Below, one piece after another: positions 1 through 39,374 of a stretch of 39,374 nucleotides of DNA (position 1 is the stretch's first letter; the number at the start of each line of letters is the position of its first letter). The stretch is from an uncultured SAR86 cluster bacterium. Its GTDB lineage: Bacteria > Pseudomonadota > Gammaproteobacteria > Magnimaribacterales > D2472. The notes below the pieces were generated by a model. That model saw only the letters and a program-made list of their open reading frames with translations. It was not told the DNA's origin and made no database searches. The stretch is from contig CACECK010000007.1 in assembly GCA_902557965.1 (NCBI GenBank), forward strand, positions 1 through 39,374. Direction: 5' to 3'. A program made the translations under genes and the position numbers.

Positions 1-710
1 GTAAGGTTTTGACCAACTGCATAATCTCTAATTTCTCTAAGAGCAATATCAGAATATTCTAAAAGCAAAATATTAGAACTAGGTTTTTCTGTAATGATGT
101 ATTGGATGCCAGCAATTCCAAGACTTTCGTCTCTATATTTTTTTAGTGCTTTGTTATAACTAGTCTTATCTGAAAATTGAAAAAATAAAGCAAGGTCTTT
201 AATAGATGAGCTTTCGTATTTAATTTTTTCGTCCTTAAATGTTTTTCTATAAGTATCTAGTAAAAGTTCTAGTCTGCCTTGTTGAGCAGTATCAATATCT
301 ACTTCTAAGAGAAAGTGAACTCCACCAGATAAATCTAGGCCAAGTTTTACAGGATTTCCACCCAAATCTTTTAACCATTGTGGTGTGGAAGGCTCAAGAT
401 TTAGGGCAATTATTACCCTATCAAGTAACGTTTGCTGCAGAATAGTCTTTGATTCAATTTGAGTATCAACATCTGGCAGCTTTATAACGATCTTGTTTTC
501 TCGAAGAAACATATCATCGTACTGCACTTTTGATTCATCTAAAATTTGCTCTAGGTCATTCAATAAAGATTGATCGGCTGATCTTGCTGAGTCAGTATAT
601 GCTACTTGAATAGACGGTTGAGTTGGATATAAATTTGGTAACGCATATAAAGCACCCAATACCAATACTATTAATATTAGTAAGTATTGATATATAGAAA
701 ACTTATTCAC
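1..710 (-). CDS. secD: Protein translocase subunit SecD (partial, N-terminal part)
   Basis: SecD is the inner-membrane partner of SecF and YajC that helps pull proteins through SecYEG using the proton-motive force. The reverse strand gives an open frame of about 236 codons that leaves the window at its left edge, so the C-terminal transmembrane domain is not visible. A hydrophobic anchor follows the start (MNKFSIYQYLLILIVLVLGA), then the periplasmic part. The hallmark motif reads GLDLSGGVHFLLEVD near residues 122-136; the family usually has GLDLRGG, so the Arg is Ser here. The start is GTG at 710, one base downstream of the yajC stop, and it matches the usual SecD N-terminus. Operon order queA-tgt-yajC-secD is standard for gammaproteobacteria. 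Confidence 0.93.
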   Translation of the reverse strand, partial: MNKFSIYQYLLILIVLVLGALYALPNLYPTQPSIQVAYTDSARSADQSLLNDLEQILDESKVQYDDMFLRENKIVIKLPDVDTQIESKTILQQTLLDRVIIALNLEPSTPQWLKDLGGNPVKLGLDLSGGVHFLLEVDIDTAQQGRLELLLDTYRKTFKDEKIKYESSSIKDLALFFQFSDKTSYNKALKKYRDESLGIAGIQYIITEKPSSNILLLEYSDIALREIRDYAVGQNL

Positions 711-711
711 T

Positions 712-1005
712 TTATTTTATCGATTCTATAGTGCCTTTAGGGAGAATATTGGCAATTGCAGATCTTTGAAGTTTAAAAACTACAGTTTCACTAACTTCAA
801 TAGAAACATACTCACCATTGATACTCTTTACTTTTCCAAGAATACCGCTTGCCGCTATTACCTCAGATCCCACTTGCAAATTTTCTAACATCTCACTAAT
901 TTCTTTATTTCTTTTTGACTGTGGTCTAATGATAAAGATGTACATAAATAGCATCATCATGCCAAGAAATAATAACGGTGAGAATAATGAAGATTGTGTT
1001 TCCAT
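712..1005 (-). CDS. yajC: Sec translocon accessory subunit YajC
   Basis: YajC is a small single-pass membrane protein that associates with SecDF. The 97-residue product has a short periplasmic head, one membrane helix at about residues 7-27 (LFLGMMMLFMYIFIIRPQSK) and a cytoplasmic beta-rich domain with the family features RPQSKRNKE and a V-x-S-I-x-G-x-Y segment. Length and position between tgt and secD are typical. It is 8 nt downstream of tgt and 1 nt upstream of secD, so probably co-transcribed and perhaps translationally coupled to secD. Confidence 0.95.
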   Translation of the reverse strand: METQSSLFSPLLFLGMMMLFMYIFIIRPQSKRNKEISEMLENLQVGSEVIAASGILGKVKSINGEYVSIEVSETVVFKLQRSAIANILPKGTIESIK

Positions 1006-1013
1006 AAATTTTC

Positions 1014-2129
1014 CTATATCGGCCCATCGGGCATATCTAAATTGCGCCTATTATAGAAGTCTTTTAGAAACTTTTCGAATAAATTATCTTTTATTGAATT
1101 TCTAATATCCTCCATCAAAGACTGATAGTAATAAATATTATGGTATGTCGCTAACATAGAGCCAAGCATTTCATTTGTTCTTTGTAGATGATTTAAATAT
1201 GCCCTGCTGTAATTCTGAGATACTTTTGACTCACAGTTTTTATCAATAGGCTCATCACTATTTTTATATTCTGCATTTCGAATATTGATTACTCCTTCAG
1301 ATGTAAACAATTGCCCATTTCTTGCATTTCTTGTAGGTAAAACACAATCAAACATATCAATCCCATATCTTACAGCTTCGACAATATCTTCAGGCGTGCC
1401 AACGCCCATAAGATATCTTGGTTTATCCTCAGGTAACTTATCAGACATGAATTCTAATATTTCAGTTTTTTCCTCTTTTGATTCACCAACACTTAACCCG
1501 CCAAGCGCAATACCATCAAAATCAATTGCTGTTAATTTATTTAAAGATTCTTCTCTTAAATCCTTATATATTCCTCCTTGAACGATTCCAAATAGAGCTG
1601 AATTTGATTTATGTGCCTCTTTACATCTTTTGGCCCACCTCATCGAGAGCTCCATAGACGTTTTAGCATCTTCATGTGATGCAGGATAATCAGTGCACTC
1701 ATCGAAAGCCATGACGATATCTGACCCCAAGTTTTGTTGTATTCGTATAGAGTCCTCTGGTGTCATGAAAATCTTCTTGCCGTCGTATGGGGAAGAAAAC
1801 CTTACCCCCTCTTCAGTTATTTTTGTTAAATCACCAAGGCTCCAAACTTGAAAACCACCTGAATCAGTAAGTATTGGTCGTTTCCAGTTAGAAAATTTAT
1901 GCAGTCCTCCCAAGTCACGAATTGCCTCATCCCCAGGTCGCAACATTAGGTGAAAGGTATTACCAAGTATGATTTCAGAATTTGTGGACTCTAAATCCTC
2001 TACGGTCATACCTTTAACGGTACCATTAGTCCCAACAGGCATGAAAGCTGGTGTTTGAATATTACCTCTAGCAAATTCTAATTCTGCTCTTCTAGCAAAA
2101 TCTGACTTATTCAATAAATTAAATTTCAT
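1014..2129 (-). CDS. tgt: Queuine tRNA-ribosyltransferase (tRNA-guanine transglycosylase)
   Basis: Tgt swaps guanine-34 for preQ1 in tRNAs with GUN anticodons, in the queuosine pathway. The 371-residue product has normal length and keeps the catalytic residues: Asp89 in [10 protein letters not shown] and the nucleophile Asp261 in [14 protein letters not shown]. The substrate-pocket motifs GNTFHL and GIVQGG are also present. The oddity is the zinc site. Canonical enzymes have C-x-C-x2-C and a later His; here the positions read Cys299, Ser301 (TCA), Ser304 (TCT), with His330 kept in [10 protein letters not shown]. The surrounding fold-specific residues ([10 protein letters not shown]) are intact, so this is substitution, not a broken gene. 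It overlaps the queA end by 11 nt. Zinc binding is doubtful; catalysis is still likely. Confidence 0.96.
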
Positions 2130-3138
2130 TTTTCTTTAGCAACATCGCATCGCCATACGATAAGAATCTATATTTCTCATCAACTGCAGTTTTATATAGC
2201 TCCTTCATATTGTCGTAGCCAATGAATGCAGATACAAGCATTAATAAAGATGATCGTGGTAAATGAAAATTAGTAATAAGTCTATCGACGACTTTGAACT
2301 TAAAACCTGGATATATAAATAACTTTGTATAGCCACTATATCCACTTTTGCTATTTTTCATAAATGCAGTTTCAAGAGCTCTAGTCGCAGTTGTTCCAAC
2401 TGCAAAAACTTTATTTCCTAATTTTTTTGTTTTATGAACTAAATCAATTACTTCATCACTAACTTCAATATACTCACTGTGAATATTATGTTCTTCTATG
2501 TTTTCAGATTTTACTGGTTGAAAGGTGCCAGCTCCGACGCTTAAATTGACAGAGGCAATGATTACGCCCATTTTTTTTATTTTCTCTAGCAATTCATCAT
2601 CAAAATGCAGTCCAGCCGTTGGTGCAGCTACAGACTCTTGCAGTTCTTTATCTTCATAAACAGTTGCATACCTCTCTTTGTCTAAATCTTCATCATGACG
2701 CTTGATGTAAGGTGGAAGAGGAACATGTCCAATGGAATTAAAAACTTTTAAGGGTGATGAATCAAATTGCAATATGTAGAAATTCTTTTGCCTCTCTATG
2801 CATTCAACTTGATACGAATCTAAATAAATTAAAGCTCCAATTTTGATACTTCTATTAGAACGTAATTGAACAAGCGCTTTATTATCTTCCATAATTCTTT
2901 CAAGCATAATCTCAACAGCTCCACCCGATTCTTTTGTGCCAAATACCCTTGCTGGTATTACAGAAGTATTGTTTACAACCAAAAGATCACCACTACTTAA
3001 ATAATCTACAATATCTGTAAAGTGCTTATGCTCAATATTTTCAGAATGGATTAGCAACCTGCTAGAACTTCTGCTATCCAAAGGATAATTAGCAATGAGT
3101 TCTTCTGGTAAATGATAATCAAAGTCAGAAGTTTTCAT
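2119..3138 (-). CDS. queA: S-adenosylmethionine:tRNA ribosyltransferase-isomerase
   Basis: QueA transfers and isomerises the ribosyl group of S-adenosylmethionine onto preQ1-tRNA to give epoxyqueuosine, the step after Tgt. The 339-residue length is typical. Recognisable segments are the N-terminal [15 protein letters not shown], the central [20 protein letters not shown] and VGAGTFQPV, and [18 protein letters not shown] near the C-terminus. ATG at 3138 is the first gene of the queA-tgt-yajC-secD operon, 48 nt from the divergently transcribed tRNA-Leu. Confidence 0.97.
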
Positions 3139-3186
3139 GAAATGCTGATTTTAAATTAGATAATACTTAGCTACAATGCTTCGCTA
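3139..3186. promoter_or_regulatory. Divergent promoter interval between queA and tRNA-Leu
   Basis: Only 48 nt separate two divergent transcription units, so both promoters must lie here or inside the genes. On the minus strand TTGTAG (3176-3171), a 17-nt spacer and TAAAAT (3153-3148) resemble a sigma-70 promoter, which would give queA an almost leaderless mRNA. On the plus strand TACAAT (3172-3177) sits about 10 nt before the tRNA 5' end and may be its -10 element, though no good -35 precedes it. Weak, pattern-based call. Confidence 0.35.
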
Positions 3187-3271
3187 GCCCCATTGGCGGA
3201 ATTGGTAGACGCGCGCGACTCAAAATCGCGTTCCTTCGGGAGTATCTGTTCGACTCAGATATGGGGCACCA
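3187..3271 (+). tRNA. tRNA-Leu (anticodon CAA)
   Basis: A complete class II tRNA cloverleaf of 85 nt. The acceptor stem pairs GCCCCAT (3187-3193) with ATGGGGC (3261-3267), followed by discriminator A and an encoded CCA (3269-3271). The anticodon stem CGCGA/TCGCG (3214-3218/3226-3230) closes a 7-nt loop with CAA at 3221-3223, which decodes UUG leucine codons. A long variable arm (about TTCCTTCGGGAGT) and a T arm ATCTG-TTCGACT-CAGAT complete the leucine-type structure. The lipoprotein gene on the opposite strand ends 2 nt beyond the CCA. Confidence 0.97.
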
Positions 3272-3272
3272 A

Positions 3273-5102
3273 CTAAAAATTACAATCTATATTTAGGACA
3301 GAAAAAAAATAATTACTTGTTTCGTTTTGATTATTTTCCCACCCAGCATCGGTTACTGATACAAAATCGATACATCCTTCATCATCAATATTTAGTGGTA
3401 ATGCCTTCATTAAAAAATCATAGTTGTTATAACCAGGATCAGGTTTATTTGGAAGTTCATCATTATTTAAGGAAATAAAATTACCATTTCCATCATTCAT
3501 AGCAATATGTGATCCATGATATCCACTACTATAGTCTCTAGTAGAATGAATTATGTCCAAATTACCATCAAGATTCATGTCTCTCAAATAAATATTACCT
3601 TCGCCATGATGGCTATTAGATCGAGGTTGGTCAGAGAAATTTGAGTTGGTAACATCAACCAAATTTCCAAAGCCATCATTAATTAAAATTTGAATATACG
3701 CTCCCTCGTAATATGGTAAATCTCTAGTTATAGAAACAACGACATCATTAAAGCCATCGTTATTTAAATCACCAGAAGCAGCATGATTATATTTATTATG
3801 ATCAAAGCCAAATGGACCTGCTGGTAATATTACTAGATCCCATAATGAAATGTCCGCAGAGTTATTGCTTAATAAAATATATCCTTCTTGAGCACTTGAC
3901 CAGTTACTTCTGTTATCAAAATTCCAAAATAGAATGTCATCATAATTATCATTATTTAGATCGACCATCAGTGAAGACATTGGATTGCCATAATGATTGT
4001 TTCTTTGCCATTCAAGATTAATATAATCATGCATGTTGAAGTTACCCAAACCATCATTAATATTTAAAATATTACAAGCAAAAATATCTATATCACCATC
4101 GCCATCAGGATCACCTGAGCTGGCATCATGTGCAAAATTACATAATTGGCCTTCGCCATTATTTTGATCTTCAATTTGTGAGGACGCATCAACAAATTTT
4201 CCATCTTGATTCGATAATAGAAGCAGGTGCGGATATGGATTAATAAAATTTTTTGTATAATCTTCTGATCTGTATTGAATGCCCATTGAGCCTGCAAAAA
4301 TATCATCGACACCATCTCCATTAAAATCAGCTGCAATAGTTCTGTAAGCAAATGGATGGTTTGTTGGAGTTCCAGACTGATAAATATCTAAATTTTCCAT
4401 TAGCCTCCCGTTACCATCATTGAGGTATATATTTATAGGAGCATTAACTTTTTGTGACGGTTCTATTGTGTGGGGAAAGTATGCCCAAGCAACAGCGAAA
4501 TCTTCGAAACCGTCTCCATTAAAATCACCTTGCACCATGTTATGAGCATCTTGTCCAAATAATTCATTTTCGTAATACACACAGTCATTTGGCGTTGGGT
4601 AGCAAATTGTTGCAGAAAATCTATCTTTTATAATGATTCCGTCAAAACCAATATCTGCAACTTTGTATAAATTACTTTCAAGATCACCGATATTTGTTGG
4701 CACAAGAGAATACTTGGTTTCAAATTTATTAACTAATAGTGGAATGGTTTTTGATGCACCAGGGCATATTGGTGTTGAAATAGTTTCCACAACCATTTGA
4801 AAATTATTATTTTTGTCATAAACAATTGGATTTCTAAAATTAAAGTTTTTATTATCTGTAGAGCTAATGTGATACAAATTGTTATTGTTATCATCTAAAA
4901 AAATGCTATAAGTGCAATCAAGATTATCTGAAGAAATATTTATTGTTTGTCTTTGATAGCTAGTGCTAGGATTTATTAATCCGCTAATGTTTATTGAAAG
5001 TGGTTGAGAGCTGTTTTGATTTAAGTCTCCAGTTGATCCACCACCACATGAAAATAATACAAATGCAAAAAAAATAATATTTAAATTTCTTTTATATATC
5101 AT
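3273..5102 (-). CDS. FG-GAP/VCBS-repeat beta-propeller surface lipoprotein
   Basis: A 609-residue secreted lipoprotein of unknown specific role. The N-terminus is a lipoprotein signal with lipobox LFSC (Cys19), followed by Gly-Gly-Gly-Ser. From about residue 190 there are repeats with the FG-GAP calcium-loop pattern D-x-N-x-D-G-x-x-D: GDFNGDGFEDFAVAW, ADFNGDGVDDIFAGS, GDPDGDGDIDIFACN, VDLNNDNYDDILFWN, GDLNNDGFNDVVVSI, RDMNLDGNLDIIHST, and a weaker seventh near NIDDEGCIDFVSV. Spacing of about 50-75 residues suggests a seven-bladed integrin-alpha-like propeller that binds calcium. Such proteins usually act in adhesion or ligand binding, but no partner is visible. It diverges from the cupredoxin lipoprotein and ends 2 nt from the tRNA-Leu. 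Confidence 0.85.
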   Translation of the reverse strand: MIYKRNLNIIFFAFVLFSCGGGSTGDLNQNSSQPLSINISGLINPSTSYQRQTINISSDNLDCTYSIFLDDNNNNLYHISSTDNKNFNFRNPIVYDKNNNFQMVVETISTPICPGASKTIPLLVNKFETKYSLVPTNIGDLESNLYKVADIGFDGIIIKDRFSATICYPTPNDCVYYENELFGQDAHNMVQGDFNGDGFEDFAVAWAYFPHTIEPSQKVNAPINIYLNDGNGRLMENLDIYQSGTPTNHPFAYRTIAADFNGDGVDDIFAGSMGIQYRSEDYTKNFINPYPHLLLLSNQDGKFVDASSQIEDQNNGEGQLCNFAHDASSGDPDGDGDIDIFACNILNINDGLGNFNMHDYINLEWQRNNHYGNPMSSLMVDLNNDNYDDILFWNFDNRSNWSSAQEGYILLSNNSADISLWDLVILPAGPFGFDHNKYNHAASGDLNNDGFNDVVVSITRDLPYYEGAYIQILINDGFGNLVDVTNSNFSDQPRSNSHHGEGNIYLRDMNLDGNLDIIHSTRDYSSGYHGSHIAMNDGNGNFISLNNDELPNKPDPGYNNYDFLMKALPLNIDDEGCIDFVSVTDAGWENNQNETSNYFFSVLNIDCNF

Positions 5103-5365
5103 TTATAAAATTATACAAATATATAGAAGCTATATAATTTTTTCTTACACATAATATTAGCTTGAACACATTGATATGTAGTGAAACTACAATAATATGT
5201 AGCTGTATGTATTGATTTAATAGTAAATAATAAATATTTGACTGTTTATATAACTTTTTTGTTTAATTCACTACAAGCCATTTTGTTGCAGTCTTAATAT
5301 ACTTGGGCACTAGTATTTTTTTACAAACTGCAAACCCACCGGCATTTAATCTTAACGGAGAATAT
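5103..5365. other. Divergent intergenic region between two lipoprotein genes
   Basis: A very AT-rich spacer of 263 nt that must hold both promoters. The only clear structure is a small inverted repeat, TGTAGT-gaa-ACTACA at 5177-5191, which could be an operator or a weak hairpin. A ribosome-binding site (ACGGAG, about 5355-5360) precedes the plus-strand ATG at 5366. No reliable -35/-10 pair was recognised. Confidence 0.4.
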
Positions 5366-7273
5366 ATGAACACTTCAAACAGGGTAGTTCTATTGACAAG
5401 TATCTTCATCATCGTCTCATGTGGCGGAGGTGGTGGCGGTGGCGGTAGCAGCGACGATGGTAGTGGCGGCGGCTATGGTAATACAAATAGAACACCAACA
5501 ATAACAAACACAACTACAAGCTTTTCTGTTATGGAAAATCAAACAGCTGCATTTACAATTACAGCAACTGATCCTGATATGGATAGCCTAACCTACTCAT
5601 TAGCTGGAAATGATGGAGGTATTTTTTCTGTATCTTCAAGCGGTGTTGTAACTTTTAATACCGCACCGGATTATGAAAATCCAACAGATTCAGATACAAA
5701 TAATGTATACGAAGTAACTGGAAGAGTATCTGATGGTTCTCTCACGGCTACAAGAGATTTTACAGTAACCGTTACAAATGATACCTCTGATGATGTAACT
5801 ACTGAAGGTATGGATGGAACACTTTTAGGTGCAGGACCAATACAAAGTGCAACAGTTTGCATAGAGGTTACTTCAGGAACATGCAGTGGAGCAAGTTTTA
5901 CTTCAACGACTGCACAAGATGGAACTTTTTCTTTAACAATTGACTCAGGGACGACTGGAGTATTGCGTGGTGAAGGTGGATTTGACCCTGTTACTAATCT
6001 TCAATTTAGTGATAGTTTTAGTTTGTCCCTTGGTCAACCTGTTACAGATCAAAATTTTGTTGTCACGCCATTGAGTTCAATCATGAATGATTACGACAAC
6101 AGCACTCAATATAACACTTTCAAGGAAAAACTTGGTTTGAGCTCTGAATACATGATCAGATACAACAACCCATTTGCTAGCCTGGGTACCTCAGCACAAA
6201 ATAAAGCCGCTGTGGTTAATACTCAAATATTGGTGATGTTGGAGGTTTTAAATAATATACATACATTTTCTGGAGATAACGCTGGTAATAAACTTGCTGC
6301 AGCTATTTATAATAGGTCTGGAAGTGAGACCTCTTTAGGAGACACCACTTTTATTAAAAATACCCTTTCTAACTTAGATACTGATTTTTCCCCCTCTAGT
6401 GATCAACTAGTAAGTCTTTCAGCTGGCATATCAGCTTATATGCAAAAAATAAATGCAAATGATTCCTCTAACTCCCACTCGCATTTTGCAAAAGCTGGTA
6501 TGTCAGAGCTTAAAGATTTAATGAAAAAAGTAATGGATGGAACATCTACTTCTACTGAGATTGATAAGCTCACTTTTAATACTATTGATTGGATTAACGA
6601 AAATACCTCTTGGGATGGAGGCACCATAACAGACAACGAAGCAGAGATTTCTAATACAACATATAAACTTACACATAGTGGAAGTTCTTATTACAGTGTT
6701 GATAATGTCAACGCTAAAGATACTGAGTTTATTATCTATGTAAAAGAAGGTGATGTAATTAAATTTGATCCAACTAGCACAGTAACATCTAATCACCCTT
6801 TCCTTTTATCAACAGAAGTTAACGATATGGATAGTAGTGCAGACATTGGTACTGCTGAGGGATGGGATGCCGGTACATTAACTCTAACGGTTAGCTCAGA
6901 TACACCTGAGGTCTTATATCCACATTGTGAGTTTCATAGCGGTATGTACACCAAAGGGAAAATAGTGAAGGTAGCATCTTATGATATGACTAACATTGAT
7001 ATAACAAATGCCACTACTGCTATGCAAGTAAAAGGCACTGTATCTAAAGGCCCTTTTAAAGGAGCATCAGGCTATACCTATAAAGTATATCTAACTTCCC
7101 AAGGTGGTTCAGAACACACACATGAATTCTATGAATATCCAGGATTAACTTTTTATATGCCTGCTGATCAAGGATATCACGGGGCTGCTTCTGCTACTGA
7201 TGACAGAATGTTTAAGCCTAAATCACATTATGCATCCTCTGATGGTGGTAGTAATGATGATAGCGGATACTAA
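5366..7273 (+). CDS. Cadherin-like/cupredoxin surface lipoprotein
   Basis: A 635-residue secreted lipoprotein. The start at ATG 5366 is chosen over an upstream in-frame start at 5303 because a good ribosome-binding site (ACGGAG) lies 5 nt before it and it begins the signal peptide directly. The lipobox ends at IVSC (Cys19), followed by eight glycines and a Ser/Asp/Gly linker. Residues ~43-140 look like a cadherin/VCBS beta domain (PDMDSLTYSLAGNDGG, APDYENP). Next come a beta domain resembling carboxypeptidase-regulatory folds (QDGTFSLTIDSG), a helical stretch, and a cupredoxin-like domain at ~435-535 with His477 (SNHPFLLS) and Cys521-x2-His524-x2-Met527 (YPHCEFHSGMYTKGKI), the ligand spacing of amicyanin. 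A His-rich C-terminal module follows (EHTHEFYEYPGLTFYMP). Base composition looks more GC-rich than the neighbours. Copper binding or electron transfer is inferred; no partner is known. Confidence 0.82.
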   Translation: MNTSNRVVLLTSIFIIVSCGGGGGGGGSSDDGSGGGYGNTNRTPTITNTTTSFSVMENQTAAFTITATDPDMDSLTYSLAGNDGGIFSVSSSGVVTFNTAPDYENPTDSDTNNVYEVTGRVSDGSLTATRDFTVTVTNDTSDDVTTEGMDGTLLGAGPIQSATVCIEVTSGTCSGASFTSTTAQDGTFSLTIDSGTTGVLRGEGGFDPVTNLQFSDSFSLSLGQPVTDQNFVVTPLSSIMNDYDNSTQYNTFKEKLGLSSEYMIRYNNPFASLGTSAQNKAAVVNTQILVMLEVLNNIHTFSGDNAGNKLAAAIYNRSGSETSLGDTTFIKNTLSNLDTDFSPSSDQLVSLSAGISAYMQKINANDSSNSHSHFAKAGMSELKDLMKKVMDGTSTSTEIDKLTFNTIDWINENTSWDGGTITDNEAEISNTTYKLTHSGSSYYSVDNVNAKDTEFIIYVKEGDVIKFDPTSTVTSNHPFLLSTEVNDMDSSADIGTAEGWDAGTLTLTVSSDTPEVLYPHCEFHSGMYTKGKIVKVASYDMTNIDITNATTAMQVKGTVSKGPFKGASGYTYKVYLTSQGGSEHTHEFYEYPGLTFYMPADQGYHGAASATDDRMFKPKSHYASSDGGSNDDSGY

Positions 7274-7295
7274 ACTGCACACTTGTTTTAGTAAT

Positions 7296-7321
7296 AAAAA
7301 TGCGGCTTTAGCCGCATTTTT
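7296..7321. terminator. Bidirectional rho-independent terminator
   Basis: A perfect 11-bp stem, AAAAATGCGGC (7296-7306) and GCCGCATTTTT (7311-7321), closes a 4-nt loop. Read either way it has a GC-rich core followed by a U run, so it can end both the plus-strand lipoprotein gene and the minus-strand operon that stops at 7322. It is the only convergent junction in the window with room for such a hairpin. Confidence 0.9.
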
Positions 7322-7624
7322 TTAGAACCTTCTTAAATTTTTAGCTAACTTTTTCGCAAACTTTTTGTATTTTGATAAAGCATCATTGTAATGCTTGGTC
7401 TCAAATGTCTCAGCTAATGAGTAGCCATCCCAAAAAGCTACTAAATAAGTATCTGTTTTGCATTGAAGTTCAACTGATGCAGGATCAGAGTTGTCGACTG
7501 ATTTTTCAAATATTGAAACCTGATCATTAGTAATTTCTATCTCTGTTTGCAATAGATCAGAGAAAAAAGATTTATATAAATTTGTAAATTTTATCTTATC
7601 TCTTTCGATGTTTTGATTGGTCAT
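7322..7624 (-). CDS. Small protein of unknown function
   Basis: I do not recognise this 100-residue product. It begins MTNQNIERDK and ends in a basic tract (KYKKFAKKLAKNLRRF). There is no signal peptide or membrane segment; the middle has acidic and hydrophobic residues with the segment YLVAFWDGYSLAETFE. ATG at 7624 is preferred over TTG at 7642 because GGAAGG lies about 9 nt upstream. It overlaps the end of the DUF2805 gene by 29 nt, so it is the last gene of the uppP-rsmJ-DUF2805 unit and stops at the terminator. The clean overlap and operon position support a real gene. Confidence 0.6.
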   Translation of the reverse strand: MTNQNIERDKIKFTNLYKSFFSDLLQTEIEITNDQVSIFEKSVDNSDPASVELQCKTDTYLVAFWDGYSLAETFETKHYNDALSKYKKFAKKLAKNLRRF

Positions 7625-7853
7625 ATGATTGATGCCTTCCAACTTTGAAACTTCTTAACTCAGAGTGTTTTGTTTTTCTGCCCCTAACTCGTTCTCGCCA
7701 TACTTTAAAGCTTGTTTTTTTTAAATTACTTCGCATCAAATTTACAACATCATCATGCGATAATCCAAATTGAGCTTTAATAGCATCAAATGGAGTCCTA
7801 TCCTCCCATGCCATTTCAATTATTCTTGATGTGTCAGAATCAGATATTTTCAT
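7596..7853 (-). CDS. DUF2805/TIGR03643 family protein
   Basis: An 85-residue protein of a small conserved family without an assigned function. The family pattern is clear: RIIEMAWEDRTPFDAIKAQFGL, a helix-turn-helix-like stretch (SHDDVVNLMRSNLKK), then SFKVWRERVRGRKTKH. The basic C-terminus and helix-turn-helix appearance suggest nucleic-acid binding, which is only an inference. ATG at 7853 overlaps the rsmJ stop as ATGA. Confidence 0.83.
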   Translation of the reverse strand: MKISDSDTSRIIEMAWEDRTPFDAIKAQFGLSHDDVVNLMRSNLKKTSFKVWRERVRGRKTKHSELRSFKVGRHQSYDQSKHRKR

Positions 7854-8578
7854 AAGTAAATGTCAAAACGTGTTGTGCTCCCTTTTACCTGATAATTAAT
7901 ATTACTATATTTTTTTTTCGATTTTAAAGGTCTTTTTAAAATAATTTTTTTAAAATCATTGTTAAGAAATTTGTTAATTAGTTCCTCGCTGTCGTCTATA
8001 AAATTTTCTTGTTTCTGTAAGAATTTGATTGCTTCAATAGCTCCAGATTTTTTTTGATTCTTTTTTGTAACTGGATACATTGGATCGAGATATACGATAT
8101 CACATTGGTCTTTAAGGCTTTGATATAAATTGAATGAATCACCGCATCTAAAATCAAGTTTATTTATAAATTCTAATTCTTTTGATGCTCTTTTGATGGC
8201 ATCGTTTACAAGATGAAAGACAATTTTATTTTTTTCTATAGCGATTACTTTATGCCCAAGAGACAAAAAAATCATTGAGTCTGCTAGAAAGCCTGCTGTA
8301 GCATCATAAATAGTAATGCTATCTTTATTTTTTCCTAATGCTTTTTTAAGATTGCTTTCATGCTGGGATCTTTTTATTCTCCAGCCAACCTTTCCTTTTA
8401 AAAAATCTACATGAATTTTTGATCTAATATTCAATGGATCTGTTATTAATGCTAGGCCAGCTGAATCGTATTGCAAATGAGGCTCTATAGGTATTTTATT
8501 GATAATTTTGGAATCTAAGCTTTCTGCAATTCCTAAAACATTATCATCTAGGTTTGATTCGCTTGCATATATCTGCAT
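7850..8578 (-). CDS. rsmJ: 16S rRNA (guanine1516-N2)-methyltransferase RsmJ
   Basis: RsmJ methylates G1516 of 16S rRNA in the small subunit using S-adenosylmethionine. The 242-residue length matches the family. Seen: the pre-domain GLALITD, the Rossmann nucleotide motif IYDATAGFLADSMIFLSLGHKVIAIEKN (read as two adjoining parts) and the catalytic-type motif VYLDPMYP followed by a Lys-rich segment. It begins immediately after uppP (adjacent bases) and overlaps the DUF2805 gene by 4 nt. The C-terminal tail is somewhat shorter and more Lys-rich than in enteric homologues. Confidence 0.9.
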   Translation of the reverse strand: MQIYASESNLDDNVLGIAESLDSKIINKIPIEPHLQYDSAGLALITDPLNIRSKIHVDFLKGKVGWRIKRSQHESNLKKALGKNKDSITIYDATAGFLADSMIFLSLGHKVIAIEKNKIVFHLVNDAIKRASKELEFINKLDFRCGDSFNLYQSLKDQCDIVYLDPMYPVTKKNQKKSGAIEAIKFLQKQENFIDDSEELINKFLNNDFKKIILKRPLKSKKKYSNINYQVKGSTTRFDIYL

Positions 8579-9364
8579 TTATATAACTAATAATAAGACC
8601 AAGCCAAGAATCATTCTGTATATTACAAAAGGTATCATGCCGATTCTATCCACAAAAGCTAAGAAAAATTTAATTGTAAAAAAAGCAACAAAAAGCGAAA
8701 CAAAAAAACCTATAAACATATTCACATAATTAAAATTTATTTGGTTTAAATCAACTAATAAAAAAACTAATGCTCCTGCTATAGTCGGTATGCTCAGTAA
8801 AAATGCAAATTTAGAAGCATCCTTTAGATTCAACCCTATTAAAATTGCGCCAGTTATAGCCATACCAGATCTGGAAGCTCCAGGAATTAAGGCCAAGCAT
8901 TGAAAAATGCCAATAACTAAAGCGGCTTTTAAAGTTATTTCAAAAATTGCTACATTTTCTTTTCTGTTTATAAAAACTATAAGAAGTACTATTGCAAATA
9001 TTAAGTTAGCTATCGCAATTGAAGAAATATTAAATATCCTAGCCTCAATAAAATCTGAGAATCCAAGACCAACTGCTACTATGGGTATTGTTGCAATGAT
9101 CAACATGTATGTTAATTTTCTATAGTCGCTCAAAGTGACATCATTACTTGAAATAGATTTAAGCATGTAGATTATTTCAAGTCGAAAATAAGATATAACC
9201 GCGATTAATGTGCCGGCATGTACTGCAATATCAAATGACAATCCTAGGTCATTTGTACCAAAGATTAATGTTGGAAAAAGTAAATGGGCTGAACTAGAAA
9301 TAGGTAAGAACTCGGTTAGTCCCTGAATAATTCCTAGTAAAAAACTTAAAAAATAATCAGTCAT
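8579..9364 (-). CDS. uppP: Undecaprenyl-diphosphatase (BacA family)
   Basis: UppP dephosphorylates undecaprenyl diphosphate at the outer face of the inner membrane so the lipid carrier can be reused for peptidoglycan and other envelope polymers. The 261-residue product is almost wholly hydrophobic, with about eight membrane segments. Both signature motifs are present: GIIQGLTEFLPISSSAHL at the N-terminus and PGASRSGMAITGAIL near residue 160. The start overlaps the tsaB stop by 8 nt. Confidence 0.96.
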   Translation of the reverse strand: MTDYFLSFLLGIIQGLTEFLPISSSAHLLFPTLIFGTNDLGLSFDIAVHAGTLIAVISYFRLEIIYMLKSISSNDVTLSDYRKLTYMLIIATIPIVAVGLGFSDFIEARIFNISSIAIANLIFAIVLLIVFINRKENVAIFEITLKAALVIGIFQCLALIPGASRSGMAITGAILIGLNLKDASKFAFLLSIPTIAGALVFLLVDLNQINFNYVNMFIGFFVSLFVAFFTIKFFLAFVDRIGMIPFVIYRMILGLVLLLVI

Positions 9365-9788
9365 TTATTTTTTTATATTTTGTATCTAAAGAATAACTTG
9401 GATTAGCTAGATTGGGATGAAATTGCTCAACATTGGAATTGGCTTTTAAAAATTTCTCTTTTGCAAGCTTTACGACATCTGAAGAATCAATTGTAAGTTC
9501 ATTGTTATCTTCTATAGCAATAAGAGGCTTTTCAAGCCCTATTGCCATACCCTTGAGATAACTGGCAATTGTTCTTGTGGCTGTATAAGAGGCTTGACAG
9601 TCTGCAAAAGCAAATAGATCTATATCCTGAAGTTGTGTTTGACTATGAATTCCAATGTTTTCTAAAAACATGTTCCACTTAGGTCTTTCTTTTCGATCAT
9701 GAGAATAATTGAAAGAATTAATCTCTTCACCAATCATTATGCTTACTGACGTCTCATCTCCAGAGCTTTGAAATCCTAAAATATTCAT
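9357..9788 (-). CDS. tsaB: Truncated TsaB-like protein (tRNA t6A biosynthesis)
   Basis: TsaB is a non-catalytic ASKHA-fold partner of TsaD needed for threonylcarbamoyl-adenosine at position 37 of ANN-decoding tRNAs. This product is only 143 residues against roughly 220-240 in the family. The N-terminal half follows the family: MNILGFQSSGDETSVSIM, the histidine/acidic stretch (SHDRKERP), LQDIDLFAFADC, and SYTATRTIASYLKGMAIGL, which corresponds to the usual GPGSFTGxR segment but has lost its glycines. The centre and most of the second domain are missing; the tail (FHPNLANPSYSLDTKYKK) resembles the family C-terminus. It is flanked directly by adk and uppP, so it was probably shortened by internal deletion. 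Assignment is moderate; function could be reduced to dimer contacts with TsaD. Confidence 0.65.
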   Translation of the reverse strand: MNILGFQSSGDETSVSIMIGEEINSFNYSHDRKERPKWNMFLENIGIHSQTQLQDIDLFAFADCQASYTATRTIASYLKGMAIGLEKPLIAIEDNNELTIDSSDVVKLAKEKFLKANSNVEQFHPNLANPSYSLDTKYKKIND

Positions 9789-10433
9789 TTAAAGCTGTTT
9801 TGAAATACTTTCAAAAACCCCACTTACAGTATTTGATCCATCAACCCTAAAAAATTTTAGAAACCCAGCTTCTGATTGTTTTGTATAAAAATCAGTTAAC
9901 GGTTTAGTCTGATCATGATAGACACCCAATCTTTTTAAAACGGTTTCTGGTTTATCGTCTTCTCTTTGGATAAGAGGCTCACCTGAGATATCGTCATACC
10001 CTTCATTTTCAGGTGGATTATATTCAATATGATAGTTTCTGCCTGAGCCTGGATGCACCCTTCTCCCTGACATTCTCTTAACTATATCTTGATCATCTAC
10101 GTGTATTTCTATTACATGCGTAAATTTAATATTCATGTCTGCTAACTGCTGAGCTTGTCCTGTTGTTCTTGGAACTCCATCAAATAGTGATCCATTTTCA
10201 CAATCTGGCATAGTTAGCCTTTCTTTTATAAGAGATCCTATAATTTCATCTGATACAAGGGCGCCACTGTCTAGAATATTTGAAACTTCATTACCAAGTG
10301 CGCTACCAGATGCCACTGCTTCTCTGAGCATATCTCCAGTACTAATTTTAGGTACGTTGCATAAATCACAAATCAAGTCAGCTTGTGTTCCTTTTCCAGC
10401 GCCTGGTGGTCCAAGTAAAATTATATTTTTCAT
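9789..10433 (-). CDS. adk: Adenylate kinase
   Basis: Adk interconverts ATP, AMP and ADP in the cytoplasm. The 214-residue protein starts with the P-loop GPPGAGKGTQ, has the AMP-binding motif STGDMLREAV and FDGVPRTTGQA (family: DGFPRT), and a long LID domain with GRRVHPGSGRNYH, lacking zinc cysteines as in other gammaproteobacteria. The closing R-x-D-D segment (QREDDKPETVLKRL) is intact. The start overlaps the acpS stop as ATGA, and the gene ends directly against tsaB. Confidence 0.98.
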   Translation of the reverse strand: MKNIILLGPPGAGKGTQADLICDLCNVPKISTGDMLREAVASGSALGNEVSNILDSGALVSDEIIGSLIKERLTMPDCENGSLFDGVPRTTGQAQQLADMNIKFTHVIEIHVDDQDIVKRMSGRRVHPGSGRNYHIEYNPPENEGYDDISGEPLIQREDDKPETVLKRLGVYHDQTKPLTDFYTKQSEAGFLKFFRVDGSNTVSGVFESISKQL

Positions 10434-10807
10434 TTATCTAATATAACAAATGCCAAAGCATATTCCTCTTCGTCAGAAAGACTAACATGCGAATCTATAA
10501 TTCCCAAATGATCTAAGTGCATTCGTATCCTCTTATCAAAGTTAAATATTGGTTTGCCTTTATCATCTCTAAGTATCTCAATTCCCTTGAGATTAATATC
10601 ACCAGAAATGCCAGTCCCAATTGCTTTTGCAAAAGCTTCCTTACCAGCAAATTGTTTTGCTACAAAAAATATCTTTTTTGAATCTGATAGTGCTGAATAT
10701 TTTAAATGCTCATTGTCTCCTAGAATTTTCTTTGCAAATGAATCAATAGATTTCATTTTTTTGATTCTTTTGACATCGACGATGTCTGTTCCTATGCCAA
10801 ATATCAT
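10430..10807 (-). CDS. acpS: Holo-[acyl-carrier-protein] synthase
   Basis: AcpS attaches the 4'-phosphopantetheine of coenzyme A to acyl carrier protein. The 125-residue length is typical. Metal-binding and active-site motifs are visible: IFGIGTDIVDVKRI with the conserved Asp, and FAGKEAFAKAIGTGI with the conserved Glu and Lys. It overlaps recO and adk by 4 nt each. In many gammaproteobacteria pdxJ lies between recO and acpS; here it is absent. Confidence 0.96.
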   Translation of the reverse strand: MIFGIGTDIVDVKRIKKMKSIDSFAKKILGDNEHLKYSALSDSKKIFFVAKQFAGKEAFAKAIGTGISGDINLKGIEILRDDKGKPIFNFDKRIRMHLDHLGIIDSHVSLSDEEEYALAFVILDK

Positions 10808-11499
10808 TTTTTGATTGATTTAAATATTTCTCTACTGGTTAGCTCTTTACCATCCAAACAAAACCGTATTGCTTTTGTTGTTATTTCTTTCAAGGATTTT
10901 CTTGGAACTTTGTCAAGATTTCTTTCTTTTATATTAATTATATGTTCGCCTAATAATCCAGCATTGTCTGATTCTTTAAAACCTTTTTCAGAAATAAATT
11001 TATAACTAGCGTTAGCCATAATAGGATTATTATTATCTATATCATTATCATAATCTAATCCATAACCAAGCATATCAAGAAGGTCTAGTTCAAAATGTCT
11101 GAGAACAATTTCAATATCCTTTCTGCTGCTAACTTCTTCCAAAAAATTGTCATACAAGTTGAATAACTCTAGATGTGAAGCATCTTTTGGTAAGAGTCTG
11201 ATTAGAAGCTCGTTTATATACAATAAGCTGTAACTTTTCTTTGATAGAGTATTATTAAAGTCAGATAAGTCTCTATCTATATTTGTTAAAGTCTTTAATT
11301 CAGATCTGCCTGAGTATGTGATACTCAGTTTATAAAAAGGAACTAAGTATCCAAAAAATTTTGATTTTGGTTTTTTAGCACCTTTTGCAATAAGTGATAT
11401 CTTGCCATTATTTTTAGTAAAAACTTCAGAAATTATGCTGGTTTCACCATAAGGCCTTTGATGCAGTAAAAAACATTCGTCAGTATTAACTTGACTCAT
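10804..11499 (-). CDS. recO: DNA repair protein RecO
   Basis: RecO works with RecF and RecR to load RecA on SSB-coated single-stranded DNA. The product starting at ATG 11499 has 231 residues and begins with the OB-fold domain (CFLLHQRPYGETSIISEVFT, ISLIAKGAKKPKS), followed by a helical C-terminal domain (HLELFNLYDNFLEEV, RHFELDLLDMLGYG). An upstream GTG at 11514 would add five residues, but ATG gives a normal N-terminus. It overlaps era by 14 nt and acpS by 4 nt. Confidence 0.92.
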   Translation of the reverse strand: MSQVNTDECFLLHQRPYGETSIISEVFTKNNGKISLIAKGAKKPKSKFFGYLVPFYKLSITYSGRSELKTLTNIDRDLSDFNNTLSKKSYSLLYINELLIRLLPKDASHLELFNLYDNFLEEVSSRKDIEIVLRHFELDLLDMLGYGLDYDNDIDNNNPIMANASYKFISEKGFKESDNAGLLGEHIINIKERNLDKVPRKSLKEITTKAIRFCLDGKELTSREIFKSIKK

Positions 11500-12394
11500 G
11501 ATTAGTACCCACACCCAAGCTATGAATAAAGCCTGTATCAGTATTCCAGTTCTTCTTAACTTTTACCCATGTTTTCAAAAAGACTTTAGTTTGTAGTAAT
11601 TCTTCTATATCTACTCTAGCTTGTTCACCAATGATTTTAAGATTCTTTCCTCCAGATCCAATAACTATTTGTTTTTGTGATTTACGGTTAACAAAAATTG
11701 TTGCATTAACATGCGTAATATTATTTTTTTCTTTAATGTCTTCTATATCTACGTATGTATCATGCGGCAATTCATCTCCCAGCTTTCTAATAATCTTTTC
11801 ACGAATAAGTTCAGATATCATGAACCTATTTTTGTCCTCACCAATGCTAAGTTCTTCATCATATATATGATTATTTTCAGGTAAGTTTTTCTTTATTAGC
11901 TCAACCAATTCTTCGAGATTTTGTCCTGTTTCAGCAGATATTGGAATTATTGAATCAAACTCATGCTCCATTGCGAGTTTATTGATAAAAGGTAAGAGTT
12001 GATTTTTGTCCTTTATTTGATCAATCTTATTTATTACGCAGATTGTTAATGGATTGGTATCTCTTAATCTTGAAATTATTGATCTATCTTCTGCATCTAT
12101 TGTTAATCTTTGAAGAACAAAGAGTACTAAATCAGAGTCCTCTATAATGCTTTGTGCAGATTTATTTAGAATCTTATTCATAGTTCTTTTTGACTTTATA
12201 TGCATACCAGGAGTATCTATAAAAATCATTTGCTTATTTTTATCTGTCTTAATTCCAAGAATATTATTTCTAGTTGTTTGAGATTTTCTAGAAGTTATTG
12301 ATACTTTTTTTTCTAAGATTTTATTAATTATTGAAGACTTACCTACATTTGGTTTGCCAATAATAGAGATATAACCACAGTATTTTTTAGACAT
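11486..12394 (-). CDS. era: GTPase Era
   Basis: Era is an essential GTPase that binds the 3' end of 16S rRNA during small-subunit maturation. The 302-residue product has G1 GKPNVGKSS, G3 DTPGMH, G4 NKID and an SAE-type G5 (ISAETGQN), then a C-terminal KH domain with KQIVIGSGGKNLKIIGEQAR. It has a slightly extended C-terminal tail (GVGTNHESS) that overlaps recO. The start overlaps the rnc stop by 8 nt (ATGTCTAA). Confidence 0.98.
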   Translation of the reverse strand: MSKKYCGYISIIGKPNVGKSSIINKILEKKVSITSRKSQTTRNNILGIKTDKNKQMIFIDTPGMHIKSKRTMNKILNKSAQSIIEDSDLVLFVLQRLTIDAEDRSIISRLRDTNPLTICVINKIDQIKDKNQLLPFINKLAMEHEFDSIIPISAETGQNLEELVELIKKNLPENNHIYDEELSIGEDKNRFMISELIREKIIRKLGDELPHDTYVDIEDIKEKNNITHVNATIFVNRKSQKQIVIGSGGKNLKIIGEQARVDIEELLQTKVFLKTWVKVKKNWNTDTGFIHSLGVGTNHESS

Positions 12395-13046
12395 TTTTTT
12401 GTTTTATAAATGCTAATACTTTTTTTGCAACAGAACTCTCAGCTTGTCTCTTTGAGGTTCCCTTAGCTATAAAAGTGTTATCTTTGTATTCTAAAGATGA
12501 CTCAAATCCTTCGCTTGATGGGATTGTCTGATATTTTGGTAAGTTTATTTTTTGAGATTGTATTAATTCTTGAAGTTCAGTTTTGGAATCACGAAATTCT
12601 TTATTCGTAGCAATATTTGCTAATTCTTTCTGCAATAAATTTAGAACAAAAGAATTTGCCTGTTCCCAGTTACTGTCTAAAAGAACAGCGCCTATTATTG
12701 ATTCAATTGCGCCTTCTAAAATTGAATATTTTCTATTTTGTGAAAGATTTGCAGTACCTTTTGAAAGTTTTATGTATTCAGATAAATTCATCTCATTTGC
12801 TATCACAGTTAGGGTCTCTCCCTTCACTAAATGAGAACGCATCCTGGTTAGCAATCCTTCTTTTTCATTTGGAAATTTAGAAAACAAATATTGTGATATA
12901 ACAGAATTTAATACTGAGTCCCCTAAAAACTCCAACCTTTCATTATTTTCAAAATTATTTGAGCTTTTGTGAGTTATTGCAAGATTAAGCAAAGACTTAT
13001 CTTTAAATTCATAACCAATCTTTTGTTGTAAGCTTTCAAGAGACAT
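12387..13046 (-). CDS. rnc: Ribonuclease III
   Basis: RNase III cleaves double-stranded RNA in rRNA processing and mRNA turnover. The 219-residue product has the catalytic signature NNERLEFLGDSVLNSVIS near residue 33-50 with the acidic metal ligands, a second acidic cluster (ILEGAIESIIGAVLLD), and a C-terminal dsRNA-binding domain (KTELQELIQSQ through RQAESSVAKKVLAFI). The start overlaps the lepB stop by one base (TAATG). Confidence 0.98.
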   Translation of the reverse strand: MSLESLQQKIGYEFKDKSLLNLAITHKSSNNFENNERLEFLGDSVLNSVISQYLFSKFPNEKEGLLTRMRSHLVKGETLTVIANEMNLSEYIKLSKGTANLSQNRKYSILEGAIESIIGAVLLDSNWEQANSFVLNLLQKELANIATNKEFRDSKTELQELIQSQKINLPKYQTIPSSEGFESSLEYKDNTFIAKGTSKRQAESSVAKKVLAFIKQKNV

Positions 13047-14002
13047 TAATCGATCTTTCCAGCTTTACTGAATGATGGCAAGCAAGTCCAACACTCCCAT
13101 GTCATAAATAAGATATCAGCCCGACCAAAAAAATTATCACGAGGAACAAAACCTACGTCCTTAGTACTGTCATTAGAATTATCTCGATTATCTCCCATTA
13201 CAAAATAATGACCGTTAGGTATCGTCCACTCTTGCGGATATTGCTTATTCTGGCCTCTAGTATTTTTAACTATAAAATCAGCATCGCCATGCTTTTCATT
13301 ATACAAATCTATTACAACATCGAGTTCTCTCGTAATAACTTCCCCTGAGCTATATTTATATCGCCTCTTTAATTTTGTTTCCTTAGATTCAATAAAATCT
13401 TTTTCAATAGCTATTCCGTTAATATAGATATTCTTATTAATAATTCTGACTACATCGCCTGGTTTGCCAATTAATCTTTTTATGTATGGCACAGGATTGT
13501 GCGGAGGTATTAGAACAACTAAATCACCATACTCTGGATCATTTCTTAATAATGAGGGCGTTCCAATTCTATTAATTTTTAGTCCATAAGCATGTTTGTT
13601 TACTAAGAGAAAATCACCCTTTTTTAATTGTGGCTCCATTGAGCCTGATGGGATTTGATAAGGTTCATATAGAAAAGTTCTTAAGATAAAAATCAGAAAC
13701 AAAGGAATGAAGTAGCCTCTCGAAGATGTAATTATTTCATCGTTGGCAAAATAAATACCAATCAAAAGCACTAAAAATGAAATAACAGCACCAACCAGCA
13801 AAATTATTCCTAGATCTCCTGAATTAGTGAAAATGCTTATTAGCAGAGCAATAGCTGAAGTTAAGCCAATAAAAGAAAGGTACTTTACTAAAAATGGTTC
13901 TGTTGTTAAGCCTTGTAAATTAAATCTAATCCAAGCAACTACTGAGGCTGTTATTCCAAAAACACCTAGTAAAAATAATGGATCAGTAATCATATTATTC
14001 AT
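13046..14002 (-). CDS. lepB: Signal peptidase I
   Basis: LepB removes signal peptides from exported proteins at the outer face of the inner membrane. The 318-residue product has several N-terminal hydrophobic segments, the catalytic Ser in [21 protein letters not shown], the catalytic Lys in [11 protein letters not shown], and box E motif [20 protein letters not shown]. The last residues after a Cys-containing segment ([12 protein letters not shown]) are typical of gammaproteobacterial LepB. The start overlaps the lepA stop by 8 nt. Confidence 0.97.
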
Positions 14003-15782
14003 TTGAACTAAAGTAGTTTAAAAATGCATCTTGAGGAATCGAAACTTTACCTAATTGTTTCATCTTCTTCTTCCCCTGTTTTTGTTTTTCAAGTAATTTC
14101 ATTTTTCTAGTTACATCACCACCATAAAGCTTTGCAGTCACATTTTTTCTGTATGCCTTTACAGTTTCCCTCGAAATAATTTTAGCACCAAGAGCAACTT
14201 GAATTGGAACATCAAACATTTGTCTTGGAATTAATTTCTGAAGGTTTTTAGCAATCTCTCTAGCTTTGGAAGCTGAAAAAGATTTGTGAACTATCATTGA
14301 TAGGGCATCAATCTTATTATTGTTAATTAGTACATCTATTTTTGTTAAATCTGATTTTTGAAAGCCTATTAATGAATACTCTATTGATGCGAAACCCTTT
14401 GTAGATGATTTTATTTGATCAAAAAAGTCTATGATCACTGATGATAATGGCATTTCAAAAGTTATTGAAACCTGATTTCCAAAGTATTTCATATCTTTTT
14501 GAATACCTCTTTTTGAAGTGCATAAAGTTATTATATTTCCAACATATTCTTTTGGTGAGATTATTGAAGTATTGACCACAGGTTCTCTTATCTCGTCAAT
14601 CTCATTTGGAATAGGTAATTGAGAGGGATTATCGCATTTTATAATAGTTCCATCAGTTTTAAGAACTTCATACTCAACAGATGGAGCTGTTGATATAAGA
14701 TCAAGGTCGTACTCTCTTTCCAGCCTTTCTCTTACTACTTCCATATGAAGCGTGCCAAGGAAACCACAACGAAAACCAAATCCAAGTGCATCTGATATCT
14801 CTGGCTCATATATCAATGACGAGTCATTGAGAACTAACTTAGATAGCGCATCTCTAAATTTTTCATAATCGTCGGAATTCAAGGTAAATATTGACGCGAA
14901 TACTTTTGGATTTACCTTCTTGAAACCTGGAAGTGCTTTTGTACTTTCATCGCCTGACTCAACAATAGTATCTCCAACTGGAGCGCCTTTTATCTCTTTA
15001 ATTCCAGCTACCAAGTAACCAACTTCGCCTGCTGATAATTCATCCTTTGAAATCTTTTTTGGAGAAAAAATTCCAATATCATCAACGTTATACGATTGAC
15101 CGGTTGAATGAATTTTAAATTTCTGTCCATTTTTTATTACACCATTCTTTACTCGTATCAATGATACAACTCCCAAATATGAATCGAACCATGAGTCAAC
15201 TATTAGTGCTTGAAGTTTTTCTTTTGAGTCTCCCTCAGGAGGTGGAATATCTGAAATAAGCATTTCTAACAATGATTCAATACCTTCACCAGTTTTTGCA
15301 CTAACTAAAGGAGATTCTGATGCATTGATGCCAACCATTTCTTCAATTTCTACTTTTACCCTCTCAGGCTCTGCTTGAGGTAAATCAATTTTATTTATGA
15401 CAGGGACGACTTCTAGTCCCTCTTCAACTGCTGTATAACAATTAGCAAGTGTTTGAGCCTCAACACCTTGAGATCCATCAACCACTAGCAACGCTCCCTC
15501 ACATGCAGACAGAGATCTTGAAACTTCATAGGAAAAATCAACGTGACCAGGTGTATCAATAAAATTTAACTGATACTCTTCATTATTAAGCGTGTAATTC
15601 AGAGAAACAGCTTGGGCTTTTATAGTTATACCTCTTTCTCTTTCAATATCCATTGAGTCAAGTATTTGATCTTCCATTTCTCTTGAAGATAGCCCACCAC
15701 AGTATTCAATAAGTCTATCCGATAAAGTAGATTTACCATGATCTATATGGGCTATTACAGAAAAATTTCTTATGTTGTTCAT
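13995..15782 (-). CDS. lepA: Elongation factor 4 (LepA)
   Basis: LepA/EF4 is a ribosomal translocase-like GTPase with roles in back-translocation and subunit biogenesis. The 595-residue length is standard. The GTPase motifs are [31 protein letters not shown] and [13 protein letters not shown]; the family-specific C-terminal domain ends with [34 protein letters not shown] (seen as overlapping shorter segments). The gene lies 50 nt downstream of the Do-type protease gene, as in the Pseudomonas mucD-lepA arrangement. Confidence 0.98.
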
Positions 15783-15832
15783 AATTTGCTGCTATTTTAC
15801 AAGCAAAGTATAAAAATAAGTAAATATTGCTA

Positions 15833-17044
15833 CTAGTTTAGTGTTATAGACCTTATTAATCTTGAGCCATTTCTTATGACATGAACAGCAATCTTGTTAC
15901 CAGACGAGAAATTTTCTATAGCATTGTCAAAGGATTCGGTATCAAACACTTCAAACTTTTTTCCTCTATATTGGATCATGGTTATGAGGTCTCCGCGGTT
16001 TAACTTACCTGAAGCTGGTGAATTCGGATTAACTCTAGAAATAATAACCCCATCAGGCATATTTGCCATTGAAGGATTTTCTCTGTCTAAGTCTGCAACT
16101 TTTAAACCAATAGGATCAGAAGATGTATTAGCTTTAGCTGGCACAAAAGCCTCTTGATTTACCGGGAGTTCACCAAGCACAAAATCAAGCTCAATTTTTT
16201 CTCCATCTCTAATGATAGATGCTTTAGCATTGGTTTTTGGTTTTATTTGGCCTACGACATGAGGTAAATCTGAACTAAACTTAATTTCTTTGTTATCAAA
16301 TTCTACAATAACATCGCCAGGCAATAATCCAGCCATATCCGCTGATTCGCCCTCTTCAACATCATTAATCAGAGCACCGTATGGCTTTTCCATACCAAGA
16401 GCATCTGCGAGATCGCTATCGACTTCACTCATTCTTACACCCAAATAACCTCTAGCAACTTCTCCACTATTTATTATTTGATCAGCAACATCAATTGCAA
16501 CATTTATAGGAATTGCAAAAGCTAATCCTTGATAGCCGCCACTTCTAGAATAAATTTGAGAATTAATACCAACAACTTCTCCATCTAAATTGAATAGAGG
16601 TCCGCCAGAATTACCAGGATTAATTGCAACATCTGTTTGCAAGAATGGGACGTAATTTCCAATATTATTATTTTGAATGCTTCTTCCTTTTGCGCTAACT
16701 ATTCCAGCAGTAACTGAGAAATCAAAGCTAAAAGGTGAGCCAATTGCAATAACCCAATCACCAACGCGTAATTGATCACTATTACCAACATTCACAGTAG
16801 GCAAATCGTTATCATCTACCTCTAAAACTGCAAGATCAGAAAGAGGATCAACGCCTATAACTTCTGCTGAGAATTCTCTTCTATCTGACAGTGAAATAGT
16901 AACTTCTGTGGCATCCTCAACTACATGAAAGTTTGTCAAAATATAATTATCCTTCAATATGAATCCAGAACCATAAGATGTTGCTTCTCTTCTTTGTTGA
17001 GGCATTTCCCTGAATTCTCTTGGTATGCCAAACCTTTCGAGCAT
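15833..17044 (-). CDS. Do-family periplasmic serine protease (MucD/DegQ), main frame after a frameshift
   Basis: This frame encodes 403 residues of a periplasmic trypsin-like protease/chaperone. The triad is intact: His40 in LTNFHVVEDA, Asp70 in DPLSDLAVL and Ser146 in INPGNSGGPL. PDZ1 follows (YLGVRMSEVDSDLADALG, GLLPGDVIVEFD) and a shorter PDZ2 (GVIISRVNPNSPASGKLNRGDLI). It has no signal peptide of its own. The peptide just upstream in this frame (SSYGYGGIPDE) continues the family N-terminus, and the missing signal peptide and first strand lie in another frame at 17049-17237. Removing one base from an A8 run (T's at 17093-17100) joins them. Position downstream of rseA matches mucD in Pseudomonas. 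Either a real lesion, a slippage site, or an assembly error. Confidence 0.9.
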   Translation of the reverse strand: MLERFGIPREFREMPQQRREATSYGSGFILKDNYILTNFHVVEDATEVTISLSDRREFSAEVIGVDPLSDLAVLEVDDNDLPTVNVGNSDQLRVGDWVIAIGSPFSFDFSVTAGIVSAKGRSIQNNNIGNYVPFLQTDVAINPGNSGGPLFNLDGEVVGINSQIYSRSGGYQGLAFAIPINVAIDVADQIINSGEVARGYLGVRMSEVDSDLADALGMEKPYGALINDVEEGESADMAGLLPGDVIVEFDNKEIKFSSDLPHVVGQIKPKTNAKASIIRDGEKIELDFVLGELPVNQEAFVPAKANTSSDPIGLKVADLDRENPSMANMPDGVIISRVNPNSPASGKLNRGDLITMIQYRGKKFEVFDTESFDNAIENFSSGNKIAVHVIRNGSRLIRSITLN

Positions 17045-17048
17045 TTCA

Positions 17049-17237
17049 TCAGGAATACCACCATATCCATATGAAGATCTCTGAGATACTTCTTTTTTTT
17101 GCAGTAATGTTCACCACAGCCGGAGCAGATTTATCAACAAGTTCAGAAATATTCTCAGGTAGTGCAGCAAAACCAGTATTATATGAAAAGATGATGATCG
17201 AGTATAAGAATAGATGCTTTATTTTTTTATTTATCAT
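17049..17237 (-). pseudogene. N-terminal signal-peptide fragment of the Do-family protease (frameshifted)
   Basis: ATG at 17237 starts MINKKIKHLFLYSIIIFSYN, a Sec signal peptide, then ALPENISELVDKSAPAVVNI, which is the conserved beginning of mature Do proteases. At the run of eight A's (minus strand, 17100-17093) the frame departs: it reads KKRSISEIFIWIWWYS and stops at 17049. With seven A's the codons read AKKEVSQRSSYGYGGIPDEM and enter the catalytic frame. The start lies 19 nt downstream of the rseA stop. Confidence 0.8.
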
Positions 17238-17256
17238 GATTGTTGTATTGTTTTTG

Positions 17257-17937
17257 TTAATTGATTGAGTTAGCAATTTCTATGGCAGAGGATGCTGATA
17301 AATTACCATATAAAGTTACAACCCTTCCATTAGATATTGGCACTATATATATCATTTTATTTCCATGCTTCCAGTATCTTATTTTTTTAAGGCCAAAGTT
17401 TTTATTTTCAATGCGTAATTGAAACTTTTCATTACCATTAGAATAACCTACGTTTCCTGCTCTGCCCGCTGCATAGCCAACATTTTTTAAATCAATAGTG
17501 TTTGAATTCATGAATGAAGGGTCGTTTATAACGCTCATAATATGATCAACGAGATATTCATCTGAGTTAGAAATTATTTCTTTTGCTTCTCTGCTGCTGA
17601 CTGCTGATGCAATTTTATTGGTTGAATCAACACTAATGCTCATTCGAGAAAAATCTGCATAGTTAACAACAAATAATGTCAAAATAATTGATGCTGCTGC
17701 AGTTAATGTGTTAGAAAACCATATATTTGTAAAAATATTTTTATTCTTTTCTATCTTGAAGTCATTAATATCAGTTACTTTATTTTCATTTGCTAATGAA
17801 AGTCCTATTAAGCTATATAGTGATAGGGTTTTCTGAAGATTATTGTCTGCCTCTAGTTCTTCTAAAACAGAGTCAATGTCATTGCTGTCGAGCTCTCCAT
17901 CATAAAGAGCAGACAATCTTTCTTTTATATCACTCAT
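17257..17937 (-). CDS. rseA: Anti-sigma-E factor RseA/MucA family
   Basis: RseA holds sigma-E at the inner membrane until DegS/RseP proteolysis releases it. The 226-residue product has the cytoplasmic RseA domain (SDIKERLSALYDGELDSNDI, then a helical part to ~70), one membrane helix at about 77-95 (NTLTAAASIILTLFVVNYAD) and a periplasmic tail of about 130 residues. The last ~55 residues (KFQLRIENKN, IYIVPISNGRVVTLYGNLSA, AIEIANSIN) do not look like ordinary RseA and recall the C-terminal strand-helix of RseB/MucB. No separate rseB follows; the protease comes next. It overlaps rpoE by 8 nt. Confidence 0.83.
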   Translation of the reverse strand: MSDIKERLSALYDGELDSNDIDSVLEELEADNNLQKTLSLYSLIGLSLANENKVTDINDFKIEKNKNIFTNIWFSNTLTAAASIILTLFVVNYADFSRMSISVDSTNKIASAVSSREAKEIISNSDEYLVDHIMSVINDPSFMNSNTIDLKNVGYAAGRAGNVGYSNGNEKFQLRIENKNFGLKKIRYWKHGNKMIYIVPISNGRVVTLYGNLSASSAIEIANSIN

Positions 17938-18505
17938 AACTTGTTAACTCCTTATTTATAAAATCTACGACAGCCTCTCGCGCTCTAAATATTCTAGATC
18001 TGACAGTTCCAATTGGAGTTTCAGTGATTTTACTAATTTCCTCATAGCTCAAGCCATCATGCTCTCTTAATGTAAATGCTGTTTTTAGTGATTCTGGCAA
18101 AGTATTTATAAAATTTCTAATATCTTTCATTGATTCATCATGAATAAGACTAAGTTCTGATCCTTCATATGATCTAATTTCAATTTCACCATCCTCTATA
18201 GAAGTATTCATTCTTTGTTTTTTGTATGAGGAGCTTGCAACATAATTTTTAGCTAAATTGATTGCTATTCTATAAACCCATGTAAAGAAAGCACTATCCC
18301 CCCTAAAAGTAGAAATTTGTTGCCAAACTTTTAAAAAAGTTTGTTGTGTAAGATCCTCTGAGTCTTCTTTAGACTTTGTAAAAGAAAATAAAGATGCATA
18401 CACCCTTGGATAATATTTATTCATTAAAAAATTAAATGCTCCTTCATTACCGTTTTTAACTTTTTCAATAAGCTCGGAATCATTATTATTTGAACTTTTA
18501 CTCAT
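17930..18505 (-). CDS. rpoE: RNA polymerase sigma-E factor (extracytoplasmic stress)
   Basis: An ECF sigma factor of 191 residues that directs the envelope-stress regulon. Region 2 shows ELIEKVKNGNEGAFNFLMNK, DSEDLTQQTFLKVWQQISTF and FFTWVYRIAINLAKNYV; region 4 shows LPESLKTAFTLREHDGLSYE and a helix-turn-helix ending PIGTVRSRIFRAREAV. Co-occurrence with rseA and a Do protease identifies it as the RpoE/AlgU type rather than another ECF. A sigma-E-like promoter lies just upstream, suggesting autoregulation. Confidence 0.96.
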   Translation of the reverse strand: MSKSSNNNDSELIEKVKNGNEGAFNFLMNKYYPRVYASLFSFTKSKEDSEDLTQQTFLKVWQQISTFRGDSAFFTWVYRIAINLAKNYVASSSYKKQRMNTSIEDGEIEIRSYEGSELSLIHDESMKDIRNFINTLPESLKTAFTLREHDGLSYEEISKITETPIGTVRSRIFRAREAVVDFINKELTSYE

Positions 18506-18526
18506 AATATTATGCTTCCATTAACT

Positions 18527-18554
18527 TCAGACAAGGTATAAGGCTAAAAGTTTC
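18527..18554 (-). promoter_or_regulatory. Candidate sigma-E autoregulatory promoter of rpoE
   Basis: On the minus strand GAAACTT (18554-18548), one mismatch from the sigma-E -35 consensus GGAACTT, is followed after 16 nt by TCTGA (18531-18527), an accepted sigma-E -10 sequence. A start point near 18520 would leave about 15 nt to the rpoE ATG at 18505, including a TGGAAG ribosome site. The -35 overlaps the last codons of sdhE. Autoregulated sigma-E promoters are known in enteric and Pseudomonas relatives; here it is a pattern match only. Confidence 0.5.
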
Positions 18555-18801
18555 CTTGATCGTTAAATTTTTTTAAATTGGTTTCTATAAATTTCTCATG
18601 CATTCTATTATCTAAGGGCTCTTTCTTAAAAATGAAGTCATACAATCTTTGATCATCATAGTTTAAAATTTCATTAAAAATATCAATGTCACTTTTATTT
18701 AATTCATTTAACTTATTTTGAGAGAATTCTCGTAATAATAAGTCAATTTCTCTCATACCTCTTCTGCATTTCCAGAGTATTCTGTTTATTTCTTGATTCA
18801 T
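18544..18801 (-). CDS. sdhE: FAD assembly factor SdhE
   Basis: SdhE promotes covalent flavinylation of succinate dehydrogenase SdhA. The 85-residue protein shows the defining RGMRE motif in ILWKCRRGMREIDLLLREF, and the later helix NYDDQRLYDFIFKKEPLD. Length is normal. It is divergent from ygfZ with only 34 nt between starts, the arrangement also found in enteric bacteria. No sdh genes are in the window. Confidence 0.93.
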   Translation of the reverse strand: MNQEINRILWKCRRGMREIDLLLREFSQNKLNELNKSDIDIFNEILNYDDQRLYDFIFKKEPLDNRMHEKFIETNLKKFNDQGNF

Positions 18802-18835
18802 TAGTTAAAATATTGATTTTAATTAATAATTTTAC

Positions 18836-19627
18836 TTGAAAAATAACAATCTCAATAACTTAATTAAATTCGGGTCGCTGGAATTAGATAGCTGGTGCGT
18901 TATTGATGTTCTTGGAGAGGAAGAAAAAGTTACTGACCTTCTTCAAGGACAGGTCACTTCAGACATCAATAAAATTTCAGTTAATGAGTTTCAGTTATCA
19001 TCTATCTGTAATCATAAGGGTTTGGTGATGGCAGATTTTATTATTAATAGATCTAGCAAAGGATTTAGTTTTATAGTAAAAAATTCAATCAGCTCAACGC
19101 TTTTAAGTGAACTAGCTCCATTTGCAAAATTCAATTCAGTTACATTTGAAGAAACTAGCTCAAAAGTTATTGGAATGATATCTAATGAAAATGAAAAATT
19201 AAAAGAATTTGCTAAAAATGATCATTTCTCAACATATGTTTATATATCAAATAATGAGAGAGAATCTAATTCCTGTATTTCTATTGAAAATTGGGAAGCT
19301 GGAAACAAAATTCTCGGAAATTACTTTCTAGAATCAAATGATATTGGTAAATTCAGACCGCTTGAACTTAATTACGACAAACTAAGGGTTTCTTTTGATA
19401 AAGGCTGTTATAGAGGTCAAGAAATAGTTGCTAGAATGAAATATCTGGGCATTGATCGAAGAAGTTTTCTAACATTCATAACTACTAGTGAATATAGTGC
19501 CAATGAAAACATTAAGATTGTTGGTAAAAAAATTGAAATTGATGATAAATTGGTCTTCAATGCAATAACGAAGAAAGATTTAATTCCAGATATTCAAAAG
19601 TACCCTCAAGTTCTTAAAATTATCTAA
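18836..19627 (+). CDS. ygfZ: Folate-binding protein YgfZ (Fe-S cluster maintenance)
   Basis: YgfZ is a folate-dependent protein related to the glycine-cleavage T-protein that supports certain Fe-S enzymes and the MiaB tRNA thiomethylation step. The product of 263 residues has LLQGQVTSDI near the N-terminus and the diagnostic KGCYRGQEIVARMKYLG motif near residue 190-206, including the conserved Cys. Somewhat shorter than enteric YgfZ (about 325), mainly in the C-terminal barrel. The start is TTG at 18836 because no ATG or GTG occurs before the conserved N-terminal segment. Its stop is 2 nt from the convergent ung stop. Confidence 0.9.
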   Translation: MKNNNLNNLIKFGSLELDSWCVIDVLGEEEKVTDLLQGQVTSDINKISVNEFQLSSICNHKGLVMADFIINRSSKGFSFIVKNSISSTLLSELAPFAKFNSVTFEETSSKVIGMISNENEKLKEFAKNDHFSTYVYISNNERESNSCISIENWEAGNKILGNYFLESNDIGKFRPLELNYDKLRVSFDKGCYRGQEIVARMKYLGIDRRSFLTFITTSEYSANENIKIVGKKIEIDDKLVFNAITKKDLIPDIQKYPQVLKII

Positions 19628-19629
19628 AT

Positions 19630-20307
19630 TTACCAATTTATTTGTTTGATGTTTTTGCTTGTTAGGTACGAATTGCATTTTGAAAAATGTTTATTACCAA
19701 AAAAACTTCTATATGCAGACAATGGAGATGGGTGTGAAGACCTTAAAATTAAATTTTTATCTTCATTGATAAATTGTTCAAAAATTTTTGCATGATTCCC
19801 CCATAACATAAAAACAATATTTTCTTTAAAGCTTAAAACTTTAACTATATCGGTTATAAAATCGTTCCATCCAATTTTTGAATGAGATCCTGGAAATCCT
19901 TCTTCAACTGTAAGGGAGGAATTTAATAAAAGCACACCTTGATCTGCCCAGCATTTTAAATAACCATTTAAAGCAAATAAATTTCCAGTATCAGATTTAA
20001 TTTCGTTAAATATATTATTCAAGGAACTTGGTATTTTTTTATCTGGATCAACTGAGAAAGCCAAACCATTTGCATAACCTTTTTGAAAATATGGATCCTG
20101 TCCAAAGATAACCACTTTGGTCGATTTATAACTACAAAGTTCAAAAGCTTTAAAGATACTATCTATATCAGGTGTAATTTCTTTATTGCGCTCAAGTTCT
20201 TTGATGACATTGTTTAATGGGGTATCAAGACTATTGCCTAAAGACTCTTTTTTAAGAGCAATGGTCCAGTCAATTGGAAGTGAAGCTTGATATTTTATTT
20301 TAGTCAT
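19630..20307 (-). CDS. ung: Uracil-DNA glycosylase (family 1)
   Basis: Ung removes uracil from DNA at the start of base-excision repair. From ATG 20307 it has 225 residues; a TTG at 20316 would add three. Motifs: the water-activating loop VVIFGQDPYFQKGYANGLAFS with Asp71, LLLNSSLTVEEGFPGSHSKIGW, the uracil-Asn region FMLWGNHAKIFE, and the Leu loop SSHPSPLSAYRSFFGNKHF with the catalytic His. The family motif is GQDPYH; here the His is Phe74. All other key residues are present, so activity is expected though possibly altered. DnaA-box-like sites lie just upstream. Confidence 0.95.
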   Translation of the reverse strand: MTKIKYQASLPIDWTIALKKESLGNSLDTPLNNVIKELERNKEITPDIDSIFKAFELCSYKSTKVVIFGQDPYFQKGYANGLAFSVDPDKKIPSSLNNIFNEIKSDTGNLFALNGYLKCWADQGVLLLNSSLTVEEGFPGSHSKIGWNDFITDIVKVLSFKENIVFMLWGNHAKIFEQFINEDKNLILRSSHPSPLSAYRSFFGNKHFSKCNSYLTSKNIKQINW

Positions 20308-20702
20308 TTTTATCAATTATTTTATCCACAGAATCTGTGGATAAAGCTATGGATAACTTTATTTATACCACAACAAAGGCCATAAAATAAGGTTTTTGTA
20401 TGATCTGTATAAAAAATGTACAGTTTTGAATAAAAACACCGCATATCAATGTCTTAGCTAAAATTATGCTGCTATGTACTTTTATTTGCATTAGGCTTTA
20501 ATGCTCCCCCATTACCATGATTTTTTTCTGTTGACAAGTATTAAAATGAAAGAAAGTTTATAAAAAAACTTATTGGACAATTGTTTAAAAAAATAGCGAT
20601 ATTTTGGTTATATTTTTGGTTTTGTTCAATAAAAGTATTTACAAGTATTTATAAAATAAATAAGCAAAAAAATCTAAATTAGAATATATTGATTTATAAG
20701 TT
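20308..20702. other. AT-rich intergenic region with DnaA boxes at one end
   Basis: This 395-nt gap separates divergent ung and the ABC ATPase gene. No convincing reading frame is present. The ung-proximal end carries the DnaA-box cluster listed separately; the rest is poly-A/T-rich with TTGACA near 20533 but no well-spaced -10. A loose inverted repeat CTGTA...TACAG (near 20405-20425) has the wrong spacing for a LexA site. It may hold promoters for both flanking genes. Confidence 0.45.
20322..20356. promoter_or_regulatory. Cluster of three DnaA-box-like sites, two as a perfect inverted repeat
   Basis: TTATCCACA (20322-20330) matches the strongest E. coli-type DnaA box. Its inverted copy TGTGGATAA lies at 20336-20344; with flanks the two form a 10-bp perfect inverted repeat around a 3-nt AAT spacer. 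A third site TATGGATAA (20348-20356) differs by one base. They lie 15-50 nt upstream of the ung start, so DnaA could regulate ung; a titration site or origin element is possible but unsupported by gene context. Confidence 0.6.
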
Positions 20703-21323
20703 ATGAGCATAGTTGTTAAAAATTTATCTTATTCTTTAAGAAATAATTTATTAATTAAAGATTTATCCTTTGAAATTACAAATGGTAGTTTTGGGGTTGT
20801 TGAAGGTGTGAGTGGAATTGGAAAGACTACGCTGCTTAATTTTATTGCAGGATTAAAAGAACCTCAGTCTGGAGAGATTATTTTAAACAATAAAATCCTT
20901 TCTAATAGTGATGAGTTTATCTTACCTGAAGAAAGAAATATTGGATATGTATTTCAAGATTTCGCTTTATTCCCTCATATAAATGTTAAAAAAAATATAC
21001 TGTTTGCATCCAAAAAAAAGAATTCTGATTTTTATTCTAAAGTTACTGAAATCTTAAAGCTTAAAAGTCACTTGCAGAAAATGCCACACGAGTTATCTGG
21101 AGGGTTGATGCAAAGAGTTGCAATTTGCAGGGCGCTGATGATGGAACCAAGCCTACTTATTTTAGATGAGCCTTTTTCAAATCTAGATCAAGAAAATTCA
21201 AAGAATGTGAGAGACATCCTTAAGGAATATGTATCAGAAAAAAATATTCCGTGCCTAATTGTTAGTCATGACACTGACTTGTTTAATCAGTTTGATTCAT
21301 CAGAAAGAATTAAATTATGCTAA
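20703..21323 (+). CDS. ABC transporter ATP-binding protein (orphan)
   Basis: A 206-residue ATPase subunit. Seen: Walker A GVSGIGKTTLL, Q-loop VFQDFALFPH, signature LSGGLMQRVAICRAL, Walker B LLILDEPFSNLD and H-loop VSHDTD. The Q-loop and signature resemble importers of the polyamine/iron/thiamine group (PotA/FbpC/ThiQ type), but it lacks the C-terminal regulatory domain of those and is short like ThiQ. No permease or binding-protein gene is nearby, so the substrate is unknown. Its stop is 1 nt from the convergent glpK stop. Confidence 0.88.
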   Translation: MSIVVKNLSYSLRNNLLIKDLSFEITNGSFGVVEGVSGIGKTTLLNFIAGLKEPQSGEIILNNKILSNSDEFILPEERNIGYVFQDFALFPHINVKKNILFASKKKNSDFYSKVTEILKLKSHLQKMPHELSGGLMQRVAICRALMMEPSLLILDEPFSNLDQENSKNVRDILKEYVSEKNIPCLIVSHDTDLFNQFDSSERIKLC

Positions 21324-21324
21324 T

Positions 21325-22770
21325 TCAAGATAAGTTTATTTTAATGTAGCTTCTCCAAGCATCTAAGCTAGCATCATATACTTTTTTCAAAGAATCATCA
21401 GGATCAAAAGTTTTATTTTCTCCAACTAAGTTTATATCAGTCTCACCAGATGCAATCATAGCCACTTTACATGCCCCCAACGCAGTAGACTCTACATTCT
21501 CCGGCCTAATTATGACTTTTTGAAGCGTATCAGATAAAACTTGGCAAAAAGTTCCGTTTGCTACCATGCCTCCATCTACTAATAGCTTATTTATTTCTAT
21601 ATTATTAGTCTCTAATACATCAGTGATTTCTTTGGTTTGAAATGTAATTGAATGAAATGCAGCAGTTACAATGTCCTCAATCGAAGTATCTTGAGTAATA
21701 CCATGAAAACCCCCTCTAATGTCAGGATCCCAAAATGGTGCACCAAGTCCATTAAAGGCTGGTAAGAAAAGAACTTTATTAGAATTGCCTAGCTTACTAA
21801 GATATTTTTCACTTTCTTTTGCATCATCGAAAAATTTCATCTTATCTCTTAACCATTGGATAATATTTCCACAAGAATAAATACTTCCCTCGATTGCATA
21901 ACAGACTTCTCCATTAATCTCATATGCAACAGTAGTTAATAATCCTTCTTTGATGTGTATAGGTTTTTCCTTTGTGTTAACCATTAAAAAGCATCCTGTG
22001 CCATATGTTGACTTCATATCACCGCCACTAAAACAATTTTGTCCAACTAATGCGCTCTGTTGATCTCCGATAACTCCTTTAATTGGAATCTTATTAGCAT
22101 CATATTCAATTGTTCCAAACTCTCCATCACATGGAAGAACTGTTGGTAACATTGATGATGGGATGTCAAAAATATCTAAAAGATCCTTATCCCAACTCAT
22201 ATCATGAATATTAAATAACAAAGTTCTTGATGCATTTGTTACATCAGTGAAATGATTTTTTTCAACAGATAGTTTATAAATTAGGTATGAATCTATAGTT
22301 CCAAATGCAAGCTTACCTTCTTCTGCTTGCTCTCTCGCTCCATCTACATTATCTAAAATCCATTTTATTTTTGTGGCTGAAAAATAAGGGTCTAACACTA
22401 AGCCTGTTTTGCTCTTAATAATTTCCTCATGTCCTTCTGACTTAAGATTATCACAGTACGAACTTGTTCTTCTGTCCTGCCAAACAATTCCAGGATATAT
22501 AGGCTCCCCTGTTTCCCTAGACCAAACAATTGTTGTTTCTCGCTGATTTGTTATGCCACAGGCTTCAACTTCAGCACATTTATTTAAAACATTTTGCAAT
22601 GTCTCCTTTACCGTCACTAAAACATCATCAGGATTAAGCTCTACCCAGCCATCGTCTGGATATGACAGATCATATTCTTTTTGTGAATCGTGAATCTTTT
22701 CTAATTTACTATTAAATAGTATAGATCTTGAACTAGTAGTGCCTTGATCAATTGCCAAATAATTTTTCAT
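21325..22770 (-). CDS. glpK: Glycerol kinase
   Basis: GlpK phosphorylates glycerol to sn-glycerol 3-phosphate. The 481-residue FGGY-family kinase shows the ATP-binding N-terminus AIDQGTTSSRSILFN, the glycerol-contacting CGITNQRETTIVW and DPYFSATKIKWIL, the catalytic Asp in VIGDQQSALVGQ and STYGTGCFLMVN. These distinguish it from xylulose or gluconate kinases. It is slightly shorter than the usual ~500. A GGAGAA ribosome site precedes ATG 22770. No glpF or glpD neighbours. Confidence 0.95.
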   Translation of the reverse strand: MKNYLAIDQGTTSSRSILFNSKLEKIHDSQKEYDLSYPDDGWVELNPDDVLVTVKETLQNVLNKCAEVEACGITNQRETTIVWSRETGEPIYPGIVWQDRRTSSYCDNLKSEGHEEIIKSKTGLVLDPYFSATKIKWILDNVDGAREQAEEGKLAFGTIDSYLIYKLSVEKNHFTDVTNASRTLLFNIHDMSWDKDLLDIFDIPSSMLPTVLPCDGEFGTIEYDANKIPIKGVIGDQQSALVGQNCFSGGDMKSTYGTGCFLMVNTKEKPIHIKEGLLTTVAYEINGEVCYAIEGSIYSCGNIIQWLRDKMKFFDDAKESEKYLSKLGNSNKVLFLPAFNGLGAPFWDPDIRGGFHGITQDTSIEDIVTAAFHSITFQTKEITDVLETNNIEINKLLVDGGMVANGTFCQVLSDTLQKVIIRPENVESTALGACKVAMIASGETDINLVGENKTFDPDDSLKKVYDASLDAWRSYIKINLS

Positions 22771-22791
22771 ATATCTTCTCCATATTCATAA

Positions 22792-22921
22792 TTATCCACA
22801 ATTTATGCACTGATTTCCAACAGAAAAAAAACACCATATATACACTATATAGTGGATAAAACGTAAATAGTCACAATATATTGTGTTTTTTACTTGATTC
22901 TTTGTCCACAATTAGTATATT
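22792..22921 (+). promoter_or_regulatory. nrdAB promoter region with DnaA-box-like sites
   Basis: A perfect TTATCCACA lies at 22792-22800, a one-mismatch inverted site AGTGGATAA at 22851-22859 overlaps the first NrdR palindrome, and TTGTCCACA (one mismatch) is at 22902-22910. A candidate promoter is TTGATT (22894-22899), 16-nt spacer, TATATT (22916-22921), giving a leader of about 105 nt before nrdA. The NrdR boxes lie just upstream of the -35, and the last DnaA site is in the spacer. DnaA control of nrdAB is known in E. coli. Confidence 0.5.
22843..22886. promoter_or_regulatory. NrdR-box pair upstream of nrdA
   Basis: The 16-mer at 22871-22886 (TCACAATATATTGTGT) matches 15 of 16 positions of the NrdR consensus acaCwAtATaTwgtgt. 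A second perfect palindrome, CACTATATAGTG at 22843-22854, is centred exactly 30 bp upstream, close to the three-turn spacing typical of paired NrdR boxes, but it is 2 bp shorter than canonical. NrdR is the ATP-cone repressor of ribonucleotide reductase genes. Confidence 0.65.
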
Positions 22922-23034
22922 AGTGTGTAGGAGAAAAAAGTTACAGTTACTGCAGACACACTTATATTTTTCCCGAAGAAATTAAATATAGAGAAAACTC
23001 AAGAAAGTTAAGATATTGGTGGGCAAAAAATAAC

Positions 23035-25908
23035 ATGGAAACACAACAACAAGAAAATCAAAATACGACAAAGCAACAAAATATCTCTGATATCGAAACA
23101 ACAGCACCAGGAAAATTAAGAGTAATCAAAAGAAATGGTAAGGTTGTAGCATTTGAAGACGATAAAATAAAAGTAGCAATAACCAAGGCATTTCTTGCAA
23201 CAGAATCAGGTAATGCTGCAGCAAGTGAACGAATTCACAAAAAAGTTAATCAGCTAACCAATAATGTTGTTGAAATTTTCAAAAGAAGGATGCCATCCGG
23301 AGGCACACTTCACATAGAAGAAATTCAAGACCAAGTCGAACTTCAGCTGATGCGATCTGAAGAGCTTGATGTTGCAAAGTCATATATTCTATATAGAGCC
23401 GAAAGGACTCAAGAAAGAACAAAAGAAAAACTTGATATAGATCTACCTGATACACCCGCAATTAATGTTACAAAAAGTGATGGATCGTTGGTTCCGCTTG
23501 ATGTTCAAAAAGTTGCTGGCCTGATTAACGATGCCTGCAACGAGTTAGAAGAAGTATCAGTAAATGAGGTTTTAGATGAGGCTTTGAAGAACCTATATGA
23601 TGGCGTTTCAATTTCAGATATGAGAACAAGTCTCGTCATGTCTGCAAGAACAAAGGTTGAAAAAGAACCAAATTATTCTTTCGTAACAGCAAGAATATTG
23701 ATGGATCAAATTAGAAGCGAAGCATTAAATTTTCTTGGTGTTGCTGAAGAATCTACATATCAGGAAATGGAAAAACATTATCCTGCTGCTTTTAAAGCAT
23801 ATATAGATAAAGGAATTGAACTTGATATTCTTAACCCAGAACTAAGAGAGTTTGATATAGAAAAAATTGCTAATGCAATAGATCATACAAGAGATAATCA
23901 ATTTACATATTTAGGTCTTCAAACTCTATATGACAGGTACTTCATCCATTGTGACGATGTTAGATACGAGCTACCGCAAGTATTCTTTATGAGAGTTTCA
24001 ATGGGTTTAGCTTTAGAAGAAGAAAATAGAGAAGAAAGAGCAATTGAATTTTATAAATTATTATCTAGTTTTGATTACATGAGTTCCACTCCTACTCTAT
24101 TCAATTCAGGAACAAAAAGACCGCAACTTTCATCTTGTTATTTAACAACAATACCAGATGACTTAGATGGTATATTTTCTGCAATGAAAGACAATGCCTT
24201 GTTATCCAAATGGGCTGGGGGTTTAGGTAATGACTGGACACCTGTTAGAGCTATGAACTCATATATAAAAGGAACTAATGGTAAAAGTCAGGGCGTCGTT
24301 CCTTTTCTAAAAGTTGCAAATGATACAGCTGTCGCTGTTAATCAAGGAGGAAAAAGAAAAGGAGCAATGTGTGGTTATTTAGAGACCTGGCATTTAGATA
24401 TAGAAGAATTTCTTGAATTAAGAAAAAATACTGGAGACGAAAGAAGAAGAACTCATGATATGAATACTGCAAACTGGGTGCCTGATTTATTCATGAAAAG
24501 AGTTGAACAGAATAAAAACTGGACACTCTTTTCACCAGGTGAAGCACCTGATTTGCATGACCTTGTGGGTAAAGCTTTTGAAGATAAATATGAAGAATAT
24601 GAAGAAAAAGCAGAAAGAGGTGAAATGGGTCAACATAAATCTGTTCCAGCAAAAGAATTATGGAGAAAGATGTTAACAATGTTATTTGAAACAGGTCATC
24701 CATGGATAACATTTAAAGATTCATGCAACTTGCGCTCTCCGCAACAACATGCAGGTGTCATACACTCATCAAATTTGTGTACTGAAATTACACTAAATAC
24801 AAGTGCAGAAAAAGAAATTGCAGTATGTAATCTAGGCTCGGTTAATCTTGCCAATCATATGAAAGATGGAGCTCTGGATGAAGAAAAAATAAAGAATACA
24901 GTTTCAACTGCAATAAGAATGTTAGACAACGTAATTAATATTAATTACTACTCTGTTGATACAGCTAAAAACTCCAACTTCAAACACAGGCCTATTGGAC
25001 TTGGTCTAATGGGTTTCCAAGACGCGTTATACCTTCAAGATATATCTTATTGTAGTGAAGAGGCAATTGAATTTGCTGATAAGAGTATGGAGTTGATCAG
25101 CTACAACGCAATCCATGCATCAACTGAACTAGCAAAGGAAAGAGGTGCATATGAATCATTTGAAGGGTCACTGTGGAGCAAAGGAATACTACCAAAGGAT
25201 TCTATAGAAATATTGGCAGAAAATAGAGGAAGCGAATATTTAAATGTAGATAGATCAGAAACATTGGACTGGGAATCTCTAAGAAAGAAAGTAATTAAAG
25301 ACGGAATGAGAAATTCAAATGTTATGGCGATTGCTCCAACTGCAACAATATCTAATATAACAGGTGTGACACAATCAATAGAGCCTACGTATCAAAACTT
25401 ATATGTGAAATCAAACTTATCTGGAGAATTTACAATAGTTAACCCTCATTTAGTTAGAAAATTAAAGGAGCTAGATCTATGGGATGATGTAATGATAAAT
25501 GATCTAAAATACTTTGAAGGTAGCCTTTCAGAGATTTCTAGAATTCCGGATGAAATAAAAAAACTCTTTTCAACAGCTTTTGAGGTTGAACCAAAATATA
25601 TTGTTGAGTCTGCAAGTAGAAGACAAAAATGGATTGATCAAGCCCAATCACTAAATTTATATATTGGTAATGCTGATGGAAAAAAATTAGATATAACATA
25701 CAGAATGGCTTGGTACTCAGGTCTCAAAACAACATATTACTTGAGATCAATTGCAGCCACGTCAACTGAAAAATCGACCGTACAACAGGGAAAACTAAAC
25801 GCAGTTAGTGCTGATACGAATCAGTCAGCTGAACAAGAATTGGGTGCGCCTGCCCCAGTTCCTGATGCTTGCTCACTGGATGATCCAGATTGCGAAGCAT
25901 GCCAATAA
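23035..25908 (+). CDS. nrdA: Ribonucleoside-diphosphate reductase class Ia, alpha subunit
   Basis: NrdA makes deoxyribonucleotides with radical input from NrdB. The 957-residue product has two N-terminal ATP-cone domains ([20 protein letters not shown] and [20 protein letters not shown]), as in Pseudomonas-type enzymes. Active-site residues: Cys368 ([10 protein letters not shown]), Asn580-Leu-Cys582-Thr-Glu584 (SNLCTEITL) and Cys598 ([10 protein letters not shown]). The barrel segment [20 protein letters not shown] is clear and the tail ends DPDCEACQ, the mobile redox cysteine pair. ATG 23035 gives an N-terminus like that of relatives. It is followed by nrdB after 16 nt. Confidence 0.97.
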
Positions 25909-25924
25909 AATAAGGAGAAAAGAT

Positions 25925-27202
25925 ATGTTAAATTGGGATGAATATGGAAAAGAGGAAAATGTAACTCCTCAGTCAACACCTACAGTAAATAATGAAGTTG
26001 TTAAACAAGCAGCTGAGGTGGTTGCAGAAGAAAAGCCTACTATTCAAAAAATAGATAAAGCAGAAGCACCGCAAGCTAATACCAATATAGGAGAAGGCTC
26101 AAGAGCAGAGGCAGCAAGAAAAGCTGTTAATGCAATAGATGAAACAGCAGGAAACGAAGAGCTTGATGAAATGATGGCAAATGCTGGGCGAGTAGAAGTT
26201 GATCAAAAAATGATGATCAATTGTAAAGCTGATCTTAATCAATTAGTGCCATTCAAGTATGACTGGGCATGGCAAAAATACCTTGATGGAAGTGCTAATC
26301 ATTGGATGCCTCAAGAAATTAATATGACAAATGATATTGTCTTATGGAAATCCGAGGATGGGCTTACAGAAGATGAAAGAATTATTGTAAAAAGAAATCT
26401 TGGTTTTTTCTCAACAGCGGATTCACTTGTTGCAAACAATCTAGTTCTTGCTTTATATAGACTAATTACTAACCCAGAATGCAGACAATACATCCTAAGA
26501 CAGAGCCTTGAAGAAGCAATTCATACGCATGCATATCAATATTGTATTGAATCATTAGGTATGGATGAAGGTGAAATATTTAATATGTATCGAGAAGTTC
26601 CATGTGTTGCAAGAAAAGCATCGTGGGGTCTTAAATATACACAAGAAATATCTGACCCTGATTTTAAAACTGGTACAGAAGAAACAGACAAACAATTACT
26701 GAAGAATCTAATCGCTTTTTATTGTGTTCTTGAAGGAATTTTCTTCTATTGTGGTTTCACACAAATACTTTCAATGGGAAGAAGAAATAAGATGACAGGA
26801 ACAGCTGAGCAATTCCAGTACATATTAAGAGATGAATCAATGCACGTAAACTTTGGTATTGATGTTATAAATCAAATAAAAATAGAAAACCCTAATCTTT
26901 GGGATGATCAAATGAAATCAGATGCTGCTCAGATGATCCTTGAAGGAACAGAATTAGAAATTCAATATGCAAGAGATACCATGCCTAGAGGTGTTCTAGG
27001 AATGAATGCGGCTATGATGGAAGAATATTTAAAATTTATAGCAAACAGAAGACTAACTCAATTAGGCCTTGATGAAGAATTTACTGGAGTTAGCAATCCA
27101 TTCCCTTGGATGTCAGAAATAATTGACTTAAGAAAAGAGAAAAACTTCTTTGAAACTAGAGTTACTGAATACCAAGTTGGTGGGGCTTTAAACTGGGAAT
27201 AG
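25925..27202 (+). CDS. nrdB: Ribonucleoside-diphosphate reductase class Ia, beta subunit
   Basis: NrdB carries the diiron-tyrosyl radical. ATG 25925 is chosen because AAGGAG lies 8 nt upstream; a longer open frame from 25808 overlaps nrdA and is not homologous. The 425-residue product has a ~95-residue acidic, Ala/Glu/Gln-rich leader before the core ([20 protein letters not shown]), which Pseudomonas NrdB also has. Metal and radical residues: Asp in [12 protein letters not shown], Glu197/His200/Tyr204 in [11 protein letters not shown], Glu in VLEGIFFY, and Glu/His in [10 protein letters not shown]. The C-terminus [10 protein letters not shown] is the peptide that docks to NrdA. Confidence 0.97.
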
Positions 27203-27205
27203 TAT

Positions 27206-27817
27206 TTGAAAATATACTCAAGCCCAGTAGCTCCTAGCCCAAGAAAAGTAATAATATTTATTGCAGAAAAAGGAATTGAAAATATTCAAGTCAAAAATCT
27301 TGATCTAGGAAAATTAGAGCATAAAACATCAGAATATAAGAAAATTGCACCTAATTCGAGAGTACCAGCTCTTGAATTAGATAGCGGTGAAATAATTCTG
27401 GAGACAACTGCAATTTGTAGATATCTTGAGTGTATATATCCCGAACCAAATATGTTTGGTTCTAGCCCAATGGAAATTGCTCAAATTGAGATGTGGTATT
27501 CAAGAGTATCGTTTGAACTGATGATGCCGTTAATGCATGGTTTTAGGCATACTCATCCCCACATGAGTCAGTTGGAGAATCAGAATAATGAATTTGGAAT
27601 TGCACAAAGAGAGCTAGCTATTAAGTCACTCAGACATTATGACGAAGTGATAGCAAACAAAGATTATATTTCCTGCAATAAATTCACGTATGCTGATATT
27701 CAGATGGTAACTTCTCTTCAGTTTTTAGTGAGACTGAATAAAATAGATATTTGTGATTATTCGAATTTAGACAGCTACATTAATAATATAGCGTCTAGAC
27801 CAAGCTTCACTGCTTAA
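27206..27817 (+). CDS. Glutathione S-transferase family protein
   Basis: A 203-residue protein with the thioredoxin-fold N-terminal domain (YSSPVAPSPRKVIIFIAEKG, then NSRVPALEL with the cis-Pro and LETTAICRYLE glutathione-binding motif) and an all-helical C-terminal domain. The active-site residue is probably Ser in the SPVAPS segment; substrate unknown. Start is TTG at 27206, 3 nt after the nrdB stop, so it is likely translated from the nrdAB message. An unusual His-rich stretch (HGFRHTHPHMSQ) lies in the second domain. Its stop is 2 nt from the convergent dehydrogenase. Confidence 0.88.
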   Translation: MKIYSSPVAPSPRKVIIFIAEKGIENIQVKNLDLGKLEHKTSEYKKIAPNSRVPALELDSGEIILETTAICRYLECIYPEPNMFGSSPMEIAQIEMWYSRVSFELMMPLMHGFRHTHPHMSQLENQNNEFGIAQRELAIKSLRHYDEVIANKDYISCNKFTYADIQMVTSLQFLVRLNKIDICDYSNLDSYINNIASRPSFTA

Positions 27818-27819
27818 AA

Positions 27820-28719
27820 TTATTTATTAATTAATTCAAAAAACTTTAGTGTTTGCTCGCCTCCATTTTGGAGAGCTCTGGCATCAGTCATATCTGAAAT
27901 TTTATCCCAACTGGCATGAATATTTTCTGGGGTCATGTCCTCACCCATACCTAAAGAAACACCCATAGTTTCATGAATAAAAATTCTTGAAAAAACTCCG
28001 GCTCCAGCTGCCATAATTGCGCCATTAGGAGCATGTTCGCTTGAAAGATATATCACAGCAGGGGTAACGAACTCTGGTTGCAGATTCTGTCCAAAATCTT
28101 CAGGTATCAATCCTTCAGTCATCCTTGTATATGCAACAGGAGTTATAGAGTTTGTATATATATTTTTATTTTGTCCCTCTAATTTGAGAGTATTCATAAG
28201 TCCAACCATTGCCATTTTTGCTGAACCATAATTAGTTTGGCCAAAGTTACCAAAAACTCCGCTTGATGAACTAGTAAAAACAATTCTTCCATATTCCTGT
28301 TCTCGCATAATCGGAAAGACAGAGTGAGTACAATTTAACGTACCTTGGAAATGAACATCCATAACTAAATTGAAATCATCAATTGTTACTTTATGAAAAC
28401 TTTTATCTCTAAGTATCCCTGCGTTGTTAACTAAAATATCTATCCTTCCCCATTTACTCATGGTCTGTTCAACCATCGCCTTTACAGCTTCTAAATCAGT
28501 AACACTAGCACCATTAGATATTGCCTCGCCTCCGTCAGATTTAATTTGACTAACTACCTCTTCAGCCGCATCACTGGCTCCACTTCCATCAACGCTTCCA
28601 CCAAGATCATTAACGACAACTTTCGCGCCTCTTTTTGCAAGCTCAAGTGCATGCTGTTTTCCAATCCCACCACCGGCACCAGTTACTATTGCAACCCTAT
28701 CATCAAATCTAATGCTCAT
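27820..28719 (-). CDS. Short-chain dehydrogenase (3-hydroxyacyl-CoA dehydrogenase-like)
   Basis: A 299-residue SDR-family oxidoreductase. The NAD(P)-binding motif is TGAGGGIGKQHALELAKRGA, followed by VVNDLGGSVDGSG, a segment typical of the dehydrogenase unit of peroxisomal-type multifunctional beta-oxidation enzymes. Catalytic residues: NNAG (LVNNAGILRD), Ser in FTSSSSGVFG, and Tyr-x3-Lys in NYGSAKMAM. A GGAG site precedes ATG 28719. The closest role is oxidation of 3-hydroxyacyl-CoA or a hydroxysteroid; the true substrate is not determined. Confidence 0.88.
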   Translation of the reverse strand: MSIRFDDRVAIVTGAGGGIGKQHALELAKRGAKVVVNDLGGSVDGSGASDAAEEVVSQIKSDGGEAISNGASVTDLEAVKAMVEQTMSKWGRIDILVNNAGILRDKSFHKVTIDDFNLVMDVHFQGTLNCTHSVFPIMREQEYGRIVFTSSSSGVFGNFGQTNYGSAKMAMVGLMNTLKLEGQNKNIYTNSITPVAYTRMTEGLIPEDFGQNLQPEFVTPAVIYLSSEHAPNGAIMAAGAGVFSRIFIHETMGVSLGMGEDMTPENIHASWDKISDMTDARALQNGGEQTLKFFELINK

Positions 28720-28865
28720 TTTTCACTCCAATTAGAGAAATAATTTAAATTGTGATCTATATTTTAATCAAAAAAAAACTCATTTACTATGAAATAAAAA
28801 TAAGGATTAGATTTTAATTTAGGAATATAATTAAACCTTAATAACAGTAATTTTAAGGAAAAAAA

Positions 28866-29864
28866 ATGAGCTCTTCAGTAAAAGTAGTAGTAACAGGTGC
28901 GGCTGGTCAAATAGCATACTCCCTGATACCAAGGTTGGTTGACGGTAGAACATTTAGTAACAAAAAAGTTGATCTAGCACTTGTAGAAATTCCTCAAGTG
29001 GTTGATAAGCTTGAAGGTTTGGTAATGGAACTGGAAGATTCATATTTCCCAAATATGGGTAATGTAAGTTACACAGATAATTTTCAAGAAGCATCAAAAG
29101 ATGCTGATTGGTTCTTGCTAGTTGGAAGCATACCTAGGGGTATAGTTTATAACGGTAAAAAAATTGAAGAAAGATCAGATCTTTTGAGTATAAACGGCGG
29201 CATATTTGTTGATCAAGGTGAGGCAATAGGTAACTATGGAAAAGAAAATGCTAAGATCTTAGTAGTAGGTAATCCTGCTAACACTAACGCTTTTATTGGT
29301 AAAAACGCTGCAAAAAATGAATCTCAATTATGGATGGCCATGACAATGCTAGATTCTAATAGAGCAAAATCAATCATTTCAAAAAAAACTAACAAAAATA
29401 TTGCAGATATAAAAAATATGATTATTTGGGGCAATCATAGTCCTACAATGTATCCTGATGCTGAAAATATCAGCATTGATGGTGACTTGGGAAGCTCTAT
29501 ATTAAATGATCAAAACTGGATTCAAGATATCTTCATACCTTCTGTCCAGCAAAGAGGTAAAGCGGTTATAGATGCAAGAGGAGCATCATCAGCCACTTCA
29601 GCTGCAAAAGCAGCCATAGACACTGTCATGGCGTGTGAACATCCAACTGATTCTGGTTCATGCTTCAGTGCAGCAATATCAAGTGATGGGGCCTATGATG
29701 TTCCAGAAGGTTTAATTTGTGGCTTTCCCTTGATGAGAATGGATGATGGCAGCATTGAAATCAAACGAGATATTTCATTATCAAATTTTGCAAAGGAAAG
29801 AATCCAAATATCAGTTGATGAATTGCTGTCTGAAAAAGAAGCAGTAAAACATCTTATGAAATGA
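28866..29864 (+). CDS. mdh: Malate dehydrogenase
   Basis: Mdh oxidises malate to oxaloacetate with NAD in the citric acid cycle. The 332-residue product resembles the cytosolic/Thermus-type group: VVVTGAAGQIAYSLIPRL nucleotide loop, ILVVGNPANTNAFIGKNAA, LDSNRAKSII with the conserved Asp and Arg, and the active-site His in IIWGNHSPTMYPD. The substrate loop reads PRGIVYNGKKIEERSDLL around residues 90-107, about six residues longer than the usual PRGPGMERxDLL, with the two substrate Arg apparently kept. TAAGGA precedes ATG 28866. It overlaps the next gene as ATGA. Confidence 0.94.
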   Translation: MSSSVKVVVTGAAGQIAYSLIPRLVDGRTFSNKKVDLALVEIPQVVDKLEGLVMELEDSYFPNMGNVSYTDNFQEASKDADWFLLVGSIPRGIVYNGKKIEERSDLLSINGGIFVDQGEAIGNYGKENAKILVVGNPANTNAFIGKNAAKNESQLWMAMTMLDSNRAKSIISKKTNKNIADIKNMIIWGNHSPTMYPDAENISIDGDLGSSILNDQNWIQDIFIPSVQQRGKAVIDARGASSATSAAKAAIDTVMACEHPTDSGSCFSAAISSDGAYDVPEGLICGFPLMRMDDGSIEIKRDISLSNFAKERIQISVDELLSEKEAVKHLMK

Positions 29865-30322
29865 TTAAAAAAGATAAAATTCTTCAAAGCTATATATGCA
29901 ATATTATTGATGATGAGAAGCCTGAAAAAATAACCTTTATAACTTCAAAAGATATATCTAAATTAATAAAAAGGCTTGAGAAGACAAGTATTAGTAATAT
30001 AAACGTAGCCCCAGCTATTGATATGAAATCTATTGATAATTCTGATCTCTTTTTCCTTTTTGATGATATTTCAGCATCTGACAGTGATTTAGGAATAATT
30101 AAAAATCTATTGAGTCAGAAAATTGTAATTTTTACAGACTTTAGAAAAGATAAAAAAATTGATGCGATGATGCTTAAACTTGGATTTCAAACTGAATTAA
30201 GAGATAAAAATAATGCATTAAAATGCTTCTCTTACAATTTAAAGACTTACAACAATAAAAGAACTTGGAATAATTCTAAGGGTTGGGCAAATCCTGAAAA
30301 CTTTGATAAATTTAGATGGTAA
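29861..30322 (+). CDS. Conserved small protein of unknown function (DUF6231-like)
   Basis: A 153-residue cytoplasmic protein with a Rossmann-like look: an N-terminal ITFIT strand, a central LFFLFDDI strand, KIVIFTDF, and a methyltransferase-like LGFQTELRDKN turn. The ending RTWNNSKGWANPENFDKFRW matches what I recall of DUF6231 proteins of gammaproteobacteria, which end W-N-N-x-x-x-W-A-x-P-E-x-x-x-K-x-x-W. No catalytic motif is evident. It overlaps mdh by 4 nt and converges on lysS with a 2-nt gap. Confidence 0.6.
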   Translation: MIKKDKILQSYICNIIDDEKPEKITFITSKDISKLIKRLEKTSISNINVAPAIDMKSIDNSDLFFLFDDISASDSDLGIIKNLLSQKIVIFTDFRKDKKIDAMMLKLGFQTELRDKNNALKCFSYNLKTYNNKRTWNNSKGWANPENFDKFRW

Positions 30323-30324
30323 AT

Positions 30325-31815
30325 TTATGATTTCAACTGAGGGAAAAGCAATACATCCCTTATAGAAGATTGATTTGTAAGTAACATGACCAACCTATCT
30401 ACTCCAAGACCTACTCCCACTGCTGGAGGCATACCATGCTCGAGTGCAGTAATATAATCTTGGTCATAATCCATTGCTTCTTTATCGCCAGAATCCTTTG
30501 CAGCTACTTGATCTTCAAATCTGGACGCTTGATCATCGGGGTCATTTAGCTCACAAAATCCATTTGCAAATTCCTTTCCTCCAATAAATAACTCAAATCT
30601 ATCTGCAAAATCAGGTTTATTTTCATTTCTTCGAGAAAGTGGTGATACTTCAACAGGATATTCGGTAACAAAAGTAGGATTAATTAACTTTGGTTCTACG
30701 GTTTCTTCAAATATTTCTAGCAACATTCTGCCAGCACCCCAACTCTTTTCAACTTTAATCTTTTTATTGCTTAAAAAATTCGCCAATTTTTTTTCATCAA
30801 TGGTATCAGATTCTATTAAATCTTTATTATGACTTAACACTAGTTCGGTTAAAGTTGATTGGTTGAATTTCTTTAAGTTAATTGAAATGCCATCCCACTC
30901 AATTACATCATCACAAGATGCTGCCACTGCCGCATTCAAAATAATATCTCTAGTAAGATCCATTTGCTCCTGCATGCTTGCGTATGCTTCATACCATTCC
31001 ATCATAGTAAACTCAGGATTATGCTTTGTTGAAAGACCTTCGTTTCTGAAACTTCTATTGATCTCGAAAACTTTTTCAAACCCTCCAACAAGTAACCTTT
31101 TTAAATAAAGCTCAGGAGCTATTCTAAGATATAAGTCCTTTCCCAGTGCATTATGCTGAGTAACAAATGGTCTTGCTACAGCACCACCAGCAAGAGGATG
31201 CATCATTGGGGTTTCTACCTCTAGATAACCAATCTCATTCATTTTTTTTCTCATCGAGTCAATAATTTTAGTTCTCTTGATGAATACTTCTTTTGTAGAA
31301 ACATTTGTCATTAAATCTAAATATCTTTGCCTGTATCTGGCTTCAATATCAGTTAAGCCTTTAAATTTTTCAGGCATGGGTCTTAATGATTTAGTGATCA
31401 TTTCAAGATCCCAAACATCGATAGTCAATTCGTCAGTCTTGGTTCTAAATAATGAACCTGAAACACCAACAATATCTCCTAAGTCCCATGTTTTAAAATC
31501 CTCATAAACACTTTCATCTACATTATTTTTAGTTACGTAAATTTGGATATCTCCCGATGAGTCTCTTAAGGTTGCAAAACTAGCATTACCCATCACCCTT
31601 TTGAGAACAATACGTCCAGCTATGGAAATATTTTTAATATTTTTTTTAACTAAGTCTTCTTTAGATAGATCTCCATACTTATCAGATAAAGACTTGGCAT
31701 TATTTTTTGGTTTGAAAGAATTTCCATAAGCGCTCCCCTTATCTCTAAGCTGCTCTAGTTTTTTTCTTCTTTCTTCAATGATGGCTTTTTCACCACCTAG
31801 ATTCTCTTTATCCAT
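30325..31815 (-). CDS. lysS: Lysyl-tRNA synthetase (class II)
   Basis: LysS charges tRNA-Lys. The 496-residue product has an N-terminal OB-fold anticodon domain (ISIAGRIVLKRVMGNASFA), motif 1 around TKIIDSMRKKMNEIGYLEVE, motif 2 FRNEGLSTKHNPEFTMMEWY and motif 3 GVGLGVDRLVMLLT. Length is typical. It begins on the base next to the prfB stop (TAG then ATG), the order prfB-lysS being standard for gammaproteobacteria. Confidence 0.98.
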   Translation of the reverse strand: MDKENLGGEKAIIEERRKKLEQLRDKGSAYGNSFKPKNNAKSLSDKYGDLSKEDLVKKNIKNISIAGRIVLKRVMGNASFATLRDSSGDIQIYVTKNNVDESVYEDFKTWDLGDIVGVSGSLFRTKTDELTIDVWDLEMITKSLRPMPEKFKGLTDIEARYRQRYLDLMTNVSTKEVFIKRTKIIDSMRKKMNEIGYLEVETPMMHPLAGGAVARPFVTQHNALGKDLYLRIAPELYLKRLLVGGFEKVFEINRSFRNEGLSTKHNPEFTMMEWYEAYASMQEQMDLTRDIILNAAVAASCDDVIEWDGISINLKKFNQSTLTELVLSHNKDLIESDTIDEKKLANFLSNKKIKVEKSWGAGRMLLEIFEETVEPKLINPTFVTEYPVEVSPLSRRNENKPDFADRFELFIGGKEFANGFCELNDPDDQASRFEDQVAAKDSGDKEAMDYDQDYITALEHGMPPAVGVGLGVDRLVMLLTNQSSIRDVLLFPQLKS

Positions 31816-32913
31816 CTAAATTCCTGCCTTTAGTGATGATTTCATAAAATCATCTAAGTCACCATTAAGAACTGCTGTTGTGTTTCCAGTCTCATGATTG
31901 GTTCTTAAGTCTTTAATCCTTGATTGATCTAAAACATAAGATCTTATTTGACTGCCCCAACCTATATCAGATTTACTATCCTCAAGCATTTGCTGTTCTT
32001 CATTTTGTTTTTGTAATTCTAACTCGTAAAGCTTGGATTTTAATTGTTTTAATGCATTTTCTTTATTTTTGTGCTGAGATCTATCACTTTGAGACTGTGC
32101 TACAACACCTGTTGGAATATGGGTTAATCTAACGGCTGAATCAGTTTTATTGACATGTTGTCCTCCAGCTCCTGACGCTCTATAGGTATCTGTTCTTATA
32201 TCAGCTTTATTAATACTAATTTCAATTGAATCGTCTATTTCAGGTGAAATAAATACTGATGCGAATGAAGTATGTCGCCTGTTTCCGGAATCAAAAGGAG
32301 ATTTCCTTACAAGTCTATGTATACCTGTCTCTGTTCTAAGCCATCCATATGCATAATCTCCATCAACATGAAGTGAAGCTGATTTAATTCCAGCAACATC
32401 ACCAGGAGAAATTTCTATTAGATTTGATTTAAATCCTCGAGCTTCAGACCATTTCGTATACATTCTTAAAAGCATTTCAGCCCAATCTTGTGCTTCTGTT
32501 CCACCAGAACCTGATTGAATTTCAATATAAGCAGATGACGGATCCATTTTTTTTGTAAACATCTTACTAAATTCAAGCTCCTCAACCATTAAAGATATCT
32601 CAACAATGTCTTTAGATATTTCTTCAATCGAAGAATCATCATTTTCTTCTATAGATATGTCCAAAAGAACATGAGAATCAGATACTTTGTCGAATACTAA
32701 TTTAAATGAAGATATAGTTTTCTCAAGTGAAGTCTTTTCTTTGCTTAATTTTTGAGAAAGGTCTAAGTCTGACCATACTTCTTCTTTAGAAAGCTGATTT
32801 TCTATTTCAATTAAGCGCTCTTTCTTAGATTCTATTTTAAAAATATTATCTTTGATATCATCCATTCTATTTTGTAAATCTGAAATGATTGATTTAAGTT
32901 CTTGTATATCCAT
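31816..32913 (-). CDS. prfB: Peptide chain release factor 2
   Basis: RF2 ends translation at UAA and UGA. The 365-residue product is one uninterrupted frame. Seen: the SPF recognition tripeptide in VRKSPFDSGNRRHTSF, the catalytic GGQ in RASGAGGQHVNKT, and the C-terminal KSDIGWGSQIRSYVLD. In E. coli an in-frame UGA near codon 26 forces a programmed +1 frameshift; here the matching stretch reads DIKDNIFKIESKKERL with no stop and no CUU-UGA, so this autoregulation is missing. UGA is used as a stop in the window (rsmJ, acpS, glpK), so RF2 is needed. Downstream of thrC by 9 nt; recJ, present here in some relatives, is absent. Confidence 0.97.
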   Translation of the reverse strand: MDIQELKSIISDLQNRMDDIKDNIFKIESKKERLIEIENQLSKEEVWSDLDLSQKLSKEKTSLEKTISSFKLVFDKVSDSHVLLDISIEENDDSSIEEISKDIVEISLMVEELEFSKMFTKKMDPSSAYIEIQSGSGGTEAQDWAEMLLRMYTKWSEARGFKSNLIEISPGDVAGIKSASLHVDGDYAYGWLRTETGIHRLVRKSPFDSGNRRHTSFASVFISPEIDDSIEISINKADIRTDTYRASGAGGQHVNKTDSAVRLTHIPTGVVAQSQSDRSQHKNKENALKQLKSKLYELELQKQNEEQQMLEDSKSDIGWGSQIRSYVLDQSRIKDLRTNHETGNTTAVLNGDLDDFMKSSLKAGI

Positions 32914-32922
32914 TACACGGTA

Positions 32923-34305
32923 TTAATTATTTGTCTTAATATATTCAAAGATTGAATTATCATTAGTGCTTAGTTTCTCTGCTTTTTCTTTTTTATTTAA
33001 AACAGCACTTAATTTATTTGGCATATCTGTATGCAGGCTTGCATTGCTTAGAGCAGTTGGAAATTTAGCTGGGTGAGCGGTAGACAATATTACAGTTTTG
33101 CTTACTAAAGCATCTTTAAGACTCCTTACTGCGTCTGCTGCAACTGCAGTGTGGGGATCCATGACGTAATTATATTTATTAAAATAATATTGCATACACT
33201 TATATGTAGAGATGTCATCAGAGCTATAGCTTAAGAATAATTCTGAGGATTTACTCCATATACTTTGGTCTATATGTATACTATTTTCTGGAAATCTTGA
33301 ATACAATTTAGAACACATTTCAGCATCACGATTTAAATAGAAATCATACAAAAGTCTTTCAAAGTTACTTGCAATACTTATATCCATACTAGGAGAAATT
33401 GTTTCATTTACCTCATTTTTTGAGTAATCATTGTTTCTAAAAAATCTATCTAAAATATCATTAGAATTTACTGCAACAACTATTTTAGATAAAGGCATGC
33501 CCATTTTAGAAGCAGCATAACATGCAAATACATTTCCAAAATTTCCTGTTGGTACTGAAAAATTTAATGGTTCTGAAAGCTTATTTATTTTTAATGAGAC
33601 ATAAAAATAATAACAAATTTGCCCGACAATTCTTACCCAGTTTATTGAATTTATTGCTAATAAATATTGATCATCTTTTAAAAAAGTTCTTTCATTAAAA
33701 CCTTTTTTTACAATGTCCTGACAATCATCAAATGAACCACTAGCCAGAATAGGATAAACATTATTCTTATCAACTGTAGTCATCTGTTTTCTCTGGATTT
33801 CAGACATATTTCCTTCTGGTATAAGAATGAAGCTTTTTATTAAATCAAATTCTTTACATGCGTCTATAGCCGCAGGTCCTGTATCTCCAGAGGTTGCTCC
33901 TAAGACTATCGCAGTTTTATTTTGAGTTTGTAAAGTTTTGTTAAAGAATGCAGCTGCGAGTTGAAGCCCAAAATCTTTAAATGCAGCAGTTGGTCCATGA
34001 AATAACTCTAGTATCGACACTGTTTCGTTTATGTTGAAGATATTTATGTAATCTTTTTTTTCAAAATCATGCCATGTTTTATCAAGAATCTTATTTACTT
34101 CAGCTCTATCAAAGGATGAATCAGTAAACAAAGGAACGATATGTTTAGCCACATCAATAAAGTTATCACAACTTCTTAAGTCATTAATATTTACTTCAGG
34201 CCAATAATCTGGGATAAATAGACCGCCGTCTTGGGCAAGTCCTTGCATAAGAACTTCCTCAAAAGTTTTATTGCTATCTTTACCTCTGGTGCTATGAAAA
34301 AGCAT
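32923..34305 (-). CDS. thrC: Threonine synthase
   Basis: ThrC converts O-phosphohomoserine to threonine. The 460-residue product is the longer proteobacterial type: N-terminal TRGKDSNKTFEEVLMQGLA and DGGLFIP, the PLP lysine in HGPTAAFKDFGLQLAA, ATSGDTGPAAID and SVPTGNFGNVFACYAA. It starts 2 nt after the hom stop, forming the threonine branch pair hom-thrC as in Pseudomonas. Confidence 0.97.
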   Translation of the reverse strand: MLFHSTRGKDSNKTFEEVLMQGLAQDGGLFIPDYWPEVNINDLRSCDNFIDVAKHIVPLFTDSSFDRAEVNKILDKTWHDFEKKDYINIFNINETVSILELFHGPTAAFKDFGLQLAAAFFNKTLQTQNKTAIVLGATSGDTGPAAIDACKEFDLIKSFILIPEGNMSEIQRKQMTTVDKNNVYPILASGSFDDCQDIVKKGFNERTFLKDDQYLLAINSINWVRIVGQICYYFYVSLKINKLSEPLNFSVPTGNFGNVFACYAASKMGMPLSKIVVAVNSNDILDRFFRNNDYSKNEVNETISPSMDISIASNFERLLYDFYLNRDAEMCSKLYSRFPENSIHIDQSIWSKSSELFLSYSSDDISTYKCMQYYFNKYNYVMDPHTAVAADAVRSLKDALVSKTVILSTAHPAKFPTALSNASLHTDMPNKLSAVLNKKEKAEKLSTNDNSIFEYIKTNN

Positions 34306-34307
34306 TT

Positions 34308-35570
34308 TTAATCTAATTCAATTCTTATAGATCTTACTGCATCTACAGAATCAAGCTTTTTTAGAGTCTGAAGCAAATCTTTATGATCTTTTTCAACAAA
34401 TAAATCTGTAATGATAACTATAGGAACCATATTATTTTTAAGGTTTTCTTTTTGGACAATTGATTCGATACCAATTTTCTTTTTTGCAAATTGTGAAGTT
34501 ATTAAGGCCATAACCCCAGGAACGTCTTCAGCTTCAATATAAAAATAATATTGAAAACTTAAACTTAAAAAATTAATCAATTTATTTTTACTTTTTGAGT
34601 TTTTTTCTGAAAAATTATCATTAGAATTTGCTAGATGAACCAAATCAGATATTACACCCGAAGCAGTTGATTCTTGACCAGCCCCTGATCCTGCAATATG
34701 AAGAGTCCCTAGTAAATCAGTTTCAACCTCAATTCCATTTCGAACACTTTTTAGATTTGCTAAATATGAATTTATCTTAATTAGAACTGGATGAGCTCTT
34801 AATTCAATTTGGTCCTCATTTAATTTTGTTACAGCTAGGTGCTTTACTGTGTATCCCATTTCTTTAGCATATTTGAAATCAATTTTTTTTATGTTAGAAA
34901 TACCTTCTATATAAAAATCATTTGGAGGTAGAGGAGTTCCAAAAGCTAATGAAGATAGGATCCCTATCTTATGGGCTGCATCTAGGCCTTCAATATCAAA
35001 GGTTGGATCAGGTTCGGCATATCCCTCTTTTTGAGCTAGTTCTAGAGTAGGTTTAAAATCTGAACCCTCTTCCATATTTGATAATATAAAATTAGAAGTT
35101 CCGTTTAACATGCCTGCTATCTTGGTTACTTTATTTGCCGATAACTCTTCTGTTAAAAGTTTAATTATTGGTGTTCCAGCACAAACAGAGGATTCAAATA
35201 AAACCTTAACATTATTTAAATTTGCTTTTTCAAATATCTCATCTCCATGATGGAACAGAACTGCTTTGTTTGCAGTAACGACATTTATACCTTTGTTAAC
35301 AGATTTCAAAATCAATTCTCTAGCTACTTCTACCCCACCAATTAGTTCTACTAGCACATCAATATCATGATTTAAAACATCAAATATATCTCTTTCTATG
35401 GTTATATTTTTAGGATCACACTTTGGATTATCTCTTCTTGCTCCAATCACAACAATGTCAATCTGAGTATTGCTATTAGATTCGATTTGAATTCTATTAT
35501 CTTCAAGGGTTTTATACAAACCTGTTGCTACATTACCCCATCCACATATGCCAATTTTTAGTTTCTTCAT
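34308..35570 (-). CDS. hom: Homoserine dehydrogenase
   Basis: Hom reduces aspartate semialdehyde to homoserine, feeding threonine and methionine synthesis. The 420-residue monofunctional enzyme has the NAD(P) loop GICGWGNVATGLYKTL, NVVTANKAVLFHHGDE, GMLNGTSNFILSNM, the catalytic EGYAEPDPTFDIEGLDAAHK, and a C-terminal ACT domain (FYIEAEDVPGVMALITSQFA) for feedback by threonine. No aspartokinase fusion. It ends 2 nt before thrC and begins 2 nt after dsbC. Confidence 0.97.
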   Translation of the reverse strand: MKKLKIGICGWGNVATGLYKTLEDNRIQIESNSNTQIDIVVIGARRDNPKCDPKNITIERDIFDVLNHDIDVLVELIGGVEVARELILKSVNKGINVVTANKAVLFHHGDEIFEKANLNNVKVLFESSVCAGTPIIKLLTEELSANKVTKIAGMLNGTSNFILSNMEEGSDFKPTLELAQKEGYAEPDPTFDIEGLDAAHKIGILSSLAFGTPLPPNDFYIEGISNIKKIDFKYAKEMGYTVKHLAVTKLNEDQIELRAHPVLIKINSYLANLKSVRNGIEVETDLLGTLHIAGSGAGQESTASGVISDLVHLANSNDNFSEKNSKSKNKLINFLSLSFQYYFYIEAEDVPGVMALITSQFAKKKIGIESIVQKENLKNNMVPIVIITDLFVEKDHKDLLQTLKKLDSVDAVRSIRIELD

Positions 35571-35572
35571 TT

Positions 35573-36286
35573 TTATGACTTTAATAATTCTAGTAATTCT
35601 TCAGGTGGAACATAACCTGGAAGAAGGTTACCATTTGAAGTGATAATTGCAGGAGTTCCTGTAATGCCAATTTTTTTTCCAATCGCATAATGTTTTGCAA
35701 TGGGCTGAGTATCACAAAAGTCTAGATTTAGATCATCCCCTTTTTTTAGGCTTGTTATAGCCTTTTGAGGATTATTAGAACACCATGCTCCAACCATCTT
35801 TGTAAATGCATTGCTACCAATTCCTGATCTAGGGAATGCAGCATAATTAATACTTATACCAAGTTTATTATATTCACTAATTTCTTTGTGTAGTTTCCTA
35901 CAATAACCACACTCTACGTCTGTAAAGACTGTAACCGTATATTTTTGATTGTCTGATGGAAAGGATATATATTTAGAAGAGTCTAATTCTGATAATAATT
36001 CTTTTCTCTTGGTAGATATTTCTATGTCAGTGAGATTTAATATTTGATTTGATGTAATTTCAAACATGTCACCATAAATAAAATATGAACCATCATTTGA
36101 AACATATATAGGCTGAAGATCTCCATAGAAAACTTTATATATTCCAGGAAATTTTGACGGTTCTATAGATTCTATCTCTGCACCAGTCGGTAAAATTTGT
36201 TCAATTTTTTGTTTTATTTCATTCTCATCTGCACTTATGGATAAAAAAAACAAAAAACTTAATGTAATTATTAATTTATTTTTCAT
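35573..36286 (-). CDS. dsbC: Thiol:disulfide isomerase DsbC/DsbG
   Basis: DsbC reshuffles wrong disulfides in periplasmic proteins and is kept reduced by DsbD. The 237-residue product begins with a Sec signal (MKNKLIITLSFLFFLSISA), then the dimerisation domain (SKFPGIYKVFYGDLQPIYVS) and a thioredoxin-like domain with the CGYC active site (VFTDVECGYCRKLHKEI) and cis-Pro in GITGTPAIITSNG. Two further Cys (MVGAWCSNN, DLNLDFCDTQ) match the structural pair. It follows xerD directly as in relatives. Confidence 0.95.
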   Translation of the reverse strand: MKNKLIITLSFLFFLSISADENEIKQKIEQILPTGAEIESIEPSKFPGIYKVFYGDLQPIYVSNDGSYFIYGDMFEITSNQILNLTDIEISTKRKELLSELDSSKYISFPSDNQKYTVTVFTDVECGYCRKLHKEISEYNKLGISINYAAFPRSGIGSNAFTKMVGAWCSNNPQKAITSLKKGDDLNLDFCDTQPIAKHYAIGKKIGITGTPAIITSNGNLLPGYVPPEELLELLKS

Positions 36287-37177
36287 TTAACCCCTTGGAT
36301 GATGTTTTTTTAAAACTTCTCCAAGTCTTTGTTTAGCAATGTGAGTATATATTTGAGTAGTCGATAAGTCACTATGGCCGAGTAATAACTGAACTGATCT
36401 TAAGTCTGCGCCTCTATTTAGCAAATGAGTTGCAAAAGCATGTCTAAGGGTGTGAGGAGAAATGGAATCTTGAAGACCTTCCCTTGATAGATAGATCTTT
36501 ATCCTTTGCCAAAAACCTGTTCTTGTCATTTTTCTTCCTCTATTTGATATAAAAACTTCTTTAGCTAAAGACTTCTTTCTTTTTTTAAGGTAATAACTTA
36601 ATGAATCTGACGCTTTTTCTCCAAAAGGAATTAGTCTTTCTTTGGATCCTTTTCCTAGGACTTTTAAAACTGATCTCTCTATATCTATATCTGTTATTTT
36701 TAAATTTATTAACTCCGATATTCTCATTCCAGTTGCATAAAGCATTTCAATCATTGCTTTATCTCGAGTTTCAATATCCAATTCAATGTTTGGGCTTTGC
36801 AAAAGACGTTCAACCTCATCTTCAGACATTGATGAAGGCAAATATTGTTCTTTTTTTGGAGTTATTATTTCAGATAAAGGAGATGAGGATATAACCTTTT
36901 TTTTAATCAAGAATAAATAAAATGATTTAAGGCTTGATATTTTTCTATTTACTGATGAACTTTTGAGACCATTCTTGAAAAGATGAGCGACATATTCATT
37001 AATTGATGCCTCAGAAATATTTTTATAATCTTGTATATCTAGTTTATTTAACCAAGAAAGAAAATTATTTAAATCATTACTATATGCTTCAATAGTGTTT
37101 TTTGATAAGCCTTTCTCAACATATAGGAAAGTAAAAAAAGATCCTAGATTATGATCTTCTTTATACATATGATGCAT
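36287..37177 (-). CDS. xerD: Tyrosine recombinase XerD
   Basis: XerD resolves chromosome dimers at dif together with XerC and FtsK. The 296-residue product has the N-terminal SAM-like core-binding domain (FLYVEKGLSKNTIEAYSNDL) and the catalytic tetrad Arg (YATGMRISELINL), His-x-x-Arg (SPHTLRHAFATHLLNRGADL), His in LLGHSDLST and Tyr in TQIYTHIAKQRL. Housekeeping length and the rplS-xerD-dsbC order argue against a phage integrase. ATG 37177 is used; ATG at 37168 is an alternative. Confidence 0.96.
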   Translation of the reverse strand: MHHMYKEDHNLGSFFTFLYVEKGLSKNTIEAYSNDLNNFLSWLNKLDIQDYKNISEASINEYVAHLFKNGLKSSSVNRKISSLKSFYLFLIKKKVISSSPLSEIITPKKEQYLPSSMSEDEVERLLQSPNIELDIETRDKAMIEMLYATGMRISELINLKITDIDIERSVLKVLGKGSKERLIPFGEKASDSLSYYLKKRKKSLAKEVFISNRGRKMTRTGFWQRIKIYLSREGLQDSISPHTLRHAFATHLLNRGADLRSVQLLLGHSDLSTTQIYTHIAKQRLGEVLKKHHPRG

Positions 37178-37181
37178 TATA

Positions 37182-38102
37182 TTATTCTAATCTTTCTTTA
37201 ATCCTTGCAGATTTTCCAGATCTCTCTCTCAAATAGAAAAGCTTTGCCTGACGTACATCACCTTTTCTTTTTACTTTAATTGAATCAATCATTGGGCTGT
37301 GAGTTTGAAATGTTCTTTCAACACCAATACCACTTGAAATCTTTCTGACAATAAATGAAGAGTTAAGTCCAGCTTTTTTGACGCCCATGACAACACCTTC
37401 AAATGCTTGGAGCCTGGTTCTTTCTCCCTCTCTTACTTTTACAGATACTATTACAGTGTCTCCTGGTCGAAATTCAGGAATATCGTTCTTTAATTGTTGA
37501 TTTTCAAAATTGCTAATTATTTGAGATGGTGTTTTTTCTTCAAGTGAAACTTTAACTTCCTCTTCAGCTGGAGCTTCTTCTACTGGAGCTGCTTCTTCTG
37601 CAGGTGCTTCTTCTGCTGGAGCTTCTTCTGCTGGAGCTGCTTCCTCAGCTGGAGCTTCTTCTGTTAGTGTTTCCTCTGCAGCTGCTTCTTCTACAGGTGC
37701 TTCTTCAGCTGGTGTTTCTTCTGGAGCTGCTTCTTCTGCAGGTGCTTCTTCTACTGGAGCTGCTTCTTCTGCAGGTGCTTCTTCTTCTATTGGAGCTTCG
37801 GCAGCTGCTTCAGCCATAGCTGTAGCTGCATCATCTACTGCACTAGGTGATGATTGATTAAAGTGAAGATCCCATGCCTCTAATAGATTAGCTTTTGTTA
37901 AACTGATATCAAGATCTAGGCCATTTTCTTTAGCAACATTTACTATATCTGCTTTCTTCATCTTACTTAAAGATGATTTAGTTGGAATTTCAGAAGGCTC
38001 CTGGGGGCTGATTACCTCATTTTTTACTTCTTCAGGCGGAGACGAGCCACCAAAAATTCTGGAAAAAAAACCTTTTTTCTTGTTATCTTTGTTATCACTC
38101 AT
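37182..38102 (-). CDS. rplS: 50S ribosomal protein L19 with Rho-N/SAP-like and Glu/Ala/Pro-repeat extension
   Basis: L19 sits at the 30S-50S interface and is normally about 115-125 residues. This frame encodes 306. Residues ~192-306 are full L19 ([76 protein letters not shown]). Before it are: a basic tract and GFFSRIFGG (residues 8-19); a helical module at ~43-78 ([18 protein letters not shown], then [10 protein letters not shown]) resembling Rho-N/HeH/SAP nucleic-acid-binding folds; and a low-complexity Glu/Ala/Pro tract at ~92-182 ([18 protein letters not shown] repeats). The usual L19 start is replaced by [10 protein letters not shown] with no Met, so the extension is a real fusion in one frame. 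It lies 19 nt downstream of trmD in the conserved rpsP-rimM-trmD-rplS operon. Confidence 0.95.
37557..37829 (-). repeat. Imperfect tandem repeat encoding Glu/Ala/Pro tract in rplS
   Basis: About 270 nt of degenerate 12-18-nt units; read on the minus strand they encode variants of A-P-A-E-E and A-A-P-V-E-E. On the plus strand the units read like GCTTCTTCTGCAGGT or GCTTCTTCTGCTGGAGCT. Codons vary between units (GCA/GCT/GCC, GAA/GAG), so the repeats are not freshly duplicated, but unit number could still change by slippage. Confidence 0.85.
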
Positions 38103-38121
38103 AATAATTGCCTAAAATGGG

Positions 38122-38853
38122 CTATAGGATAGCCTTAGATGCCCATTCTTCCAAGAGTTTTTTTTGTTTTTTTGTTAATTTTATATCTTTTAATAAATCA
38201 GGTCTTTTAGTAAAAGTTTTTAATAAAGAATTTTCTTTTTTCCATTGCTCAATTTTCTTATGATTTCCGGACAAAAGTACCTCTGGAACCTGCATTGAAT
38301 CAAAGTTTTCTGGTTTTGTATAAACGTCACCCTTCAATAAACCATTTGAAAAAGTATCTTTCAAATAAGAATCCTTATTTCCCAAGGTTCCTGGAATATG
38401 TCTTGAAATAGCATCGATTAAACATATTGCGGCATACTCACCACCACTTAATACAAAATCACCGACTGAGATCTCCTCGTCTACATATTTATCAATTACT
38501 CTTTGATCAATGCCTTCATACCTTCCACAAATAATTGTTATGTTCTTCAATTTTGAAAGAGAAATTACTTTATTTTGGTTAAGTCTCTCTCCTTGGGGGG
38601 ACATAAATAAAACTTTACCAAGTTTCTTTTGATCAATTTGTTTCAGGGTTTTAACAATTGGTTCTGCGCTCATAACCATTCCCTCTCCACCCCCATATGG
38701 TTTTGAATCTATATGATTGTGCTTATTAGATGCGTTTTTTCTAATATCTAAAGCATCAAAAGATATGATTTTGTTTTTAATGGCTTTCGATAAAACGCCT
38801 GAATTTAAAACTTCAAATATTTCAGGAAAAATAGTTAATATATTAATATTCAT
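38122..38853 (-). CDS. trmD: tRNA (guanine37-N1)-methyltransferase
   Basis: TrmD places m1G37 in tRNAs with G36, guarding against frameshifting. From ATG 38853 the product has 243 residues and begins MNINILTIFPEIFEVLNSGV, the family N-terminus; an upstream start at 38868 would add five residues and overlap rimM. The trefoil-knot SAM site is visible (LFMSPQGERLNQ, IICGRYEGIDQRVIDKYVDE, ISVGDFVLSGGEYA), with the later TKPENFDSMQVPEVLLSGNH that contains the catalytic-loop region. Confidence 0.97.
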   Translation of the reverse strand: MNINILTIFPEIFEVLNSGVLSKAIKNKIISFDALDIRKNASNKHNHIDSKPYGGGEGMVMSAEPIVKTLKQIDQKKLGKVLFMSPQGERLNQNKVISLSKLKNITIICGRYEGIDQRVIDKYVDEEISVGDFVLSGGEYAAICLIDAISRHIPGTLGNKDSYLKDTFSNGLLKGDVYTKPENFDSMQVPEVLLSGNHKKIEQWKKENSLLKTFTKRPDLLKDIKLTKKQKKLLEEWASKAIL

Positions 38854-38857
38854 ATTT

Positions 38858-39374
38858 TTAATAATCACTTCGCCAATTTACTTTAATAACTTTTTTTTCA
38901 AAACTAACAGATTTTATAAATGTATCTTTTATGTATGGGATTAGTCTTTTTTCATTATCTATAGATTCAGAGGTAGGATTTACTAAAAGACAGTCATTTG
39001 CACCAAAATTATTAAGATCAACTACCGTACCTAATATATTACTTTCGTTAACATCTATAACTAACATTCCTATTAACTCATTCCAATAAACTTCATCATC
39101 TAATAGTTCTGGTAAATCTTCTTGGAGAATATAAATTTTTTCATTTGTATATTCTTTGACTAACTCGACATCATTAATGCCTTCTATTTTTGCAATAAAT
39201 TTAGAATTATTAGTTTTTATATATTTAAGCTGAATTCTACTATTATCTTCTAATCTGACATTATCTATGTAGTTAATTATATTTTTTTCAGGTGAGCAAT
39301 ATGAATTAAGAAAAAATTCGCCCTTTAAACCCCTTGGTTTACCAATTGATCCAATGCAAGTATTCTTATTTTTC
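38858..39374 (-). CDS. rimM: Ribosome maturation factor RimM (partial, N-terminus off the window)
   Basis: RimM binds S19 and helps mature the 30S head. The open frame runs from the right edge to TAA at 38858. Near the edge it reads CIGSIGKPRGLKGEFFLNSY, the conserved start of RimM, so only about the first five residues are missing. The C-terminal PRC-barrel shows VYWNELIGMLVIDVN, ILGTVVDLNNFGANDCLLV and a final RLIPYIKDTF segment. An internal ATG at 39067 is not the start because the conserved N-terminal domain lies upstream. It precedes trmD by 4 nt. Confidence 0.93.
   Translation of the reverse strand, partial: KNKNTCIGSIGKPRGLKGEFFLNSYCSPEKNIINYIDNVRLEDNSRIQLKYIKTNNSKFIAKIEGINDVELVKEYTNEKIYILQEDLPELLDDEVYWNELIGMLVIDVNESNILGTVVDLNNFGANDCLLVNPTSESIDNEKRLIPYIKDTFIKSVSFEKKVIKVNWRSDY

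Follow-up and report, generated by a model that had tools for sequence, protein, structure and literature searches.

Organization of the extended rplS locus

The analyzed window is a stretch of 39,374 nucleotides, contig CACECK010000007.1, from an uncultured SAR86 cluster bacterium whose source assembly (G000), 81.5% complete, comprises 22 contigs with a total of 1,051,093 bases. Close to one end of the window, on the reverse strand, lies rplS (37182..38102), encoding an extended ribosomal protein L19 of 306 amino acids in a single ATG-to-stop frame of 306 codons. On the same strand, trmD (38122..38868) lies immediately upstream, separated from rplS by 19 bases, and is preceded by rimM (38858..39373), which is truncated by the contig end. 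The next gene downstream encodes a XerD-like tyrosine recombinase (36287..37177, reverse strand); all three neighbors were named by reading. The S16 gene of the source genome was found at the end of a separate contig (G000:C14), and the available sequence of this genome contains a single L19 copy. Among 20 ORFs of the window scanned against NCBIfam, those at 3276-5102 (reverse), 5303-7270 (forward) and 17260-17937 (reverse), of 609, 656 and 226 amino acids, gave no match at E 1e-10, and Rfam gave no match in the window at gathering scores.

A Pfam scan of the 306-residue protein placed PF01245 over residues 195-304 with 157.7 bits (cut-off 22), and TIGR01024 scored 155.3 bits (cut-off 90.7), consistent with the initial annotation of L19 as the last part of one long frame. 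The protein resembles other bL19 members described by TIGR01024 in its complete core, its single copy and its position after rimM and trmD. However, the window's protein, which belongs to a SAR86 family called f1 here, differs in carrying an N-terminal extension of about 190 residues that replaces the normal start. The layout of the extension is the one first described. A basic and aromatic peptide containing GFFSRIFGG and resembling the membrane-binding motifs of FtsY (residues 1-20, 38043..38102; five Lys/Arg and two Asp/Glu) stands ahead of a Rho-N/SAP-like HeH module with the motifs KMKKADIV and LTK (residues 42-82, 37857..37979), which is nearly neutral, with five Lys/Arg and six Asp/Glu in residues 43-82. 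An acidic Glu/Ala/Pro spacer (residues 83-191, 37530..37856), whose 109 residues include 38 Asp/Glu, 2 Lys/Arg, 35 Ala and 14 Pro, then leads to the conserved L19 core (residues 192-306, 37185..37529), all on the reverse strand. Domain scans of the whole protein returned L19 and low-complexity matches only.

The natural L19 start had been reported as missing and not restored internally, and the distribution of start codons agrees with this. In-frame ATG, GTG or TTG codons occur at codons 1, 48, 96, 239, 271 and 291 only, with none from codon 97 to 238. No common start therefore lies where an ordinary L19 could begin, which rules out this possibility; ATT, a rare start, is present at codon 196.

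The fold of the extension was predicted with AlphaFold2 on a 32-row alignment (A2) of the window's protein and 31 of 33 loci from GTDB. The mean pLDDT was 71, rising to 87-89 over residues 41-80, and helices were predicted at residues 42-46, 50-59 and 70-82, the last two forming the two helices with an extended joint that define the HeH fold; residues 1-40 were of low confidence and non-helical. Foldseek returned no match to the predicted fold below E 0.39. A second structural comparison matched Rho chains with Z scores of 4.4-5.6 (best over 46 residues), EndoVII with 5.6-6.0 and the SAP domain of Tho1 with 4.6, values of a size that the comparison tool rates as middling, and an unrelated Mycoplasma G1-ATPase chain was tied for the top at Z 6.0. 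A profile of the arm searched against 177,635 distinct PDB sequences matched the SAP domain of Ku70 with E=0.0015 for the whole sequence. In single-sequence searches, the Pfam models Rho_N, SAP and HeH did not match the window's protein, and among the 32 members one showed a weak SAP match (E=0.12).

Taken together, the predicted fold, the Ku70 SAP profile match and the HeH pattern lead us to assign residues 42-82 as a predicted HeH domain like those of Rho-N and SAP proteins. A helical module of the Rho-N/HeH/SAP type had been proposed, with a structural match as the test set beforehand, and AlphaFold2 and the Z scores agree that residues 40-85 resemble those folds, although Foldseek alone gave the result stated above. 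The module shares with the Rho N-terminal HeH and the SAP domains of Ku70 and Tho1 a predicted helix-extension-helix of about 46 residues, superposed at an rmsd of about 2-2.5. However, it is only 9-14% identical to the Rho chains, has no curated Pfam match above chance and is joined to a ribosomal protein.

Conservation of the arm and occurrence of its modules elsewhere

In order to examine the arm in relatives, L19 loci were compared across four SAR86 families. Among 30 loci of family f1, the whole extended frame followed an upstream stop in 20, while in the other 10 the frame stayed open to the end of the available DNA, with the HeH module seen in one of these and absent from view in nine. 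Ordinary L19, which the initial annotation had named as the finding in close relatives that would speak against it, was found in none of the 30. The occurrence of the whole frame in 20 separate assemblies, one of them a single contig (G034), rules out an assembly artefact; the acidic tract seems to break assemblies. A protein match was obtained in 55 of 60 relatives, in two of them (G010 and G013) through the acidic tract only. Families f2-f4 yielded the L19 core in 23 of 24 genomes, as open frames of 116-138 amino acids in 22 and inside a 375-codon read-through frame with an internal stop in G038 (f4), and no arm match was found in these 23. The three other SAR86 families carry ordinary L19. 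In GTDB r220, 33 loci carried the arm, of which 32 were titled SAR86 (one as SAR86A) and one 'Gammaproteobacteria bacterium'. We infer that f1 corresponds to GTDB D2472, called 'Suzuki' in PMC11582366.

The KMKKADIV and LTK motifs are identical in 32/32 rows of A2, and GFF is nearly so; outside A2, the variants KLKKADIV (G034) and KMKKAEIV (G271) were observed. Across 25 sequences (300 pairs), simple pN/pS ratios for the peptide, the HeH module and the L19 core were 0.158, 0.247 and 0.138, respectively, values that are rough owing to highly diverged synonymous sites. On these ratios, the peptide and the HeH module are under purifying selection. In the same 25 sequences the spacer ranged from 37 to 170 amino acids (median 105), and its net charge was between -0.25 and -0.41 per residue in every one. 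The sequences thus show two modules under constraint and a spacer of variable length that stays acidic, and we interpret the extension as a flexible arm of the ribosome retained by selection.

The A2 profile was also searched in 61 SAR86 genomes, where the one good match outside L19 fell on ribosomal protein S2 of G038 (E=1.2e-5). Five further matches had E 0.02-0.25, and the four of these in G016, G037, G043 and G046 were read as antisense or unrelated frames, and hence neither as another copy of the arm nor as its source. A profile of the HeH module alone matched 55 of 203 genomes of the order, 44 of them at E 4.9e-14 or better; this listing leaves out 128 genomes without a match and hence gives no per-family rate. 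The strong matches comprised 42 in f1, spread over six genera, and two in f4, namely G038, which was in the training set of the profile, and G335, which was outside it. Those f1 matches that were read lie on L19, and both f4 matches lie on S2. The other 11 reached E 0.02-0.1 only, and the four of them that were read (G281, G285, G235 and G249) are other proteins, as is a weak second match in G005 (E 0.009). In the two S2 proteins (L180:1001-2038, reverse strand, and the S2 frame of L215), which were named by reading, a C-terminal charged linker is followed by the HeH module, and no GFF-type peptide was found. Within a single order, a small module of nucleic-acid type is thus attached both to L19 and to a different ribosomal protein, S2.

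The acidic tract likewise has a counterpart in the same operon. S16 (rpsP) carries an acidic Glu/Ala/Pro tail in all 13 readable genes from f1, f2 and f4, a count that leaves out the source S16, which is cut at the contig end, and an f3 locus in which no S16 was found by pattern (S16 frames in loci L032-L050; also G000:C14). The tail and the L19 spacer are tracts of the same kind, with DNA words in common in some genomes: the share of common 18-mers was 0.112 within genomes versus 0.028 between genomes (permutation p 0.003, n=8), with sharing in five of the eight genomes and none in three. This suggests exchange between the S16 and L19 genes or a common local bias. The S16 tail differs from the L19 arm in being C-terminal, in lacking, by reading, an HeH module or GFF peptide, and in its presence also in families with ordinary L19.

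Signal recognition particle components in SAR86

SAR86 bacteria are among the most abundant of the surface ocean, according to PMC11582366. The signal recognition particle (SRP) is described in PMC7844537 as conserved in all living organisms, and the same text reports its loss as survivable in yeast, Streptococcus mutans and Escherichia coli suppressors. The FtsY model TIGR00064 exceeded its cut-off of 260.7 bits in none of 60 SAR86 relatives, nor in the source genome; weak matches (E<=0.01) were present in 54 of the 60, the best at 24.2 bits. The SRP54 GTPase model PF00448 gave weak matches in three of the 60, one exactly at the cut-off, and none in the source genome. Six weak matches, three from each model, were read and rejected as SRP GTPases, being RecG-like (one), PriA-like (two), ABC ATPases (two, including the SRP54 match at the cut-off) and CobW-like (one), so that no SRP54 GTPase reading as such was found in the 61 SAR86 genomes. 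The bacterial 4.5S RNA (RF00169) was detected neither in the 60 relatives nor in the source genome. In controls, the FtsY and SRP54 models each detected 14/14, and RF00169, run with stricter filters, detected 11/14 (nine over the cut-off). Of the relatives, 23 are at least 90% complete with at most 5% contamination, and five are single contigs. These searches point to an apparent order-wide loss of SRP (Ffh, FtsY and 4.5S RNA) in SAR86, whereas Sec functions are kept: signal peptidase I is present, and YajC and SecD were named by reading at positions 3-1005 of the window. In the main text of PMC11582366, 'SRP' and 'signal recognition' have no occurrence, and a survey of titles and abstract openings, with most subscription journals outside its scope, returned no report of this L19 or of SRP loss in SAR86. 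How membrane proteins are targeted in a free-living, abundant order without SRP is the question that this raises.

Across the class, the FtsY model, which also catches weaker second matches of Ffh size, matched 132 of 140 genomes at E 1e-10. The eight unmatched genomes were two from SAR86 (G000 and G038) and six gammaproteobacteria from outside it that lacked an FtsY or Ffh match (G062, G064, G093, G100, G159 and G183; 1.1-3.2 Mb, 94-99% complete). L19 N-termini are ordinary in these six; the L19 of G100 (L157) has a C-terminal Ala/Glu-rich tail.

The arm was found in one family only, but none of the four SAR86 families sampled shows SRP. Since the SRP-less families f2-f4 have ordinary L19, and the six outsiders without FtsY/Ffh matches have ordinary N-termini, SRP can be lost without the arm being present, and an arm that simply follows SRP loss is ruled out. 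The loss of SRP must then predate the arm or be unconnected with it, which leaves the arm as at most a later addition of one family.

Candidate functions of the arm

The initial annotation had suggested that the extension tethers mRNA, nucleoid or membrane, or is cleaved off. Besides Ku70 SAP, the arm profile matched two E. coli FtsY chains in the PDB (5gad and 2yhs; E=1.3), along with BamC and a transposition protein. In FtsY the aligned stretches are residues 3-33 (E=13 when taken singly) and residues 187-209 (E=1300), and even over the whole sequence the alignment, at E=1.3, falls short of significance. A profile of the 22-residue peptide gave an internal stretch of BamC as its best solved match (E=3.2e-4), followed by the C-terminus of a Heimdallarchaeal gelsolin (0.041), alphaSNAP at FFSGLFGGSS (4.1) and FtsY residues 3-12 (4.4). 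The pattern G[FL]F[SAG]RL, chosen after comparing both proteins, was found upstream of the GTPase in 16 of 30 gammaproteobacterial FtsY sequences and in the first 100 residues of none of 481 other ORFs (at least 200 amino acids, L19 excluded), a background drawn from the ORFs of the fetched loci only. PMC5533587 describes FtsY as having a highly acidic A domain and two lipid-binding motifs, of which alphaA1 lies within the first 14 residues and alphaN1 next to Phe196. The two aligned stretches fall at the places given there for alphaA1 and alphaN1, with the acidic A domain between. The N-terminal loop of Sec17/alphaSNAP is reported in PMC5643095 to penetrate bilayers. The arm is like the FtsY A domain in having an N-terminal basic GFF-type peptide and a strongly acidic region. 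It differs in lacking the NG GTPase domain, the body being a ribosomal protein, and in the placement of an HeH module between peptide and spacer, with a match that is not significant alone.

The arm most likely serves as a flexible tether borne on the ribosome. Its first 20 or so residues may dock on the inner membrane in the way that FtsY does through the motif at the start of its A domain, while the HeH module probably grips RNA (mRNA or rRNA) and the acidic spacer would hold the arm extended, much as the acidic A domain of FtsY parts its anchor from the GTPase. In a lineage that has neither SRP nor the SRP receptor, such an arm could hold ribosomes close to the membrane while they translate. 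Taken by itself, membrane docking is plausible, at somewhat below even chances, while nucleic-acid contact by the HeH module is an evenly balanced proposition; the former draws on weak similarity and layout, the latter on a common small fold. We tentatively propose membrane docking as the principal role, whether or not the arm also contacts RNA. The membrane tether is favored because the peptide resembles FtsY and because SRP is apparently absent. Against it stand the non-significant FtsY alignment, a best match to BamC, which is not known as an inner-membrane anchor, the lack of a predicted helix in residues 1-20, an S2 version without the peptide and a shortest spacer of 37 residues. The position of L19, which is not at the ribosomal exit tunnel, also counts against docking.

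A just as tentative explanation dispenses with the membrane: the HeH module would capture mRNA, rRNA or DNA close to the ribosome as a purely RNA- or nucleoid-binding arm, and the peptide would add affinity or contact rRNA. RNA contact is favored because of the HeH fold, with its likeness to Rho N-terminal and SAP domains, and because S2, a protein located near the mRNA path of the ribosome, carries this module and not the peptide; the invariance of KMKKADIV throughout A2 also fits. However, constraint on the peptide, judged by pN/pS, is no weaker than that on the HeH module, the resemblances of the peptide are to membrane-associated proteins, and the module is nearly neutral in charge. An arm that instead docks on a protein, using the HeH module or the peptide to recruit an assembly factor, SecA, RNA polymerase or a degradation enzyme, appears improbable. 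Folds of this kind do bind proteins as well, and the C-terminal domain of CDNF with BiP is among the structural matches (9i5y, Z 3.7), but no partner was found and the locus holds no pointer to one. Least probable is a lineage-specific elongation of little function, in which recombination with the S16 tail spread the tract or keeps it similar and in which the front part is a tolerated fusion or is cleaved, which would account for the similar S16 tails, the within-genome 18-mer sharing and the variable spacer length but not for purifying selection on the peptide and HeH module or for strong HeH matches in six genera of f1 with genomes near 1 Mb.

Returning to the membrane tether, a functional link of the arm to SRP loss is unlikely on present evidence: a simple replacement of SRP is at odds with the SAR86 families that lack both SRP and the arm, and S. 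mutans and E. coli survive the loss without such an arm (PMC7844537). Slightly more doubtful still is the full scenario, in which, in an order without SRP, one family would have built an FtsY-type anchor into the ribosome through L19, holding ribosomes constitutively at the membrane for co-translational insertion without targeting GTPases. The arm offers a concrete candidate for membrane-protein targeting in one SAR86 family. The proposed contact is similar to that of membrane-associated mitochondrial ribosomes, in which Mba1 and the Oxa1 C-tail (PMC8321541) provide a ribosome-linked membrane contact instead of SRP. However, the proteins of that system are unrelated, and the tether proposed for SAR86 is part of a ribosomal protein.
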